Shown here: positions 1 through 64,000 of the stretch, one piece after another
Position numbering within the stretch: position 1 is the first letter of the stretch
How the letters are laid out: every line of letters begins with the position of its first letter
NCBI GenBank assembly: GCA_031261085.1
Contig: JAISKB010000026.1
Coordinates: forward strand, 18,517 to 82,516
Direction: 5' to 3'
DNA: 64,000 nt
Source: Christensenellaceae bacterium
GTDB lineage: Bacteria; Bacillota; Clostridia; Christensenellales; CAG-138
Made by a program: the position numbers and the translations under genes
The notes under the pieces: model-generated
Databases searched by the model: none
What the model saw: only the letters and a program-made list of their open reading frames with translations
Told to the model about the DNA's origin: nothing

Positions 1-732
1 TATACCGAGCTGGGCAGCGAGCCCATCAAGGCGGATATGGTGCGCGCGGTTACGGCGGAGCTCACCAAACGCTCCTTTTCGGGGGGCGGGCGGGCCATCT
101 ACCTTAAAAACGCGCATACGATGAACGAGCCCGCGCAAAACGCGCTGCTCAAAACGTTGGAGGAGCCGCCGGAGGGCACGCTGTTTTTGCTGACCGGCAA
201 CGAGCATGCGCTGCTGCCCACCATCCGCTCGCGGTGCAGCCGCGTAACGCTGCCCGCGCCCGGCAAAGAAGAGGTTGCGGCGGCGCTTAGGGGCGTGGGC
301 GCCAATGAAGCCGAGGCGCTGCGCTATGCGGCCATGGGCATAACGAGCGGGCGGGCGCTGCGGCTCTATCAAGATGAAGAATACCGTGCCCTGCGCGAAA
401 AGGCGCAGGCGCTGCTGTGCGCGGTGCTATCCGGCAAGCTGCCGTTTGAGGGCATAGCGGCCCTTGCGGGCGGCGGCGAGGATGCGGCTGTGTTCATGCT
501 TTCGCTATTGCGGGATATACTACTATATAAAACGCGGGGCTTGGTGGCCGAAAACGCCGATAGGCAAGCGGAAGCGGCCAAATTTGCCGCGCGCTTTACA
601 AACGGCCGCATCCACGATATGATAACAGTACTGGCCGAGAGCCTGGCGCGCCTAAACACCAATGTTTCGGCGCAGGCCGTATTTACCTGGACGTTCACAC
701 AACTTGCAAAGGAGATCTCCCAAACAGGATGA
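1..732 (+). CDS. holB: DNA polymerase III delta' subunit, 5'-truncated by window edge
   Basis: The reading frame is open from base 1, so the 243 visible residues are the C-terminal part of a longer protein; the first ATG at 37 is internal. Delta' is part of the clamp-loader that places the sliding clamp on DNA. Visible hallmarks are NEPAQNALLKTLEEPP (the conserved clamp-loader segment after Walker B) and the IRSRC sensor motif, followed by a poorly conserved helical C-terminal collar domain. The Walker A P-loop and zinc-binding cysteines lie upstream of the window. Its last bases overlap the start of ricT by 4 bp, an order common in Firmicutes (tmk-holB-ricT). Confidence 0.93.
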   Translation, partial: YTELGSEPIKADMVRAVTAELTKRSFSGGGRAIYLKNAHTMNEPAQNALLKTLEEPPEGTLFLLTGNEHALLPTIRSRCSRVTLPAPGKEEVAAALRGVGANEAEALRYAAMGITSGRALRLYQDEEYRALREKAQALLCAVLSGKLPFEGIAALAGGGEDAAVFMLSLLRDILLYKTRGLVAENADRQAEAAKFAARFTNGRIHDMITVLAESLARLNTNVSAQAVFTWTFTQLAKEISQTG

Positions 733-1715
733 AAACCGTAATCGGTGTAAAATTCAGGGGCAGCAATAAGGTTTATTATTTTGACCCCGGCGACTTAACC
801 GTTTCCGAAGGGGACGGCGTCATTGTAGAAACCTCCCGGGGCGTGGAGTTTGGCGATGTTATGCGCGGCCCGCACGAGGTGGAGGATTCCCAAATCTTCG
901 CGCCGCTCAAAATGGTGCAGCGCATCGCCACGCCTAAAGATCATGAGATGCGCGCCCTGTACATTGCCAAAGAGAAGGACGCGCACGCGGTGGCTTTTTC
1001 TAAAATAGAGGCGCATAAGCTCGACATGAAGCTGGTGGATGTGGAATACAGCTTTAACGGCTCCAAAATCGTGTTCTACTTTACCGCGGATGGGCGGGTG
1101 GATTTCCGCGACCTGGTAAAGGACTTGGCCGGCGTGCTCAAAACCCGCATCGAGCTTAGGCAAATCGGCGTGCGCGATGAAGCCAAGATGCTCGGCGGCC
1201 TGGGCAGCTGCGGCAGGCCGGTATGCTGCAAGGCGTTTTTGGCCGATTTTCAGCCTGTTTCCATCAAAATGGCCAAGGAGCAGAGCCTTTCGCTATCGCC
1301 CACCAAAATATCCGGCCTGTGTGGCCGCTTGATGTGCTGCCTAAAATATGAGCAGGATTGCTACGAATCCATGCGCAAGCAGATGCCCCGCGTGGGCAAG
1401 GATGTGACCACGCCCGAGGGCTTGACCGGCATGGCGATAGAGAACAACGTGCTCACCGAGCGCACCCGGGTAAAGCTCATTTTGCCGGATGGCTCCATAG
1501 ACGTGCGGGAATATCCCTTCCGCGACCTCGTGTTTAAGGCGCGCCAGCCGCAGCCCCAAAACGCGGAGCAGCCCGGGCAAAAGCAAAAATTCCGCAAGCC
1601 AAAAGATAAAACGGAGCGGGATGAGCAGGCCGAAGGCAGCGCGCCGGAGGAGGGCGCGGCGCCCGAAGAATCGGATGTAAGCAGTGAGCCAAAGCAGGTA
1701 CAAACTGAGGATTGA
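729..1715 (+). CDS. ricT: PSP1-domain protein RicT (YaaT)
   Basis: 328-residue PSP1-domain protein. In Bacillus the RicT/RicA/RicF complex carries iron-sulfur clusters and promotes RNase Y-dependent RNA maturation, and through that affects sporulation and biofilm formation. The central part (about residues 155-210) shows the family's Cys-rich signature: GSCGRPVCC followed by GLCGRLMCC. Residues after about 280 are a charged, low-complexity tail rich in Gln, Lys and Glu that looks disordered. The start overlaps holB, implying translational coupling. A promoter for the next gene overlaps its stop codon. Confidence 0.93.
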   Translation: MKTVIGVKFRGSNKVYYFDPGDLTVSEGDGVIVETSRGVEFGDVMRGPHEVEDSQIFAPLKMVQRIATPKDHEMRALYIAKEKDAHAVAFSKIEAHKLDMKLVDVEYSFNGSKIVFYFTADGRVDFRDLVKDLAGVLKTRIELRQIGVRDEAKMLGGLGSCGRPVCCKAFLADFQPVSIKMAKEQSLSLSPTKISGLCGRLMCCLKYEQDCYESMRKQMPRVGKDVTTPEGLTGMAIENNVLTERTRVKLILPDGSIDVREYPFRDLVFKARQPQPQNAEQPGQKQKFRKPKDKTERDEQAEGSAPEEGAAPEESDVSSEPKQVQTED

Positions 1716-1739
1716 CAACATACGATTCCATGTTACAAT
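1712..1739 (+). promoter_or_regulatory. promoter of ferredoxin gene
   Basis: TTGACA at 1712-1717 and TACAAT at 1734-1739 with a 16-bp spacer, a near-consensus sigma-A promoter. The -35 overlaps the ricT stop codon, so the ferredoxin can be transcribed independently of holB-ricT. Confidence 0.7.
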
Positions 1740-1743
1740 ATAA

Positions 1744-1941
<198 letters not shown>

Positions 1942-1960
1942 CCAAATCAAAGCGTGCAAA

Positions 1961-1990
1961 GGGGCCCATCCAGTGGTGGGTCCCTTTTTT
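1961..1990 (+). terminator. intrinsic terminator after ferredoxin
   Basis: Inverted repeat GGGGCCCATC / GGTGGGTCCC around a short loop, followed by six T. It lies 20 bases after the ferredoxin stop. Confidence 0.8.
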
Positions 1991-2014
1991 ATGAACGGAA
2001 GGAACAAGTGACGG

Positions 2015-3382
2015 ATGGAAACCCTGCAACAAGAAAATAAAATGGGCGTACAGCCCATAAGCAGCCTGGTATGGAGAATGTCGCTGCCCATGATGATATC
2101 CATGCTGATGCAAGCCCTGTATAACATTGTGGACAGCATCTTCGTAGCCCGCATCAGTGAAGACGCGCTGACGGCTGTTTCGCTGGTGTTCCCCTACCAA
2201 ATGCTCATCATATCCGTGGCGGTGGGCACCGGCGTGGGCATCAACTCGCTGGTGGCGCGCCGCTTGGGTGAAAAGCGGCAGCTGGAGGCCGATAACGCCG
2301 CCGAGCACGGCGTGTTTTTGGCGCTATGCTCCGGCCTGGTGTTTTTCGCTATCTTCGCGCTGTTTACGCCGCGGCTCATAGCGGTGTTCCACCCCGAGGC
2401 GCAAATATACGAGTATGCCGTCACCTATCTTTACTGGGTGGGCGTGCCCTCCATCATCGTGGTGCTGCAGTGCGTGTTCGAAAAGATACTGCAGGCCACC
2501 GGCGATACGATGCATTCCATGATGTCTCAGCTGACGGGCGCGATATTCAATATCATATTCGACCCCATACTCATATTCGGATGGCTGGGGTTCCCCCGGC
2601 TGGGTGTGGCCGGTGCGGCCATCGCCACGGTGGGCGGGCAGCTGCTCGGCATGATGATAGGCATGTTCTGCCTGCTGCGGCGCAACCAGCACCTGCATAT
2701 TCGCATAAAGGGTTTTCGCCCCAAGCGCAAGGTGATAGGCGAAATATACCGCGTGGGGATGGGGAGCATCGTAATGCAGGCCATCGGATCCGTTACAACC
2801 TTTGCCATGAACCATATACTCATAGGCTTTACCTCCACGGCGGTCAGCGTGCTGGGGGCATACTTTAAGCTGCAATCCTTCATATTTATGCCGGTGTTTG
2901 GCCTCAATAGCGGCACCATGCCCATCATGGCCTACAACTATGGGGCGCGCAATAAAAAGCGCGTGACCGATGCGCTAAAATACGCCGTGGTCTACGCGCT
3001 GATCATCATGTGCATCGGCAGCGTGGCGTTTCAGGTTTTTGCCAAGCAAATGCTGCTGCTGTTCAGCGCCTCCGACTATATGCTGCAAATCGGCGTGCCC
3101 GCGCTGCGCATCATCAGCTGGGCCTTCCCGCTGGCGGCTCTGTCCATCATATTTGGCACGCTGTTCCAGGCCATTGGCAACGGCGAATACAGCCTGCTGA
3201 TGTCCGCTGCGCGCCAGCTCGTCATCATATTGCCCGTGGCTTACCTGCTGGGCCGGTTCCTTGGCCTGGAGGCGATTTGGTATTCGTACCCCATTGCCGA
3301 GTGTCTGTCGCTGGTGCTGAGCGCGGCGCTGCTGCTGTATACGCTTAAAAAGCACATAGCGCCATTGGGAAACGAACGGTAA
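2015..3382 (+). CDS. MATE family efflux transporter
   Basis: 455-residue integral membrane protein with the roughly 12 hydrophobic segments and length usual for MATE exporters, which extrude cationic drugs or metabolites using H+ or Na+ gradients. The N-terminal half carries the family pattern in which the first helix is followed by QALYNIVDSIFVARIS (the recurrent YNxVDxxFV element), and a similar element opens the second half. It is probably in the DinF/NorM-like branch common in clostridia; the substrate cannot be read from sequence. It is preceded by the ferredoxin terminator and followed by its own hairpin. Confidence 0.9.
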   Translation: METLQQENKMGVQPISSLVWRMSLPMMISMLMQALYNIVDSIFVARISEDALTAVSLVFPYQMLIISVAVGTGVGINSLVARRLGEKRQLEADNAAEHGVFLALCSGLVFFAIFALFTPRLIAVFHPEAQIYEYAVTYLYWVGVPSIIVVLQCVFEKILQATGDTMHSMMSQLTGAIFNIIFDPILIFGWLGFPRLGVAGAAIATVGGQLLGMMIGMFCLLRRNQHLHIRIKGFRPKRKVIGEIYRVGMGSIVMQAIGSVTTFAMNHILIGFTSTAVSVLGAYFKLQSFIFMPVFGLNSGTMPIMAYNYGARNKKRVTDALKYAVVYALIIMCIGSVAFQVFAKQMLLLFSASDYMLQIGVPALRIISWAFPLAALSIIFGTLFQAIGNGEYSLLMSAARQLVIILPVAYLLGRFLGLEAIWYSYPIAECLSLVLSAALLLYTLKKHIAPLGNER

Positions 3383-3399
3383 TAGGCCCGCTCGATGAA

Positions 3400-3427
3400 C
3401 CCCTGCCTTGCCCAAGGCGGGGGCTTT
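3400..3427 (+). terminator. terminator-like hairpin after MATE gene
   Basis: CCCCTGCCTT / AAGGCGGGGG with a short loop, followed by CTTT. It lies 17 bases after the MATE stop codon. Confidence 0.6.
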
Positions 3428-3437
3428 GCTATATAAA

Positions 3438-3476
3438 AATTCCCCCTCCCTAAGGGAGAGGGAAAGGGGGAGGGAT
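3438..3476 (-). terminator. terminator of selenium operon (minus strand)
   Basis: On the minus strand a run of CCCTCCC and CTCCC pairs with GGGAGGGGG and is followed by AATTTTT. It sits just downstream of selD and resembles the C/G-rich intergenic hairpins found elsewhere in the window. Confidence 0.55.
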
Positions 3477-3491
3477 TGGAGGGATGGCAAT

Positions 3492-4544
3492 TTATTTTAC
3501 TATGATATCCTTTTCGCCCCTGGCGCATACCTGGCCAATGATGCGGGCCCACTCGCTATGCTCCTGCAGGGCGTGCAACAGGCTGGGCGCATCCTTTTCG
3601 GCAATGGCAAAAAGCAGGCCGCCGGAGGTTTGCGGGTCGAACAGAACATCGGTGCGCTCGAGCGGTATCGAGGGGCTAATATAGGCGGTTTGCTCCTGAT
3701 ACTCGCGGTTGCGGTATGCCCCGGCGGGCACGATGCCCATGCGGGCAAATTCCAGCGCGGCGGGGAAAATGGGCAGCTCGTTTGCCCACAGCTCTATGGT
3801 TTTACCGCTGCCCTGCGCCATTTCGCCCGCGTGCCCCACCAGCCCAAAGCCGGTTACATCGGTGCAGGCGTGCACATCGAACGCGGAGGCGCTTTGCTGC
3901 GACTTGGCGTTGAGCGTGGTGAGCATCCTTATCAGCAGCTCATAATCCGCCGGCGCCAAAAGCTCCGCCTTGGCGGCGGTGGTGAGTATGCCGCTGCCCA
4001 ATGGTTTGGTAAACAGCAGCAGGTCACCCTCCCGCGCAGCCGCGTTGGAGAGTATTTTACTGGGGTGCGCAAAACCGGTGACGGCCAAGCCGTACTTGGG
4101 TTCTTTATCCTCGATGGAATGCCCGCCGCACAGCGAGGCGCCCGCTTCGATAACCTTATCGAGCCCGCCCTGCAATATGGCGCGCACCGCCGTGAGCGGC
4201 AGCGTATTGACGGGGAAGCAAAGCAGGTTGATCGCCAGCTTGGGTACGCCGCCCATCGCGTATACATCGCTTAGCGCGTTGGCCGCCGCGATTTGGCCAA
4301 AGGTATAAGGGTCATCCACCATCGGCGGGAAAAAGTCCACCGTTTGGATGAGTGCCAGGTCGTCGCTGATGCGGTATACCGCCGCGTCGTCGCTGGTTTC
4401 GGTGCCGATTAAGAGCGCCGGGTCGGTGCTCCTTGGGAGATCCGCCAGCATGCGCTTTAGCACGCCCGGGCCTATTTTAGCGGCGCAGCCCCCGCAGGAG
4501 CTCATTTTCGACAGGCGGATACCCTCCGCTTCGGTTGCACACAT
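3492..4544 (-). CDS. selD: selenide, water dikinase (selenophosphate synthase)
   Basis: 350-residue SelD, which makes selenophosphate from selenide and ATP, the selenium donor for selenocysteine, selenouridine and probably the selenium of molybdenum hydroxylases. The N-terminal catalytic loop reads CGGCAAKIG: Cys20 occupies the position that is Sec or Cys in this family, and Lys23 follows. It is encoded by TGC, so this is the cysteine form. The Asp-rich nucleotide/Mg region follows (GTETSDDAAVY, then TVDFFPPMVDDPYTFG). It is the last gene of yedE-yedF-DUF3343-selD and ends at a C/G-rich hairpin. Confidence 0.97.
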   Translation of the reverse strand: MCATEAEGIRLSKMSSCGGCAAKIGPGVLKRMLADLPRSTDPALLIGTETSDDAAVYRISDDLALIQTVDFFPPMVDDPYTFGQIAAANALSDVYAMGGVPKLAINLLCFPVNTLPLTAVRAILQGGLDKVIEAGASLCGGHSIEDKEPKYGLAVTGFAHPSKILSNAAAREGDLLLFTKPLGSGILTTAAKAELLAPADYELLIRMLTTLNAKSQQSASAFDVHACTDVTGFGLVGHAGEMAQGSGKTIELWANELPIFPAALEFARMGIVPAGAYRNREYQEQTAYISPSIPLERTDVLFDPQTSGGLLFAIAEKDAPSLLHALQEHSEWARIIGQVCARGEKDIIVK

Positions 4545-4587
4545 AACATACCTCTCTTATTTTTGGGGAGCGGCGCAAAGGCCCCGC

Positions 4588-4830
4588 CTATGTATCCTCG
4601 TGCCGGTATACGGCCGCATATTGCCCCTTACTTATATGATACACGGCTTCGGTATCTTCTACAAGCAGCGCGTGAAAATCGCCTTCGGTTTCGAATGTGA
4701 CGCAGCTGCCGCAGGATACGCTCACCTTGCGGGGCGCGGGCATCATGCGCCCGGGCACACCGCGCTCCCGCAACCGGCGATGGAACGAGAGCGCGGCAAA
4801 GTGCGTATAAAACGTAGCCAAATACTGCAT
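4588..4830 (-). CDS. DUF3343 protein, putative Se/S carrier-like
   Basis: 80-residue protein matching in size and pattern the DUF3343 family, often called a putative selenium/sulfur carrier-like domain. It begins with a beta-alpha opening (YLATFYTHFAALSFHRRL) and has a central CGSC motif (VSVSCGSCVTF) that is a plausible site for binding persulfide or selenide. It is encoded 3 bases after yedF and 43 bases before selD, consistent with a role in passing selenium to SelD. The function is inferred from context. Confidence 0.8.
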   Translation of the reverse strand: MQYLATFYTHFAALSFHRRLRERGVPGRMMPAPRKVSVSCGSCVTFETEGDFHALLVEDTEAVYHISKGQYAAVYRHEDT

Positions 4831-4833
4831 GGC

Positions 4834-5040
4834 TTACTTGGTGAGCGTTAGGGTGTATATGCCAAGCTGCTCGGTTTGGCTTAGCTTAAAACCGGCGTTG
4901 GCCGCAAAACGGGTGATGTTGGCGGCCGCAATGGCGTTATCCGCCAGCACTGTCACCCCCTCTGGAGAACTCTCCAGCGCCCGTTTGGTCATGAGCACCG
5001 GCTCGGGGCAGGCGCGCCCGCACGCGTCGATCGTTTTCAT
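4834..5040 (-). CDS. yedF: TusA-like selenium metabolism protein YedF
   Basis: 68-residue SirA/TusA-fold protein. The diagnostic motif CGRACPEPVLMTKRAL near the N-terminus contains the CPxP cysteine that carries persulfide or selenide sulfur/selenium in this family. It contains only the TusA-like domain; the longer YedF proteins have an extra DsrE-like C-terminal domain, which here may be supplied by the separate DUF3343 gene. It lies in a four-gene operon with the YedE transporter upstream and DUF3343 and selD downstream. Confidence 0.9.
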   Translation of the reverse strand: MKTIDACGRACPEPVLMTKRALESSPEGVTVLADNAIAAANITRFAANAGFKLSQTEQLGIYTLTLTK

Positions 5041-5053
5041 GCTGTCGCTCCTT

Positions 5054-6118
5054 CTAGTCCTTCTGCTTTTGCAGGTTGGCGAAGCCTATAATCGCAACCA
5101 CCACCAGGCAAATCAGCACGGCGACGCGGCCGCCAGCGGTGGGGCCATCGGCGGAGGAAGCCAGCTTAAAGTTGTGCGCAACCGCCGCGCCCACGGCCAT
5201 GCCCAGCACGGCGACGCCGCTATCGGTATTGCCGCTGCCGGCCAAGGTGAGCTGGCGCAGCGGGCAGCCGCCCAGCAGCACGCTCGCAAAGCCCACCAGC
5301 AGCATGCCCAGCAGGTTCCAAAGCGCATCGGCATGGGCGATGGGTTGGTCGGCGAACGAGAACTTTACGCCGTTGCCCACAACCAGGTTCCCAATGAGCA
5401 CGGCCACGATCATGGCGATAAAGCCGTAGAGCAGGTGCGCATCCTTAAACATAACCACATCGCGGATGCCGCCCACCATGCACAGGCGGGACCTTTGCAG
5501 CAATATGCCCACCAGCGCGCCGGCAATCAGCGATATGGCGATGGGCGCGCGCAGGGAGCCGGGGCCGCTTTCGCTGAAGAACAGCAGGCCCGCGCCAAAC
5601 AGCAGCAGGGCCAGCAGACCCAAAGCGATGGCGCTGGGCACAAACCCTTCGAGCTTGGGCAGGTCATAGCTGCGCTTGAGCGAGAAGCCCTTGTTTAAGA
5701 AGATGATGCCGATTCCAATGCCCAGCGCAAAGCCGACCAGGCCTATGATGGCGTTCAGGTCGCCGCCGCCTATGCGGATAACCATGCGCAGCGGGCAGCC
5801 CAAAAACATCAGCGCGCCTATCATGACGCAAAATCCCAGCACAAACCGCAGCATGGGGGCGCTGCCGCCCTTGGGCGCAAATTCTTTGCCGATTAGGCTA
5901 ATGGCCAGCGCGCCCAGCACGATGCCCAGTATTTCGGGGCGGATGTATTGTACCACCTCGGCGCGGTGCAGGCCCAGGCCGCCCACGGTATCCCGCAAAA
6001 AGCAGGCGGTGCAGATGCCCATGTTTTTGGGGTTGCCCAACGCGGTCAGCGCCACCGCCACCAAGCCTACCACCAGGCCCGTTACGATGACTTGCCAATG
6101 TTTTTTGATGAATTGCAT
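5054..6118 (-). CDS. yedE: YedE family putative selenium transporter
   Basis: 354-residue polytopic membrane protein of the YedE/YeeE (sulf-transport) family, proposed to import selenium or thio/seleno compounds. Several conserved Cys-Pro-Leu-Arg segments are visible (FLGCPLRMVIRIGGGD and LLGGCPLRQLTLAGSG), the symmetric signature of two halves of this family. The ATG at 6118 is preferred over the one at 6133 because GGAGG lies 7 bases upstream of it. It is the first gene of the selenium operon, reading toward yedF after 13 bases, and has a good promoter at 6170-6198. Confidence 0.92.
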   Translation of the reverse strand: MQFIKKHWQVIVTGLVVGLVAVALTALGNPKNMGICTACFLRDTVGGLGLHRAEVVQYIRPEILGIVLGALAISLIGKEFAPKGGSAPMLRFVLGFCVMIGALMFLGCPLRMVIRIGGGDLNAIIGLVGFALGIGIGIIFLNKGFSLKRSYDLPKLEGFVPSAIALGLLALLLFGAGLLFFSESGPGSLRAPIAISLIAGALVGILLQRSRLCMVGGIRDVVMFKDAHLLYGFIAMIVAVLIGNLVVGNGVKFSFADQPIAHADALWNLLGMLLVGFASVLLGGCPLRQLTLAGSGNTDSGVAVLGMAVGAAVAHNFKLASSADGPTAGGRVAVLICLVVVAIIGFANLQKQKD

Positions 6119-6169
6119 AGGAATTGCCTCCATTCGTATTGATTTTGTAGAGATGCATGTGTTATTGTC

Positions 6170-6198
6170 AGTATACAGAATATCGCGTGATGTTTCAA
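6170..6198 (-). promoter_or_regulatory. promoter of yedE-yedF-DUF3343-selD
   Basis: Reading on the minus strand: TTGAAA (6193-6198), a 17-bp spacer, then TATACT (6170-6175). It lies about 50 bases upstream of the yedE start in the AT-rich gap shared with the divergent desulfurase-like gene. Confidence 0.7.
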
Positions 6199-6323
6199 TG
6201 AAAATAACGAATGAAATCTATAAAATGTTTGAATCTACGAGCGAATCAAATGAAAAAGAGCGACGTTTATTAGAATAATCGATAAAACGCAATATTGCGA
6301 AGGAAAGTACCGAGAGGAAGCAT

Positions 6324-7478
6324 ATGATCTACTTTGATAATGGCAGCACCTCCTACCCCAAAGCGCCCGGGGTGGGGGAGGCTATGGCAAATTTGCTTGC
6401 GCACGCGGGGTTTAACGCCAACCGCGGCGGGTATAGCGGCGCGTATGCCGTGGAGGATATGGTGCTCGATACGCGGGAGCTCGTGTGCCGCCTGTTCCAT
6501 TGGGACGACCCCAAGGGCGTGATATTCACGGCCAATGTAACGCAGTCCCTCAACATGCTGCTAAAGGGGTACCTTGCCCCGGGGGATCATGTGGTGGTCA
6601 GCTCGCTGGAGCACAACGCCGTGATGCGGCCGCTCACGCAGCTCGTCAAACATGGCGTCGCCTTCGATGCCGCGCAGGCGGATGCGGCGGGCGTGCTGCC
6701 CGTGGAGCGGGTGGAAGCGCTGCTGCGCCCCCAAACCAAGCTGGTGGCGCTCACCCATGCCTCCAATGTATGCGGCACCGTGCTGCCCATATGCGAGGTG
6801 GGCGCGCTGTGCAAAAAGCGGGGTGTGCGCTTTGTGGTGGACAGCGCGCAAACGGCGGGCGTGCTGCCAATCGACCTGCAGGCGCTGGGCGCCGATGCCC
6901 TCGCCTTCACCGGGCACAAGGGGCTGCTGGGGCCGCAGGGCATTGGCGGCATGGTGATTGCGGAAGATTTTGCGCAGGCGCTCACGCCGCTGCTCTCGGG
7001 CGGTACCGGCAGCGCCTCCGACAGCGAGGAAGTGCCGCCGTTTTTGCCGGATAAATTCGAGAGCGGCACGCTCAACCTCCCCGGCATAGCGGGGCTGCGC
7101 GCGGCGCTCGGCTATGTGCTCTCAGCCGGTACAGCCACCCTGCATAGTGCTGAAATGGCGCTGGCCGCCCGGTTTTTGCAGGGCGCCGAAACCCTAAGCG
7201 GCGTGCGCATCGTAGGCAAAAAGGATACGCAGGGCCGCGTAGCGGTGGTATCGTTGGATTTTACGCCCGCCTCGTTGGATAACGCCATGGTGGCGTATAA
7301 GCTGGATAGCGAATATGGCATCATGACCCGCTGCGGCCTGCACTGCGCGCCCCGCGCGCACAAAACGCTGGGCACCTTCCCGCAGGGTACCATACGCTTT
7401 GCCTTTGGGCACCGCAACACCGCGCAAGAGGTGGATATATGCATAGACGCGCTTACGAAAATAATTAGGGAGGGGTAA
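6324..7478 (+). CDS. cysteine desulfurase family protein (class V aminotransferase)
   Basis: 384-residue PLP enzyme resembling the subfamily of NifS/Csd-like proteins that occurs beside selD in Firmicutes. It would release sulfur or selenium from (seleno)cysteine as an enzyme-bound persulfide or selenide. It opens with MIYFDNGSTSYPKAP, has SNVCGTVLPI in the middle, the PLP lysine in FTGHKGLLGPQG (Lys199), and a C-terminal RCGLHCAPRAHKTLGT segment with candidate catalytic cysteines near residue 336. It diverges from yedE across about 205 bases. Role as selenium supplier to SelD is inferred from neighbourhood; ordinary sulfur donation is the alternative. Confidence 0.88.
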   Translation: MIYFDNGSTSYPKAPGVGEAMANLLAHAGFNANRGGYSGAYAVEDMVLDTRELVCRLFHWDDPKGVIFTANVTQSLNMLLKGYLAPGDHVVVSSLEHNAVMRPLTQLVKHGVAFDAAQADAAGVLPVERVEALLRPQTKLVALTHASNVCGTVLPICEVGALCKKRGVRFVVDSAQTAGVLPIDLQALGADALAFTGHKGLLGPQGIGGMVIAEDFAQALTPLLSGGTGSASDSEEVPPFLPDKFESGTLNLPGIAGLRAALGYVLSAGTATLHSAEMALAARFLQGAETLSGVRIVGKKDTQGRVAVVSLDFTPASLDNAMVAYKLDSEYGIMTRCGLHCAPRAHKTLGTFPQGTIRFAFGHRNTAQEVDICIDALTKIIREG

Positions 7479-7484
7479 ACCCTG

Positions 7485-7520
7485 CCCCTCCCTGAATTTC
7501 CTCCTCACCATTGGGAGGGG
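7485..7520. repeat. inverted repeat between convergent genes
   Basis: CCCCTCCC and GGGAGGGG arms separated by about 20 bases, located between the stop codons of the desulfurase-like gene and the Cys-rich peptide gene. It could act as a weak terminator, but no T-run follows on either strand. Confidence 0.5.
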
Positions 7521-7560
7521 AAACATATGAAATAAATTTGCCTTCGGGGGCTGCGCGCCC

Positions 7561-7734
7561 CTATTCCTTTTGCTCGCAATCGTTGGAATATGGGCACTTG
7601 GAACAGCCGCAGCCGCAGGCGGAGCCGGTTTTCTTTTTGGTGCGGATTATGCTCCATATAGCCAGCGCCAGCAGCGCCAACACGACGGCGCCTACCAGCA
7701 GGCTGGGCAAATTCGCTTGTAGGAAGGAGAGCAT
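7561..7734 (-). CDS. FeoB-associated Cys-rich membrane protein
   Basis: 57-residue peptide with one N-terminal transmembrane helix (LLVGAVVLALLALAIWSII) followed by a basic stretch and a cysteine-rich tail (ACGCGCSKCPYSNDCEQKE). This is the layout of the small FeoB-associated Cys-rich proteins found in many Firmicutes, thought to assist ferrous iron uptake at the membrane (the FeoC position). It begins about 66 bases after the feoB stop on the same strand. It is short enough to be overlooked by gene finders; the start ATG at 7734 and stop at 7561 were read directly. Confidence 0.85.
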   Translation of the reverse strand: MLSFLQANLPSLLVGAVVLALLALAIWSIIRTKKKTGSACGCGCSKCPYSNDCEQKE

Positions 7735-7800
7735 AGCAACACATCCCTTTCTTTTATTTATTATAGTATACTACAGTACGGCATATGGGCCTAGGTCAAC

Positions 7801-9975
7801 CTACGCCTTGCTCGCCACGCCAATCACACGCTTGGCCGCAGGGCTGGCTTGCGCGGGGCGCAGCAGCATATATATCAACGTAAGCAGCAACGCGAAGGCA
7901 ACGGCGGTCCCAAACCCAAAGGCGCCGCCCGCAAACCATATGCCCAATTGATATACGATCAACGCGATAACATAGGCGAACCCGCACTGGTACCCCACCG
8001 CAAACAGCGTCCATTTTGTGCTGGCCATTTCGCGGTGCATGGCGCCGATGGCTGCAAAGCAGGGGGCGCACAACAGATTGAATATTAAGAAGCAGTAGGC
8101 CGAAAGCGCGGTAAAGTGCAGGGCGATGGGCGCAAGCCCGCCAAACGCGCCGCCCTCCACCAGCTCCATCGCATCCCCGGCAACGCCATACAGCACGCCA
8201 AACACGCTTACCACCTCTTCCTTTGCGACCAGCCCCATGAGGGTGGCCACGGTGCTTTGCCAGTTGCCAAAGCCCAGCGGCGCAAAGGCGGGGGCGATGG
8301 CATTGCCCGCCGCGGCGAGCATGCTCGCGTCAATATCCTCCACCATGTGCAGCGCGCCCTCTATGATTGCAAAGCTGGAGAAGAACCATATAAACACGCT
8401 GGCCGCCAATATGATGGTGCCCGCTTTGCGGACGAACGAGGAACCGCGCTCCCACACGCTGCGCAGCACATTGATGCCGCTGGGCGCGTGGTAGGCCGGC
8501 AGCTCCATCACGAAGGGCGAGGCGTCGCCCGCGAACAGCCTGGTTTTTTTAAGCATGATACCGCTCGCCAAAATGGCCGCGATACCCAAGAAGTATGCCG
8601 AGGGCGCTACCCACCATACCCCGCCAAACACCGCGCCCGCAATCAGCCCCACGATGGGCATTTTTGCGCCGCAGGGGATAAAGGTGGTGGTCATGATGGT
8701 CATGCGGCGATCCCGCTCGTTTTCGATGGTGCGGCTGGCCATGATGCCGGGCACGCCGCAGCCGGAGCCTATCAGCATGGGGATGAAGCTTTTGCCCGAG
8801 AGCCCAAAGCGGCGGAATATCCGATCCATGATGAACGCGACGCGGGCCATGTATCCAACATCCTCCAATATGGCCAAAAACAGGAACAATATGAGCATTT
8901 GCGGCACAAAGCCCAGCACGGCGCCCACGCCGCCTATGATGCCATCCACCACCAGCCCGGTAAGCCAGGGCGCGGTGCCGATGGTTTCGAGCCATAGGCG
9001 CAGCGGCTCCATAAGCCACCCGCCCACCAGCGTATCGTTGGTGAAGTCGGTGACGATGGTGCCAATGGTGGTGACCGAGATATAGTATACCAGGAACATG
9101 ACCAGCGCAAATATGGGCAGCGCCAATATGCGGTTGGTGACCACGCGGTCGATTCTATCGGAGGCGGTAAGGTTGCCCGTGCGCGGCTTCTTTTGCACGC
9201 AGGCGGTCATCAGCCGCGCGATATACGCATAGCGCGCATTGGTGATGATGGATTCCGCATCGTCGTCCAGCTCGGTCTCGCAGGCCTCTATATGCGTTTC
9301 GATATGCTCCGGCAACCCGGCGGGCAATGTGAGCTGCGCCGCGACCTTCTCATCCCGCTCAAACAGCTTTATCGCGTACCAGCGCACATGCGCCGCCGGC
9401 ACATATTCCTCCAGCGATTCCTCGATGTGCGCGAGGGCATGCTCCACCGCGCCGCCAAACACCGGGGGCGGGGGCGAGGCCTTGCCCGCCTTGGCCGCCT
9501 GCACCGCGCGCGCCGCCGCGTATTCGCTCCCCTCGCCCTTTAGCGCGGAGGTTTCCACAATCTCGAAGCCCAGCTCGGCGGAGAGCTTATTCACATCGAT
9601 GCGGTCGCCGTTTTTGCGCACCACATCCATCATGTTAAGCGCGATGACCATCGGTATGCCCAGCTCCATCAGCTGGGTGGTAAGGTAAAGGTTGCGCTCC
9701 AAATTGGCGCCATCCAAAATGTTGAGTATCGCGTCGGGCTGCTCGCGCAGCAGATAATCGCGGGCGATGACCTCTTCGAGCGTATAGGGGGAGAGGGAAT
9801 AGATGCCGGGCAAATCCTGTATGACGACATCCTTATCGCCCTTTAAGAAGCCCTCCTTTTTTTCTACCGTGACGCCCGGCCAGTTGCCCACATATTGTGT
9901 GCTGCCGGTTAGGCTGTTGAACATGGTGGTTTTGCCGCAATTTGGGTTGCCGGCAAGCGCGACTTTGGTGCGCAT
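7801..9975 (-). CDS. feoB: ferrous iron transport protein B
   Basis: 724-residue Fe(II) transporter. The N-terminal G domain has the P-loop GNPNCGKTT (residues 9-17), the DLPG G3 motif with IYSLS after it, and NMMD as G4. A helical spacer follows, then a membrane domain with two Gate-type repeats and conserved GSGCGVPGIMASRT and FIPCGAKMPI segments. The ATG at 9975 is chosen because GGAGG lies 7 bases upstream; the open frame runs 14 codons further without a site. It follows two feoA genes but is separated from them by about 390 bases of repeat-rich DNA. Confidence 0.97.
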   Translation of the reverse strand: MRTKVALAGNPNCGKTTMFNSLTGSTQYVGNWPGVTVEKKEGFLKGDKDVVIQDLPGIYSLSPYTLEEVIARDYLLREQPDAILNILDGANLERNLYLTTQLMELGIPMVIALNMMDVVRKNGDRIDVNKLSAELGFEIVETSALKGEGSEYAAARAVQAAKAGKASPPPPVFGGAVEHALAHIEESLEEYVPAAHVRWYAIKLFERDEKVAAQLTLPAGLPEHIETHIEACETELDDDAESIITNARYAYIARLMTACVQKKPRTGNLTASDRIDRVVTNRILALPIFALVMFLVYYISVTTIGTIVTDFTNDTLVGGWLMEPLRLWLETIGTAPWLTGLVVDGIIGGVGAVLGFVPQMLILFLFLAILEDVGYMARVAFIMDRIFRRFGLSGKSFIPMLIGSGCGVPGIMASRTIENERDRRMTIMTTTFIPCGAKMPIVGLIAGAVFGGVWWVAPSAYFLGIAAILASGIMLKKTRLFAGDASPFVMELPAYHAPSGINVLRSVWERGSSFVRKAGTIILAASVFIWFFSSFAIIEGALHMVEDIDASMLAAAGNAIAPAFAPLGFGNWQSTVATLMGLVAKEEVVSVFGVLYGVAGDAMELVEGGAFGGLAPIALHFTALSAYCFLIFNLLCAPCFAAIGAMHREMASTKWTLFAVGYQCGFAYVIALIVYQLGIWFAGGAFGFGTAVAFALLLTLIYMLLRPAQASPAAKRVIGVASKA

Positions 9976-10054
9976 AGGTATTCCTCCTTTATTTTTGGTG
10001 TAATTATTTTGGCGCAATTATGCAAGCTGTTTTAAACTTGGTTTTGCGCGGGGG

Positions 10055-10330
10055 TGTTTTGCCCCATCCCCTAGCCCCTTCCCTGGGGAAGGGAAAGAGA
10101 ATTAAGGAATTTTGTTTGCGGGGGCAAGCCCCCGCACCCCCCCGTTGGAACAAATTCCAGCCCACTATTAACCCATAGTGACTTGAAATAACTTCTCTCC
10201 ATGGACTAACGACCTGAATACCCCTCTGCAAAAGTTTCTTCCCTCCATGCGAAGGGTTTCTTTGGACGGCGCCCCGTCCCCAGCCGGGGTGCGGGGACCG
10301 GGGTCCCCGCGAAAAACGTTCCCTAAAAAA
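10055..10330 (+). repeat. composite GC-rich intergenic repeat, copy 1
   Basis: The feoB-feoA gap of about 390 bases holds no gene I can support. It starts with a CCCTAGCCCCTTCCC / GGGAAGGG hairpin and a GCGGGGGCAAGCCCCCGC palindrome (10055-10145), then about 100 bases of unique sequence. It ends with TCCATGCGAAGGG followed by GACGGCGCCCCGTCCCC and a GGGGACC/GGTCCCC palindrome (10243-10322). The same succession recurs at 12116-12436. Confidence 0.75.
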
Positions 10331-10363
10331 ATCCTCGTCATGCAACGGGGGAAAGGGGTGAAG

Positions 10364-10585
10364 CTACAAAACCTCTATTTGCGCGCAATCGGCCTTCCGC
10401 AGCGAAAGCTCATAATCCCGCACGGTCACCTCGACAGGATCCCCCAGCGGCGCGACCTTGCGCACAAATACCGCAACGCCCCGCGTCAGCCCCATATCCA
10501 TAATGCGGCGCTTTACCGGCCCCTCGCCATGCAGCTGCTTTACCGTGGCGGTTTCGCCAACCTTTACATCCCTAAGCGTTTTCAT
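10364..10585 (-). CDS. feoA: FeoA family protein (second copy)
   Basis: 73-residue SH3-like FeoA protein, the cytosolic partner that modulates FeoB. Family features: LRDVKVGETATVKQL at the start, RRIMDMGLTRG in the centre, and the C-terminal LSLRKADCAQIEV strand. It follows the first feoA by 37 bases, so the two are cotranscribed. Two tandem FeoA proteins before FeoB are common in clostridia. Confidence 0.92.
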   Translation of the reverse strand: MKTLRDVKVGETATVKQLHGEGPVKRRIMDMGLTRGVAVFVRKVAPLGDPVEVTVRDYELSLRKADCAQIEVL

Positions 10586-10622
10586 ATAACTTCCTCCCTG
10601 CTTGTTTTGCGCAAGCGCGCGC

Positions 10623-10832
10623 TCATATAATAATCCGGCCGGCCATGCTTTTGCCCAGCGCCACCCTTGCGCCCTTTATGCTCAATATCATGCTGCCGTC
10701 CATCTCGTTTACAACGGTGACGCATTCGCCCACCACAAACCCCAGCTCGGCCAAGCGCTGACGCATATCGTCCCGCCCGGTCACCTTCTTGATGTAATTC
10801 GTTTCCCCGCGTTTGGCCATAGTCAACGGCAT
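10623..10832 (-). CDS. feoA: FeoA family protein (first gene of feo operon)
   Basis: 69-residue FeoA protein, with GRDDMRQRLAELGFVVGE (the conserved RL..LGF..G turn) and SIKGARVALGKSMAGRIII at the end. The ATG at 10832 has a good AAGGAGG site 8 bases upstream. It is transcribed from a strong promoter with a palindromic operator placed over the transcription start, opposite a DtxR/MntR-family regulator gene. Confidence 0.92.
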   Translation of the reverse strand: MPLTMAKRGETNYIKKVTGRDDMRQRLAELGFVVGECVTVVNEMDGSMILSIKGARVALGKSMAGRIII

Positions 10833-10869
10833 ATACAGGCCTCCTTCTTTAAATGCGCAGATAGTTTGA

Positions 10870-10915
10870 AACATCTAACTCATGGGCAAAAATATTTGGT
10901 TAGATGTTACTAACC
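10870..10915. promoter_or_regulatory. probable metalloregulator operator of feo operon
   Basis: GGTTAGATGTTACTAACC at 10898-10915 is a perfect 6+6 palindrome of the DtxR-family type. Its left half, GTTAGATGTT, is repeated in inverted orientation as AACATCTAAC at 10870-10879, making a second perfect 10-bp inverted repeat with a 19-base spacer. The palindrome lies directly downstream of the feo -10 box, the position expected for an iron-responsive repressor. Confidence 0.7.
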
Positions 10916-10928
10916 ATGCTTCGATTGC

Positions 10929-10957
10929 AGTTTACCATATCAAATATTCACTGTCAA
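10929..10957 (-). promoter_or_regulatory. feoA: promoter of feo operon
   Basis: On the minus strand TTGACA (10952-10957), a 17-bp spacer, then TAAACT (10929-10934). Transcription should begin next to the palindromic operator. Confidence 0.75.
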
Positions 10958-10973
10958 GTCACATTCACGGGGT

Positions 10974-11002
10974 TTGCAAAAAAAGTTTGAGCATGCTAAC
11001 AT
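10974..11002 (+). promoter_or_regulatory. promoter of DtxR/MntR-family regulator
   Basis: TTGCAA (10974-10979), 17-bp spacer, TAACAT (10997-11002). It diverges back-to-back from the feo promoter. Confidence 0.55.
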
Positions 11003-11043
11003 AAAGGCAGAAGATCGCCGTTGGAGCAAGGAAGGAGGCGCCT

Positions 11044-11418
11044 ATGCAAATCCACGAAGCGGCAGAAAATTATCTGGAGTGCATTTTGATGCTGAGCCGG
11101 AAAAACGGGCAGGTGCGCAGCATCGACATCGCCAATTATTTGGGCGTTACCAAACCCACCGTAAGCTATACGATGAAGCAGTTCCGCGAGAACGGCTACA
11201 TCGATGTGGACGCGCACGGCTGCATTACGCTTAGCCTCAAGGCGCTGCCCATTGCCGAGCGTACCTACGAGCGGCATGTGGTCATCGCAAAGATGCTGAT
11301 GGCGCTGGGCGTGCAGGAAACCACGGCCTATGCCGACGCCTGCAAGATAGAGCACGACATCAGCGATGAAAGCTTTGCGTGTATAAAGGCGTATTGCGCG
11401 CAAAAGACGGAGGGCTGA
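11044..11418 (+). CDS. metal-dependent transcriptional regulator, DtxR/MntR family
   Basis: 124-residue regulator with an N-terminal winged helix (IHEAAENYLECILML, then IDIANYLGVTKPTVSYTMKQF) and a C-terminal dimerisation/metal domain with KIEHDISDESF, which contains the Glu-His ligands typical of the family. It lacks the SH3-like third domain of DtxR, so it is MntR-like in length. It is divergent from the feo operon and about 130 bases from the palindromic operator, so it is most likely the Fe(II)- or Mn(II)-sensing repressor of feo. Confidence 0.9.
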   Translation: MQIHEAAENYLECILMLSRKNGQVRSIDIANYLGVTKPTVSYTMKQFRENGYIDVDAHGCITLSLKALPIAERTYERHVVIAKMLMALGVQETTAYADACKIEHDISDESFACIKAYCAQKTEG

Positions 11419-11420
11419 GC

Positions 11421-12107
11421 ATGGAGCCTATCCTGCTGCAGGCCACGGAGCAAGGCCGCGGCGCGCCATTGATATTGCTGCACGGCAATGGGGAGAGCGG
11501 CGCGTATTTTGCGGAACAGATTCGTTACTTTTCCAAAAGCTATCGCGTGCTTGCGGTGGATACCCGGGGCTATGGGCGCTCACCCCGCGGCACGGCGCCA
11601 TTCACCCTGACGCAGTTTGCCGAGGATCTTAAGTTTTTTATGGATTACAACGGTATTGCCCGGGCAATTTTGCTGGGGTTTAGCGATGGCGGCAACATTG
11701 CGTTGCTTTTTGCCCTAAAGTACCCGCAATATGTTGAAAAGCTGGTGCTAAACGGCGCCAACCTTATGCCCGCCGGTATGAAGCCGCATATACATGCGAT
11801 GATTGCGCTCAGCTATGCCGGCCTAACGGTGGCTGCGCTGTGCAGCAAAAAAGCCGTCTATCTGAAAGCCCGGTATGCTTTGATGGCGCTGGAGCCGAAA
11901 ATACCGCTCACGGCGCTGCGCGCGCTGGTGGGTATACCCGCGCTGGTGCTGGTGGGCAGCCGGGATATGATACGCCGCCGCCACAGCCAAAGCATGGCCG
12001 CCGCGCTGCCGCAGGGGCGGCTTTGCGTGCTGGAGGGGGATCATTTTATTGCGGCCAAAAACAGCGAGGTATACAACGAGGCGGTGGAAGCGTTTTTTGG
12101 GGAATAG
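11421..12107 (+). CDS. alpha/beta fold hydrolase
   Basis: 228-residue alpha/beta hydrolase. An HGNG oxyanion-hole motif is near residue 20, the nucleophile elbow is GFSDGG, a late Asp follows in LVGSRDMIRR, and the catalytic His is in EGDHF. The start at 11421 has GGAGG just upstream, only 2 bases after the regulator stop, so it is translationally linked to the metalloregulator. The substrate is unknown; members include esterases and C-C hydrolases. A link to iron, such as siderophore ester cleavage, would be speculation. Confidence 0.85.
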   Translation: MEPILLQATEQGRGAPLILLHGNGESGAYFAEQIRYFSKSYRVLAVDTRGYGRSPRGTAPFTLTQFAEDLKFFMDYNGIARAILLGFSDGGNIALLFALKYPQYVEKLVLNGANLMPAGMKPHIHAMIALSYAGLTVAALCSKKAVYLKARYALMALEPKIPLTALRALVGIPALVLVGSRDMIRRRHSQSMAAALPQGRLCVLEGDHFIAAKNSEVYNEAVEAFFGE

Positions 12108-12115
12108 AGAGTCAC

Positions 12116-12440
12116 CTCATCCCCTAACTCCTTCCCCAGGGAAGGGGAATTTTTTTGCGGCTGCGCCGCAAACGGGGGCAAGCCCCCGTACCCCCGATGG
12201 AATGCAGCTGTTTCCAATTTTTTCGAGATGTTGTGACATGAATTCCTACTGCAGAGCAAGAGAAGCGGCTTCTAAAAAGACTTATTCCCTCCATGCGAAG
12301 GGGTCTGGGGACGGCGCCCCGTCCCCAGCCGGGGTGCGGGGACGGGAGTCCCCGCGAAAACCGTTTCCCAAAAAATTCCCTGCTCTGTCCCCAGCCGGGG
12401 TGCGGGGGCAGGTGCCCCCGCGAAAACCGTTCCCCCAACG
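12116..12440 (+). repeat. composite GC-rich intergenic repeat, copy 2 (with an extra end module)
   Basis: Same order as copy 1 at 10055-10330: CCTAACTCCTTCCCC / GGGAAGGGGAATTTTTTT hairpin, GCGGCTGCGCCGC and CGGGGGCAAGCCCCCG palindromes, about 90 unique bases, then TCCATGCGAAGGG with GGACGGCGCCCCGTCCCC. The end module with GTCCCCAGCCGGGGTGCGGGG is present twice here (12305-12370 and 12385-12436). The first hairpin with its T-run can terminate transcription from the hydrolase gene. Confidence 0.75.
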
Positions 12441-12467
12441 GGCTTCCCGCAGACATCTCCCTACCCC

Positions 12468-12497
12468 TTGACGAACACCGCGCACTGTGCGTATAAT
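12468..12497 (+). promoter_or_regulatory. metK: metK promoter
   Basis: TTGACG (12468-12473), 18-bp spacer, TATAAT (12492-12497). It lies about 24 bases before the riboswitch aptamer. Confidence 0.7.
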
Positions 12498-12520
12498 AAG
12501 TTGAATTGAATACCGTTTGC

Positions 12521-12620
12521 CTTATCAAGAGTGGTGGAGGGGTAGGCCCTGTGAAGCCACAGCAACCTGTTTTGTAACAAGGTGCTAATTCCTGAGCGTT
12601 ATCGCAAAGATGAGGGAAGC
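12521..12620 (+). ncRNA. SAM-I (S-box) riboswitch
   Basis: The leader shows the S-box core in order: CTTATCAAGAG at the P1 5' side, GGTGGAGGG, GGCCCTGTGAAGCCACAGCAACC (the GAAGCC..GCAACC core), an AAGGTGCTAATTCC segment, and AAAGATGAG closing P1 (CTTATC pairs with GATGAG). S-box RNAs bind S-adenosylmethionine and turn off downstream genes. Its target is metK, the SAM synthetase, giving direct product feedback. Confidence 0.95.
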
Positions 12621-12666
12621 CATATGAACATAGGCTCCACCGTATTGCGCGGCGCGGGCTTTTTTG
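12617..12666 (+). terminator. probable riboswitch expression platform terminator
   Basis: AAGCC at 12617-12621 can pair with GGCTT at 12657-12661, which runs into a six-T tract at 12660-12665. The internal stem is weak, so the exact fold is uncertain. Confidence 0.4.
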
Positions 12667-12716
12667 TTGCATAGGCGCGGTTCGGTTTAATACATTAAAT
12701 GAAGAAGGATATCGTT

Positions 12717-13892
12717 ATGTATAAACACATTTTCACGTCTGAATCCGTGACGGAAGGGCACCCCGATAAGGTGTGCGACCAAATCTCCGACGCGGTGCTG
12801 GATGCCATATTGGCGCAGGATCCTGCCGGGCGGGTAGCCTGCGAAACGCTGGCGAGCAAGGGGCTGGTGCTGGTCACCGGCGAAATCAGCACCTGCGGCT
12901 GGGTGGATATCCCCGCCATCGTGCGCGGTACGCTGCAGGAGATAGGGTATAACGGGCCGGAATCCGGCTTTGACGGGGCGCATATCGCCGTACTCACCGC
13001 GCTGGAGGAGCAATCGCCGGATATTGCCATGGGGGTAAATGCCGCGTATGAGTCCCGGCAGGGCCAAGCGGATGCCCATGCCATAGGCGCGGGGGATCAG
13101 GGCATGATGTTTGGCTTTGCCTGCCGCGAAACCCCCGAGCTGATGCCGCTGCCCATATCGCTGGCGCACAGGCTGGCACGGCAACTGGCGGCGGTGCGCA
13201 AAACCGGCCTGCTGCCCTACCTTAGGCCGGATGGCAAAACCCAGGTCAGTGTAGAATACGACGAGGCCGGCCTGCCGCGCCGCGTGGATACCATCGTCAT
13301 CTCCACCCAGCACGACCCGGCGGCCTCGCAGGCGCAAATCGCCGCCGACCTGAAGGCGCAGGTGGTAGCGCCCATCATCGACCCGGCGCTGCTGGATGCG
13401 GATACCAAATATTTCTTCAACCCCACCGGCCGGTTTGTGCTGGGCGGGCCCGCGGCGGATGCCGGGCTGACCGGGCGCAAGATCATCGTGGATACCTATG
13501 GCGGCTATGCGCGGCACGGCGGCGGCGCGTTTTCGGGCAAAGACCCCACCAAGGTGGATCGTTCCGGCGCATACGCGGCGCGGTATGTGGCAAAAAACAT
13601 CGTGGCGGCGGGGTTGGCCAGCCGCTGTGAGGTGAGCATCGCCTATGCCATAGGCGTGGCTGCCCCGGTATCGGTGCGGGTGGATACCTTTGGCACCAAC
13701 CGGGTCGCAGAGGAACGCATACAGCAGCTGGTGCAAGAACATGTGGATTTGCGCCCGGCGGCCATCATCGAGGCGCTCGATTTGCGCAAGCCCATCTATC
13801 GGCAGCTGGCGGCCTATGGGCATATGGGGCGCGAGGAGCTGGGGCTGCGCTTTGAGCAGCTTGACCTGGCTGAAAAATTTTGCAAGCATTGA
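12717..13892 (+). CDS. metK: S-adenosylmethionine synthetase
   Basis: 391-residue methionine adenosyltransferase, making SAM from methionine and ATP. It begins [17 protein letters not shown], has the [12 protein letters not shown] motif and the [16 protein letters not shown] motif (phosphate/Mg binding), and the length of the family. I place the start at 12717 because AGAAGGA is 8 bases upstream and the protein aligns from MYKHIFTSE; the ATG at 12699 has no ribosome site. It is controlled by the SAM-I riboswitch in its leader. Confidence 0.97.
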
Positions 13893-13932
13893 GCTTTGCC
13901 CCATAAAGCAAAAGCATAAAACCCGCACGAAC

Positions 13933-13965
13933 AAAGCCCCCGCGCCATAAGGCGAAGGGGCTTTT
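13933..13965. terminator. bidirectional terminator between metK and ABC ATPase
   Basis: AAAGCCCC and GGGGCTTTT arms enclose a GCC/GGC inner stem with an ATAA loop. A- and T-rich ends on both sides suit the two convergent genes. Confidence 0.75.
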
Positions 13966-14000
13966 GCCAATTTTATCGGTTGGGGACAACCCAAAAAGCG

Positions 14001-15122
<1,122 letters not shown>

Positions 15123-15503
15123 ACTCTTGGCTCTGGCGGCGAGCATAAAAGCGGCTGCCGCCTCGCGCGAGTGGGAGCGATACCCAATGCGCATTACGGC
15201 AGGTCTCCACACTGCCGCACCGCGAGCCTTGCGGTTAAAATAGGCCTCCTTCTTTGTCGTATGCGCCCACATGCTGTGGAGTGCGAGCCCACCGTAAATT
15301 ATATATTCATCATAGCAGAAGCGAAAAATGCTGTCAATTGCGGGGCAAAGGCAGGGCTGTTGGCGCGGCTTTGCCCGCGCCCTGTGTGCGAAACGTATAT
15401 GTTTTTGCCGTATTTTTGGAATAACGCCCTTTTCTCGGGGCGCTATTTGCGTTATACTGAAGCAAATCGCCATACCGCGAGAATAACCTTAAAGGAGCAG
15501 GCC

Positions 15504-16574
15504 ATGTACAGCATTCCCATTACCAAAGCCACCCAACTCAAAGCAAAAACGCCCAGCGATAAGCTGGGGTTTGGGCGCGTGTTTACCGACCATATGTTTG
15601 CCATGCAATATACGGCGCAGGAAGGCTGGCACAACCCGCGCATACTGCCCTATGCCCCCCTATCGCTCTCGCCCGCGGCGGCGGTGCTGCACTATGGCGC
15701 CGAGGTGTTTGAAGGGCTAAAGGCATACAGGCGCGCCGATGGCGGCATACAGATGTTCCGCCCGCAGGATAACCTGCGCCGGCTGAACGATTCGGCGGAA
15801 AGGCTCTGCCTGCCGCAAATCGACGAGGCGCTGGCGCTGGAGGCCATGCGGCAGCTGGTGGAGCTGGATGCGAGCTGGGTGCCGGCGGATAACGGCGCGT
15901 CGCTGTACATCCGCCCGTTCCTGTTTGCCACCGACCCGGACCTATCGCTGCACGGCATCTCAAATGCGGAGTTTTACATCATACTCTCGCCCTCCGGCAG
16001 CTATTATGCCGAGGGGGTGAGCCCCGTGCGCATCATAATCGAAACGGAGGATGTGCGCGCGGTGCGGGGCGGCACGGGCTATGCCAAGTGCGGCGGCAAC
16101 TATGCGGCGGCCAACCGCGCGGGGGATAGGGCGGCAAAAAAAGGCTTTGCGCAGGTGCTGTGGCTCGATGGCGTGCAGCGCAAATATATCGAAGAAGTGG
16201 GCAGCATGAACGTGATGTTTAAGATTGGCGGCAAGGTCGTCACCCCCCAGCTTACCGGCTCGGTGCTGCCGGGCATTACCCGGCGCAGCTGCATCGAGCT
16301 GCTGAAGGAGTGGGACATACCGGTGGAGGAGCGGCTGCTGAGCGTAGAAGAGCTGCTTACAGCCATGCGCGCGGGCACGCTGGAAGAGGCCTTTGGCTGC
16401 GGCACCGCGGCGGTGGTATCCCCCGTTGGGGAGCTGCATTATGGCGATATCAGCGTGCGGGTAAACGATTTTAAGATTGGCCCAATCACGCAGCGTTTAT
16501 ATGATTCGATAACCGGCATACAATATGGGAGCATACCCGATACGCATGGCTGGTTATACCCGGTGTGCGAATAA
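15504..16574 (+). CDS. ilvE: branched-chain amino acid aminotransferase
   Basis: 356-residue fold-type IV PLP enzyme of the larger (type II) BCAT group, interconverting Leu/Ile/Val and their 2-oxo acids. The HYGAEVFEGLKAYR segment, the YAKCGGNYAAA motif with the PLP lysine near residue 195, and EEVGSMNVMF are visible. The ATG at 15504 has AAAGGAG upstream at about 15490. It stands alone, convergent with the LysR gene, with stops 1 base apart. Confidence 0.94.
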   Translation: MYSIPITKATQLKAKTPSDKLGFGRVFTDHMFAMQYTAQEGWHNPRILPYAPLSLSPAAAVLHYGAEVFEGLKAYRRADGGIQMFRPQDNLRRLNDSAERLCLPQIDEALALEAMRQLVELDASWVPADNGASLYIRPFLFATDPDLSLHGISNAEFYIILSPSGSYYAEGVSPVRIIIETEDVRAVRGGTGYAKCGGNYAAANRAGDRAAKKGFAQVLWLDGVQRKYIEEVGSMNVMFKIGGKVVTPQLTGSVLPGITRRSCIELLKEWDIPVEERLLSVEELLTAMRAGTLEEAFGCGTAAVVSPVGELHYGDISVRVNDFKIGPITQRLYDSITGIQYGSIPDTHGWLYPVCE

Positions 16575-16575
16575 C

Positions 16576-17490
16576 CTAGGATGTTTTTTTGGCGCCGGGC
16601 GCGCCCTGCAGGTATTTTACAAACAGCTCGGCGGCGGGCGGCAGCGAGTTGCCGCTGCGCTGCACACAGTAAAGGCTGCGGTGCAAAAACGGGCTTTCGT
16701 TGCGGAACAGCAGCGCGCTGCCCGCCGCGGCAATGTCCAGCGCCGACAGCTCGGATAGTATCGAAATGCCCATGCCCTGCACGATGCCCTGCTTGATGCT
16801 GGCGATGCTGTCGAAATAGGCGATGGTATGCAGCTCGCCCGGGGCAATGCCGCAATGGATCAAATAGGCATCCGCCTCCCTGCGGGTGCCGGAGCCCGGC
16901 AGACGGAGCAAAAACGGCTCGGTACGCAGCAGGGCGGTGGGGAAGTCATCGCCGGGCAGCTCGCTATAGGGCGCGCGGTTGGGCGTGACGATTACCAGCC
17001 TATCCTCCCCGATGGGCGTAAAGGTGCAGTTGCCGCCCTCCTCCATGCTCCCGCAAAAGCCCAGCACCGCCTCGCCGGCGGCGACTTGGCGTACCACGCG
17101 GGCGCTGTCCATTTCGTGCATGGCAAAGCGAACCTGCGTATGCTGCTTGCAAAACGCGGCGATATGCTGCGGCAACACATATTCGGCGGGCACGGTAGAA
17201 GCCGCGATATCCAGCGTGGCGCACAGCGTGTTGGGGTAGCTGTGCAGCGCGGCATCAGCCCGGCTCCGCAGGTCGAGCAGCGCGTTGGCGTATTCACACA
17301 GCACGGTGCCCGCCGCGGTGGGTGAAACCGCCTTGGTGGAACGCACGATGAGCTGCGTGCCCAGCTCCTGCTCCAGCGCCCCGATGTGCGCGCTGACCGT
17401 GGGCTGTGTGAGGTATAGCTCCTCGGCGGCCTTTGAAAAGCTGTGGCACCTTAATATTGTGACGAATATTTCGAGCTGGCGGAAATTCAT
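16576..17490 (-). CDS. LysR family transcriptional regulator
   Basis: 304-residue LysR-type regulator. The N-terminal winged helix reads MNFRQLEIFVTIL then SFSKAAEELYLTQPTVSAHI, and a periplasmic-binding-like effector domain follows from about residue 90. Its opening closely resembles the CysL-like LysR proteins associated with selenium or sulfur metabolism in Firmicutes; I offer this only as resemblance. The ATG at 17490 is preferred to an upstream in-frame TTG. It is divergent from trxB with a 111-base gap, so trxB is the first candidate target. Confidence 0.9.
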   Translation of the reverse strand: MNFRQLEIFVTILRCHSFSKAAEELYLTQPTVSAHIGALEQELGTQLIVRSTKAVSPTAAGTVLCEYANALLDLRSRADAALHSYPNTLCATLDIAASTVPAEYVLPQHIAAFCKQHTQVRFAMHEMDSARVVRQVAAGEAVLGFCGSMEEGGNCTFTPIGEDRLVIVTPNRAPYSELPGDDFPTALLRTEPFLLRLPGSGTRREADAYLIHCGIAPGELHTIAYFDSIASIKQGIVQGMGISILSELSALDIAAAGSALLFRNESPFLHRSLYCVQRSGNSLPPAAELFVKYLQGAPGAKKTS

Positions 17491-17601
17491 ACGCAAACCA
17501 CCTTTTTATAAAATCATGATTTATATTATAGCATAGTTTTGCCCCAAACGGCTTACGATACATGGATATACCGGCCGTATCGGCAAAACGAGAGGATTTT
17601 T

Positions 17602-18537
17602 ATGGACAAGTTATACGATATTGCGATTATAGGCGCGGGGCCTGCGGGCTTGTCGGCCGGCATCTACGCCGGGCGCGCGCGGCTCTCCGCCTTGATAATA
17701 GAACAGGCGCAGGAAGGCGGGCAAATCACGGCTACCGCGCAAATCGAAAACTATCCCGGCGGCGAAGCGGGGGAAACCGGCATGGCGCTGGCCAAGCGGA
17801 TGGCCGAACAGGCGCGGAGCTTTGGCGCGGAATTTGCGTGGGATACCATTGCGGGGGCGTCGCTTGCGGGCGAGGTAAAGCGCCTGCGCGGCGGCATGGG
17901 CGAATATGCCGCAAAAACCGTGATACTCGCGGGCGGCACGCAGCCCCGGCGGCTGGGCTGCCCGGGCGAAAAGGAATTTACCGGCCGGGGCGTATCCTAC
18001 TGCGCCACCTGCGATGGCAGATTCTTCCGCGAGCGGGATATTTATGTGGTGGGCGGCGGCGACAGCGCGGCCTCGGAAGCGCTGTATCTCGCGCGGTTTG
18101 GCCGCAAGGTAACCATCATACACCGGCGGGATGCGCTGCGCGCGGTAAAATCCTTGCAGGAGCAGGTGCTGGCAAACCCCAAGCTGCGCGTTTTGTGGGA
18201 TAGCGAGGTGGAAGCGCTGGGCGGCGAGGGCATGCTGCAGCGCATCACGGTGAGGAATATAAAAACCGGGGCCCGCACCACCTTTGCGGCGCAGGAGCCC
18301 GGCGAGGCGATAGGGCTGTTCTGCTTTGTGGGTATGGATCCGCAAACCGCGCCCTATGTGGGCGAAGTGCAGATGGAGCGGGGGTATATACTGGCCGATG
18401 CGGATATGCGCACGAATATCCCCGGCGTATTTGCCGCGGGGGATATCCGCAAAAAGAGCCTGCGGCAGGTGGTCACCGCCGTGGCCGATGGCGCGATTGC
18501 CGCCGTGCAGGCCGAAAAGTATTTGAGCGAAAGCTAA
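17602..18537 (+). CDS. trxB: thioredoxin-disulfide reductase
   Basis: 311-residue FAD/NAD(P) oxidoreductase. The FAD-binding GAGPAGLSAG is at residues 11-20, the redox-active CATC pair at Cys134 and Cys137, the second dinucleotide motif GGGDSAASEAL follows, and the C-terminal FAD element is GVFAAGDIRKKSLRQVVTAV. It reduces thioredoxin, or a thioredoxin-like partner, with NADPH. The start at 17602 has GAGAGG upstream. No thioredoxin gene adjoins. Confidence 0.94.
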   Translation: MDKLYDIAIIGAGPAGLSAGIYAGRARLSALIIEQAQEGGQITATAQIENYPGGEAGETGMALAKRMAEQARSFGAEFAWDTIAGASLAGEVKRLRGGMGEYAAKTVILAGGTQPRRLGCPGEKEFTGRGVSYCATCDGRFFRERDIYVVGGGDSAASEALYLARFGRKVTIIHRRDALRAVKSLQEQVLANPKLRVLWDSEVEALGGEGMLQRITVRNIKTGARTTFAAQEPGEAIGLFCFVGMDPQTAPYVGEVQMERGYILADADMRTNIPGVFAAGDIRKKSLRQVVTAVADGAIAAVQAEKYLSES

Positions 18538-18571
18538 GGGCGCATATTCGATACAAAAAATCAAAACGCAA

Positions 18572-18597
18572 AAAGCGCACCCAAAAGGGTGCGCTTT
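18572..18597. terminator. bidirectional terminator between trxB and lysA
   Basis: A perfect 11-bp stem, AAAGCGCACCC / GGGTGCGCTTT, with an AAAA loop, placed between convergent genes and with A- and T-rich ends. Confidence 0.85.
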
Positions 18598-18616
18598 ATG
18601 ATGCAAAGGCCTTGCC

Positions 18617-19882
18617 TTACTTTAAATCGCCAAACAGCCCGCTCGTATCCAGGGTGGCAAAATAATCGGCCGGCGTTTCGGCACGGCGGATGAGCGTGAC
18701 GGAACCATCCTCCTCGAGCAGCAGCTCGGCGCAGCGCAGCTTGCCGTTGTAGTTGTAGCCCATGGAATATCCATGCGCGCCGGCATCGTGTATGGCGACG
18801 ATATCGCCCGCCTCTAGCCGCGGCAGCATGCGATCCACCGCGAACTTATCGTTGTTTTCGCACAGCGAGCCCGTGACATCGTAGGTATGGGTGCAGGGCG
18901 CATCCTCCTTGCCGAGCGCGGTGATATGGTGATAAGCGCCATAGATGGCGGGGCGCATCAGGTTGCAGGCGGTGGCGTCCAGGCCGATATAGTCTTTGTG
19001 GGTGTGCTTTTCGTGCAGCACGGTGGAAACGAGGTAGCCGTAAGGCCCGGTAATAAAGCGGCCCAGCTCGCTGAACAGGCTGATTTCCAGGCCGGCGGGC
19101 GCAACGAGGCGCTCGTATACCGCGCGCACCGCCTTGCCCACGCGGGCAATATCCACCGGCGCTTCATGGGGGCGGTAGGGGATGCCGATGCCGCCGGAAA
19201 GGTCGATGAAGCTGACCGTTACGCCCGTTTGCTCGCGGATATCCAGCGCCAGCAAAAACATCTTTTCGGCCAGGGCGGCATAATACCCTTCATCCAGCGC
19301 GCAGCTGATGAGCATGGCGTGCAGGCCAAAGCGTTGCACACCCTTGGCCTTTAGTATGCGCATGGCCTCGATGAGCTGGTCATATGTCATGCCAAACTTG
19401 GAATCGTGCAGGTCGCCCATGATGGCGTTGCGATCCAGCGAAAAGGCGCCGGGGTTGTAGCGGCAGCAGATGGCGCCGGGCAGGCCGCCGTGCCGCTCGA
19501 GATATTCGATGTGCGAGATGTCATCCAGGTTGACGATGGCGCCCAAGCGGCGCGCGTAGGCGAATTCTTCCGCAGGGGTATCGTTGGAGCTGAACATGAT
19601 AGCGTCGCCCACCAAGTCCAATCGCTCCGCGAGCAGCAGCTCGGTATAGGAGGCGCAGTCCACACCGCAGCCCTCCTCTTTAAGCAGGCGGAGTATGGCG
19701 GGGTTGGGCAGCGCCTTTACGGCGAAATATTCTTTATAGCCCTTGTTCCAGGCGAATGCCTGATGGAGCGCGCGCACACACCGGCGTATACCCGCCGCGT
19801 CGTAAAGATAGAACGGCGTGGGATATTGCGCCGCGATTTGCTGCGCCTGCGCTTTGCCAAAGGGTAGGGGCTTGACCGGCAT
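18617..19882 (-). CDS. lysA: diaminopimelate decarboxylase family protein
   Basis: 421-residue fold-type III PLP decarboxylase, the last step of lysine synthesis. The PLP lysine is in YFAVKALPNP (Lys56), DLSGGIGIPYRP is the phosphate-binding Gly loop, SELGRFITGP follows, and GSLCENNDKF holds the cross-subunit active-site Cys. Some family members act on other substrates (carboxynorspermidine, ornithine), but no polyamine genes adjoin, so LysA is the first choice. It stands alone, away from the asd-lysC-hom cluster. Confidence 0.85.
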   Translation of the reverse strand: MPVKPLPFGKAQAQQIAAQYPTPFYLYDAAGIRRCVRALHQAFAWNKGYKEYFAVKALPNPAILRLLKEEGCGVDCASYTELLLAERLDLVGDAIMFSSNDTPAEEFAYARRLGAIVNLDDISHIEYLERHGGLPGAICCRYNPGAFSLDRNAIMGDLHDSKFGMTYDQLIEAMRILKAKGVQRFGLHAMLISCALDEGYYAALAEKMFLLALDIREQTGVTVSFIDLSGGIGIPYRPHEAPVDIARVGKAVRAVYERLVAPAGLEISLFSELGRFITGPYGYLVSTVLHEKHTHKDYIGLDATACNLMRPAIYGAYHHITALGKEDAPCTHTYDVTGSLCENNDKFAVDRMLPRLEAGDIVAIHDAGAHGYSMGYNYNGKLRCAELLLEEDGSVTLIRRAETPADYFATLDTSGLFGDLK

Positions 19883-20004
19883 GGTGGCTGGCTCCTTCGC
19901 AATTGATATGGATTATTGTATATTGTATATGGAGCGTATAAAAAAATCAAGGGAGAAATGCGGCGCTTGGGCGCATATCCCCCTCGTTTGGGCGCGGCAA
20001 AAAA

Positions 20005-20244
20005 TCAGTTGATGAAGGTGGAAAGGTCCGTGCCGGTAACGAAGCAATATACCGCCACGCCCAGTATCAGCAAAAAGGCGAAAAAGGTGCCAAACTTAAA
20101 GCGGAAGCGTTCGCCGGTTTTATGCGCCTTCACGATGCTGGATATGAACCAGATGAAGTAGAGCACGGCGGCCCCCAGCAGTATGTATGCGATATTGGTC
20201 TGCACAAAAAGCATGATGTTTTGCAGCGTTGTTGTTTCTTCCAT
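20005..20244 (-). CDS. small two-helix membrane protein, unknown
   Basis: 79-residue protein with two hydrophobic helices (about residues 17-37, IAYILLGAAVLYFIWFI, and 52-69, FFAFLLILGVAVYCFVTG) joined by a basic loop. A good AAGGAGA site precedes the ATG. I do not recognise a family. It follows lysA's 5' end by about 120 bases on the same strand. The 269 bases on its upstream side, to the tRNA, show only the tRNA promoter. Confidence 0.75.
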   Translation of the reverse strand: MEETTTLQNIMLFVQTNIAYILLGAAVLYFIWFISSIVKAHKTGERFRFKFGTFFAFLLILGVAVYCFVTGTDLSTFIN

Positions 20245-20455
20245 AATAGTTCTCCTTACATATAATGGTTATAGTGCGCCGCGCCGCGCCGTTTGCGCGC
20301 GGCGTATTGCCCTACAAATTGTAAGGGCAAGGTGTGGATTTGTAAATACATTTATATAAATAAAACAACAATAAATTCAATTATACAGCGCGGCGCGCTT
20401 TTGCCCCGCTTGGCGCGCTTACCCCTTTACACCGCGGCCGCCATACCAAAAGGGA

Positions 20456-20483
20456 TTGACAAGCACGCAAAAACCCGTATAAT
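20456..20483 (+). promoter_or_regulatory. tRNA-Glu promoter
   Basis: TTGACA (20456-20461), 16-bp spacer, TATAAT (20478-20483): a full consensus promoter 30 bases before the tRNA. Confidence 0.8.
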
Positions 20484-20513
20484 GAAATATGCGCGCAGGT
20501 GCTGCGCGAGTAT

Positions 20514-20589
20514 GCTCGGTTCGTCTAGTGGCCTAGGACATCGCCCTCTCACGGCGAGAACAGGGGTTCGACTCCCCTACCGGGTGCCA
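20514..20589 (+). tRNA. tRNA-Glu (anticodon CTC)
   Basis: 76 bases including encoded CCA. The acceptor pairs GCTCGGT with ACCGGGT, the anticodon arm is CGCCCTCTCACGGCG with CTC at its centre, the T arm is AGGGGTTCGACTCCCCT, and the discriminator base is G. A consensus promoter precedes it. The acceptor contains two G-U pairs. Confidence 0.93.
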
Positions 20590-20667
20590 TAATAACAGGA
20601 TGCTGAAAGGTATCCTGTTTTTTGTGCTGAATTTTTCCAAAATATGCCTGATTATGGGAAATTTTTC

Positions 20668-20840
20668 TTTTCAAATGCGTTGAAATGGTATATACTAAGG
20701 CTGTAATGTTATGTTTTGTCGAATATACTCGACAAATGTGCCTGTTTGTGTAACAATTTTTGCAGATGGGCGGGCAAAGATGACGTTGCGCTGGAATCAA
20801 ATATAAAGCAATTGCCTCTAACGAGGGCAGTCGCTTTTTT
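20668..20840 (+). promoter_or_regulatory. promoter and structured leader of large surface protein
   Basis: TTTTCA (20668-20673) and TATACT (20691-20696) with 17-bp spacing make a fair promoter. Inside the transcript lies a perfect 8-bp hairpin TTTGTCGA-ATATAC-TCGACAAA (20715-20736). A GCAATTGCCTCT / AGGGCAGTCGC hairpin followed by six T (20808-20840) ends 33 bases before the start codon. A terminator inside the leader suggests attenuation; I recognise no known riboswitch class. Confidence 0.5.
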
Positions 20841-20873
20841 GCAATGCAGAATAAAACATTGGGGGAGAAGGCT

Positions 20874-22931
20874 ATGTTAAAGCATGGCGCAAGCAGGGTA
20901 GCGGCGGCGGTTCTAACGGCTTGCATGTTCGTAGGACTGTTTACCATTAAACCAATAACGGCAAAGGCGGCGGGGGCAATCACCGCAACGGTTGAGCAGA
21001 CCGGCACCCTAAGCGCGCCGGTTTACATCCTGAATGTCACCAATGTTGCCGAGCCAATCGTGGGCTACGAATCCCTCATCATCTCGTGGCCGGAGCAGCT
21101 TGAGCCGAACTGGGGCGCGCTGCTGACAACCTATACATACTTGCAAAAGAACGAGGCGGCGGGGGCTTCATCCGCCACGTTTACCGTAAGCGCACCCATT
21201 GGCACCAACGGCACAGCCGCCAATATCAAAAGCTTTTTGAATCAAATCTCCTTTGCCCCTAAGGTTGCGGGCGTTTTCCCGGCATCTACCGCAAAAATCA
21301 ATATTTCCGTCTACGAAAACCATGGCGTCCTCTGGGAAAACCACCCCGATGGCGACATCCATTTTTACGAGTTTGTTCCTACTCCTGTTACTACATTGTC
21401 GTGGTCGGACGCCTATAATGCCGCACAAGCAAGCACCGTTACAACAGTCGGCGGGGTGACGCACGGATACTTGGCGACCGTCACGAGCATCGAGGAGCAA
21501 ACCTATATTTACAACGCCATCGGGCAATTGCCCGGCTGGCTTGGCGGCACGCGCGCCACAATCGGCGGCAACAAAATCGACAATGAAAGCAGCATAACCG
21601 AAGCCGCTTTACAGGTGAGCGATGGCGTCATTGAATGGTATTGGGCCTGCGGGCCGGAAGCAGGGCTTGTTTTTCACAATATGCGCGACTCTCGTGAACA
21701 GGGTATTGGCCCGGGGAGCATTACCCGAACCAACAAGAATGCGGATATTTTCGCCAGGATGGAAGCACAATTCCCCGACTATATAGTGGACAGCGCGGAG
21801 GGAACGAAAAGCGCCGTTTTCAGCTACTTTGACAAATCACTAACTACCGATCTGTTCGGTGTTATTAATAATTTGGAAGGCGTTCCTTATGCCCCCGCCA
21901 GCCAAGGCGAACCGACCGGGAGCGGACATACCGAAGCGTTCCTGCAATGGGCCCGTTTATACACGCCGTATTGGAACGACCTGTCTAATGTGTACGGCGA
22001 TGGCACCCCGAATCCTCAGTATATGTTGGGCTACTATATCGAATACAGCATACCCCAAAGCGCCTTTGCGGCGCAGCTGGAGCTGCCGCTCCCCGCTGTT
22101 CCCATCTTCGTGAAATTCGACAAGAACGATGGAGCGCCAAACATAATCGATACGCAGTCCTTTTGGAGCAGCGATACGCCTCGCACCGTCACATTGCCCG
22201 CCGTGGGCACCTACGCGGGGCACGATACGGATGGCAAGTGGTACACCGCCGCCGCCAAGGGCAGCGGCACGGAAGTAACCACGGCCACGGTGTTTAACGC
22301 GAGCGCAACGGTATATGTGCAGTGGGAGATTCAGCATTTCACCGTCATATTCCACTCAAAAACCAGTCAGGTTTACCCAAACGTGCCGCTCGACTACGAC
22401 GACCTTGTGACCGCCCCCAGCGCTCCAACCCTGCCGCCCGGCGTGACCGACTTCCTTGGGTGGACGCTGCAGGACGGTACGTCGTATACCTTCGGCTCCG
22501 CCGTGCAGGATGCCGCGGATGCATCGAGCCGCGAGCTGCACCTATACGCGAGCTATAACCCAAGCGTTTTTACCGTGATTTTTGACGACAACTACCCCGG
22601 GGGCAGCATCGACAGCACCCGCACCGGGTTCATAAGCGATTCTGTCGCGGCAAAGCCAAGCCCCACGCGCCCCGGCTACAGGTTTGCCGGCTGGTATGAG
22701 GATGCGCAAGGCACGATACCGGCGACTATCCCGACGACGTTCGCGGGCAACGCATACTTCTACGCCAAGTGGATACGAAACTCCAGCGACGGCGGCAGTT
22801 GGGATACCGAACCGCCCGTTATAGCTGTGACGCCGCCCAAAACGGGGGGCGCCGCAAGCGGGGTATGGGCGCTGTTGCTGGCGTTCGCCGCCCTTGCTTG
22901 GGCGCGGGCAAGGCGCAATACCATGGCGTAA
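20874..22931 (+). CDS. cell-surface protein with lectin-like and InlB-type repeat regions
   Basis: 685-residue exported protein. An N-terminal signal peptide (hydrophobic core AAVLTACMFVGLF, processing near AKAAG) is followed by a region around residues 180-260 that looks like a C-type-lectin fold (YLATVTSIEEQTYIYNAI, WLGGTR). Two or three Listeria-Bacteroides (InlB B) repeat-like units occupy about 430-645 (VIFDDNYPGG, RPGYRFAGWYEDAQG, YAKW). The C-terminus has PPKTGG, a hydrophobic helix and an RARR tail, a degenerate sortase-type signal. The ATG at 20874 follows GGGGGAGAAGG. It is likely wall-attached and involved in surface binding. Confidence 0.82.
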   Translation: MLKHGASRVAAAVLTACMFVGLFTIKPITAKAAGAITATVEQTGTLSAPVYILNVTNVAEPIVGYESLIISWPEQLEPNWGALLTTYTYLQKNEAAGASSATFTVSAPIGTNGTAANIKSFLNQISFAPKVAGVFPASTAKINISVYENHGVLWENHPDGDIHFYEFVPTPVTTLSWSDAYNAAQASTVTTVGGVTHGYLATVTSIEEQTYIYNAIGQLPGWLGGTRATIGGNKIDNESSITEAALQVSDGVIEWYWACGPEAGLVFHNMRDSREQGIGPGSITRTNKNADIFARMEAQFPDYIVDSAEGTKSAVFSYFDKSLTTDLFGVINNLEGVPYAPASQGEPTGSGHTEAFLQWARLYTPYWNDLSNVYGDGTPNPQYMLGYYIEYSIPQSAFAAQLELPLPAVPIFVKFDKNDGAPNIIDTQSFWSSDTPRTVTLPAVGTYAGHDTDGKWYTAAAKGSGTEVTTATVFNASATVYVQWEIQHFTVIFHSKTSQVYPNVPLDYDDLVTAPSAPTLPPGVTDFLGWTLQDGTSYTFGSAVQDAADASSRELHLYASYNPSVFTVIFDDNYPGGSIDSTRTGFISDSVAAKPSPTRPGYRFAGWYEDAQGTIPATIPTTFAGNAYFYAKWIRNSSDGGSWDTEPPVIAVTPPKTGGAASGVWALLLAFAALAWARARRNTMA

Positions 22932-22946
22932 CAACAGACGCATGCA

Positions 22947-22975
22947 AAAGGCGGGGAATGACCCCCGCCTTTTTT
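22947..22975 (+). terminator. terminator after surface protein
   Basis: AAGGCGGGG / CCCCCGCCTT with a short loop and a T6 run, 15 bases after the stop. Confidence 0.85.
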
Positions 22976-23020
22976 GCGCTTGCGGCTTCAGCTTGCACAA
23001 ACCTGATTTTCAAAAAGCGC

Positions 23021-23049
23021 TTATATTATTCGCAAGTTAGATGTATAAT
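23021..23049 (+). promoter_or_regulatory. probable promoter of Fic toxin-antitoxin pair
   Basis: A perfect TATAAT at 23044-23049 with a weak -35 (TTATAT, 23021-23026) at 17 bp. It lies 40 bases before the antitoxin start; the weak -35 fits a regulated promoter. Confidence 0.5.
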
Positions 23050-23088
23050 AGATAATGAAGCATACGAGTGTGAAAGAGAGGGTTCGTA

Positions 23089-23475
23089 ATGGACTTGATG
23101 ACAGCAAAGGAAGCCGCAGCGCTGTGGGGCATTTCGCAGCGGCGCGTTCAGGTGTTGTGTGATAATGGGCGAGTCAGCGGCGCGGAGCGCCTTGGCAATG
23201 ATATGTGGGTTATACCCAACGGGACGCCAAAACCGCTTGACGGCAGGACAAAAATGGCAAAACGACAGCACAACCCGGGCATTATGCCCCGCGATATGGA
23301 ACGCTTAATCGGCGAGGTCAACGGCACAATGGCTATGGAGGGTATGCCGCTTACGGAGGGGGACAAGGAGCGGCTGCGAATTGTCCTGCGCGGTGAAGCA
23401 ACCGCTGATGAAATGGTACAACGACTTGTAGCAAAGCATAGGAGAAGTGAAAATGTCGGACGAGTACGAATATAG
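23089..23475 (+). CDS. HTH-VbhA-like antitoxin of a Fic system
   Basis: 128-residue protein with two parts. Residues 1-52 look like an excisionase/MerR-like winged helix (MTAKEAAALWGISQRRVQVL, then GNDMWVIPNG). Residues 65-115 look like the VbhA antitoxin domain: the segment GTMAMEGMPLT holds the Fic-inhibitory pattern [S/T]xxxE[G/N] as Thr80, Glu84 and Gly85, and the Glu would block the ATP gamma-phosphate site of Fic. Its last 23 bases overlap the fic gene. Binding of its own promoter through the N-terminal domain is an inference. Confidence 0.82.
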   Translation: MDLMTAKEAAALWGISQRRVQVLCDNGRVSGAERLGNDMWVIPNGTPKPLDGRTKMAKRQHNPGIMPRDMERLIGEVNGTMAMEGMPLTEGDKERLRIVLRGEATADEMVQRLVAKHRRSENVGRVRI

Positions 23476-24136
23476 CTATAAATGGGATATTCGCTATTGC
23501 TACGAAAACGCACATGTCCTGCGGAATAAGCTCGGCATTACCGAAGCGGACGCGTTGCACACAGCGGAACGAGAGATTGCGGCGATTCGGGTTCTCGAAG
23601 CGGAGCGGACCCCTATTCGCGGCAAACTCGATTTCAAGCATCTGTGCAATATTCACCGCTATATCTTCGGCGACATCTACGATTGGGCGGGCAGCCTGCG
23701 TATGGTGAACATTGCGAAAGGCAATCCGTTTTGTAATTGCGAAGTGCTGGATGTTTATGGCGCTGAGCTTTTTGGCAAGCTGAAAGCGGAGCATTATCTG
23801 CTCGGCACACCGCCGGAACATATACCCGAACGGTTGGCGCATTATCTAAGCGAAATCAACGTCCTGCACCCGTTTAGGGAGGGCAACGGGCGCGCACAGC
23901 GACTATTTATAGCTTATCTCGCACTTGCCGCGGGTTATCGCGTAGACTTCACAGACGTGACCGCCGCAGAGATGATTGAGGCAAGCGTCAAGGCGTTTGA
24001 CCGCGATGAATCCCCTATGCGCGCTATATTCGAGCGCATTACAACCCCGATAAGCCGCGACGAGCAACAGGCCGCTGTCCGCGCAATTACAGGCGCGAGA
24101 AGTGAGATTGCAAAAATAATGAGATTGAGGTCATGA
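23453..24136 (+). CDS. fic: Fic family protein (AMP transferase toxin)
   Basis: 227-residue Fic protein. The catalytic loop HPFREGNGRAQR begins at His139 and is complete, so AMP transfer from ATP onto a target hydroxyl is expected. The beta-flap region has DIYDWAGSLRMVNIAKGN. No inhibitory [S/T]xxxE[G/N] motif is apparent inside it, which fits class I Fic toxins whose inhibitory helix is on a separate antitoxin, here the overlapping upstream gene. The ATG at 23453 has a GGAG site; 23 bases overlap the antitoxin. The target protein is unknown. Confidence 0.92.
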   Translation: MSDEYEYSYKWDIRYCYENAHVLRNKLGITEADALHTAEREIAAIRVLEAERTPIRGKLDFKHLCNIHRYIFGDIYDWAGSLRMVNIAKGNPFCNCEVLDVYGAELFGKLKAEHYLLGTPPEHIPERLAHYLSEINVLHPFREGNGRAQRLFIAYLALAAGYRVDFTDVTAAEMIEASVKAFDRDESPMRAIFERITTPISRDEQQAAVRAITGARSEIAKIMRLRS

Positions 24137-24158
24137 TAAATACAAGCGAATCGCCGCT

Positions 24159-24794
24159 CTATATCCCCTTGATTAAGGCCTCCACCTGCGCCACGCTAAA
24201 CGGGTTCCCGGCGGTCACGATGATGTCGCCGGCGGTAAAGCGCAGATCCGGGTCGGGGGAAAGCAGTATGGAGCCCTCCCGCTTTACGGCTACGATCAGC
24301 GCGCCGGTAATGCGGCGAAAATCCGCCTCGCGGATGCTTTTGCCCAGCAGGGGCGAGCCCTCTGCCACATGAAATTCATAGTTACGCAGGGGGTTGCTCT
24401 TTTCGAACCTGTCGTTCAAATCGAGCAGGTCGCTCACCAGCTGCTCGGTGCGCGCATCCAGCGCGGCGCGGCGCTCCATAATGGCGCGCAGCTCCTGCTT
24501 GAGCGTTTGCATATCCTGCGCCATCTTATATTTTTCTAAATATGCCAGCGCCTGCTCGCGGGAAATCACCCGCGCGCCGCTGTTCTGCCGTATTTCGATA
24601 ATGCCCATATCCGCAAGCAGCTTCATGGCCCGGCGTATGGTCTCCTGCGATACATGGTATTCGGTGCCCATCAGGGAGCGGCCCGAAAAGCGCGCGTTCT
24701 CCACCAAATCGCCGCCGGCAACCCGCGAGGCTATGTCGTAGGCCACCTTGGCATAAATCGCCGTCTTATCGCGGCCGTGTTCAAACTGCTCCAT
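24159..24794 (-). CDS. busR: GntR-type regulator with RCK_C domain, BusR-like
   Basis: 211-residue regulator. A GntR winged helix occupies about residues 1-75 (SRVAGGDLVENARFSG, YHVSQETIRRAMKLL), then a coiled-coil linker of about 50 residues, then a TrkA-C (RCK_C) domain (about 135-211, EGSPLLGKSIREADFRRITG, LRFTAGDIIVTAG). This domain order is that of BusR, which binds c-di-AMP through RCK_C and represses glycine-betaine uptake. It is divergent from just such an importer. No clear ribosome site precedes the ATG at 24794; an in-frame TTG is at 24800. It converges on the fic gene, 22 bases apart. Confidence 0.87.
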   Translation of the reverse strand: MEQFEHGRDKTAIYAKVAYDIASRVAGGDLVENARFSGRSLMGTEYHVSQETIRRAMKLLADMGIIEIRQNSGARVISREQALAYLEKYKMAQDMQTLKQELRAIMERRAALDARTEQLVSDLLDLNDRFEKSNPLRNYEFHVAEGSPLLGKSIREADFRRITGALIVAVKREGSILLSPDPDLRFTAGDIIVTAGNPFSVAQVEALIKGI

Positions 24795-24916
24795 ATACAA
24801 ACCGTATTAAAGCCCGCGCCGTTGGGCGCTTTGGGCACCTTTCTGCATTTAATAGTATCATATGCACTTGCAAACCACAACGGCGATAATTCGATAAATC
24901 TAGTCATTTCGCTCGC

Positions 24917-24955
24917 TTGACTTTATGACAATTCTATATTAATATAAAGTTGTCA
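24917..24955 (+). promoter_or_regulatory. betaine transporter promoter with BusR-like operator
   Basis: TTGACT (24917-24922) and TAATAT (24940-24945) are 17 bp apart. An inverted repeat, TGACAA (24926-24931) and TTGTCA (24950-24955), has one arm in the promoter spacer and the other just after the -10 box, 18 bases between arms; extended arms TTTATGACAA / TTGTCACTTT match at 8 of 10 positions. A widely spaced bipartite site suits a BusR-type repressor with a long coiled coil. Confidence 0.65.
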
Positions 24956-25006
24956 CTTTTTTAAGAGCTGGAATCATCTTTAAGCGGAGCTATGGGGAGG
25001 ATATAT

Positions 25007-26905
25007 ATGAAACGGAAACTATGCTGTATATTGCTGGCGTTACTGCTGCTGGCGCTGGCGCTGCCGGCGCAGGCCGCCGAGGAGCCGTATACCGTGCGCT
25101 TTGCCGATGCCAATTGGGATAGCGTAAAGTTCCACAACGCGCTGGCGGGGTATATTGCCGAAAGCGCGTTTGGGCTCGCGTGGGAAGAGGTGCCGGGCAG
25201 CACCGCCATATTGCACGAGGCCATACTCAAAGGCGATATGGATGTGCAGATGGAGGCTTGGACGGATAACATGGCCACCTACGCCGAGGATTTGGCCGCG
25301 GGGCGGTTTACCGAGCTGGGCGTCAATTTCGACGATAACATGCAGGGCCTATATGTGCCGCGCTATGTGATAGAGGGCGACCCGGAGCGGGGCATTGCGC
25401 CCATGGCGCCCGGGCTAAAAACGGTGGAGGATCTTAAAAAATACCCCGATGTGTTCCCCGATGCCGAATCGCCGGGCAAAGGGCGCATTTATGGCGCGAT
25501 ACCCGGCTGGGATATAGACAACGTCATGCATAAAAAATACGAATACTATGGCCTCGATGCCATGTATAACTATGTGCAGCCCGGCTCCGAGGCGGCGCTG
25601 GCCGCCGCGCTTAGCACGGCATACGAAAAGGGCGAGCCCATCGTGGGATATTATTGGGAGCCGACCTGGCTGATGGGGCTATATGACTTTGTGCTGCTGC
25701 AGGATGCGCCCTATACGCCCGAGGGCTTCCCCAAGGGTGAAACCGCCTGCCCGGCCGTGCGCGTGGTGGTGCAGGCGAGCAACGCGTTTGTGGCGGCGCA
25801 GCCGGCCTACGCGGCGTTTTTGGATAGATACCATACCTCCTCCCCCCTCACCAGCGAGGCGCTTTCCTACATACAGGATAGCGGCGCTAGCTATACCCAG
25901 GCGGCGGAGTGGTTTTTGCGGGAGCACGATGAACTGCTGGATACCTGGCTCACCGGCGAGGAGGCCGCGATGGTGCGGGCCGCGCTGGGCGGGGGGGAAC
26001 GCGCGGCGGCGCAATCCAACTTCCCGCTGGCGCTGCATATCGATACGGCCAAGTTCGACCGCAGCGTGAAGGATTATGCCCGTGGGCATGACAGCTTCTT
26101 TGGCGGTATAAAAACCGGGCTTATCGCGTTTGTGCGCGCATTCCAGTGGGCGCTGCAGCTGCTGCCGTGGTGGCTGCTGCTGGCGCTGGTGATGGTGGGC
26201 AGCTATTTTGCCACCCATAAACTAACCAAGGCGGTGTTCTATGGCGCGCTGCTGTTTTTAATCGGGCTGTTTGGCCTGTGGGATCTCATGATGGAAACGC
26301 TGTCGGTGGTGCTGGCGGCGGTGGTGATTGCGCTGGTGCTGGGCTTCCCCATAGGGGTGCTGCTATCGGCCAGCCGCCGCGCCAACCGCGTGATGCGGCC
26401 CGTGCTCGATACCATGCAAACCATGCCGGTGTTCGTATACCTAATACCGGCGGTGATGTTCTTTAGCATAGGCAAAGCGCCGGCGGTAATCGCCACGGTA
26501 ATCTATGCCGTGGTGCCGGTTATACGGCTGACGGCGCTGGGTATTTTACAGGTGGATGCCGAGGTGGTGGAGGCCAGCCGCGCGTTTGGCGCGACCCGGC
26601 TGCAAACCCTGATTAAGGTGCAAATACCCCAGGCGATGCCCACCATTATGACCGGCGTGAACCAAACGCTGATGATGGCCATGGCCATGGTGGTAACCTG
26701 CTCGATGATAGGCGCGAGCGGCTTAGGCATAGAGGTGCTGATAGGCGTGAACCGCAACGAAATAGGCCGCGGGCTGATTGCGGGCTGCGCGGTGGTAATT
26801 TTGGCGGTGCTGATGGACCGCCTGACGCAGGGCTTGGCCAAGCAAAAGCCCGAGCCAAAGAAGAAGGCTACAAATACCGACATCATAGCAGGGGAGGAAG
26901 CATAA
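25007..26905 (+). CDS. glycine betaine ABC transporter, substrate-binding/permease fusion
   Basis: 632-residue fusion. A signal peptide (MKRKLCCILLALLLL, cleavage near QAAEE) leads an OpuAC-type binding domain of about residues 28-340 with tryptophans expected for a quaternary-amine cage (ANWDS, MEAWTDNM, GYYWEPTWLMG). From about residue 365 come membrane helices and, at about 425-615, the BPD permease domain with EASRAFGATRLQTLIKVQIPQA, the ATPase-contact loop. The binding domain is N-terminal, the reverse of Lactococcus OpuABC. The ATG at 25007 has GGGGAGG upstream. Its stop shares a base with the ATP-binding gene's start. Confidence 0.9.
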   Translation: MKRKLCCILLALLLLALALPAQAAEEPYTVRFADANWDSVKFHNALAGYIAESAFGLAWEEVPGSTAILHEAILKGDMDVQMEAWTDNMATYAEDLAAGRFTELGVNFDDNMQGLYVPRYVIEGDPERGIAPMAPGLKTVEDLKKYPDVFPDAESPGKGRIYGAIPGWDIDNVMHKKYEYYGLDAMYNYVQPGSEAALAAALSTAYEKGEPIVGYYWEPTWLMGLYDFVLLQDAPYTPEGFPKGETACPAVRVVVQASNAFVAAQPAYAAFLDRYHTSSPLTSEALSYIQDSGASYTQAAEWFLREHDELLDTWLTGEEAAMVRAALGGGERAAAQSNFPLALHIDTAKFDRSVKDYARGHDSFFGGIKTGLIAFVRAFQWALQLLPWWLLLALVMVGSYFATHKLTKAVFYGALLFLIGLFGLWDLMMETLSVVLAAVVIALVLGFPIGVLLSASRRANRVMRPVLDTMQTMPVFVYLIPAVMFFSIGKAPAVIATVIYAVVPVIRLTALGILQVDAEVVEASRAFGATRLQTLIKVQIPQAMPTIMTGVNQTLMMAMAMVVTCSMIGASGLGIEVLIGVNRNEIGRGLIAGCAVVILAVLMDRLTQGLAKQKPEPKKKATNTDIIAGEEA

Positions 26906-28110
26906 TGGAAGCGAAACCGAAGAATGCCGCATTGCCCGCGGATGTCGTTTTGCGGGTAGAGGGCGTTAGCAAGCTGTATGGCGTAAACAGGGCGGCGGCG
27001 CAAAAGATGCTGGCGGCCGGCCTGGGCAAGGATGAAATATACGAAAAGACCGGCGTTACCGTGGCGCTCGACAATGTATCCTTCGATGTGATGCGCAACC
27101 ATATACTCGCGGTCATCGGGCTTTCGGGCAGCGGCAAAAGCACGCTGGTGCGCTGCTTCAACCTGCTGCTGCGGCCAACCTCCGGGCGTATCTTATTCGA
27201 GGGCAAGGATATTTCCGCCTTCTCAAAAAAGGAGCTGATCGCCTACCGGCGCGAAAAGATGACGATGGTGTTCCAATCCTTTGGGCTTATGAGCCACCGG
27301 GATGTGCTGGGCAACGTATCCTACGGGCTGGAGGTGCGGGGCGTGCCCAAGGCCCAGCGGGAGAAAAAGGCCATGGAGATGATAGAGATGGTGGGCTTAA
27401 ACGGCTGGGAAAAGCAGGGCATCACCACGCTTTCGGGCGGCATGAAGCAGCGGGTGGGCATTGCGCGGGCGCTTTGCAACGAGCCCGAGGTGCTGCTTAT
27501 GGATGAACCGTTTTCGGCGCTGGACCCGCTGGTGCGCAACGATATGCAGTTTGAATTGATGGATTTGCAGAAGAAGCTCAACAAAACCATACTGTTCATC
27601 ACGCACGATATCAACGAGGCGTTTAAGCTGGGCGATACCGTGGCCATCATGCGGGATGGCAGGGTGGAGCAAATCGACACGCCGGAAAACATGAGCCAGC
27701 ACCCGGCCAACGATTATGTGCGCACCTTTATCGACAGCGCGGATAAAACCCGCGTGCTCTCGGTAAAGCATGTGATGCTCAAGCCCGCGTGCATCGCCCG
27801 CACTACGGACTCCGTCATACACGCTATACGCGAGATGCAGGCCAACGGCGTATCCAGCATCTATGTGCTGGGCTCGCGGCTTAAGCTGAAGGGTATACTC
27901 ACCATCGACGACGCCATCCGCGCGCACAGGGAAGGGCTTACCATTACCGATGTGCTGCACAGCGATGTGCCCACCACGCATGAGGACACCCTGATAAGCG
28001 ACATACTGCCCGTTGCGGCGGAGACGCGGGTGCCTATCGCCGTGGTGGATGCCGAGGGCAGCTTGCGCGGCATCGTCACCAAGGCCTCGGTGCTTTCGAG
28101 CATGCTATAG
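26905..28110 (+). CDS. opuAA: glycine betaine/proline ABC transporter ATP-binding protein with CBS domains
   Basis: 401-residue ProV/OpuAA-type ATPase. Walker A GLSGSGKST is at residues 72-80, the signature is LSGGMKQRVGIARAL, Walker B is VLLMDEPFSALDPL, and the switch His is in FITHDINEAF. Residues about 275-400 form tandem CBS domains (KPACIARTTDSVIHAIREM, GILTIDDAIRAH, GSLRGIVTKASVL), which gate the transporter in response to ionic strength or nucleotides such as c-di-AMP. It overlaps the fusion permease by one base and completes the two-gene importer. Confidence 0.93.
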   Translation: MEAKPKNAALPADVVLRVEGVSKLYGVNRAAAQKMLAAGLGKDEIYEKTGVTVALDNVSFDVMRNHILAVIGLSGSGKSTLVRCFNLLLRPTSGRILFEGKDISAFSKKELIAYRREKMTMVFQSFGLMSHRDVLGNVSYGLEVRGVPKAQREKKAMEMIEMVGLNGWEKQGITTLSGGMKQRVGIARALCNEPEVLLMDEPFSALDPLVRNDMQFELMDLQKKLNKTILFITHDINEAFKLGDTVAIMRDGRVEQIDTPENMSQHPANDYVRTFIDSADKTRVLSVKHVMLKPACIARTTDSVIHAIREMQANGVSSIYVLGSRLKLKGILTIDDAIRAHREGLTITDVLHSDVPTTHEDTLISDILPVAAETRVPIAVVDAEGSLRGIVTKASVLSSML

Positions 28111-28151
28111 CATAGCTTCATAAAAAAGCGGCGTCAATAATAACCTGCAGC

Positions 28152-28187
28152 GCAAAGGCCCCCGTCCAATTAAGGCGGGGGCCTTGC
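28152..28187 (+). terminator. hairpin after betaine importer
   Basis: AAGGCCCCCG / CGGGGGCCTT, stem of 10-13 bp with a short loop, 42 bases after the stop. The T-run is poor. The remaining 165 bases to the next gene hold nothing I can identify. Confidence 0.6.
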
Positions 28188-28354
28188 TTAGGCAAAACTT
28201 GCAATCTGCCTTGCGCTCCTGCAGGCGAGCACAGTGGTGGTGCAAAGGCCGTGCGGGCATTTTTGCAAGTTAGGTTTCGGTCGTTACCGCCCAATCGCTC
28301 GGGCGGCGGGGGTGGGGAACGGCATAAGCCATCCCCCTATATTCAAAATATAGG

Positions 28355-29362
28355 TTACACGCGGGCCTTGCGAACGGCTGCCGCGGCGGCGATGACGGCG
28401 GCCATAATCATGGCGAAGCCGATTACGCTGGCGTTTTCACCGGTCTTGGGGATGGTTACAGAGGGCCCCGTGATGACGGGGTTGGAGTTGGCCGTCCAGG
28501 TGATGGAAGCCTTCGATTCGTAGGACCAGCCAAACGCCGCGCGGAGGTTCTTGTTGCTCATGTAGAACTTGCCATCCTTAATGAGCTGATATACGGTATC
28601 CACATTGCCGGCACCCAGCCAGCGGTACAGTTCCATAACATCCTGCGCGGTGGAACTATTGGTGACGCCAGTCACCTTGCCGTCGTTGTTGCGGGCGAAG
28701 GTTGCAATCAATGTGCTGTTCTTATAGAATTCCACAGTGTCGCTATACACGCGGATGATATAGTCGCCTTGGGAGATATCCACGGACGCAACGTTGCTAT
28801 CCGGGGGAAGCTGGCTCTCGCTAACAACCTTGGCGGTCACCTTCGCCGATTCGGTATCCAGGCAGCGGAGCGCGAATACCGGGCTGTTGTTATAGAAAAA
28901 GGTGTTGCTGATGCTGCCCAATTGCGAAGCCGTCGCAAGGAAAGGTGAAAGAACAGGATCGCCATTGTTGTATTTTGCGCCGGGCACAAAGTAGTAGGTG
29001 CCATCCGCAAGGCCGGTCAGCGGCAGGTTCGTGTTGAAGCCCTGCAAAGCGTTGAGGCCGATACCATCCGCCGTCACCTTCAGATACGCGTTCTTTTCGG
29101 AATCATTGCTGGGGTCATTGATAACCACCTTGATGGCGAAGTACACGTCCGCGCCGTTCACGGCGTTGGCGTTCGGGTCTTCTACCGCAGAGGAGGAGCC
29201 CATGGCGCCGGTTTTGCGGGCATACTTGGTAACGGATACCTTGTAGCCGAAGTTTTGGTCATCGGTCTTAGGGGGTGCGCTGCCCCAGTCGAAAGCCGAA
29301 GCCACGGAGGCAAGGCTTAGAGTCATAACGATCGCGAGCGCGATTGCAAACAGTTTTTTCAT
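28355..29362 (-). CDS. secreted surface protein with IPKTG sortase-type anchor
   Basis: 335-residue exported protein. The signal peptide MKKLFAIALAIVMTLSL is cut near ASAF, and the body is rich in Asn, Ser, Thr and Asp with no domain I recognise. The C-terminus has IPKTGEN followed by a hydrophobic helix and an RKAR tail, the classic wall-sorting layout with IPKTG in place of LPxTG. It stands alone with a strong promoter, so it may be an abundant wall protein. Another protein at the right end of the window ends in IPRTG and probably uses the same sortase, which is not encoded here. Confidence 0.8.
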   Translation of the reverse strand: MKKLFAIALAIVMTLSLASVASAFDWGSAPPKTDDQNFGYKVSVTKYARKTGAMGSSSAVEDPNANAVNGADVYFAIKVVINDPSNDSEKNAYLKVTADGIGLNALQGFNTNLPLTGLADGTYYFVPGAKYNNGDPVLSPFLATASQLGSISNTFFYNNSPVFALRCLDTESAKVTAKVVSESQLPPDSNVASVDISQGDYIIRVYSDTVEFYKNSTLIATFARNNDGKVTGVTNSSTAQDVMELYRWLGAGNVDTVYQLIKDGKFYMSNKNLRAAFGWSYESKASITWTANSNPVITGPSVTIPKTGENASVIGFAMIMAAVIAAAAAVRKARV

Positions 29363-29433
29363 TGTTGTATTTTCCCTTTCGTTTTTTTACCCAAATGGGC
29401 GATTGCCAGCGCACGGCTGCTTTGCACAGGCCT

Positions 29434-29462
29434 ATAATATTACTTTTTCGTAATAATGTCAA
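29434..29462 (-). promoter_or_regulatory. strong promoter of IPKTG surface protein, with internal palindrome
   Basis: Minus strand TTGACA (29457-29462), 17-bp spacer, TATTAT (29434-29439). The spacer contains ATTAC-TTTTTC-GTAAT (29438-29453), an inverted repeat that could be a repressor site. Confidence 0.7.
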
Positions 29463-29770
29463 GTAACTTCTTAAATTGTTGTAATATGTTCGTAACTATG
29501 AAAAATAGATGAAAATGCTTTTCTTGGTCATATTTGCTTATTTACTTAGTCTATATTAATTTTATTCCAAAATTAGCTATTTTTTAGTCATTTATATTAA
29601 ATATGATTTTTTTATGATCGATTTGGCGTGAAAGTAAAACAATTTTTCCTCCCTGCGAGGGAGCTTTGGGACGGCGCCGGTTGCCCTAAATAACAAGGAT
29701 TTTCAATGCGCTTACCACCCCCACTGGTAAGGCGGGGGGTAGGGGGTGGGGCGAAACAAAGCTACAGCTT
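29463..29770. other. gene-free gap with AT-rich and repeat-derived parts
   Basis: The 520 bases between the surface protein and the ABC operon hold no supported gene. The left part (29463-29640) is strikingly AT-rich. The right part has CTCCCTGCGAGGGAGC and GGGACGGCGCC, fragments like the end module of the 10.2 and 12.3 kb repeats, and at 29710-29755 a GGGGGGTAGGGGGTGGGG stretch like the first module in reverse. Confidence 0.5.
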
Positions 29771-29882
29771 CGCATTCACAGAATATTCATGGGTTGTTTC
29801 CTTGCCTTTTATCGTATAGGCAGGTAAACTTTAAAAGGAGCGCCCCGGCGGCAAACGAGCCGGTTTGGCGCGGGAGGATAGG

Positions 29883-30593
29883 ATGGAGCAAAAGCCCATT
29901 ATCGATATACGCGATGTAATTAAAACATACCGCGTGGGCAGTGTGGATGTGCAGGCCCTGCGCGGGGTGGATTTGGTTATAATGCCCGGGGAGCTGTGCT
30001 GCATCATAGGCCGGTCGGGCAGCGGCAAAAGCACCCTGCTCAATATGCTCGCCGGGCTGGAACCCGCGACGAGCGGCCAAATCATCATCAACAACCAGCA
30101 CCTGGAACGCATGACGGAGAGCGAGCTGATCGTATTCCGCCAAAAGAACGTGGGGTTCATATTCCAATCGTTTAACCTTATGCCCTACTATACCGCGCTG
30201 GAGAACGTGGCGTTCCCGCTCAGCTTTCGCGGGGTGCCCAACGCCCAGCGGCTAAAGCGGGCCAAGGAAGCGCTGCGGGTTATGGGGCTTTCCGATCATA
30301 TGCGGCACAAGCCCTCCCAAATGAGCGGCGGGCAGCAGCAGCGCGTGGGCATTGCGCGGGCGCTGGTGACGGACCCGGAGATTATATTTGCCGATGAACC
30401 CACCGGCAATTTGGATTCCAACACCAGCGATGAGGTGATGCACGCCATCTGCGACACGATGCGCGCCAACGGGAAAACGCTTATCATGGTCACGCACGAC
30501 CCAAATATGGCGGCCTTTGCCGATAAGGTGATAAACCTGCTGGATGGCCGGATTACCGATATACAGTGCAATGCACGAGCAAAAATAGGTTGA
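29883..30593 (+). CDS. ABC transporter ATP-binding protein, MacB/LolD family
   Basis: 236-residue ATPase of the MacB/LolD (type VII) group. Walker A GRSGSGKSTLLNML starts near residue 43, the signature is MSGGQQQRVGIARAL, Walker B is IIFADEPTGNLDS with the ADEPTGNLD form typical of this group, and the switch His is in MVTHDPNMA. The ATG at 29883 has GGAGG 6 bases upstream. It is first in a three-gene operon with a CARDB-like extracytoplasmic protein and an FtsX/MacB permease. Confidence 0.93.
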   Translation: MEQKPIIDIRDVIKTYRVGSVDVQALRGVDLVIMPGELCCIIGRSGSGKSTLLNMLAGLEPATSGQIIINNQHLERMTESELIVFRQKNVGFIFQSFNLMPYYTALENVAFPLSFRGVPNAQRLKRAKEALRVMGLSDHMRHKPSQMSGGQQQRVGIARALVTDPEIIFADEPTGNLDSNTSDEVMHAICDTMRANGKTLIMVTHDPNMAAFADKVINLLDGRITDIQCNARAKIG

Positions 30594-30609
30594 GGAAGTA
30601 AAGGGATTT

Positions 30610-32373
30610 ATGAGTAAGAGAATCAATAGAGCGCTGGCGCTTTTTTTGGCGGCGGGATGTATGCTTAGCCTGGCGGGCACGGCCTTTGCGGTAGATATTA
30701 CCGTTACCGCCAGCAACGCTAAATTTGCCGAAGCAAACGGCAAAGTAGCGATGCAGATATATGCAAAAAATGACACGGCAGCATCAATCACACTAATATC
30801 CGTTGTGCCGGAAACGAATAGTGCGCTTTCGCAAGTGGATATTACCGGCCTTGTTGAAATACTGCCGGGTGACGGTAAATGGGTTCCTATGACGGGCACG
30901 GTTAAAGGGGATAAAGCCAAAGGCAATTATGGCCCGGGGGGCAACGAGGTGCTTACGCTATATTTTAGCGATGGCTCTTCGCAGCTGCTGACGGAAACCT
31001 GCAGTGACTACACCATCCGCAAAACCAGCGACGTGACCCTGCCCGAAGGGCAGCAGCCAACCCTCCCCGAACCCACCCCCGATCCGGAGGCAAAGCTGCG
31101 CATCAGCCCGGTGGATAAAAGCGGCCAAGACGTGGCCGCGCCCGCGGGGGATTACGGCGAAAAGCTGCTGGTGCGGGTGCCGCTGGTGTGCCAAAGCAGC
31201 GGCGTATACGATGTAAAAATCGCGCCGGTGCTATCTACCGATATAGAAAAATTCCCATTCGATATAACCAATGTCGATTATTTGCTGCGCTACCCCAATT
31301 CCATGGCGCCGGGGGAGGTGGTGGAGTTCCAATACGCGCTCACGCTCAGCAAAAAAGCCACCACCGGCGTAAAGCAGGTGGACTTTAACCTGACCTACCG
31401 CAACCGCTCTACCGACGCGCTGGAAACGGCCGTGGTGAGCATATTCGTGAACGTGAAGAAGGGGCTTGCGCCCGCCACGCCGGGCGAGAGTAGCGGCTCC
31501 ACGCCCAAGCTGATCGTCGAGAGCTACACCATCGACCCGGAAAAGATATATGCCGGCGAAACGTTTGACGTGACGATTACCATCAAAAACACCTCGGCGC
31601 AGGAGGCGGTGAAGAACATTCAGATACGCGCCAAGGATATGGCCGAAACCGCGACGCTGGTGCCGGGCACAGGCGGCAGCAATACCATATACATCTCTAA
31701 AATAGGCAAGGGCGAGAGCAAGAAAGAAACCATTTCCTTCCAAACCGCGCCGGACGCGGTGGCCAAGGCCTATACCCTGGGGCTGGACTTTGGCTATGAG
31801 GGGGACAGCAACAACACGCCGTATACCGCCAACGAAAGCATATCCGTGCGCATACTGCAGGAGATACGCTTAAAAACCGACGCCCCCGTGTTTTATGATG
31901 AAGCGTGGGTGGGGCAATCCTGCGCCGTATCCGCCAAGATGTATAACATGGGCAAGGCCAGCGTATACAACTGCATGGTGAATGTGGAGGGCGAAGGCCT
32001 CGCTTTGGAGGAGAGCTACTTTGGCGGCAACCTTAGCGCGGGCGGCACCCTATCGGCGGATATCGGCATCATTCCCTCGGTAGGCGGGGAAATAGCGGGC
32101 GCGCTGGTCATCACCTATGAAGATGTGTATGGCGAGGCCGGGGAGGAACGCCTGCCCTTCACCCTGTTTGTAAACGAGGAGATGCCCATGGACCCCAGCC
32201 TGGAAGGCGAGGGTATGGGGGATATCAAGAACGAGATTGTGGGTGGAACCCCCGCCCCGGCCGGCATGCCTTGGTGGGGCTGGGCGCTCGCCGCGCTGGG
32301 CACCGGCGGCGCGGGCACCGGCGGCTTTATGCTTTGGCGCAAAAAGCGCGCGCGGGCTTTGGAGGAACTATGA
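30610..32373 (+). CDS. extracytoplasmic CARDB/NEW3-like protein of ABC operon
   Basis: 587-residue protein with a signal peptide (ALALFLAAGCMLSLAGTAFA), several immunoglobulin-like modules of the CARDB/NEW3 (COG1361-like) type, seen in ESYTIDPEKIYAGETFDVTI and the ITNVDYLLRYPNSMAPGEVV segment, and a C-terminal membrane helix (WWGWALAALGTGGAGTGGF) followed by WRKKRAR. It should sit outside the membrane, anchored at its C-terminus. It lies between the ATPase and permease and overlaps the latter by 4 bases, so it takes the place of the MacA-like adaptor. A plausible role is force transduction or substrate capture at the cell surface. Confidence 0.82.
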   Translation: MSKRINRALALFLAAGCMLSLAGTAFAVDITVTASNAKFAEANGKVAMQIYAKNDTAASITLISVVPETNSALSQVDITGLVEILPGDGKWVPMTGTVKGDKAKGNYGPGGNEVLTLYFSDGSSQLLTETCSDYTIRKTSDVTLPEGQQPTLPEPTPDPEAKLRISPVDKSGQDVAAPAGDYGEKLLVRVPLVCQSSGVYDVKIAPVLSTDIEKFPFDITNVDYLLRYPNSMAPGEVVEFQYALTLSKKATTGVKQVDFNLTYRNRSTDALETAVVSIFVNVKKGLAPATPGESSGSTPKLIVESYTIDPEKIYAGETFDVTITIKNTSAQEAVKNIQIRAKDMAETATLVPGTGGSNTIYISKIGKGESKKETISFQTAPDAVAKAYTLGLDFGYEGDSNNTPYTANESISVRILQEIRLKTDAPVFYDEAWVGQSCAVSAKMYNMGKASVYNCMVNVEGEGLALEESYFGGNLSAGGTLSADIGIIPSVGGEIAGALVITYEDVYGEAGEERLPFTLFVNEEMPMDPSLEGEGMGDIKNEIVGGTPAPAGMPWWGWALAALGTGGAGTGGFMLWRKKRARALEEL

Positions 32374-33686
32374 AAGCAGGCGATTTGCTACGCATCGCGC
32401 TTTTAAATTTGTGGCGCCGCAAGCTGCGGGCATTTCTTACCGTGCTGGGCATGGTCATCGGCACCTCCTCCATCGTGGTGATGGTGAGCTTGGGCATAGG
32501 CATACGGCAGGCCACGGTCGAAAGCTACGCGAGCTATGGCAGCCTCACCAACATCTCCGTCAATTCCTGGCGGTGGGTGGATAACGGCGACGGTTCCGGC
32601 ACCAGCACCGAAAAAAAGCTGAATAAAAAGAGCGTGGAGGCGTTTAAAAAAATCCCGGGCGTAAAGGTGGTAATGCCTGTCATCACGACATGGGGCATGC
32701 TCAAAAGCGGCAAATATGTGAGCGATGCCAGCATAATGGGGATAGACGCGGCCTTGGCCGAGGAATTTGGCATTGAGCTGGGGGAGGGGCGCTACCCCGG
32801 CTATAAGCGGGGCAGCAGCAACTATGAAATCGCGCTCAGCCAGGATACGCTCAACTGGTTTAGAGACCCGAAGACCGGCAAGGAAGCGCGGGATAAGGAC
32901 GGCAACCCCAAGGTGACGTTAGGCTCCCGCTTTCAGCTCACCTTCGATTATAACAGCATATACAACAACCAGCCGGCGCGCGTAAACGAGGGGTTCCCCA
33001 CAGATGATGAGCCGCCACAGGGGCAGCTGTACCGCGTGTCGGCCGTGGGGATGACAGAGCCCAATACCGGCGACTTTTCGTGGTATTGCCTGATGGATAT
33101 AGATGCGCTAAAAAAGCTGGCCGCCGAAAACAAAGCGTTTGTAAGCCTGGATACCGACAATTACCAAAGCGTGATTGTAAAGTGCGAAAACACCGATGTG
33201 GTGGCGCAGGTGAAGGCCGCCATCGACGAGATGGGGTTTGGCACCAACAGCCTGCAGGATATGCTGGAGCAGGCGGAAAAGCAGCTGCAGCAAATACAGC
33301 TGCTGCTGGGCGCCATCGGCGGCGTATCGCTGCTGGTTGCGGCCATAGGCATCATGAACACGATGATGATGAGCATCTACGAGCGTACCCGCGAAATCGG
33401 CATCATCAAGGTGCTGGGCTGCCGCATGCATAATATCGCCGGGCTGTTTTTGTGCGAGGCCGCGTATATCGGCCTGTTTGGCGGCGCGCTGGGCATACTC
33501 GTGAGCTATGGCCTATCGCTTGTGATAAACCTGTTTATTGGCAGCAGCGGCTTTAAAAGCGTGATACCGCCATATTTGGTGTTGGGCGCGCTGGCATTCT
33601 CCGTTATGGTGGCGCTGTTTTCGGGGTTATACCCCGCGCTGCGCGCCATGCGGCTCAGCCCGCTCACGGCCATCCGCAGCGAATAA
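32370..33686 (+). CDS. ABC transporter permease, MacB/FtsX family
   Basis: 438-residue permease. One N-terminal helix (RAFLTVLGMVIGTSSIVVMVSL) is followed by an extracytoplasmic MacB_PCD-like domain of about 270 residues and a C-terminal FtsX domain with three helices (GAIGGVSLLVAAIGIMNTMM, the cytoplasmic RTREIGIIKVLGC loop, and PALRAMRLSPLTAIRSE). The ATG at 32370 follows GGAGG and overlaps the previous stop. With the ATPase it forms a mechanotransmission-type exporter; the cargo is unknown. Confidence 0.92.
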   Translation: MKAGDLLRIALLNLWRRKLRAFLTVLGMVIGTSSIVVMVSLGIGIRQATVESYASYGSLTNISVNSWRWVDNGDGSGTSTEKKLNKKSVEAFKKIPGVKVVMPVITTWGMLKSGKYVSDASIMGIDAALAEEFGIELGEGRYPGYKRGSSNYEIALSQDTLNWFRDPKTGKEARDKDGNPKVTLGSRFQLTFDYNSIYNNQPARVNEGFPTDDEPPQGQLYRVSAVGMTEPNTGDFSWYCLMDIDALKKLAAENKAFVSLDTDNYQSVIVKCENTDVVAQVKAAIDEMGFGTNSLQDMLEQAEKQLQQIQLLLGAIGGVSLLVAAIGIMNTMMMSIYERTREIGIIKVLGCRMHNIAGLFLCEAAYIGLFGGALGILVSYGLSLVINLFIGSSGFKSVIPPYLVLGALAFSVMVALFSGLYPALRAMRLSPLTAIRSE

Positions 33687-33712
33687 GGGGTGGGGATTGC
33701 CTCACCCTATTG

Positions 33713-33741
33713 TCCCTTCTTTAATTAGGAGGGGATTTTTT
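33713..33741 (+). terminator. terminator of MacB-like operon
   Basis: CCCTTCT / AGGAGGGG arms around TTAATT, followed by ATTTTTT, 27 bases after the permease stop. Confidence 0.65.
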
Positions 33742-33763
33742 ATGCTTATCCTATAGAATACCT

Positions 33764-33792
33764 TTGACAGGTAAAACAGCAGATGATATATT
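33764..33792 (+). promoter_or_regulatory. promoter of aminotransferase gene
   Basis: TTGACA (33764-33769), 17-bp spacer, TATATT (33787-33792). It lies about 80 bases upstream of the start codon. Confidence 0.75.
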
Positions 33793-33872
33793 ATATTAGA
33801 TTTATGCATTATATTTGGGCGTCTCGCCAAGGGGGCGCGCATATGTTTGATAATATTAGGAGGTAGTTTACC

Positions 33873-35033
33873 ATGCAACCGTTAAGCAATAAAACCGCCA
33901 AGCTGAGCGATTCCGTGATCCGCCGCATGACCCGCATTTCGTTGGATTGCGGCGCCATCAACCTTTCGCAGGGGTTCCCCGACTTTGACCCGCCCAAGGC
34001 GCTGATGGATCGTTTGGCGCAAGTGGCCTACGAGGGGCCGCATCAGTATTCCCCCACCTGGGGCAATAAAAACTACCGGGATGCGCTGTGCAAAAAGCAG
34101 ACCCAGTTTTTGGGCATCCCGCTGGATTCCGACGACAACATACTCGCCACCTGCGGCAGCACCGAGGCCATGATGGCGGCGCTGATGGCGATTACCAACC
34201 CGGGCGATAAAATCGTGCTGTTCTCCCCCTTCTTCGAAAACTACGCGGCGCAATCCCTGCTGCTCTCCACCGAGTCCATCTACATCCCGCTCACGCCGCC
34301 CTCCTACGATTTTGACCCCAACCAGCTGGAGGATGCGTTTAAGCAGGGCGCAAAGGCCATGATTTTGTGCAACCCCAGCAACCCCAGCGGCAAGGTGTTT
34401 ACCTATGACGAGCTAAAGACGATTGCGGATTTGGCCATCAAGTACGATGTATATGTCATCACCGATGAGGTGTATGAGCACATCGTATACGAACCCAACA
34501 AGTATACCTACATGGCCGCGCTGCCCGGCATGTGGGAGCGCACCATCTGCTGCTCCTCACTGTCCAAAACCTACTCCATCACGGGCTGGCGGCTGGGGTA
34601 TGTGGTTGCCTGCAAAGAAATCGTGGACCGCTGCAAAAAGATGCACGACTTCCTCACCGTGTGCGCGCCTTCCCCCCTGCAAGAAGCCGCGATTGCAGGC
34701 CTTTCGCAGCCGCTTTCCTATTACGACGAGTTGCGGGATCACTACACCCACATGAAGCAAATATTTACCGATGGGCTGCGGAACCTCAATATCAACTTTA
34801 CCGACCCGCAGGGCGCCTATTTTGTGATGGTGGATATTTCCGAATTCAGCCATGGCGACGACGTGCAATTCTGCGAGGATTTGGCCCACAAGGTGGGCGT
34901 AGGCGCGGTGCCCGGCTCCAGCTTCTTTAAAGAGGATGTGCGCCATTTGGCTCGCTTCCATTTTGCCAAAAAGGATGAAACGCTGTACGCGGCGCTGGAC
35001 AGGCTATCTTCGATACGGGAAAAGATGAAATAA
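33873..35033 (+). CDS. class I/II pyridoxal-phosphate aminotransferase
   Basis: 386-residue fold-type I aminotransferase of the aspartate/methionine-kynurenine-like group. NLSQGFPDFDPP is at the start, CNPSNPSGKVF in the middle, YVITDEVYEHIVY with the Asp/Tyr contacts, and the PLP lysine in SSLSKTYSITGWRLGY near residue 231; a C-terminal RFHFAKKDE contains the substrate-binding Arg. The ATG at 33873 has AGGAGG upstream. It has its own promoter and is convergent with asd. Proximity to the aspartate-family genes suggests amino-acid transamination, but the substrate is not fixed by sequence. Confidence 0.9.
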   Translation: MQPLSNKTAKLSDSVIRRMTRISLDCGAINLSQGFPDFDPPKALMDRLAQVAYEGPHQYSPTWGNKNYRDALCKKQTQFLGIPLDSDDNILATCGSTEAMMAALMAITNPGDKIVLFSPFFENYAAQSLLLSTESIYIPLTPPSYDFDPNQLEDAFKQGAKAMILCNPSNPSGKVFTYDELKTIADLAIKYDVYVITDEVYEHIVYEPNKYTYMAALPGMWERTICCSSLSKTYSITGWRLGYVVACKEIVDRCKKMHDFLTVCAPSPLQEAAIAGLSQPLSYYDELRDHYTHMKQIFTDGLRNLNINFTDPQGAYFVMVDISEFSHGDDVQFCEDLAHKVGVGAVPGSSFFKEDVRHLARFHFAKKDETLYAALDRLSSIREKMK

Positions 35034-35044
35034 AATCGGGTAGG

Positions 35045-35360
35045 CTTACCCCACCCCCTAACCCCCTCCCCTCGGGAGGGGGAATTTTTTGCGGCTTTGC
35101 CGCAACCGGGGGAATCCCAGCCTTTTTTATCCTGAAATGGCTCGGGAACAGACATCCAAAACGGGCGGGGGCTTGCCCCCGCGAACAAAACTACTCGATA
35201 CTTTTCCCCTTCCCTTGGGAAGGGGTTAGGGGATGGGGTGTAACATCTACCGCACCAACATGCAAAAAGGGGGTGCGGGGGCTTGCCCCCGCTTGCGGCG
35301 CAGCCGCAAAAAAATTCCCCTTCCCTGGGGAAGGGGTTAGGGGATGGGGCAAACCCCTCC

Positions 35361-35362
<2 letters not shown>
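35045..35362. repeat. cluster of three GC-rich intergenic repeat modules
   Basis: The 327-base gap between the aminotransferase and asd consists largely of repeats. A forward copy at 35048-35112 has CACCCCCTAACCCCCTCCC / GGGAGGGGGAATTTTTT and GCGGCTTTGCCGC. Two reverse copies at about 35162-35242 and 35272-35362 each have GCGGGGGCTTGCCCCCGC followed by CCCCTTCCC / GGGAAGGGGTTAGGGGATGGGG. The outer hairpins can terminate the two convergent genes. Confidence 0.75.
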
Positions 35363-36361
<999 letters not shown>

Positions 36362-36365
<4 letters not shown>

Positions 36366-37699
36366 TCCTCTTCGCCTCCCACGATAAACTTGTTATACAG
36401 CACCCGTATGGCCTGTTCAAAGTCTTTATTCTCTACCCCCACGATGATATTGATTTCATCGGGGCCTTGATCTATCAAGCGTATGTTTATGCCGTTTTCG
36501 CCCAGCGCGCCAAACATCTTGCCGCTCACGCCGGGGATGGATACCATCTTGCGCCCCACCACCGCAATGAGCGAAATGCCTTCGGTTACGGTAATGCTGT
36601 CCGGGTCGCACTGCTGCTTGATTTCGGCAATCACATCATATAGCACGGGGGTAATCTTTTCGGTCGTCACCACTACCGAAAAGCTGTCTATGCCGCCCGG
36701 CGTCTGCTCGATGGGCACCTTATATTTTTCCAGCACCGATAGCACCTTGCGAATCATGCCTACCTCCGCGATAAGGTGGTGCTTGTGCAACGTGATAATC
36801 GAATAATCCTTGCGGCCGGATATGCCGGTGATAAAGCGCTTGCGCTCCTCCCTGCTCTCCTTGGAGAAGTGCTGCTGTATAAAGGTGCCCGGCGCGGCGG
36901 GTTCGTTGGTGTTGCGGATGTTGATGGGTATATCCTTGTGCAGCACGGGGAACACGGCTTCTTCATGCAGCACGTTGGCGCCCATATACGCAAGCTCCCG
37001 CAGCTCGCTATAGGTGATGTGCGCGATGGGCTTGGGATTTTCGACAATGCGCGGGTCGGCCATGAGTATGCCCGAAACATCCGTCCAGTTTTCGTATACC
37101 TCGGCGTTTACCGCCGCCGCCGCCAGCGAGCCCGTAATATCGCTGCCCCCCCGCGTCATAACCTTTACGCCGCCATCCGGCAGCGCGCCATAAAAGCCCG
37201 GCAGCACCAGCTTGTTTGTCTTTTCGAATATGGCGGCCAGCTGCGCGTTGGTTTTTTCCATATCGAGCTTGCCGTCATAGCCAAAGCTGACCCACTGCGT
37301 CGCGTCCACAAAGGTGTAGCCCAAGTAGTCGGCCATCAGCTTGCCGGTAAGGTATTCCCCGCGCGACGCCAAATAGTCGATGGACATATTCTTTTTCATA
37401 TTGGAGCGAATCAGCGCGAATTCCGCCCCCAAGTTGGTTTTAAGGCCGCAGCCCCGCTTTATTTCGTTGAAGCGCTCCTCGATCATCGAAAATATAGCTT
37501 CGTAGGATACGCCGTATTGCAGGTGCGCATGGCACAGGTATAGCAAATCGGTAACCTTATTATCGTCGCCAAAGCGTTTGCCCGGGGCGGATACCACCAC
37601 CACGGCGCGCTTTTCATCGGCCTGCACAAGGTCCTTCACCTTTTGAAACTGCGCGGCATCCGCCAAGGAGCTGCCGCCAAACTTCACTACTTTAATCAT
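36362..37699 (-). CDS. lysC: aspartate kinase
   Basis: 445-residue aspartokinase. KFGGSSLADAAQF at the start is the amino-acid kinase phosphate loop; GGSDITGSLAAAA and WTDVSGILMADPRIV follow. Two C-terminal ACT domains (about 300-445, EVGMIRKVLSVLEKY and ALGENGINIRLIDQG) would sense lysine or threonine. The ATG overlaps hom by 8 bases and has GGAGG upstream. There is a single polypeptide start as seen here; no strong internal start for a beta subunit was evident. Confidence 0.95.
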
Positions 37700-38846
37700 G
37701 GTATTCTCCCTCCGCTATGCCCGCAAAAAATAGCTGCGGGTCATGATTGCCTAGTGTGCCGGCCAGGGCGTGCATCGCCGGCACCGATATGGGCTTGGTA
37801 ACCGCCCAGGCAGCGCCGCGCTCCGCCACCACTTCGGGCGGCAACGACGCGCTTGTGTGTATATAATAGGTATGCACCGCGAGCTCATTTTGCATCACCG
37901 CCGCTTGCCGGTAGTTTTGCACCTCGCCTATGTGCGCCTGTACATCCAATATATCCTGCGCCATGTTTATGCCGGTAGGCAGCGAGCCCGCCCCCGCGCC
38001 AAAAAAGCTGAGCCGCCCGTTGTGCGTGCCATACAGCGTGGCGATGCTGCAAGCCCCCTGCATCGACGCCTCGGGCAAAGCCCTGGGCAGCAGCGTGGGC
38101 TCCACATAGGCCGCCACGCCGCCCTGCATTCGCTCGCATCGCATCATCTGCTTAATCACATACCCGCGCGCTTTGGCCCAGGCAATATCCTCGCTCGAAA
38201 TATGACGTATGCCCGCGGTGGGCACATCCTCCTCGCCTACCACCTGCGAAAAAGCAAGGCTGGCCGAAATGGCGCACTTGCGCTGCAGGTCGCAGCCATC
38301 TATATCGGCGGAAGGGTTTGCCTCGGCATAGCCCAGCCGCTGCGCCTCGGCGAGCGCATCGGCAAATTCGGCGCCCGCTTCGCTCATATCGTACAAAATA
38401 AAGTTGGTGGTGCCGTTGATGCAGCCGGTGACGGCTTCTATTTCATCGAGCCGCTTGGTGCGCAGCAGGTTATACAGCCACGGCACACCCCCGCCCGCGC
38501 TGGCGGTATAGCGCAGCTGCACGCCGTTTTTATCGGCTGCCTGCGCCAGCTCGCGGAACTTGCAGCACACCAGCTGCTTGTTGGAGGTAACCACATGCTT
38601 GCCCGCGTTTAGCGCCGCCATCACATAGGTGAAGGCCGGTTCCAGCCCGCCCATTGCCTCGGCGATCAGCTCGATTTCGGGGTCGTCCAAAACCTCCGCC
38701 GCTTCAGTGGTGAGCAAACCCTCCGGGCCGGGCAGCATTTCGTATACCAGCGCCCGCTTTACCGTTACGCCGCAATCCGGGCGCTCTGTGAGCACCTTGT
38801 ATACGCCGCTGCCTACCACGCCAAACCCCAACAGTCCAATTTTCAT
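37692..38846 (-). CDS. hom: homoserine dehydrogenase without C-terminal ACT domain
   Basis: 384-residue Hom, reducing aspartate semialdehyde to homoserine. The NAD(P) loop GLLGFGVVGSGVYKVL opens the protein; VTSNKQLVC, GCINGTTNFILYDM and NPSADIDGCDLQRK are the conserved substrate motifs. It ends soon after the catalytic domain at 384 residues, so the C-terminal ACT domain that gives threonine feedback in many homologues is missing. It is the first gene of hom-lysC-asd and divergent from thrC. Confidence 0.94.
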   Translation of the reverse strand: MKIGLLGFGVVGSGVYKVLTERPDCGVTVKRALVYEMLPGPEGLLTTEAAEVLDDPEIELIAEAMGGLEPAFTYVMAALNAGKHVVTSNKQLVCCKFRELAQAADKNGVQLRYTASAGGGVPWLYNLLRTKRLDEIEAVTGCINGTTNFILYDMSEAGAEFADALAEAQRLGYAEANPSADIDGCDLQRKCAISASLAFSQVVGEEDVPTAGIRHISSEDIAWAKARGYVIKQMMRCERMQGGVAAYVEPTLLPRALPEASMQGACSIATLYGTHNGRLSFFGAGAGSLPTGINMAQDILDVQAHIGEVQNYRQAAVMQNELAVHTYYIHTSASLPPEVVAERGAAWAVTKPISVPAMHALAGTLGNHDPQLFFAGIAEGEYHD

Positions 38847-38903
38847 ATCCGTTTTTAGCCCCTATGTCCTTAAAATAAAAACACTTGTTTTCGATTGAAA
38901 AAC

Positions 38904-38932
38904 AATGTATCATATTCACAAGGTATTTGCAA
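38904..38932 (-). promoter_or_regulatory. promoter of hom-lysC-asd
   Basis: Minus strand TTGCAA (38927-38932), 17-bp spacer, TACATT (38904-38909), about 60 bases before the hom start. Confidence 0.6.
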
Positions 38933-39025
38933 GCAAAAAGATACAGGTTTTTTAATGTTGTTGTAATTTTATACAATTTATACGCGCCGCCCCCGCGCGC
39001 GTATGCCATGTAGGAGGAGTATACC

Positions 39026-40504
39026 ATGCACTATCAAAGTACGCGCAACCCCAGCCTTACCGCCACCGCCTCACAGGCTGTTTTGCGCGGCATCGCGCCG
39101 GATGGCGGGCTGTATATGCTGCCCGGCTTTAGCGAGGCGCAGTTCCCCATGGAACGATTGGCCGCCCTGAGCGCCTGTGAAATTTCGGCAACGGTGCTTG
39201 CGCTGCTATTGCCCGACTTCACGCAGGCCGAAATGACCGGTTTGGTGCAGGCGGCATACCGCAGCAAGTTCGAGACCGAGGACCTAACGCCGTTGGTACA
39301 GGTAGGCGACCGCTATGTGCTGGAGCTGTTTCGCGGGCCCACCAGCGCGTTTAAGGATATTGCGCTTTCGGCGCTGCCCCACCTAATCACCGCTTCCAAG
39401 GCAAAAAACGGCATACAAGAGGATATACTCATACTAACCGCCACCAGCGGCGATACCGGCAAAGCCGCGTTGGAGGGCTTTTGCGATGTGCCGGGCACGC
39501 GCATAGTCGTATTTTACCCCAACGGAGGCGTAAGCGCCATACAAAAATCACAAATGGTTACACAAAAAGGTAAAAATGTTGCAGTTTGCGCTTTGAACGG
39601 CAACTTCGATGATGCGCAGAGCGGCGTAAAGGCTATTTTTGCGCGGTGCGAGGCCGAAAATCCGCTGCGGGGCCGCGCCCGGCTATCCTCCGCCAATTCC
39701 ATCAACATCGGCCGGCTCGCGCCGCAGGTGATGTATTACTTTAAGGCGTATGCCGACCTGCTGCGCAGGGGCCGCATCTCCATGGGGGACGCGGTGGATT
39801 TTGCCGTGCCTACCGGCAACTTCGGCGATATACTCGCGGGCTGTATCGCCAAGCGCATGGGGCTGCCCGCCGGGCGCTTTATATGCGCGTCCAACGCCAA
39901 TAACGTGCTCAGCGACTTTTTGCACACCGGCGTTTACGACCGCCGCCGCACCTTCTACAAAACGCTGTCCCCCAGCATGGATATACTCATATCCAGCAAT
40001 TTGGAGCGGCTGCTGTACCTTGTAAGCGGCTGCGATGGCGAAGCGGTAGCCGGATACATGCGCGATTTGGCCTCGCAAGGATATTACCGGCTTGCGCCGG
40101 ATGCGCTAAGCGCCATACAGGCCGAGCTCCTTGCGGGCTGGGCCGGTGACGCGGCCACGGTGGCGGCCATACGCCGCGTATACGAAGCCCACGGCTATCT
40201 GCTCGATACGCATACCGCCGTCGCGTGGGATGTGGCCGAACGTTTGGGCGGCGGCAACCCTATGGTGGTGCTGGCCACGGCTTCGCCCTATAAGTTCCCG
40301 AGCGCGGTGCTGTGCGCGCTGGGGGGAGAGGCCGCAAACGGGCTGGATGAATTTGCCCGTATGCGCCGCATACACGAGATTACCGGCCTGCCCATACCGC
40401 CCGGGCTGCGCGATTTGGAAGCCCTGCCCGCGCTGCATGGCGACGTGGTGGAGCGGCAGGATATGTTCCGCTATGTTTTAAGCAAGGCGGGTGACGCACA
40501 ATGA
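39026..40504 (+). CDS. thrC: threonine synthase
   Basis: 492-residue PLP enzyme making threonine from phosphohomoserine. It is of the long (E. coli/yeast) type: YQSTRNPSLTATASQAVLRG at the start, the PLP lysine in SAFKDIALSALP near residue 109, LTATSGDTGKAAL (phosphate cradle) and VPTGNFGDILAG. The ATG at 39026 follows GGAGGAG. It overlaps thrB by 4 bases. Confidence 0.96.
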   Translation: MHYQSTRNPSLTATASQAVLRGIAPDGGLYMLPGFSEAQFPMERLAALSACEISATVLALLLPDFTQAEMTGLVQAAYRSKFETEDLTPLVQVGDRYVLELFRGPTSAFKDIALSALPHLITASKAKNGIQEDILILTATSGDTGKAALEGFCDVPGTRIVVFYPNGGVSAIQKSQMVTQKGKNVAVCALNGNFDDAQSGVKAIFARCEAENPLRGRARLSSANSINIGRLAPQVMYYFKAYADLLRRGRISMGDAVDFAVPTGNFGDILAGCIAKRMGLPAGRFICASNANNVLSDFLHTGVYDRRRTFYKTLSPSMDILISSNLERLLYLVSGCDGEAVAGYMRDLASQGYYRLAPDALSAIQAELLAGWAGDAATVAAIRRVYEAHGYLLDTHTAVAWDVAERLGGGNPMVVLATASPYKFPSAVLCALGGEAANGLDEFARMRRIHEITGLPIPPGLRDLEALPALHGDVVERQDMFRYVLSKAGDAQ

Positions 40505-41400
40505 TCCATATCACAGTGCCCGCCAGCACCTCCAACGTTGGCCCGGGGTTCGATTCGCTGGGCTGCGCCATGGCGCTGTATAACCGCTTTGCCTTCGAAG
40601 AGCTGCCCGCCGACGAATACCGCATACGCTGCGCCGACCCGCGCTTTGCAAACCGCGATAACCTCACCGTGGTGGGGTATGAAGCCGCCATGCGGTACAT
40701 GGGCCTGCCCGCGCAGGGCCTGGCGGCGGAGATACAAGCTGAGGTGCCCGTCGCGCGCGGCTTGGGCAGCAGCTCCACGCTCATCGTAGCGGGGGCGATG
40801 GCGGCCGCCAAGCTGCATGGGGATAAGCTCACCAAGGCGGAGCTCCTCGACATATGCACGCAGCTCGAGGGCCACCCCGATAACCTGGCGCCCACCATTT
40901 ATGGCGGTTTTACGGCCGCGCTGCTGCACGAGGGCAAGCCCTACGCGGTCAATTACCCGTTGCACGAGAGCCTGCGCTTTTTGGCGCTTATACCCGATTT
41001 TGAAACCTCCACGCAGGAGGCGCGGCAATCGCTACCCCAAACGACTACTTATCAGGATGCGGTATTCAACATATCCCACATTGCGGTGCTGCTGCGCGCG
41101 CTCGAATTGGGGGATGCGGCGCTGATACGCCTGAGCCTGAATGATACGCTGCACCAGCCCTACCGCAAGCAACTGATACACGGCTATGATACCGTGGCGC
41201 AGCGCGCAAGCGATTGCGGCGCCATAGCGTTTTTCATCAGCGGTTCCGGCTCCACATGCATGTGCCTCTACAGCGAGGCGAGCTTCCTCCAGAGGATAGC
41301 CGCGGCCGTTGCGCCGCTGCCCCATGCGTGGCGCGCGCTCCCGCTCAGGGTAGACCATACCGGCGCGAAGGAGGATAGAGGATGCAAAGCGGCTATTTGA
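40501..41400 (+). CDS. thrB: homoserine kinase
   Basis: 299-residue GHMP kinase that phosphorylates homoserine. The N-terminal VPASTSNVGPGFDSLG motif, the ATP-binding PVARGLGSSSTLIVAG loop near residues 82-97, and a C-terminal ISGSGSTCMCLY motif are the three GHMP signatures. The start overlaps the thrC stop and its 3' end overlaps the ACT-protein gene by 19 bases, a tightly packed thrC-thrB-ACT operon. Confidence 0.96.
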   Translation: MIHITVPASTSNVGPGFDSLGCAMALYNRFAFEELPADEYRIRCADPRFANRDNLTVVGYEAAMRYMGLPAQGLAAEIQAEVPVARGLGSSSTLIVAGAMAAAKLHGDKLTKAELLDICTQLEGHPDNLAPTIYGGFTAALLHEGKPYAVNYPLHESLRFLALIPDFETSTQEARQSLPQTTTYQDAVFNISHIAVLLRALELGDAALIRLSLNDTLHQPYRKQLIHGYDTVAQRASDCGAIAFFISGSGSTCMCLYSEASFLQRIAAAVAPLPHAWRALPLRVDHTGAKEDRGCKAAI

Positions 41401-41819
41401 TTGTGGATAAGCGGATTTTGCCCGGCTACTACGAAAAGGTGCTGCAGGCGCGGGAGATGCTGCGCGAGGGCAAGGTAAAAGAGGTGAGCGAGGCGGCGCG
41501 TTTGGTGGGGATATCCCGCAGTACCTATTATAAATACAAAGACTATATATTTTCTCCCGGCGAAAGCGCCGAGTGCTCCAAGGCCGTGTTTTCGCTGCTG
41601 CTGCGGCACGAGCCCGGCATACTCAACGCGCTCATCACCGCGCTTTCGGAGTTGGGCGCCAACATACTCACCATCACCCAAAGCCTGCCCATTGGCGGCA
41701 ACGCCAGCGTATTGCTGTCGCTGGATACCTCCGCCATGCAGCTCCCCGCGCAGGAGGTGCTTACCCGCCTGAGCGCGCTGCGCGGCGCAAGCAGCGTAAA
41801 GCTGGTTGCCATAGAATAA
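41382..41819 (+). CDS. pheB: ACT domain-containing protein, PheB/UPF0735 family
   Basis: 145-residue protein with an N-terminal part resembling a helix-turn-helix (VSEAARLVGISRSTYYKYKD) and a C-terminal ACT domain (about 70-145, VFSLLLRHEPGILNALITAL, then SSVKLVAIE). The family is known as PheB in Bacillus; its biochemical role is unsettled. The ACT domain should bind an amino acid, and overlap with thrB makes threonine or homoserine a natural guess. An attractive reading is a small regulator that senses the pathway product. Confidence 0.88.
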   Translation: MQSGYLIVDKRILPGYYEKVLQAREMLREGKVKEVSEAARLVGISRSTYYKYKDYIFSPGESAECSKAVFSLLLRHEPGILNALITALSELGANILTITQSLPIGGNASVLLSLDTSAMQLPAQEVLTRLSALRGASSVKLVAIE

Positions 41820-41841
41820 TAGATATGGTTCATACCTGATA

Positions 41842-41873
41842 GCCCCCTCCGCTACCAGGGAGGGGGCATTTTT
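41842..41873 (+). terminator. terminator of thrC-thrB-pheB operon
   Basis: GCCCCCTCC / GGAGGGGGC stem with an 8-base loop and CATTTTTG behind it, 22 bases after the stop. Confidence 0.85.
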
Positions 41874-41916
41874 GTTGTGCCGCATCATTTACAACCACGA
41901 TATATACACTTGTTTC

Positions 41917-41945
41917 TTTACAATACAGGAAGTTTATGCTATATT
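41917..41945 (+). promoter_or_regulatory. hppA: probable hppA promoter
   Basis: TTTACA (41917-41922), 17-bp spacer, TATATT (41940-41945). The 200-base leader from here to the hppA start is AT-rich for this genome, and I found no recognisable RNA element in it. Confidence 0.6.
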
Positions 41946-42153
41946 GAATGTGATTCGTCAAGTGACAAAAGCGTTTGGGTCACAGGGTTATGGGTTAGAA
42001 ATTATTGCTATATATGCCTCGTAAAGTACAAGCTATGCTTGTTGTATAAGATTTATAAAATTTGCGATTTGCTCCTTTTTCCCTATTTGGTGCAGCACAG
42101 GGCTTACAAATGCTTTGGCGCGCCAAAAAACAAATATCAAGGAGGCTTCCTAC

Positions 42154-44244
42154 ATGGACGCACGCACGATCCAAATTATTTCCATACTCATTGCGCTCAT
42201 CGCATTCGCCTACGCCGCGTGGCTGTTTGCATGGGTAAAACGGCAACCTTCCGATAACGCGAAAATCGCCAAAATCGGTCTGCTTATCCGTCAGGGCGCG
42301 CGCACCTTCCTTCGCAAGGAATATGCGGTGCTGGCGCGTTTTGCGGGCGTTGCCGCCGTTCTCATCTTCGTATTTTTACCATCCCCCATCTGGAAGGGCA
42401 GCGTTACCCCCAACATACTGATGGCCATCGCGTATATCGCGGGCACCGTGTTCTCCGCCATCGCGGGTAAAATCGGCATTGAGGTGGCCACCATCGCCAA
42501 CATCAAATCGGCCGAGGCCGCCAAAAATGGCATTAAGCCTTCGTTCATGGCCGGCTTCCGCGGCGGCGCGGTGATGGGCATGGGTGTGGTGGGCGCAAGC
42601 CTTTTGGGCGTTTCGCTGGTATACCTGCTCACCAACGATGCCACCACCCTGCTGGGCTTCAGCTTTGGCGCAAGCTCGCTGGCGCTGTTTGCCAAAGCCG
42701 GCGGCGGCATATTCACCAAAACGGCGGATATCAGCGCCGACATTACCGGCAAGGTAGAGCTGGGCATACCCGAGGATGACCCGCGCAACCCCGCCGTTAT
42801 TGCCGATAACGTAGGCGATAACGTGGGCGATGTGGCCGGCATGGGCGCCGACCTGTTCGATTCCAACGTGGCCTCTATGGCCGCCGCGCTGATTATCGGC
42901 GGGGCGCTGGACTTGGGGCTGGGCGGCACCACGCATGTAGCCATGGTGTTCTGCTATGCCGCGCTGGGGCTGTTGGCCTCCATCGTGGGCATTTTAACCG
43001 CCCGCATCGGCAAAAACGGCAACCCCACCCGGGCGCTCAATTCCTCCACCTATGTAACCACCGCGATATATTTGGTGTTTACCGCCATCGCTACCGCCGT
43101 GTTCCACTTTAGCTGGCGCATCTGGGGCGCCTGCATCGTGGGCCTGCTGGTGGGCGTCGTGATTGGCATCGCAACCGATTACTTTACCGACGACTCCAAA
43201 AAGCCCGTGCACTTTGTAGCGCACGCCTCCAAATCCGGCCCCGCGTTCACCATACTATCCGGCATCAGCTACGGCTTTTTGAGCGTGCTGCCCGCCATGG
43301 TAGGCATCGCGGTATCCGCGCTGGTCGCCTATAAGCTGTGCGAGCCCATCAACGCCGCTTTTGCCATGGAATATGCGCTGTTCGGCATATCGATGGCGGC
43401 GGTGGGCATGCTCTCCATCGTGGGCATGATCGTATCCAACGACGCATACGGCCCCATTGTGGATAACGCCCGCGGCCTGGCCGAGATGGGCAACCTGGGC
43501 GAAGAGGTGCTGGAGATTACCGACGCGCTGGATTCCGCAGGCAATACCGTAAAGGCCGTGACCAAGGGCTTTGCCATCGCGGCCGCCGGGCTTACCGTCA
43601 TCGCGCTGCTGGGCGCGTTTATGAGCGAGGTGAATACCGCCGCCGCCGAGCTGGGCATAGCCGGTATCACCGGGTTTGATATCATGAATCCGCTCGTGTT
43701 CTTTGGTATGCTGATTGGCGCGGCCATTCCCGCTGTGTTCTCGGCCATGCTGATGCTGGGTGTAGACCGCAACGCGCAGCGCATGGTGGCGGAAATCCAT
43801 CGCCAGTTTAAAGAAATACTCGGCCTGCGCGAAGGCACTGCCGAGCCCGAATACGACAAGTGCATCGACATCGCCACCACCGGCGCGCTCAAAGAGCTGG
43901 TGCCCGCGGGGCTTATGGCCATCATATCCACGCTGTTGGTAGGCTTTATTGGCGGCGTAATGGCCATTGGCGGCTTCCTGGCCGGCAATATCGTATCCGG
44001 CCTGCTGCTGGCGCTGTTCATGTCCAACGCGGGCGGGCTGTGGGATAACGGCAAAAAATATGTCGAAAGCGGCCACGAGGGCGGCAAGGGTTCCGAGGCG
44101 CACAAGGCTGCCGTCGTTGGCGATACCGTAGGCGATCCGTTTAAGGATACCGCAGGTCCCTCCATCAACACGCAGATCACCGTGGTTTCGCTGATAGCAT
44201 CCCTGCTCTCCACGCTGTTCCTCACCGTGTCCCTGTTCCATTGA
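42154..44244 (+). CDS. hppA: membrane-bound pyrophosphatase, probably K+-independent H+ pump
   Basis: 696-residue polytopic protein coupling pyrophosphate hydrolysis to ion pumping. The family signatures are DNVGDNVGDVAGMGADLFDS, GGGIFTKTADISADITGK, and near the end GDTVGDPFKDTAGPS. In GNTVKAVTKGFAI the residue that is Ala in K+-dependent enzymes is Lys (about residue 467), which predicts a K+-independent, proton-pumping enzyme; Na+ pumps are of the Ala type. The ATG at 42154 has AAGGAGG upstream. It recovers energy from pyrophosphate made in biosynthesis. Confidence 0.95.
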   Translation: MDARTIQIISILIALIAFAYAAWLFAWVKRQPSDNAKIAKIGLLIRQGARTFLRKEYAVLARFAGVAAVLIFVFLPSPIWKGSVTPNILMAIAYIAGTVFSAIAGKIGIEVATIANIKSAEAAKNGIKPSFMAGFRGGAVMGMGVVGASLLGVSLVYLLTNDATTLLGFSFGASSLALFAKAGGGIFTKTADISADITGKVELGIPEDDPRNPAVIADNVGDNVGDVAGMGADLFDSNVASMAAALIIGGALDLGLGGTTHVAMVFCYAALGLLASIVGILTARIGKNGNPTRALNSSTYVTTAIYLVFTAIATAVFHFSWRIWGACIVGLLVGVVIGIATDYFTDDSKKPVHFVAHASKSGPAFTILSGISYGFLSVLPAMVGIAVSALVAYKLCEPINAAFAMEYALFGISMAAVGMLSIVGMIVSNDAYGPIVDNARGLAEMGNLGEEVLEITDALDSAGNTVKAVTKGFAIAAAGLTVIALLGAFMSEVNTAAAELGIAGITGFDIMNPLVFFGMLIGAAIPAVFSAMLMLGVDRNAQRMVAEIHRQFKEILGLREGTAEPEYDKCIDIATTGALKELVPAGLMAIISTLLVGFIGGVMAIGGFLAGNIVSGLLLALFMSNAGGLWDNGKKYVESGHEGGKGSEAHKAAVVGDTVGDPFKDTAGPSINTQITVVSLIASLLSTLFLTVSLFH

Positions 44245-44274
44245 TGCATTATTGATGCATTAGATGAATGACCC

Positions 44275-44303
44275 AAGCCCCCTCCCTTGCGGAGGGGGCT
44301 TTT
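44275..44303 (+). terminator. hppA terminator
   Basis: AAGCCCCCTCC / GGAGGGGGCTT with a CTTGC-type loop and TTTT behind, about 30 bases after the stop. A partial second copy (AAAAAGCCCCCTCCC) lies at 44329-44343. Confidence 0.8.
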
Positions 44304-44438
44304 CCGTTTTTGAGGGCCAATACCACAAAAAGCCCCCTCCCGAAGGAAAGGGCTCAGTCGCAAACACAGGCCTGTATTTGTGGGTGTATCTGTATCGGCA
44401 GGCTGTATAGTACCGGCCTTATGGCAATCCGGTTATCG

Positions 44439-45002
44439 CTACATCGGTTTGAGGTTTTTGTTCAGCCGCGCAACCATCCACGAGATGCGGTTTACACGGC
44501 CGGCCTCCGTTTTGGCATCGAAGTATGCCCGCGTATAGGTCTTTTTTACAGATGGCGGCATTGCCTGAAAATTTGTATAGGCGGGTTCATACCCTTTTAA
44601 CAAATCAGACAGAACCGCGATTTGCTCATCTGCGATGGAGGGCGGTTTTGGCTGGCTCCATTGGCCGTTTTTCTTGGCTTCTTCCGTTTTTTTTTGGCCA
44701 AGCTCGGTCATCAGCCCCTGTTTTTCAAGCTTGTCAGCAATGCCTTTGTTTTTATCTGACCACTTGCTGTTTTCCCTGCGCATGGAGAAATATTTGATGT
44801 ATGTTTTTTCGTCAAGGCTCTGCATTTGTCCGTCGATCCAGCCGCAGCAAAGGGCTTCCTCAAGGGCTTCCGCCGCCTTAAGCGTTTTTGGGCCGCCCGG
44901 CTTCCCAAACAGCAGCCATACGCCGCCGCTTGATGTGCCATTCGCTTTTAACCAATTCCTAAATTCGCTCCGCGAAGCAAACTGTAAATACGCAGGCAAC
45001 AT
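44439..45002 (-). CDS. YdeI/OmpD-associated family protein
   Basis: 187-residue protein of the YdeI family. It has the N-terminal SRSEFRNWLKAN segment, the conserved EALCCGWIDGQMQSLDE core, YIKYFSMRRENSKWSDKNKG, and a C-terminal helix pair ending RISWMVARLNKNLKPM. The molecular function of the family is unknown; homologues in other bacteria have been tied to resistance to cationic peptides. The frame extends to a TTG at 45014, but the ATG at 45002 has GGTGG near it. Codon use is less GC-rich than its neighbours, which hints at acquisition. Confidence 0.85.
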   Translation of the reverse strand: MLPAYLQFASRSEFRNWLKANGTSSGGVWLLFGKPGGPKTLKAAEALEEALCCGWIDGQMQSLDEKTYIKYFSMRRENSKWSDKNKGIADKLEKQGLMTELGQKKTEEAKKNGQWSQPKPPSIADEQIAVLSDLLKGYEPAYTNFQAMPPSVKKTYTRAYFDAKTEAGRVNRISWMVARLNKNLKPM

Positions 45003-45102
45003 GCCAACCACCAATCTGCTTTGATTTGTATCTGGGCATCACGCCGCAAAGCCCAACCTATCACCAGGCCCAGCGAATTGGGCAAAGCACCTTGACCACA
45101 GG

Positions 45103-46191
45103 CTACACATTAAACCGAAACAGCACGATATCGCCATCCTGCATCACATATTCCTTGCCCTCGCTGCGCACCAGCCCCTTCTCCTTGCAGGCCTGCATGC
45201 TGCCCAGGCTCACCAGCGTATCGTAGGGCACCACCTCGGCGCGAATAAACCCGCGCTCAAAGTCGGTGTGTATTTTGCCCGCGGCTTGCGGCGCCCGCGT
45301 GCCGCGCTCAATCGTCCAGGCCCGCACCTCTTTTGGCCCGGCGGTAAGGTAGCTGATGAGCCCCAGCAGCGAGTAGCATTCCCGCACCAAGCTATCCAGG
45401 CCGCTTTCGCCAATGCCCATATCGGCCAAAAATTCCTTTTTCTCCTCGTTTGAAAGCTCGGCTATCTCCTCCTCTGCCTTGGCGCATATGGTGAGCGCGC
45501 CGGCGCTCTGCTTTGCGGCCTCCTCGTAGAGGTGAGTTACGGCGGGCGGCTCTTGCCCTATTTCCCGCTCGGCGATGTTGGCCACATATATTACGGGCTT
45601 ATCGGTCAACAAAAACATGCCCTTCACCTCGGCACGCTCCTCGGCGGTCAGTTCCAGGCTGCGCACGGGATGCCCGGCCTCCAGGTGCGCCTGTATGCGC
45701 TGTAAAAAGGCTATCTCGCTCACATATTTCTTTTCGCCGGATTTGCCGCTCTTTTGCGCGCGGGCCACAGCGCGGCCCACGGCATCCATATCCGCAAATA
45801 TCAGCTCGATGTTGATGGTTTCCATATCCCGCACCGGGTTTACGGAGCCGTCCACATGCACGATGTCATCATCCTCAAAGCAGCGCACCACATGCACGAT
45901 GGCGTCCACCTCGCGGATATGCGAAAGGAACTTGTTGCCCAAGCCCTCGCCCTTATAGGCGCCCCGCACCAACCCCGCAATATCCACAAACTCGATGGCG
46001 GTGGGGGTGATCTTTTCGGGCGCATACATGTTGGCCAGCACATCCAGCCGCGCGTCGGGCACGGCCACCACGCCCACGTTGGGCTCTATGGTGCAAAATG
46101 GATAGTTGGCCGCCTGCGCGCCGGCCTGGGTAATCGCGTTGAACAGGGTGCTTTTGCCCACATTGGGCAAACCTACTACGCCGAGTTTCAT
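45103..46191 (-). CDS. ychF: redox-regulated ATPase / GTP-binding protein YchF
   Basis: 362-residue Obg-family P-loop protein. The P-loop GVVGLPNVGKSTLFNAIT begins at residue 4, DIAGLVRGAYKGEGLGNKFL is the switch II region, and the specificity motif reads NIAE in place of NKxD, which in YchF/OLA1 favours ATP over GTP. A coiled-coil and a C-terminal TGS domain (RGTRAPQAAGKIHTDFERGF) follow. It binds ribosomes and affects translation and stress response. It stands alone, divergent from tilS. Confidence 0.95.
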   Translation of the reverse strand: MKLGVVGLPNVGKSTLFNAITQAGAQAANYPFCTIEPNVGVVAVPDARLDVLANMYAPEKITPTAIEFVDIAGLVRGAYKGEGLGNKFLSHIREVDAIVHVVRCFEDDDIVHVDGSVNPVRDMETINIELIFADMDAVGRAVARAQKSGKSGEKKYVSEIAFLQRIQAHLEAGHPVRSLELTAEERAEVKGMFLLTDKPVIYVANIAEREIGQEPPAVTHLYEEAAKQSAGALTICAKAEEEIAELSNEEKKEFLADMGIGESGLDSLVRECYSLLGLISYLTAGPKEVRAWTIERGTRAPQAAGKIHTDFERGFIRAEVVPYDTLVSLGSMQACKEKGLVRSEGKEYVMQDGDIVLFRFNV

Positions 46192-46335
46192 AAACTATGC
46201 CGCTCCTCGCCTGGGTATTTTCTATACCAAATAGTATCTAAAAGAAGTGTACTCCATTGCCATGGCCTTGTCAAACAGGGGCAAACGGGGGTATACTTTT
46301 ATATAAAATCGAGGGCAACGCCCGCGCGAGGTATT

Positions 46336-47685
46336 ATGCTTGCTTCCCTGCCATTGTGCAAAACATGCGCGCAAACCATACGGGCGCGGGGCCTGCTGCA
46401 AAGCGGGCAAAGCGTGCTGGTGGGGGTGAGCGGCGGCGCCGATTCGGTTGCGCTGCTGCGCGCGCTGCACGCCCTGCAGGGGGAATTAAACATACGCGTA
46501 TACGCCGCGCACCTGAACCACGCCATACGCGCGCAGGGCGCGGGTGCCGATGAAGCCTTCGTGCGCAGCCTGTGCGAGGCGCTATCCCTGCCGCTCATGG
46601 TGGAGCACATCGACGTGAGAGCGCACGCGGCGGGCAAAACGCTGGAGCAGGCCGCGCGGGATATTCGCTATGCCTTTTTGGAGCGCGCGCGCGAAGCCGC
46701 CGGTGCGAGCGCCATCGCCCTTGCGCATCATATGGAGGATCAGGCCGAAAGCCTGCTGCTGCACCTCGCCAGGGGCAGCGGCCTGGCGGGGCTGTGCGGC
46801 ATGCAATACCGGCGGGGCAACATCATACGCCCATTTTTAAACCTGCGCCGGGCCGAAATCGAGGCATTCTTGGCCGAGCTGAACCAACCGTATCAAACCG
46901 ATGAAACCAACGCCGAGCGATGCGCCGCCCGCAACCGCCTGCGGCTGGATGTGCTGCCCTATTTGCGGGAGCACATAAACCCCGGCATCGTGCCGGCGCT
47001 GTGCGGCGCTTGCGAGCTGCTTACCGAAGATGAAGCCTACCTGCTGGCCGCCGCCCGCAGCGCGCTGGCCGCCGCCCAAACCCCCGCCGGGTATGATAGG
47101 GCGGCCTTGGCCGCGCTGCCCCGCCCCATCGCCTCGCGCGCGCTGCGGCTATGCCTACAGCAGGCCGGCGTACCGGCGGATGTGGAGCGCAAGCACATCG
47201 CGCTGCTGCTCGATTTTTTGCAAGCCCCCACGGGCAAAGTGCTGCATTTGCCCCATGTATCGGTATATATCCGCAACGAAAGCATCTGCATAGGCGGCCC
47301 GCTCCCCACGGCGGCGGATTTTTGCGTGCCCTTCAACCTCGCGGGCGAAACGCGCACCCCCGCGGGGCGGTTTGTCGCCGCGCCCTACGCGGGCCCGATA
47401 GAGCCGGACAGCCGCATCGCCTATTTGGATGCGGACGAGCTGCCCGAGGGCATAAGTGCCCGCACCCGCCGCGCGGGGGACTTGTTTCACCCCTTGGGCG
47501 CGCCGGGCGGCAAAAAGCTAAAGGATGTGCTGATAGACCGCAAAATCCCGCGGGACGCGCGGTCGATGCCGCTGCTTTGCGCGGGGAACCGGGTGCTGTT
47601 CGCGCCGGGCATAGGCATTGCGGAGCAGGTGAAAATAACGAATTCCACGCGGCATATACTCCGCGTGCGCTATATTCCAAATTGA
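46336..47685 (+). CDS. tilS: tRNA(Ile)-lysidine synthetase
   Basis: 449-residue N-type ATP pyrophosphatase that converts the wobble C of tRNA-Ile(CAU) to lysidine. The PP-loop SGGADS is at residues 32-37, AHLNHAIRAQGAGADEAFV and ALAHHMEDQAESLLLHLARG are family motifs, and a C-terminal TilS domain (FHPLGAPGGKKLKDVLIDRK) completes it. The ATG at 46336 has a GAGG site. It is followed after 24 bases by hpt, the Firmicute tilS-hpt order. Confidence 0.95.
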   Translation: MLASLPLCKTCAQTIRARGLLQSGQSVLVGVSGGADSVALLRALHALQGELNIRVYAAHLNHAIRAQGAGADEAFVRSLCEALSLPLMVEHIDVRAHAAGKTLEQAARDIRYAFLERAREAAGASAIALAHHMEDQAESLLLHLARGSGLAGLCGMQYRRGNIIRPFLNLRRAEIEAFLAELNQPYQTDETNAERCAARNRLRLDVLPYLREHINPGIVPALCGACELLTEDEAYLLAAARSALAAAQTPAGYDRAALAALPRPIASRALRLCLQQAGVPADVERKHIALLLDFLQAPTGKVLHLPHVSVYIRNESICIGGPLPTAADFCVPFNLAGETRTPAGRFVAAPYAGPIEPDSRIAYLDADELPEGISARTRRAGDLFHPLGAPGGKKLKDVLIDRKIPRDARSMPLLCAGNRVLFAPGIGIAEQVKITNSTRHILRVRYIPN

Positions 47686-47709
47686 CACGATAGTGGGAGG
47701 ATTGCATTT

Positions 47710-48282
47710 ATGCCGGAAAAGACGGATATGAACAAGGACATCGCCAGAACGCTGCTCAGCCAGGAACAGCTGGTTGTGCGCATCGCCGAGCTGGGCGCGC
47801 AGCTTTCAGAGGATTATGAGGGCAAGGACGTGATACTCGTGTGCATTCTAAAGGGGGCCGTGCATTTCTTTTCGGATTTGAGCCGACGTATGACCTGTCA
47901 TTTGGAAATGGACTTTATGGCCATTTCGAGCTATGGCAACAGCGCCCGCAAAACCAGCGGCATCGTGCGCATCGCCAAGGATATGGATTCGAGCATCACG
48001 GGGCGGCATGTGTTGATTGTGGAGGATATTATGGACAGCGGCCTTACGCTCAAGCATTTGACCTCCCTGCTTGAATCGCGGCAGCCCGCTTCGCTTAAAA
48101 TTTGCTGCCTGCTCGATAAGCCCGAGCGGCGCGAGTGCGATATCGCGCCGGATTATGTGGGGTTCACCATACCCAATGAATTTGTGCTGGGCTATGGGCT
48201 GGATTATGACGGGTATTACCGCAACGTGCCCTATGTGGGCATCATGGACCCGGCAACGCCCGCGCATACGCGGGAAGGATAA
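47710..48282 (+). CDS. hpt: hypoxanthine(-guanine) phosphoribosyltransferase
   Basis: 190-residue type I PRTase converting hypoxanthine or guanine with PRPP into IMP or GMP. The PRPP loop VLIVEDIMDSGLTLKHL is near residues 101-117, ILKGAVHFFSDLSRRM is the N-terminal element, and GFTIPNEFVLGYGLDY is the C-terminal base-recognition strand. In Bacillus this gene precedes ftsH; here the next gene is convergent mtaD, so the usual tilS-hpt-ftsH order is broken. It competes with the purine-degradation genes for free bases. Confidence 0.94.
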   Translation: MPEKTDMNKDIARTLLSQEQLVVRIAELGAQLSEDYEGKDVILVCILKGAVHFFSDLSRRMTCHLEMDFMAISSYGNSARKTSGIVRIAKDMDSSITGRHVLIVEDIMDSGLTLKHLTSLLESRQPASLKICCLLDKPERRECDIAPDYVGFTIPNEFVLGYGLDYDGYYRNVPYVGIMDPATPAHTREG

Positions 48283-48320
48283 GCGCTTTTATACAAAGCC
48301 CACACTTAAAAAACCGCTCA

Positions 48321-49610
48321 CTACCCTAAAATCAGCTTTTTGGCATATTCCGCCTCGGCATAGGCCTGCTCTATATCGAGGGTGGTAAAGCCGCCGTCCT
48401 CATATAGCACCCTGCCCTGCACCATGGTGAGGCGCACGTTTGCGCCGGTCGCGCTGTACACCACCGCGCTGATGGGGTCATACTGCGGCAGCGTAGAAGG
48501 CGTATGCATATCGAGCAGGATCAAATCCGCCTGCATACCCACGGCGGCCTGCCCCACATCGGCGCGTCCCTGCGCCTTGGCGCCGTTTACCGTGGCCATC
48601 TTTAGCGCATCGTAGGCCGAAACCGCGCAAGGGTCGCCGGTGGTGCCCTTTGCCAGCAGGGCGGCCAGCTTAATCTCTTCAAATAAATCGTGCGTGTTGT
48701 TGGAGCAGCACCCGTCGGTGCCCAAGCTTATGTTTATGCCCGCCGCCCGCATCGCGGTTATGTTGGCTATGCCGCTGCCCAGCTTCAGGTTGCTCACGGG
48801 GCAATGCGCCGCGTGCACGCCCTTTTCGGCCAGCAGCGCCCTATCCTTTGGGGTTAGCCACACGCAGTGCGCGGCCAGGGCCCGCCCTTCAAACACGCCG
48901 TACCCGGCCAGCAGCGCGGCGGGCGTTTTGCCATAGCGCGCCACGCACGCGGCGTGCTCCTTTTCGGTTTCGCTCAGGTGTACCTGCAACCCCACGCCCC
49001 GGCTCTGCGCGAGCGCCGCCGCCCATTCCCACACGGCGGGGCAGGAGGTATATTCCGCGTGGATGGCTACCTCGGCCAGTATGCGCCCCTCCCCCGCGCC
49101 GTGATATTCCTGTATCAGGCGGAAGGTCTCCTGCGCGGCGCGATCCTGCGGCGGGTTCCAGGCGCCTTGCGCGGCCGTGGCGGCGTTGCACAGCGATGCG
49201 CGTATGCCGACCTCCAGCGCCAATTGCGCGGCGGCGGGCTGATAAAAGTACATATCGCTAAGGCTGGTGGTGCCGGTGGAAAGCATCTCGGCAAAGCCCA
49301 GCCGCACCCCGGCCAGCACCGCGCGCTCCGTAAGCCTGGCCTCGGCGGGGAACACCTTTGTAAACAGCCAGGGCTGCAGCGCATAGTCATCGGCATAGCC
49401 GCGCAGCACGCACATGGCGGTGTGCGCGTGGGTGTTGATAAGCCCCGGCATCAATATGCGGTTTTCGCACGCTATAACGCGGGCCGCCGCGCGCGCCTCC
49501 TGCCCCATATAGGCGATGCGCCCGCCCTGTATGCCCACATGGCCGTGGAACACGGGGGCGGCATCCACCATGGTGAGCACGGTGGCGTTTTGGAATAGAA
49601 TATCGTACAT
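48321..49610 (-). CDS. mtaD: 5-methylthioadenosine/S-adenosylhomocysteine deaminase
   Basis: 429-residue amidohydrolase. The metal-binding NTHAHTAM motif is near residue 59, VHLSETEKEHA and LAAHCVWLTP supply later His ligands, and GTDGCCSNNTHDLF has the catalytic Asp. It deaminates SAH, MTA or adenosine to the inosyl derivatives. The ATG at 49610 begins the usual MYDILFQNATVL of the family. It is 10 bases after punA, so SAM-derived nucleosides can be deaminated and then phosphorolysed by adjacent enzymes. SsnA in this window is its paralogue. Confidence 0.9.
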   Translation of the reverse strand: MYDILFQNATVLTMVDAAPVFHGHVGIQGGRIAYMGQEARAAARVIACENRILMPGLINTHAHTAMCVLRGYADDYALQPWLFTKVFPAEARLTERAVLAGVRLGFAEMLSTGTTSLSDMYFYQPAAAQLALEVGIRASLCNAATAAQGAWNPPQDRAAQETFRLIQEYHGAGEGRILAEVAIHAEYTSCPAVWEWAAALAQSRGVGLQVHLSETEKEHAACVARYGKTPAALLAGYGVFEGRALAAHCVWLTPKDRALLAEKGVHAAHCPVSNLKLGSGIANITAMRAAGINISLGTDGCCSNNTHDLFEEIKLAALLAKGTTGDPCAVSAYDALKMATVNGAKAQGRADVGQAAVGMQADLILLDMHTPSTLPQYDPISAVVYSATGANVRLTMVQGRVLYEDGGFTTLDIEQAYAEAEYAKKLILG

Positions 49611-49620
49611 CCCGGCCCCC

Positions 49621-50442
49621 TTATATTGCCGCCACAAATGCGGTCATAAGCCGTTCAAACCGCGCGCCGGCCTTTGCGGCGGCGGCAAGCACTTCCTCGC
49701 CGGATAGCGGGGCATCCAATACCCCCGCCGCCATATTGGTCACCAGCGACACCCCCAATATCTTCATGCCGCAGTGGTTGGCCGCAATGGCCTCGGGCAC
49801 GGTGCTCATGCCCACCGCATCCCCGCCCAGCGCGCGTATGGCGCGTATTTCGGCGGGCGTTTCGTACATGGGCCCGGTCATATAAAAATATACGCCCTCC
49901 GCCACCGGCTCCCCCTGTTCCTGGGCGACGCGCGCAAACAGCGCCCGCCAATCCGGGTCGAACACGGTGCACATATCGGGGAAGCGCGGGCCGAATTCTT
50001 CGAGGTTGGGGCCCATCAGCGGGTTATCCAGCGTGAATTTGATATAATCCTTGATGACCATGAGCTGCCCGCCCGAGAGCGCAAGGTTCACGCCCCCCGC
50101 CGCGTTGGTGACGATCAGCTTTTCTACCCCCAAAAGCTTGGCCACCCGCACCGGATAGGCCGCCTCCTGCATGCTGTGCCCCTCGTATACATGCAGCCGG
50201 CCCTGCATCATCAGCACGCGCTTGCCGCCCAGCATCCCGGCCACAAACCGGCCCTTATGCCCTATGGCCGTGCTGGCTTTAAAATGCGGTATCTGCGCAT
50301 AGGGTATGTAGATGGGCGTTTCCATCCGCTCCGCCAGGCCGCCCAGCCCGCTGCCCAGTATCATCAGCAATTCGGGGTGAAAATCGCCCAGCTTATTTTG
50401 AATATAGTCGGCGCTCTCACGGTATTGTTGCAAGGTGTACAT
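49621..50442 (-). CDS. punA: purine-nucleoside phosphorylase
   Basis: 273-residue trimeric-type PNP that splits inosine, guanosine and deoxy forms with phosphate. ILGSGLGGLAERM holds the phosphate-binding Ser, GRLHVYEGHS the catalytic His/Glu, NAAGGVN the base-contact region, and MSTVPEAIAANHCGMKILGV the C-terminal signature. First gene of a punA-mtaD pair. Its deoxyribose-1-phosphate product can feed DeoC at 62.8 kb after isomerisation; no phosphopentomutase is seen here. Confidence 0.94.
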   Translation of the reverse strand: MYTLQQYRESADYIQNKLGDFHPELLMILGSGLGGLAERMETPIYIPYAQIPHFKASTAIGHKGRFVAGMLGGKRVLMMQGRLHVYEGHSMQEAAYPVRVAKLLGVEKLIVTNAAGGVNLALSGGQLMVIKDYIKFTLDNPLMGPNLEEFGPRFPDMCTVFDPDWRALFARVAQEQGEPVAEGVYFYMTGPMYETPAEIRAIRALGGDAVGMSTVPEAIAANHCGMKILGVSLVTNMAAGVLDAPLSGEEVLAAAAKAGARFERLMTAFVAAI

Positions 50443-50524
50443 GCCGGTGCTCCTCCGTTTGGTTTTTGTATTTTGATATTTCTATCATACATGATTTGCG
50501 CCCCGCGGGCAATATGGCGCGCGC

Positions 50525-50553
50525 TTGCGCTGTGGGCGGTTTCGTGGGATAAT
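50525..50553 (+). promoter_or_regulatory. ahcY: probable ahcY promoter
   Basis: TTGCGC (50525-50530), 17-bp spacer, GATAAT (50548-50553), about 37 bases ahead of the start codon. Confidence 0.5.
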
Positions 50554-50589
50554 AGCTCGAGAATAAGCATCAATTGGGAGGGTGAGGGC

Positions 50590-51825
50590 ATGAGCACCAT
50601 ACGCGATGCATCGTTGGCCCCTTTGGGGCAAAAGCGCATAGACTGGGTGAAGGATTTTATGCCCGTGCTGGGCGGCATAGAGCGCGCGTTTGCGCGGGAG
50701 CAGCCCTTACACGGCCTGCGCATAGCGCTGAGCATACATTTAGAGGCCAAAACGGCTTACCTCGCCCTGGTGCTGCAAGGGGGCGGCGCGCAGGTATGCG
50801 CCACCGGCAGCAACCCGCTCTCCACCAAGGATGACATTTGCGCCGCGCTCGCGGCCCAAGGGGTGGAGGTGCACGCCTGGTTTGGCGCCACGCAAGAAGA
50901 ATATTCGGAGCATATACGCCGCACGCTGGAGTTTTGCCCGCATATCATCATAGATGACGGCGGCGACCTTGTGGCCATGCTGATTGGCAGCCACCCACAA
51001 TATGCAAAAGACCTGATAGGCGGCTGTGAGGAGACCACCACCGGCGTACACCGTTTGCGGGGCCTGCACCGGGCCGGCAAGCTCCCCTTCCCGATGATCG
51101 CCGTGAACGACGCTTCCTCCAAGCGCCTGTTCGACAACCATCATGGCACCGGCCAATCGGTGTGGGACGCCATACTTTCGGCCACCAACAACATGGTATC
51201 CGGCCGCACGGTGGTGGTGGCGGGCTATGGCCACTGCGGCAGCGGCATCGCAAAGCGGGGGCAGGGCTTGGGCGCGCAGGTAATCATCACCGAGGTGGAC
51301 CCGCACCGCGCGCTGACCGCCGCGATGGATGGCTTCCGCGTGCTGCGCATGGAGGAAGCCGCACCGCTGGGCGATATTTTTATCACCGCGACCGGCTGTA
51401 AGGATGTGATTACCCGCCGTCATTTTGAAGCGATGCGGCACAACGCCATACTCGCCAACGCGGGGCATTTCGATGTGGAAATCAATAAAAACGAGCTGCG
51501 CGCGCTCTGCTCGCGGGTAGAAACCCGCAAGCCCTTCATAGAGGGCTACCGCCTGCGGGATGGCCGTGTGCTCAATGTGCTGGCCGATGGGCGGCTGGTC
51601 AACGTGGTGGCGGGCAACGGGCACCCCGCCGATATTATGGATATGTCCTTTGCGCTGCAGGCGCTGTGCGCGCGGTATTTGGCGCGGCAGCCGCTGGAGC
51701 CGGGGCTATATGAGGTGCCCCCGGCGATAGACCGCGAGGTAGCGCTTTTGAAGGCCGCCGCGCTGGGGCTGGGGCTGGATGCGCTAACGCCTGCGCAGCA
51801 GGCCTATTTGGAGGGGGATATATAA
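50590..51825 (+). CDS. ahcY: adenosylhomocysteinase
   Basis: 411-residue S-adenosylhomocysteine hydrolase, NAD-dependent, splitting SAH into adenosine and homocysteine. Family motifs are SIHLEAKTAYLALVL, the GGDL stretch with IIIDDGGDLVAML, NDASSKRLFDNHHGTGQS, the NAD loop GYGHCGSGIAKRGQGLGAQV near residue 211, and NAGHFDVEI with its active His. It is a short form lacking the C-terminal YRY tail. The start has GGAGGGTGAGGG upstream. Its stop overlaps the next start (TAATG). Confidence 0.92.
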   Translation: MSTIRDASLAPLGQKRIDWVKDFMPVLGGIERAFAREQPLHGLRIALSIHLEAKTAYLALVLQGGGAQVCATGSNPLSTKDDICAALAAQGVEVHAWFGATQEEYSEHIRRTLEFCPHIIIDDGGDLVAMLIGSHPQYAKDLIGGCEETTTGVHRLRGLHRAGKLPFPMIAVNDASSKRLFDNHHGTGQSVWDAILSATNNMVSGRTVVVAGYGHCGSGIAKRGQGLGAQVIITEVDPHRALTAAMDGFRVLRMEEAAPLGDIFITATGCKDVITRRHFEAMRHNAILANAGHFDVEINKNELRALCSRVETRKPFIEGYRLRDGRVLNVLADGRLVNVVAGNGHPADIMDMSFALQALCARYLARQPLEPGLYEVPPAIDREVALLKAAALGLGLDALTPAQQAYLEGDI

Positions 51826-52169
51826 TGCAAACGCAAGGATTTGGCCTGGGGTTTCGGTTTCGCCCGCAGGGCGAGGCGCCGGGCAGCGCGGCGTTTGCGC
51901 GGCAATGTGTGGAAGCCGTGCTGCGGCCGCTCAGCCCCGAGGATTTGCAAGGGCTTAGCGTATACAGCGGCACGGATGCCGTCACGCAGCCCGCGCTGCC
52001 CGTGTTTATCGTGGTGATTATGGGCGGGTCGCTCAAGCAAATGCGCCGCCTGTGGAAAAAGGTGGCCGCCGCCGCTTGCGCGCTGTGCGAATACCTCCCC
52101 ATCATCGAAAACAACCGGCTGGCTTTGCTCGATGGCCTATCCCCCGAACGGCTAGCGGATACTATATAA
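51825..52169 (+). CDS. hypothetical protein coupled to ahcY
   Basis: 114-residue protein I do not recognise. It is soluble in appearance, with a short hydrophobic strand (LPVFIVVIMGG) followed by a basic helix (KQMRRLWKKVAAAACALCEYL). No catalytic motif is evident. It shares the A of TAATG with the ahcY stop, so translation is coupled. A role linked to the SAM cycle is suggested only by that coupling. Confidence 0.7.
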   Translation: MQTQGFGLGFRFRPQGEAPGSAAFARQCVEAVLRPLSPEDLQGLSVYSGTDAVTQPALPVFIVVIMGGSLKQMRRLWKKVAAAACALCEYLPIIENNRLALLDGLSPERLADTI

Positions 52170-52184
52170 ACAGCCCAAATAAAA

Positions 52185-52217
52185 AACCTCCTCGCATAGC
52201 CTATGCGGGGAGGTTGT
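52185..52217 (-). terminator. terminator of ygeW operon
   Basis: A 15-bp stem, AACCTCC.CGCATAG / CTATGCG.GGAGGTT, with almost no loop, and a T6 tract on the minus strand. It terminates the regulator-ygeY-ygeW transcript and faces the ahcY operon end. Confidence 0.85.
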
Positions 52218-52230
52218 ATGTTACGATCGG

Positions 52231-53424
52231 TTACACATCGTGGCGCTTGGGCGCCTTGGCTTCCAATTCCTTCAGCTTGGCGGAAGGATTTTTAACCTTC
52301 GCCAAAAATATCATGGCCGCGATGATATAGGGCTTGTAAGAGGCTTGCTTGTAGAGCGGGTTGCGGTAGCGGTCGAATACGCTGGCCGCCACTTCGCCGG
52401 CTTCGCAGCTCACATCGGTGATGTCGGCGGGCAGGCAGTGCAGGTACATGGCCTTGCCGCCTTTGGTGCGCGCCATCATCTCCTCGGTGCACTCCCAATC
52501 CTTATGCTCGGCGTTCTGCGCGAGCAAGCGCTTTTCGAGCGCCTTGATGCCATCGAAATCGCCGTTGCCATACAGCTCGGTGCGCTCTTCCATCGCCTTA
52601 AAGGGGGCCCAGCTCTTGGGATATACCACATCCGCATCCGCAAACGCTTCTTGCATGGAGTGGGTGATTTCGAACTTGCCGCCCTGCTCGGCCGCGTTCT
52701 TTTTGGCTACCTCCACAACCTCATCCATCACCTCGTAGCCCTCGGGGTAAGCCAGCGTCACATCCATGCCCAGTCGGGTCATAAGGCCTATGATGCCCTG
52801 CGGTACCGATAGCGGCTTGCCGTAGCTGGGGCTGTAGGCCCAGGTCATGGCTATCTTTTTGCCCTTTAGGTTTTCGACGCCGCCATACAGGTTGATGAGA
52901 TGCAGCGCATCGGCCATGGCCTGCGTGGGGTGGTCGATATCGCACTGGAGGTTGACCAGCGTGGGCTTTTGCTCCAGCACATCGTCTTCGTTGCCCTGCT
53001 TTACGGATTGCACAACCTCGTGCATGTAGGTATTGCCCTTGCCTATATACATATCATCGCGTATGCCGATGACATCGGCCATGAAGGAGATCATATTGGC
53101 GGTTTCGCGCACGGTTTCACCATGGGCGATTTGGCTTTTGCCCTCGTCCAAGTCCTGCACCTCGAGGCCCAGCAGGTTGCAGGCCGAGGCGAACGAGAAG
53201 CGGGTGCGGGTAGAATTATCGCGGAATAGGCTGATGCCCAGGCCGCTGTCGAATATTTTGGCGGAGATGTTGTTCTCGCGCAGGTAGCGCAGCGCATCCG
53301 CCACGGTAAACACGGCCTCAAGCTCCTCGCGGGTCTTTTCCCAGGTGAGGAAGAAGTCGCCTTCGTACATGTTGCCATAGTGCAGCTTGTCGAGCGCGTC
53401 GGTATACTTTTTTAGGTTGCTCAT
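52231..53424 (-). CDS. ygeW: knotted carbamoyltransferase YgeW
   Basis: 397-residue carbamoyltransferase of the YgeW family, related to ornithine and aspartate carbamoyltransferases but with a different specificity. The carbamoyl-phosphate loop FRDNSTRTRFSFASACNLLG is at about residues 66-85, GKSQIAHGETVRETANM and LQCDIDHPTQAMADALHL follow, and HCLPAD is near the C-terminus. Family members occur with ygeY, ssnA, ygfK and xdhD in purine breakdown. It is last in the minus-strand operon, 25 bases after ygeY. Confidence 0.93.
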   Translation of the reverse strand: MSNLKKYTDALDKLHYGNMYEGDFFLTWEKTREELEAVFTVADALRYLRENNISAKIFDSGLGISLFRDNSTRTRFSFASACNLLGLEVQDLDEGKSQIAHGETVRETANMISFMADVIGIRDDMYIGKGNTYMHEVVQSVKQGNEDDVLEQKPTLVNLQCDIDHPTQAMADALHLINLYGGVENLKGKKIAMTWAYSPSYGKPLSVPQGIIGLMTRLGMDVTLAYPEGYEVMDEVVEVAKKNAAEQGGKFEITHSMQEAFADADVVYPKSWAPFKAMEERTELYGNGDFDGIKALEKRLLAQNAEHKDWECTEEMMARTKGGKAMYLHCLPADITDVSCEAGEVAASVFDRYRNPLYKQASYKPYIIAAMIFLAKVKNPSAKLKELEAKAPKRHDV

Positions 53425-53449
53425 AGTTCGTTACTCCCTGCTTGGTATT

Positions 53450-54802
53450 TTATTTGTTCACCGCGCCCGCGCGGAATTGGCACGAATCTTCGCCGTCCTT
53501 GCCCTTATACAGGCCGGGAACCGCCGCGTATACGGCGGCGCAGCGCACAAGGTCTTCCTTCCAGATAATCTCGTTGGGGGCGTGCGCCTGCGACTCGGCG
53601 CCGGGGCCAAAGCCCACGCAGGGTATGCCGTAGCGGCCCTGTATGGCCACGCCGTTGGTCGAAAAAGTCCACTTATCGGTTAAGGGGCGGTTGCGCAGGT
53701 GCAGGGAACCGGGGTTGCCCACGCGCTTTTCGCCATAGAGCGCCTTGTGCGCATCCACCAGTGCCTGCACATGCGGCGCGGTCTCCTTGTTTATCCAGGT
53801 GGGGAAGTAGCACTCGGTTTCGTATACCAAACCCGTCCACGCGGGGCGGTCGTACATATACATGGTGACCTCGGCGCCATATTGCTTGCAGGCGGGTAAA
53901 TCCGCGATTTCCTGCAGGCAGGATTCCCACGTTTCGCCGGCGGTCATGCGGCGATCCAGCGAGATGGAGCAGGAATCCGCCACGGCGCAGCGGGAGGGGG
54001 AGGTGAAGAAAATCTGCGAGGTGGTTACGGTGCCGCGGCCCAAAAAGCGCGCGTCCTCATAGTGCTCCGGGTTAAACTTCGGGTCGAGCATCTTGGCCAG
54101 GCCCTTTATGGCGTCGCCCGCTTCGTAGCCGTTTTCGTTGAGCGCCTTCACTTCTTTTAAAATATCCGCCATCTTGTAGATGGCGTTGTCGCCCCGCTCG
54201 GGCGCGGAGCCATGGCAGGATATGCCCTTAACATCCACGCGAATCTCCATGCGGCCGCGGTGCCCGCGGTAAATGCCGCCATCGGTCGGCTCGGTGGAAA
54301 TTACAAATTCCGGCGTGAGGCCGTCTTTTTGGTGTATATACTGCCAGCACAGGCCATCGCAATCCTCTTCTTGCACGGTGGCCGTCACCAGCACGGTTAT
54401 ATCATCGGGGATGAGCGAAAGGTCCTTCATAATCTTTGCGCCATATACGGCGGATACGATGCCGCCCTCCTGGTCGGAGCCGCCGCGCCCGCCTATCTCA
54501 TCGTCGTTTTCGTAGCCCTTATATGGGTCGAACTTCCAGTTGGATAGGTTGCCCACGCCCACGGTATCGATATGGCCATCGTAGGCGATAAGCCGGGGGC
54601 CGTGGCCCATATAGCCCAGCGCGTTGCCCTGCGGGTCGATTTCGGCCCGGTCGAAGCCCAGCTTTTTCATCTCTTCTATGGTGCGCTTAATAACGCCCTC
54701 CTCCTCGCAGCTCTCGCTGGGGATGGCGATAAGGTCGCGCAGGAAACGGGTCATTTGGGGCAAATAGCCTTGCGCCGCTTTGTTGATTGCATCGAAGTCC
54801 AT
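53450..54802 (-). CDS. ygeY: YgeY family selenium metabolism-linked hydrolase
   Basis: 450-residue zinc-dependent M20 peptidase-like enzyme. [14 protein letters not shown] holds the first metal His/Asp pair, [18 protein letters not shown] and [14 protein letters not shown] supply further ligands and the catalytic Glu, and [17 protein letters not shown] closes the site. In this family the reaction is hydrolysis of an amide in the purine-degradation route; it is annotated as selenium-linked because of its constant neighbours. It sits 39 bases after the regulator gene. Confidence 0.93.
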
Positions 54803-54841
54803 GGGTAGCTCCTCTCTTTTTTGTGCGGTTGCTGCTTTGGG

Positions 54842-55483
54842 TTAGACGTTATCGTTGTTGGCGTCCAGGTAGGAATAGAGCGTATATTTGCTTATGCCAA
54901 AATACTTGGCTATTTTATCGCCGCTTTTGGTGATGAGCATGGCCCCCGCTTCGTTTAAAAACGCGATGGCCTTTACCTTTTCATCCTTGTTCATCATGGC
55001 CACCGGCTTGCCGATAATCCGCACGGATTGCTCCAGCAGCTCATCGAGAAGCTCGTTCACGTTGGTGGGTATGTGCTCGGGCTCGCTGCCTATGCCGCCC
55101 GTTTGCACGATGGCGTTTACCACGGACTGCGCCATCATGAGGTCGGTAAGGTCGTAGTTGATGCAGAATATGCCGCTGACGGTGCCGTCTTCATCTTTGA
55201 TATATACGGAGCTGGATCGGAGAATGCGCCCATCCCGCGTTTGGGTCAGATAGTTGTAGTGATCCGGCAGGTCGCGCCGGCCCTTGCGCACGGCCTCCAG
55301 CACGATGTGGCTGGGCCCCGCCTTGGCGTCGCGCCGCGACACATGCCCATTCTCTATGCAGGCAATGGTGTTCTCCGGGTCGTCACCCGCAAGGTCGTGT
55401 ATAACCACCTCGCAGTTTTTACCAAATTGCAGCGCAAGCGCGTTTGCAACGCGCGTGAGCAGTTCCAGCGTGTCCCTTCGCAT
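54842..55483 (-). CDS. YheO-like PAS/HTH transcriptional regulator
   Basis: 213-residue regulator with an N-terminal YheO-like PAS sensor (about residues 1-130, including FGKNCEVVIHDLAGDDPENT and GIFCINYDLTDLMMAQ) and a C-terminal helix-turn-helix (about 165-213, IAFLNEAGAMLITKSGDKIA, then YFGISKYTLYSYLD). Relatives include DauR, which responds to a small metabolite. The ATG at 55483 has GAGGAGG upstream. It is first in regulator-ygeY-ygeW and divergent from ssnA, so it is the obvious candidate for control of both purine operons. Confidence 0.87.
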   Translation of the reverse strand: MRRDTLELLTRVANALALQFGKNCEVVIHDLAGDDPENTIACIENGHVSRRDAKAGPSHIVLEAVRKGRRDLPDHYNYLTQTRDGRILRSSSVYIKDEDGTVSGIFCINYDLTDLMMAQSVVNAIVQTGGIGSEPEHIPTNVNELLDELLEQSVRIIGKPVAMMNKDEKVKAIAFLNEAGAMLITKSGDKIAKYFGISKYTLYSYLDANNDNV

Positions 55484-55560
55484 TACGACCTCCTCATCAG
55501 CCCCGAATAGGTGGGGAGGCATAGTTGCATACGCCAAACGCCCACAGGTTTTCCATTTCT

Positions 55561-55588
55561 ATGATACCACATCCGCACTGAATTTCAA
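55561..55588 (-). promoter_or_regulatory. promoter of regulator-ygeY-ygeW operon
   Basis: Minus strand TTGAAA (55583-55588), 16-bp spacer, TATCAT (55561-55566). Confidence 0.65.
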
Positions 55589-55649
55589 TAGCTCTCCAAA
55601 AAGTTTTTCGTTTTAGCTAAAAATTTTTTTATATATTTATGAATGCCTA

Positions 55650-55679
55650 TTGAAAAGCCTGCTGCGGCTATGATAAAAT
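55650..55679 (+). promoter_or_regulatory. promoter of ssnA-ygfK-xdh-deoC operon
   Basis: TTGAAA (55650-55655), 18-bp spacer, TAAAAT (55674-55679). Transcription should start near 55686, putting a leader of about 165 bases before ssnA. Confidence 0.6.
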
Positions 55680-55682
55680 AAA

Positions 55683-55774
55683 GACGGTCAAACATGTATC
55701 CAAACATGGCCGTAAGGGAGTGCTTTGCGCGCGGGCTATCACAACTGTCAAACTGTGATGGCGCGCGTTTTTTC
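55683..55774 (+). ncRNA. candidate cis-regulatory leader RNA with terminator, upstream of ssnA
   Basis: The start of the transcript can form a small hairpin region (ACGG..CCGT closing AAACATGTATCCAAACATG, which contains AAACATG twice). It is followed by AAGGGAGTGC and a strong intrinsic terminator: GCGCGCGGGCTATCACA pairs with TGTGATGGCGCGC and is followed by six T, ending 80 bases before the ssnA start. A terminator between promoter and gene implies regulated read-through. It does not match a riboswitch class I know; a protein-dependent antiterminator or regulator-binding leader is the alternative. Confidence 0.5.
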
Positions 55775-55853
55775 TTAACTATACTATCTCTTTATTATTG
55801 CGCATATACGCATCTTTCAGCACACATACAAACCGCAAGGAGGTAACGCAGCT

Positions 55854-57185
55854 ATGTATCTAATTGCAAACGGCATCGCAATCACGCGGGATGGCGCCAT
55901 GCCCTATGTAAAAAACGGCGGTGTCGCGGTGGAAGGCACCACCATCATCGAGGTAAACGAAACCGATGCGCTAAAGGCCAAGTACCCCCAGGCAGAATAC
56001 ATCGATGCGCGGGGCATGGTGATTATGCCGGCGTTCATCAACGCGCATTCGCATATATACAGCGCGCTGGCGCGGGGGCTTAGCATAAAGGGGCATAACC
56101 CCACCAACTTTTACGAAATACTCAACGGCATGTGGTGGAAGCTGGACCGCAGCCTCACCCTGGAGGATACCCGCCGCAGCGCCTACACCACCTATATCGA
56201 CTGCATCAAAACCGGCTGCACTACCCTGTTTGACCACCACGCGAGCTATGGCGAAATAGAGGGCAGCCTGCTTGCCATCGAAGAGGTGGCAAAGGAGCTG
56301 GGCGTGCGCACCTGCCTGTGCTACGAGGTGAGCGACCGCGACGGCGAGGCCAAGTGCGACGCCGCCATACGCGAAAACGGCGATTTTATCCGCCGCTGCG
56401 AGCAGCGGAAGGATCCTATGGTAAAGGCCATGTTCGGCGGCCACGCGCTGTTCACTCTATCCGATAAAACCTTCGAAAAGATGGTGAGGGAGAACGATGG
56501 CAAAACCGGCTACCACATACATGTGGCCGAGGGGTTAAACGACGTATACGATTCCCTGCGCAAATATGGCACCCGCAGCGTAAACCGCCTGCTCCAGCAT
56601 GGCATATTGGGCCCCAAAACGCTGCTGGGCCACTGCATACACATCACCCCCGCCGAAATGGACATCATAAAAGAAACCGACACCATGGTGGTTAACAATC
56701 CCGAATCCAACATGGGCAACGCGGTGGGCTGTTCCCCCATACTGCCCATGCTCGCCAAGGGCATTTTGGTGGGTATGGGCACCGATGCCTACACCTTCGA
56801 TATGCTGGAGAGCTTAAAGGCGGGCCTCACCATACAGCGGCACAACGCCTGCCTGCCCAACGTGGCCTGGGGCGAGGTGACGGATATGCTGTTTAAAAAC
56901 AACCGCCAAATCGCGGGGCGCTACTTCCCGCTGGAGCTGGGCGTGCTAAAATCCGGCGCGGCGGCCGATGTAATCGTGATGGATTACAAGCCATTTACCC
57001 CGCTTAACGCCGGCAATATCGATGGCCATATGATATTTGGCATGACGGGCCGCCAGTGCGAAACCACCATGTGCAACGGCCGCCTGCTTATGCGGGATAG
57101 AAAGCTCATAGGCATCGATGAAGAAGCCATAAACGCCCGCACGATGGAAGCCGCCCAAAAGCTTTGGGCGCGCCTGAATGGCTAA
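55854..57185 (+). CDS. ssnA: putative aminohydrolase SsnA
   Basis: 443-residue amidohydrolase of the SsnA family. Metal motifs: NAHSHIYSALARG near residue 60, GYHIHVAEG, LLGHCIHITP, and MGTDAYTFDMLES with the catalytic Asp. In E. coli and gut anaerobes ssnA belongs to the purine-catabolic cluster, where it is likely a deaminase of a purine or ring-opened product; the exact substrate is not settled. The ATG at 55854 has AAGGAGG upstream. First gene of ssnA-ygfK-xdh-deoC; 34 bases to ygfK. Confidence 0.93.
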   Translation: MYLIANGIAITRDGAMPYVKNGGVAVEGTTIIEVNETDALKAKYPQAEYIDARGMVIMPAFINAHSHIYSALARGLSIKGHNPTNFYEILNGMWWKLDRSLTLEDTRRSAYTTYIDCIKTGCTTLFDHHASYGEIEGSLLAIEEVAKELGVRTCLCYEVSDRDGEAKCDAAIRENGDFIRRCEQRKDPMVKAMFGGHALFTLSDKTFEKMVRENDGKTGYHIHVAEGLNDVYDSLRKYGTRSVNRLLQHGILGPKTLLGHCIHITPAEMDIIKETDTMVVNNPESNMGNAVGCSPILPMLAKGILVGMGTDAYTFDMLESLKAGLTIQRHNACLPNVAWGEVTDMLFKNNRQIAGRYFPLELGVLKSGAAADVIVMDYKPFTPLNAGNIDGHMIFGMTGRQCETTMCNGRLLMRDRKLIGIDEEAINARTMEAAQKLWARLNG

Positions 57186-57219
57186 GGCGCCAATCACCCA
57201 TATTTAGGAGGATACCAGC

Positions 57220-60186
57220 ATGAGCGAACGCATGACCCCCATACCCTTTGCGCAACTGATGACTTGGCTGTTTGCCGAACACGATAAAACCGGCGCCGCA
57301 TTTGGCGTCACCGCAAAATTCATCAATCCCAGCGCAGGCAAAACGCTGCCCCTCTTTTGCGAAAAGCTCGAAACACCCCTGGGGCCCGCGGCGGGCCCCC
57401 ACACGCAGCTCGCGCAAAACATCATCGCGGCCTATTATGCGGGCAGCCGCTTTTTCGAATTAAAGACCGTGCAAAAGATGGACGGCGCCGAGCTTGCGGC
57501 CTGCATTGCCCGGCCCTGCATATCGGCCGAGGATGAAGGCTACAACTGCGAATGGTCCACCGAGCTGTATGTGCCGCAGGCCTTCGATGAATATGTGAAG
57601 GCGTGGTTTGCCCTGCGGTTTATCGCGCATAAATGGGGGTTGGGCGCGCCAAACGGCTTTGCGTTCAACATCAGCGTGGGATACGACTTAGAAGGCATTC
57701 AAACGCCCAAGATGCAGGCCTTCATCGATGGCATGATCGATGCTTCCGCCACACCCATCTTTAAGGAATGCACAAAGGCGCTTTGCGCGCTGTTCCCCGA
57801 GGACGCCGACTTTGTGCGCGCCACCCCGGCGCGCATCACCAGCGGGGTCACGGTTTCGACCCTGCACGGCTGCCCGCCCGACGAAATCGAGGCCATCGCC
57901 AGCTACCTGCTCACCCAAAAAAAGCTCAATACCTTTGTAAAATGCAACCCCACCATACTCGGGTACGAGTGGTCCCGCGCCCGCTTGGATGCGCTGGGCT
58001 ACGATTATTTATCCTTCGACCGCCATCACTTTGAAGAGGATTTACAATATGCCGATGCGGTGCCCATGTTCCGCCGGCTGCAGAGCCTGGCGCAAAGCGA
58101 GGGGCTGGAATTTGGCCTAAAGCTCTCCAACACCTTCCCGGTGGAGGTGAAGGCGGGGGAGCTGCCCAGCGAAGAGATGTATATGAGCGGCCGGGCGGTA
58201 TTCCCGCTGACCATAGAGATGGCGCGCCGCCTGAGCGCGGAATTTAAGGGCGCGCTCCGGCTTTCCTATTCCGGCGGGGCGGATTATTTCAACATCGAGG
58301 AACTGTTCCGCGCGGGCATATGGCCCATCACCGTGGCCACCACCCTGCTCAAGCCGGGCGGCTACAACCGCATCGCGCAGCTGGCCGCCAAGCTGGTAGG
58401 GACACCTGACTTTAAACCCTTTGCGGGGGTGGATTATACTGCCGTTGCCGCGCTAAGCGACGCCACGCGAACCAGCGCGCACTACCGCAAGGCCATAAAG
58501 CCCTTGCCCAGCCGCAAGCTGCCGCAAAGGGTGCCCCTGTTTGACTGCTTTACCGCGCCCTGCCAGGGCGGCTGCCCCATCGGGCAGGATATACCCGAAT
58601 ATATAGAGCTTTGCGGCAAAGGCGAATACCTTGCCGCGCTCGAGCTCATACTTCAAAAAAACCCGCTGCCATTTATCACGGGCACCATCTGCGCGCACCG
58701 CTGTATGGATACCTGCACCCGCAATTTTTACGAGGAATCGGTGCAAATTCGCGCCACCAAGCTGCAGGCGGCACAGCACGCGTATGACGCGCTGCTGAAA
58801 AATCTGCAGCCGCCCGCCAAAAAATCCGGCCCCAAGGCTGCCATCATTGGCGGTGGGCCGGCCGGCATTGCCGCGGCCTACTTCCTCGCCTGCGCGGGGG
58901 TGCCGGTCACGGTGTTCGAAAAGCAGGCGCGGCCCGGCGGCATCGTGCGCAATGTGATACCCGAATTTCGCATAGCGCACAGCGCCATCGATAAGGATGT
59001 GGAGCTGGCCCGCCGTATGGGCGCGGAATTCATCTGCGGGCAGAAGGCGCCCGGTTTGGCCGAGCTTAAGGCGCAGGGGTATGAATATTTCCTGCTCGCG
59101 GTGGGCGCCGAAAAGCCGAGCGCGCTTTCCATCCCCGGCAACGTCATGAACGTGATCGAATTCTTATACGCGTGCAAAAACGCGCCCGATACGCTTTCGC
59201 CGGGCAGGCATGTGGCCATAGTAGGCGGCGGCAACACCGCCATGGATGCCGCGCGCGCGGCAAAGCGGCTGCCGGGTGTAGAACGGGTGACGCTGGTTTA
59301 CCGCCGCACCAAAAAATATATGCCCGCCGATGCCGAGGAACTGGATTTGGCGATTGCCGACGGCGTGGAGTTTGCCGAGCTGCTATCCCCCGCCAGGCAG
59401 GAGAACGGCGTGCTGCACTGCCACAAGGTGGCGCTGGGCGAGCCGGATGAAAGCGGCCGCCGCCGCCCCGTAGAAACCGGCGAAACAGCGGAGGTCCCCG
59501 CCGATATCGTAATCGCCGCGCTGGGCGAAAAGCTGGATGAAAAGGTGTTTGCCGCCTATGGCGTAACGCTTAACGAAAAGGGGCGCGCGCCCTTCCAAAC
59601 CGGCGCGGTATTCGTTGCGGGGGATGCCCTGCGCGGGCCCGCCACCGTGGTGGAGGCCATCGCCGACGCGGCCGCGTTTGCGAAAGCCGTGCTGGGGCAG
59701 CCGCACGCCTATGACCTGCCCCCCAACGCCGCCCCCGCTTACGAAGCGCTGCTGGCCAAAAAAGGCGTGCTGGCGCACCCTTGCCCGCGCGAAGCCGAGC
59801 GCTGCCTGGGCTGCAACACCGTGTGCGAAACCTGTGTGGGCGTTTGCCCCAACCGCGCCAATGTGGCGGTTTCGGCAGCGGGGCATGCCATGCGTCAAAT
59901 CGTGCATGTGGATTATATGTGCAACGAGTGCGGCAACTGCGCCACCTTCTGCCCCTATTCCAGCCGGCCCTACAAAGATAAGTTCACGCTCTTCGCCAAT
60001 GCGGAGGATTTTGCCGATAGCGAAAACGACGGCTTTATGGTGCTAGACGCAGCAGCCCCCGCCGTGCGCGTGCGCTTAAACGGCGAGGAGGCGAGCTATG
60101 ACCTGAGCAAGAGCAACCCCGCGCTAAACGAGGATGCGGCGCTGCTGATGCGCACCGTTTTGAAGGATTATGCCTATTTGCTGTAG
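57220..60186 (+). CDS. ygfK: YgfK, putative FAD/iron-sulfur oxidoreductase (annotated selenate reductase subunit)
   Basis: 988-residue multidomain flavoprotein. The N-terminal 400 residues include a DHOD/PreA-like FMN region (TLHGCPPDEIEAIASYLL, FVKCNPTILGYEW). From about 440, a GltD-like part starts with cysteines in CFTAPCQGGCPIGQDIPEYI and CAHRCMDTCTR. FAD and NAD(P) sites follow: GGGPAGIAAAYFLA and GGGNTAMDAARAAKRLPG. Near the C-terminus two [4Fe-4S] motifs occur, CLGCNTVCETCVGVCP and CNECGNCATFCPY. It probably passes electrons between NAD(P)H and ferredoxin or the xanthine dehydrogenase; the selenate reductase name is historical. It sits between ssnA and the dehydrogenase gene. Confidence 0.93.
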   Translation: MSERMTPIPFAQLMTWLFAEHDKTGAAFGVTAKFINPSAGKTLPLFCEKLETPLGPAAGPHTQLAQNIIAAYYAGSRFFELKTVQKMDGAELAACIARPCISAEDEGYNCEWSTELYVPQAFDEYVKAWFALRFIAHKWGLGAPNGFAFNISVGYDLEGIQTPKMQAFIDGMIDASATPIFKECTKALCALFPEDADFVRATPARITSGVTVSTLHGCPPDEIEAIASYLLTQKKLNTFVKCNPTILGYEWSRARLDALGYDYLSFDRHHFEEDLQYADAVPMFRRLQSLAQSEGLEFGLKLSNTFPVEVKAGELPSEEMYMSGRAVFPLTIEMARRLSAEFKGALRLSYSGGADYFNIEELFRAGIWPITVATTLLKPGGYNRIAQLAAKLVGTPDFKPFAGVDYTAVAALSDATRTSAHYRKAIKPLPSRKLPQRVPLFDCFTAPCQGGCPIGQDIPEYIELCGKGEYLAALELILQKNPLPFITGTICAHRCMDTCTRNFYEESVQIRATKLQAAQHAYDALLKNLQPPAKKSGPKAAIIGGGPAGIAAAYFLACAGVPVTVFEKQARPGGIVRNVIPEFRIAHSAIDKDVELARRMGAEFICGQKAPGLAELKAQGYEYFLLAVGAEKPSALSIPGNVMNVIEFLYACKNAPDTLSPGRHVAIVGGGNTAMDAARAAKRLPGVERVTLVYRRTKKYMPADAEELDLAIADGVEFAELLSPARQENGVLHCHKVALGEPDESGRRRPVETGETAEVPADIVIAALGEKLDEKVFAAYGVTLNEKGRAPFQTGAVFVAGDALRGPATVVEAIADAAAFAKAVLGQPHAYDLPPNAAPAYEALLAKKGVLAHPCPREAERCLGCNTVCETCVGVCPNRANVAVSAAGHAMRQIVHVDYMCNECGNCATFCPYSSRPYKDKFTLFANAEDFADSENDGFMVLDAAAPAVRVRLNGEEASYDLSKSNPALNEDAALLMRTVLKDYAYLL

Positions 60187-60223
60187 GCTTTGGGTGCGTT
60201 CAAGCAACTTTACCCAAGAAGGT

Positions 60224-60257
60224 CCCGGTGTAAGCGGCAAGCGCCCCTTACCCCGGG
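60224..60257 (+). other. hairpin in ygfK-xdh intergenic spacer
   Basis: CCCGGTGTAAGCGGC pairs with GCGCCCCTTACCCCGGG in a stem of 13-14 pairs with one or two mismatches around an AAGC loop. There is no T-run, and the xdh ribosome site follows closely, so RNA processing or translational control is more likely than termination. Confidence 0.5.
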
Positions 60258-60275
60258 TTTACGGAGGATGATACC

Positions 60276-62828
60276 ATGGCGACTTTCACCGTAAACGGCC
60301 AAGCCGTTACTGTGGAAAAAAATCAAAACCTGCTGCGCTACTTGCGGGATGAGCTTCGGCTCACCTCGGTAAAAGACGGCTGCGCCGAGGGCGCTTGCGG
60401 CACCTGCACCATACTCATCGAGGGCAAGGCGACCAAGTGCTGCGTGCAGCAGACCGACCGTATGCAGGGCAAAACCCTGTGTACCGTAGAGGGCCTTTCC
60501 GATTTTGAAAAGGAAGTTTACACCTATGCGTTTGGCGAGGCTGGCGCGGTGCAATGCGGCTTTTGCATACCCGGCATGGTGCTGTGCGCCAAGGCCCTGC
60601 TCGCGCAAAACCCCGCCCCCACGCACGAGGAGATTCAGCACGCGCTGCGCAACAATATCTGTCGCTGCACCGGCTATGTGAAGATCATAAGGGCCGTGCA
60701 GATTGCCACGGAATTGTTCCAAAGGGGTGAGGTGCCCGCCGCGCCCGATGATTGGAAGGTGGGCGCGCGCGCACACCGCATCGATGTGCGCGAAAAGGTG
60801 CTGGGCTATGGCGAGTATACCGATGATATTTATATGGAGGGCATGCTGCACGCCAGCGCGGTGCGCGCCGCGTACCCACGGGCGCGGGTGCTGGCCATCG
60901 ATACAGGGGCGGCCAAAGCGCTGCCCGGCGTAGCGGGCGTGTTTACCGCCGCCGATATCCCCGGGCTGGTGATGGTGGGCCACTTAAAGCGCGATTGGTT
61001 CGCGCTGGTGCCGGTGGGGGAGGTCACGCATTATTTGGGGGATGCCATCTGCCTGGTGGCCGCTGAAACCCCCGAGATTTTAGCGCAGGCCAAAGCGCTG
61101 GTGCGGGTGGAATATGAGGTGCTCAAGCCGGTGCAGTCCACCGAGGAATCCAGCGCGCAGGACGCGCCGCAGCTGCACCCGGGCGGCAACCTTTTGGCGC
61201 ACAAGCATGTGAGCCGGGGCGACGCGGAGGGGGCCATTGCCCAATCCAGGCATGTGCTGCGGGGCAGCTTCCACACGCCCCATACCGAGCACGCTTTTTT
61301 GGAGCCCGAGTGCGCCGTGGCCTTCCCCAAAGGGGAGGGCATCATGCTGTATACCTCCGATCAGGGCACCTACGATACGCAGCACGAAACCGCGCCCATG
61401 CTGGGGCTTGCCAAAGAGCAGGTGATGGTGGAAAACAAGCTGGTGGGCGGCGGCTTTGGCGGCAAGGAGGACGTGACCGTGCAGCACCATGCCGCGCTGT
61501 GCGCGCTGCTGACCGGGCGGCCCGTTAAATGCAAGCTCACCCGTGCCGAAAGCCTGCTGATACACCCCAAGCGTCACCCCATGGATATGGACTTTACGCT
61601 GGGCTGCGACGAAAACGGCATCATACAGGGCGTGAAGGCAACGGTCACCACGGATACCGGCGCATATGCCAGCCTGGGCGGGCCTGTTTTGGAGCGCGCC
61701 TGCACCCACGCCGCCGGGCCCTATAACTACCAAAATTTCGAAATAGACGGCTATGCCTGGTATACCAACAACCCGCCCGCCGGGGCCTACCGCGGGTTTG
61801 GCGTAACACAAACCTGCTTCGCCATAGAGAGCCTGCTCAACGAGGCCGCCGAAAAGATAGGCATCTCCCCGTGGGAAATACGCTATCGCAACGCGATCCG
61901 CCCGGGGCAGGTGCTGCCCAACGGGCAGATTGTGGATAGCTCCACCGGCCTGGTAGAAACGCTGGAGGCGGTAAAAGGTGCTTACGAAAGCGCCAGGTTC
62001 GCGGGCATCGCCTGCGCGATGAAGAATGCCGGCGTGGGCGTGGGCATACCCGATACCGGCCGCGTGCGGCTGCGCATACAAAACGGGCAGGTAGAAATCC
62101 ATGCCGGGGGGAGCTGCATAGGCCAGGGCCTGGGCACCGTGCTGGTGCAAATCGTGGCCGAAGCCGCCGGCCTTGGGCGGGAGCAGATCGTTTATATCCC
62201 CGCCAACACCGTTACCGCGCCGGATTCCGGCACCACCTCGGGCAGCCGCCATACGCTGATTACTGGCGAGGCCACCCGCCGCGCCTGCCTGCTGTTTAAC
62301 GATGCGCGGCATGGCCGCAGCCTGGCCGAAATGGACGGCGAGGAATATTATGGCTACTACCTGGCTAAAACCGATGCGCTGGGCAGCGACAAGCCCAACC
62401 CCGTGAGCCATGTGGCCTATGGCTATGCTACGCAGGTCGTCATACTGGATGACGAGGGCAGGCTCAGCCGCATCGTCGCCGCGCACGATGTGGGCAAGGC
62501 CATCAATCCGCTTTCGGTAGAGGGGCAAATCGAGGGCGGCGTGGTCATGAGCATGGGGTTTGCGCTCACCGAGCAATATCCGCTGGCGGATTGCAAGCCT
62601 ACCGCCAAATATGGTACACTGGGGCTGTTCAAAGCCAATATGATCCCCAAGATAGATTCCCTTATTGTGGAGCGCCCGGGGTTGTATCTTGCCTACGGGG
62701 CAATCGGCATAGGCGAGATTACCTCCATACCCACCGCGCCCGCCATTGCCGAGGCATATTACCGCTTTGACGGCAAACGCCGCTATGCGCTGCCGCTTGC
62801 CGATACGCCCTACGCAACGAAGAAATGA
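60276..62828 (+). CDS. xdhD: selenium-dependent xanthine dehydrogenase (Fe-S plus Mo domains)
   Basis: 850-residue molybdenum hydroxylase. Residues about 1-150 hold two [2Fe-2S] clusters: CAEGACGTCTIL with a later CC pair, and CGFCIPGMVLCAK with NNICRCTGYVKI. The rest is the molybdopterin-binding part: GGGFGGKEDVTVQHHA, GAYRGFGVTQTCFAIESLL, SCIGQGLGTVLVQI, and GTTSGSRHTLITGEA. Length and fused layout fit the selenium-dependent molybdenum hydroxylase group, with no FAD domain. Selenium would be a labile ligand at Mo, supplied through SelD, and not selenocysteine. An FAD subunit and the maturation genes yqeB/yqeC are not visible in this window. Confidence 0.92.
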   Translation: MATFTVNGQAVTVEKNQNLLRYLRDELRLTSVKDGCAEGACGTCTILIEGKATKCCVQQTDRMQGKTLCTVEGLSDFEKEVYTYAFGEAGAVQCGFCIPGMVLCAKALLAQNPAPTHEEIQHALRNNICRCTGYVKIIRAVQIATELFQRGEVPAAPDDWKVGARAHRIDVREKVLGYGEYTDDIYMEGMLHASAVRAAYPRARVLAIDTGAAKALPGVAGVFTAADIPGLVMVGHLKRDWFALVPVGEVTHYLGDAICLVAAETPEILAQAKALVRVEYEVLKPVQSTEESSAQDAPQLHPGGNLLAHKHVSRGDAEGAIAQSRHVLRGSFHTPHTEHAFLEPECAVAFPKGEGIMLYTSDQGTYDTQHETAPMLGLAKEQVMVENKLVGGGFGGKEDVTVQHHAALCALLTGRPVKCKLTRAESLLIHPKRHPMDMDFTLGCDENGIIQGVKATVTTDTGAYASLGGPVLERACTHAAGPYNYQNFEIDGYAWYTNNPPAGAYRGFGVTQTCFAIESLLNEAAEKIGISPWEIRYRNAIRPGQVLPNGQIVDSSTGLVETLEAVKGAYESARFAGIACAMKNAGVGVGIPDTGRVRLRIQNGQVEIHAGGSCIGQGLGTVLVQIVAEAAGLGREQIVYIPANTVTAPDSGTTSGSRHTLITGEATRRACLLFNDARHGRSLAEMDGEEYYGYYLAKTDALGSDKPNPVSHVAYGYATQVVILDDEGRLSRIVAAHDVGKAINPLSVEGQIEGGVVMSMGFALTEQYPLADCKPTAKYGTLGLFKANMIPKIDSLIVERPGLYLAYGAIGIGEITSIPTAPAIAEAYYRFDGKRRYALPLADTPYATKK

Positions 62829-62837
62829 GGTAAAACG

Positions 62838-63482
62838 ATGCAAAACTTAAACCGTTATATCGACCATACCCTGCTTAAGGCCGACGCCACCCCCGCGCAA
62901 ATCGAAACGCTCTGCGCGGAAGCGCTGCAATATCATTTTGCCAGCGTGTGCGTAAACAGCTGCTATGTGCCGCTGTGCGCAAAGCTGCTAAAGGGCAGCG
63001 ACGTGGCGGTATGCTGCGTGGCAGGCTTCCCCTTGGGCGCCATGCTTACGCAGGGCAAAGCCGCCGAAACCGCGCAGGCCGTGCAAAACGGCGCGCAGGA
63101 GGTGGATATGGTCATCAACGTGGGCCGGGCGAAGGCGGGCGACTGGGCCTATGTTGAGGAGGATATCCGTGCCGTGGTGCAAGCCGCGGGCAGCGCGCAC
63201 GTTAAGGTCATCATCGAGGCGTGCTTGCTTACCGATGCCGAAAAGGTGCAGGCCTGCGAATGTGCCGTGCGCGCGGGTGCGGCATTTGTAAAAACCAGCA
63301 CCGGTTTTTCGACCGGCGGGGCGACGGCGGCGGATGTCGCGCTCATGCGCCGCACCGTGGGCCCAAGCATCGGCGTAAAAGCCGCCGGCGGCGTGCGCAC
63401 GCGCGAGGATGCGCTGGCCATGCTGCAAGCGGGCGCCAACCGTTTGGGCGCCAGCGCCGGCATAGCGATTATACAGGAGTAG
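62838..63482 (+). CDS. deoC: deoxyribose-phosphate aldolase
   Basis: 214-residue class I aldolase that splits 2-deoxyribose-5-phosphate into glyceraldehyde-3-phosphate and acetaldehyde. [17 protein letters not shown] starts it, [12 protein letters not shown] is the middle motif, [11 protein letters not shown] has the active-site Lys, and [14 protein letters not shown] holds the Schiff-base Lys (about residue 152). It follows xdh by 9 bases with AGG before it, so it is part of the purine operon, linking base breakdown with use of the sugar of deoxynucleosides. Confidence 0.95.
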
Positions 63483-63505
63483 GGGTTTTTGACCCCACCC
63501 CCTAA

Positions 63506-63532
63506 CCCCCTCCCCAAGGGAGGGGGATTTTT
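63506..63532 (+). terminator. terminator of purine operon
   Basis: A perfect 9-bp stem, CCCCCTCCC / GGGAGGGGG, with a 3-base loop and ATTTTT behind, 24 bases after deoC. It is a member of the window's C/G-rich hairpin family (CACCCCCTAACCCCC precedes it). The 175 bases to the next gene hold no gene I can support. Confidence 0.85.
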
Positions 63533-63709
63533 ATATGGCTTGAGCCAGTTGAGCGCGGAACGCGCGAAACAAAAAATCACCTGCTATGCGGGTGAGAGTA
63601 TGGCGGTTTACACAATTCCGGCGGCACGCTCCTTTTTGTCACAAGGGGGATCGGCCGCTTGCCAATCCCCCTCTCTAATAATTCGTTATTGGAATTGCTT
63701 AAGTCCGGC

Positions 63710-64000
63710 TTAGTTGCTCTCTTTGCGCCGCAGCATTGTGACTAGGCACAGGGCCGCAAGCATCAGCATCGCCCACGGCGCTCTCGCAGTGGCATCGCCG
63801 GTGCGCGGTATGCTTATGCCGGCGGTACTGCCCACAGTCAGGTATATCGGCTTGGTCACACCATCGGTGAAATAAGCGGCATAGCTGTAGGTGCCCTTGG
63901 CCAGCGTGTTGAGATATGCCTGCGTGAAGGTTATAATCGTGCTGCCGCGGCCCACGCTGTAGTATTTCTCGGGTATCACGTTGCCCCATTCATCCTCCAG
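63710..64000 (-). CDS. C-terminus of surface protein with X2-like domain and IPRTG anchor, truncated by window edge
   Basis: The frame is open to the right end, so this is the C-terminal 96 residues. It shows part of a CBM_X2-like beta-sandwich (STIITFTQAYLNTLAKGTY, then YFTDGVTKPIYLTV) followed by IPRTGDA, a hydrophobic helix (WAMLMLAALCLVTML) and RRKESN: a wall-sorting signal with IPRTG. It resembles the ending of the IPKTG protein at 28.4 kb, so both should be substrates of one sortase. Nothing can be said about its N-terminal part. Confidence 0.8.
   Translation of the reverse strand: MEDEWGNVIPEKYYSVGRGSTIITFTQAYLNTLAKGTYSYAAYFTDGVTKPIYLTVGSTAGISIPRTGDATARAPWAMLMLAALCLVTMLRRKESN

Follow-up and report, generated by a model that had tools for sequence, protein, structure and literature searches.

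ssnA RNA, a candidate cis-regulatory RNA catalogued by Rfam as RF03031, reportedly originates from Weinberg et al. (2017). A literature search, mostly outside subscription journals, returned no ligand reported for this RNA. Protein-dependent antitermination offers a second point of comparison: the RAT-type sites of LicT and BglG are short hairpins that overlap the 5′ arm of a terminator. A third is the NMT1 motif, or xanthine riboswitch, which binds xanthine and urate (PMC7373994). Like the leader described here, the NMT1 motif is a small hairpin of two helices, has a conserved internal bulge and is associated with genes for oxidised purines; in contrast to what is predicted for this leader, it is an OFF switch, likely acts on translation initiation and is, in that account, reported only in Proteobacteria (PMC7373994). 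The genes behind ssnA RNA belong to the reductive urate pathway described in 2025, in which XdhD reduces urate to yanthine, YgfK and SsnA convert yanthine to ureidomethyl-hydantoin, and HyuA, YgeW, YgeY and YgeX catalyze later steps (PMC12507026). The word "riboswitch" does not occur in the main text of that paper.

The leader lies in a 64,000-nucleotide stretch of DNA from a Christensenellaceae bacterium, hereafter the window. NCBIfam models confirmed all four genes of the ssnA-ygfK-selenium-dependent xanthine dehydrogenase-deoC operon that had been proposed in an earlier note on this DNA (Table 1). The opposite strand carries a divergent regulator and two further genes of the urate pathway. 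At 48321-49637 (-), an amidohydrolase has its best scores, below cut-off, with models of N-ethylammeline chlorohydrolase. By eye, the frames beside it at 49621-50442 (-) and 49774-51825 (+) resemble purine nucleoside phosphorylase and adenosylhomocysteinase. The window also contains malK-I RNA (RF03069), a catalogued cis-regulatory RNA, at 15117-15299 (-) with 111.9 bits, and a SAM riboswitch (RF00162) at 12519-12616 (+) with 80 bits.

Table 1. Features of the ssnA leader and the adjacent genes, in window coordinates
Feature	Position	Strand	Basis
ygeW, knotted carbamoyltransferase, urate pathway	52231..53424	-	TIGR03316, 772 bits
ygeY, urate-pathway hydrolase	53450..54802	-	TIGR03526, 625 bits
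Divergent regulator, YheO-like PAS_6 and HTH_22 domains	54842..55537	-	Pfam
Sigma-70-like promoter, TTGAAA-18-TAAAAT	55650..55679	+	Sequence; 10/12 consensus match
5′ hairpin ACGGUC/GGCCGU, bearing the doubled AAACATG	55684..55713	+	Computed pairs
Two-helix conserved core of ssnA RNA	55707..55738	+	RF03031 match, R1 match, covariation
Intrinsic terminator, hairpin 55729-55768 and U-tract to 55773	55729..55773	+	-22.8 kcal/mol
ssnA, aminohydrolase SsnA	55854..57185	+	NF005540, 649 bits (cut-off 444)
ygfK, reductase subunit	57220..60186	+	TIGR03315, 1307 bits (cut-off 835)
Selenium-dependent xanthine dehydrogenase family protein	60276..62828	+	TIGR03311, 1288 bits (cut-off 830)
deoC	62838..63482	+	TIGR00126, 289 bits (cut-off 117)

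In a permissive Rfam scan of the 377 bases at 55484-55860, ssnA RNA matched at 55700-55747 with 36.5 bits (E = 2e-8), 0.8 bits under the gathering score of 37.3; a scan of the whole window at the gathering threshold missed it. Up to E = 10, the permissive scan returned four further hits, all at chance level and none of them a riboswitch; the NMT1, purine and Moco models with which the earlier note had proposed a comparison gave no match. We also built a covariance model, R1, from 53 diverse copies out of 117 eligible, leaving out the window. R1 found the leader at 55695-55750 (45.5 bits, E = 6e-11), and the next hit in the window scored 10.5 bits. Across the window's genome the next hit scored 14.9 bits (E = 1.5), leaving this locus as the sole credible one. 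Both helices consist of standard pairs (9 of 9, two being G-U), and the leader stands upstream of an ssnA confirmed by NF005540. In sequence, helices and position before ssnA, the leader is the same as ssnA RNA; it differs in having C rather than U at 55711, which replaces a U-G pair with C-G. On these sequence comparisons, the leader matches a family that is already catalogued, and not the unassigned class for which it had been taken. For this family the analysis yields a predicted ON mechanism and a short list of possible ligands.

The core comprises helix P1 (five pairs, 55707-55711/55734-55738), an internal loop of 8 bases, GUAAGGGA (55712-55719), facing the single G55733, and helix P2 (four pairs, 55720-55723/55729-55732) with a loop of five bases (55724-55728). 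Many core columns had been set in advance by the search pattern and script, which leaves only the free columns to inform on covariation and invariance; among the 53 relatives, 19 columns are invariant, of which the window keeps 18, the exception being 55711, where C still pairs with G. In the 14 copies reached via the SsnA protein, which were recognised with a pattern that fixed some of these bases, loop bases 55712, 55714-55717 and 55719 (G, A, A, G, G, A) and the opposing G55733 are constant. The P1 pair 55708/55737, free in the DNA search pattern yet part of Rfam's model, forms in 106 of 106 distinct sequences, the window included, using five standard pair types and no mispair. Similarly, the inner pair of P2 varies between C-G, U-A and U-G. 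In the alignment of the 53 relatives, two pairs of P1 and one of P2 covary, and the covariation score lies above all 500 shuffles and all slid registers; counting only cells changed on both sides, the register slid by +3 beats the structure (18 vs 12). The pairs that never vary (three of five in P1, two of four in P2) are uninformative on covariation, and in 21 of the 53 relatives the outermost pair of P1 does not form. The earlier note had proposed this covariation check and had held that a lack of conservation over 55683-55720 would speak against a leader RNA. Conservation is indeed lacking over the first 24 bases of that segment, but from 55707 on the columns are conserved.

Within the window's family, 28 of 103 genomes have an ssnA RNA match. 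In 27 it lies above the Rfam cut-off; the one below it is the window's own. In an order sample, 9 of 297 genomes matched, one of them (L039) judged to be chance; in a class sample, 6 of 391 matched and, minus five chance hits (L040-L044), the window's own genome alone remains. These six loci were dropped as lacking the conserved 3′ half, GCGCACGGGC. Five of the six still score 19.9-24.5 bits with R1, and weak R1 scores are therefore not evidence. A pattern scan of named genomes yielded at least 118 loci, many titled Oscillospiraceae. Seven pattern loci were dropped because the stretch compared contained no pathway gene: L074, L086 and L091, to which R1 gave 28.3, 15.7 and 29.7 bits, respectively, and L084, L090, L122 and L130, in which it found nothing up to E = 1. 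Both viral hits were dropped as well. One locus (L082) was kept though it has no window-like gene nearby; it passes the Rfam cut-off with 45.8 bits. Even within the family the RNA is not universal: the core is present at 14 of the 30 SsnA loci that were retrieved by protein, and the DNA fetched for the SsnA-like loci L014-L019 and L021-L030 yielded no ssnA RNA.

The gene next downstream is ssnA in 115 of 123 leaders, a count that takes in both copies of two tandem pairs, at a spacing of 29-279 bases (median 101); three leaders run off the end of the DNA and five precede something else. ygfK follows ssnA in all 75 loci with enough DNA. In 10 of the 28 genomes the gene for the selenium-dependent xanthine dehydrogenase is found up to about 9 kb downstream on the same strand, and in the other 18 it is elsewhere, numbers in which contig breaks could hide some cases; the RNA thus follows ssnA-ygfK rather than the dehydrogenase. 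The window's genome has 22 matches to the model of this dehydrogenase, the second-highest count among the 28 genomes searched (range 1-25); most are weak and likely represent other molybdenum hydroxylases. Ten frames downstream of ygfK at ten loci included three hydantoinases, the rest being mostly apparently unrelated.

At several loci the RNA precedes other genes. In L082 it stands before a hydantoinase (TIGR02033). In two Intestinimonas loci, L216 (8535-8591, -) and L219 (4568-4623, -), it stands before an NAD-binding and gltA-like pair, which we take to resemble the electron-transfer genes of Nfn, and the terminator pairs with the 5′ half of the core; by eye, ygeY-, ygeW- and carbamate-kinase-like frames are near this pair. 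In L155 (after 2882, +) and L141, the latter with a frame that appears garbled by eye, the RNA precedes a DUF6198 membrane protein. A DUF6198/YczE-like protein directly behind the RNA was also seen in L222 and, as in L155, is near a xanthine-permease-like gene. This membrane protein is a candidate transporter of the pathway. Two Gemmiger genomes have tandem ssnA RNAs before ssnA, in L220 (3631-3855, +) and L221 (9107-9329, -). Both copies of L220 pass the Rfam cut-off, each tandem copy appears by eye to be followed by a T-run, and the first copies have A and U where P1 otherwise has an invariant G and C, by eye a compensating change.

The promoter, the doubled AAACATG, the terminator with its six T and an ssnA about 80 bases on, all described in the earlier note, are present in the sequence. 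The -35 and -10 elements (TTGAAA at 55650-55655, TAAAAT at 55674-55679) are separated by 18 nt. By itself this match is at chance level (3 found vs 2.5 expected from shuffles of the region). Among 122 leaders, 52% have a promoter-like pair in the 80 nt that precede the core, vs 11% of mononucleotide shuffles, and 35 of 64 such pairs fall in one 5-base bin. The AAACATG copies lie at 55690-55696 and 55702-55708; such a doubling occurs in one of 123 leaders, namely the window's own, and the conserved mark of these leaders is the core instead. The 5′ hairpin occupies 55708-55713 and therefore excludes P1. Its predicted probability is 0.91 in the prefix ending at 55725 and 0.09-0.36 in prefixes ending at 55733-55760. 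Because the P1 strand shows some pairing with upstream bases in just 43 of 121 leaders, the 5′ hairpin does not count among the conserved parts. The whole leader folds better than 200 of 200 dinucleotide shuffles (-34.3 vs a mean of -24.2, z = -3.36). The T-run of the terminator spans 55768-55773; the ATG of ssnA follows 80 bases further on and 115 bases from the end of the core. This hairpin was absent from the output of a consensus terminator scan of the region, probably owing to its loop of more than 8 bases.

The core's 3′ half and the terminator's 5′ arm have bases 55729-55738 in common. Since the terminator's 5′ arm starts at 55729, inside P2, core and terminator are mutually exclusive. 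The window leader thus has an aptamer-like core that excludes its expression platform, one of the features expected of a riboswitch. We classified 123 leaders by terminator, bearing in mind that they are related sequences whose counts are not independent events: 42 use the 3′ half of the core, 7 its 5′ half and 1 is otherwise arranged, while in 73 the terminator stands apart. Core and terminator therefore overlap in 49, the window among them. The 3′-half type accounts for 23 of the 27 distinct leaders in the window's family. Across the 42 leaders of this type, base 22, in P2, varies together with its terminator partner, with which it is paired in 33 (A-U 12, G-C 19, G-U 2). The classification limits hairpin span and still misplaces some leaders (L002, with a short U-tract, and L160); it supersedes earlier ones that in part contained over-long hairpins.

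We next consider the predicted sign of control. When the core was forced, predicted terminator formation fell by more than 0.3 in 54 of 120 leaders and rose by more than 0.3 in 3. A first calculation (47 falls and 4 rises in 120) rested in part on over-long hairpins and is superseded. The falls comprised 32 of 42 leaders of the 3′-half type, 3 of 5 of the 5′-half type, 19 of 72 with the terminator apart and 0 of 1 otherwise arranged. All three rises were in the apart group, with none in the 3′-half, 5′-half or otherwise arranged groups, and 50 of 72 apart leaders changed by at most 0.3. The modelled direction of the effect agrees across leader designs, the sign for the apart group being only weakly predicted. 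In a control with mononucleotide-shuffled cores, 14 of the 49 overlapping leaders beat all 20 shuffles and shuffles frequently gave equally stable terminators, a mildly favourable outcome; for the window's terminator, 1 of 20 shuffled cores equalled the native stability. An earlier classification placed 61 leaders in the apart group. Of these, 43 lent themselves to a search for an antiterminator and an outer helix, P0, and in 37 the two elements have at least 3 bases in common. In these leaders P0, antiterminator and terminator are thus predicted to compete.

Based on these data, we predict that the ssnA RNA leader works as a metabolite-sensing ON riboswitch through transcription antitermination and that its ligand is likely a reductive-urate-pathway purine, with a probability of about two in three. 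Structure prediction and comparison thus lend support to conditional read-through in the leader and to a purine-pathway signal, both suggested in the earlier note. As long as no ligand is bound, two local hairpins, the 5′ one and a second at 55709-55732, would hold the core strands apart, the terminator would form and ssnA-ygfK-xdh-deoC would be off. Ligand would trap the core before the 3′ arm of the terminator emerges, and the polymerase would read through. Provided that ligand binds the core, the leader would be a kinetic ON switch. In the folding model, the ligand-free terminator has a probability of 0.93-0.95 when just complete (0.95 at 55774) and 0.74 in the longest prefix. While the terminator is still incomplete (prefixes 55738-55760), forming the core is predicted to cost 6.4-8.4 kcal/mol; once it is complete, the cost is about 20 kcal/mol. 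A cost of 6.4-8.4 kcal/mol is within reach of micromolar ligand binding. At equilibrium the window's core is improbable (P1 about 0.001), so a ligand would have to act during transcription.

An alternative that we consider unlikely is that an antiterminator protein, LicT/BglG- or ANTAR-like, binds the core and would stabilise it against the terminator. At about 32 nt the core could be a protein site, and it shares with RAT-type sites a hairpin of similar size that overlaps the 5′ arm of the terminator. Of the 28 searched genomes with ssnA RNA, 18 encode ANTAR domains and only 3 encode CAT-RBD. Moreover, CAT-RBD (PF03123), the cognate RNA-binding domain of the LicT/BglG type, and ANTAR (PF03861), the two antiterminator domain types covered, had no match in the window's genome, which is estimated to be 95.5% complete. 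This weakens the protein alternative, which the earlier note had also raised. As for the adjacent regulator, it bears a predicted DNA-binding HTH, and only 30 of 102 loci have a divergent homologue at a distance of up to 600 nt; a transcription factor of this kind may provide a further level of control.

It is unlikely, too, though less so for the apart leaders, that the same RNA is an OFF switch or responds to another signal, be it a later product, xanthine, nitrogen, or selenium or molybdenum. The bases shared with the antiterminator in the apart leaders belong to the 3′ strand of P0, which is readable as OFF control if P0 is in the bound form. One copy of the RNA has a gene like that of molybdenum-cofactor cytidylyltransferase, below the model cut-off, further downstream, and two other copies are followed by the electron-transfer genes mentioned above. 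Against this, the overlap of core and terminator, as in the window, gives only ON control if the core is the bound form, and forcing the core rarely raised terminator formation. A constitutive or partial ordinary terminator, or a leader-peptide attenuator, is very improbable: a 50-codon open frame from ATG 55694 runs through the window leader and few overlapping terminators beat every shuffled core, but an ATG frame enters the core in 53 of 121 leaders, in mixed frames and in 8 with a Shine-Dalgarno-like sequence, leader-peptide attenuation was rejected as the reading frame is not conserved among the 121, and a plain terminator needs none of the constant loop bases and opposing G of the 14 SsnA-derived copies, some of which the pattern fixed.

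For the ON riboswitch, gene context suggests yanthine (2,8-dioxopurine) as the first candidate ligand and urate as the second, because YgfK/SsnA and the linked dehydrogenase act on these compounds. Pairing ssnA RNA with the urate pathway yields a short ligand list (yanthine, urate, xanthine and ring-opened hydantoins) together with the predicted ON sign. A more specific proposal, which we put forward tentatively and regard as doubtful, is that in Oscillospiraceae and Christensenella-like bacteria ssnA RNA is a yanthine riboswitch controlling, as an ON switch, a dispersed regulon for urate degradation. That regulon would include ssnA-ygfK, the hydantoinase, the electron-transfer genes and, as a possible transporter, the DUF6198 membrane protein. 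Yanthine itself has only recently been assigned a place in the metabolism of bacteria. If the link between ssnA RNA and the urate pathway is right, it could yield a sensor for urate or yanthine, would suggest that DUF6198, an uncharacterised family of membrane proteins, likely belongs to the pathway, and would show how many anaerobes switch on the breakdown of urate.
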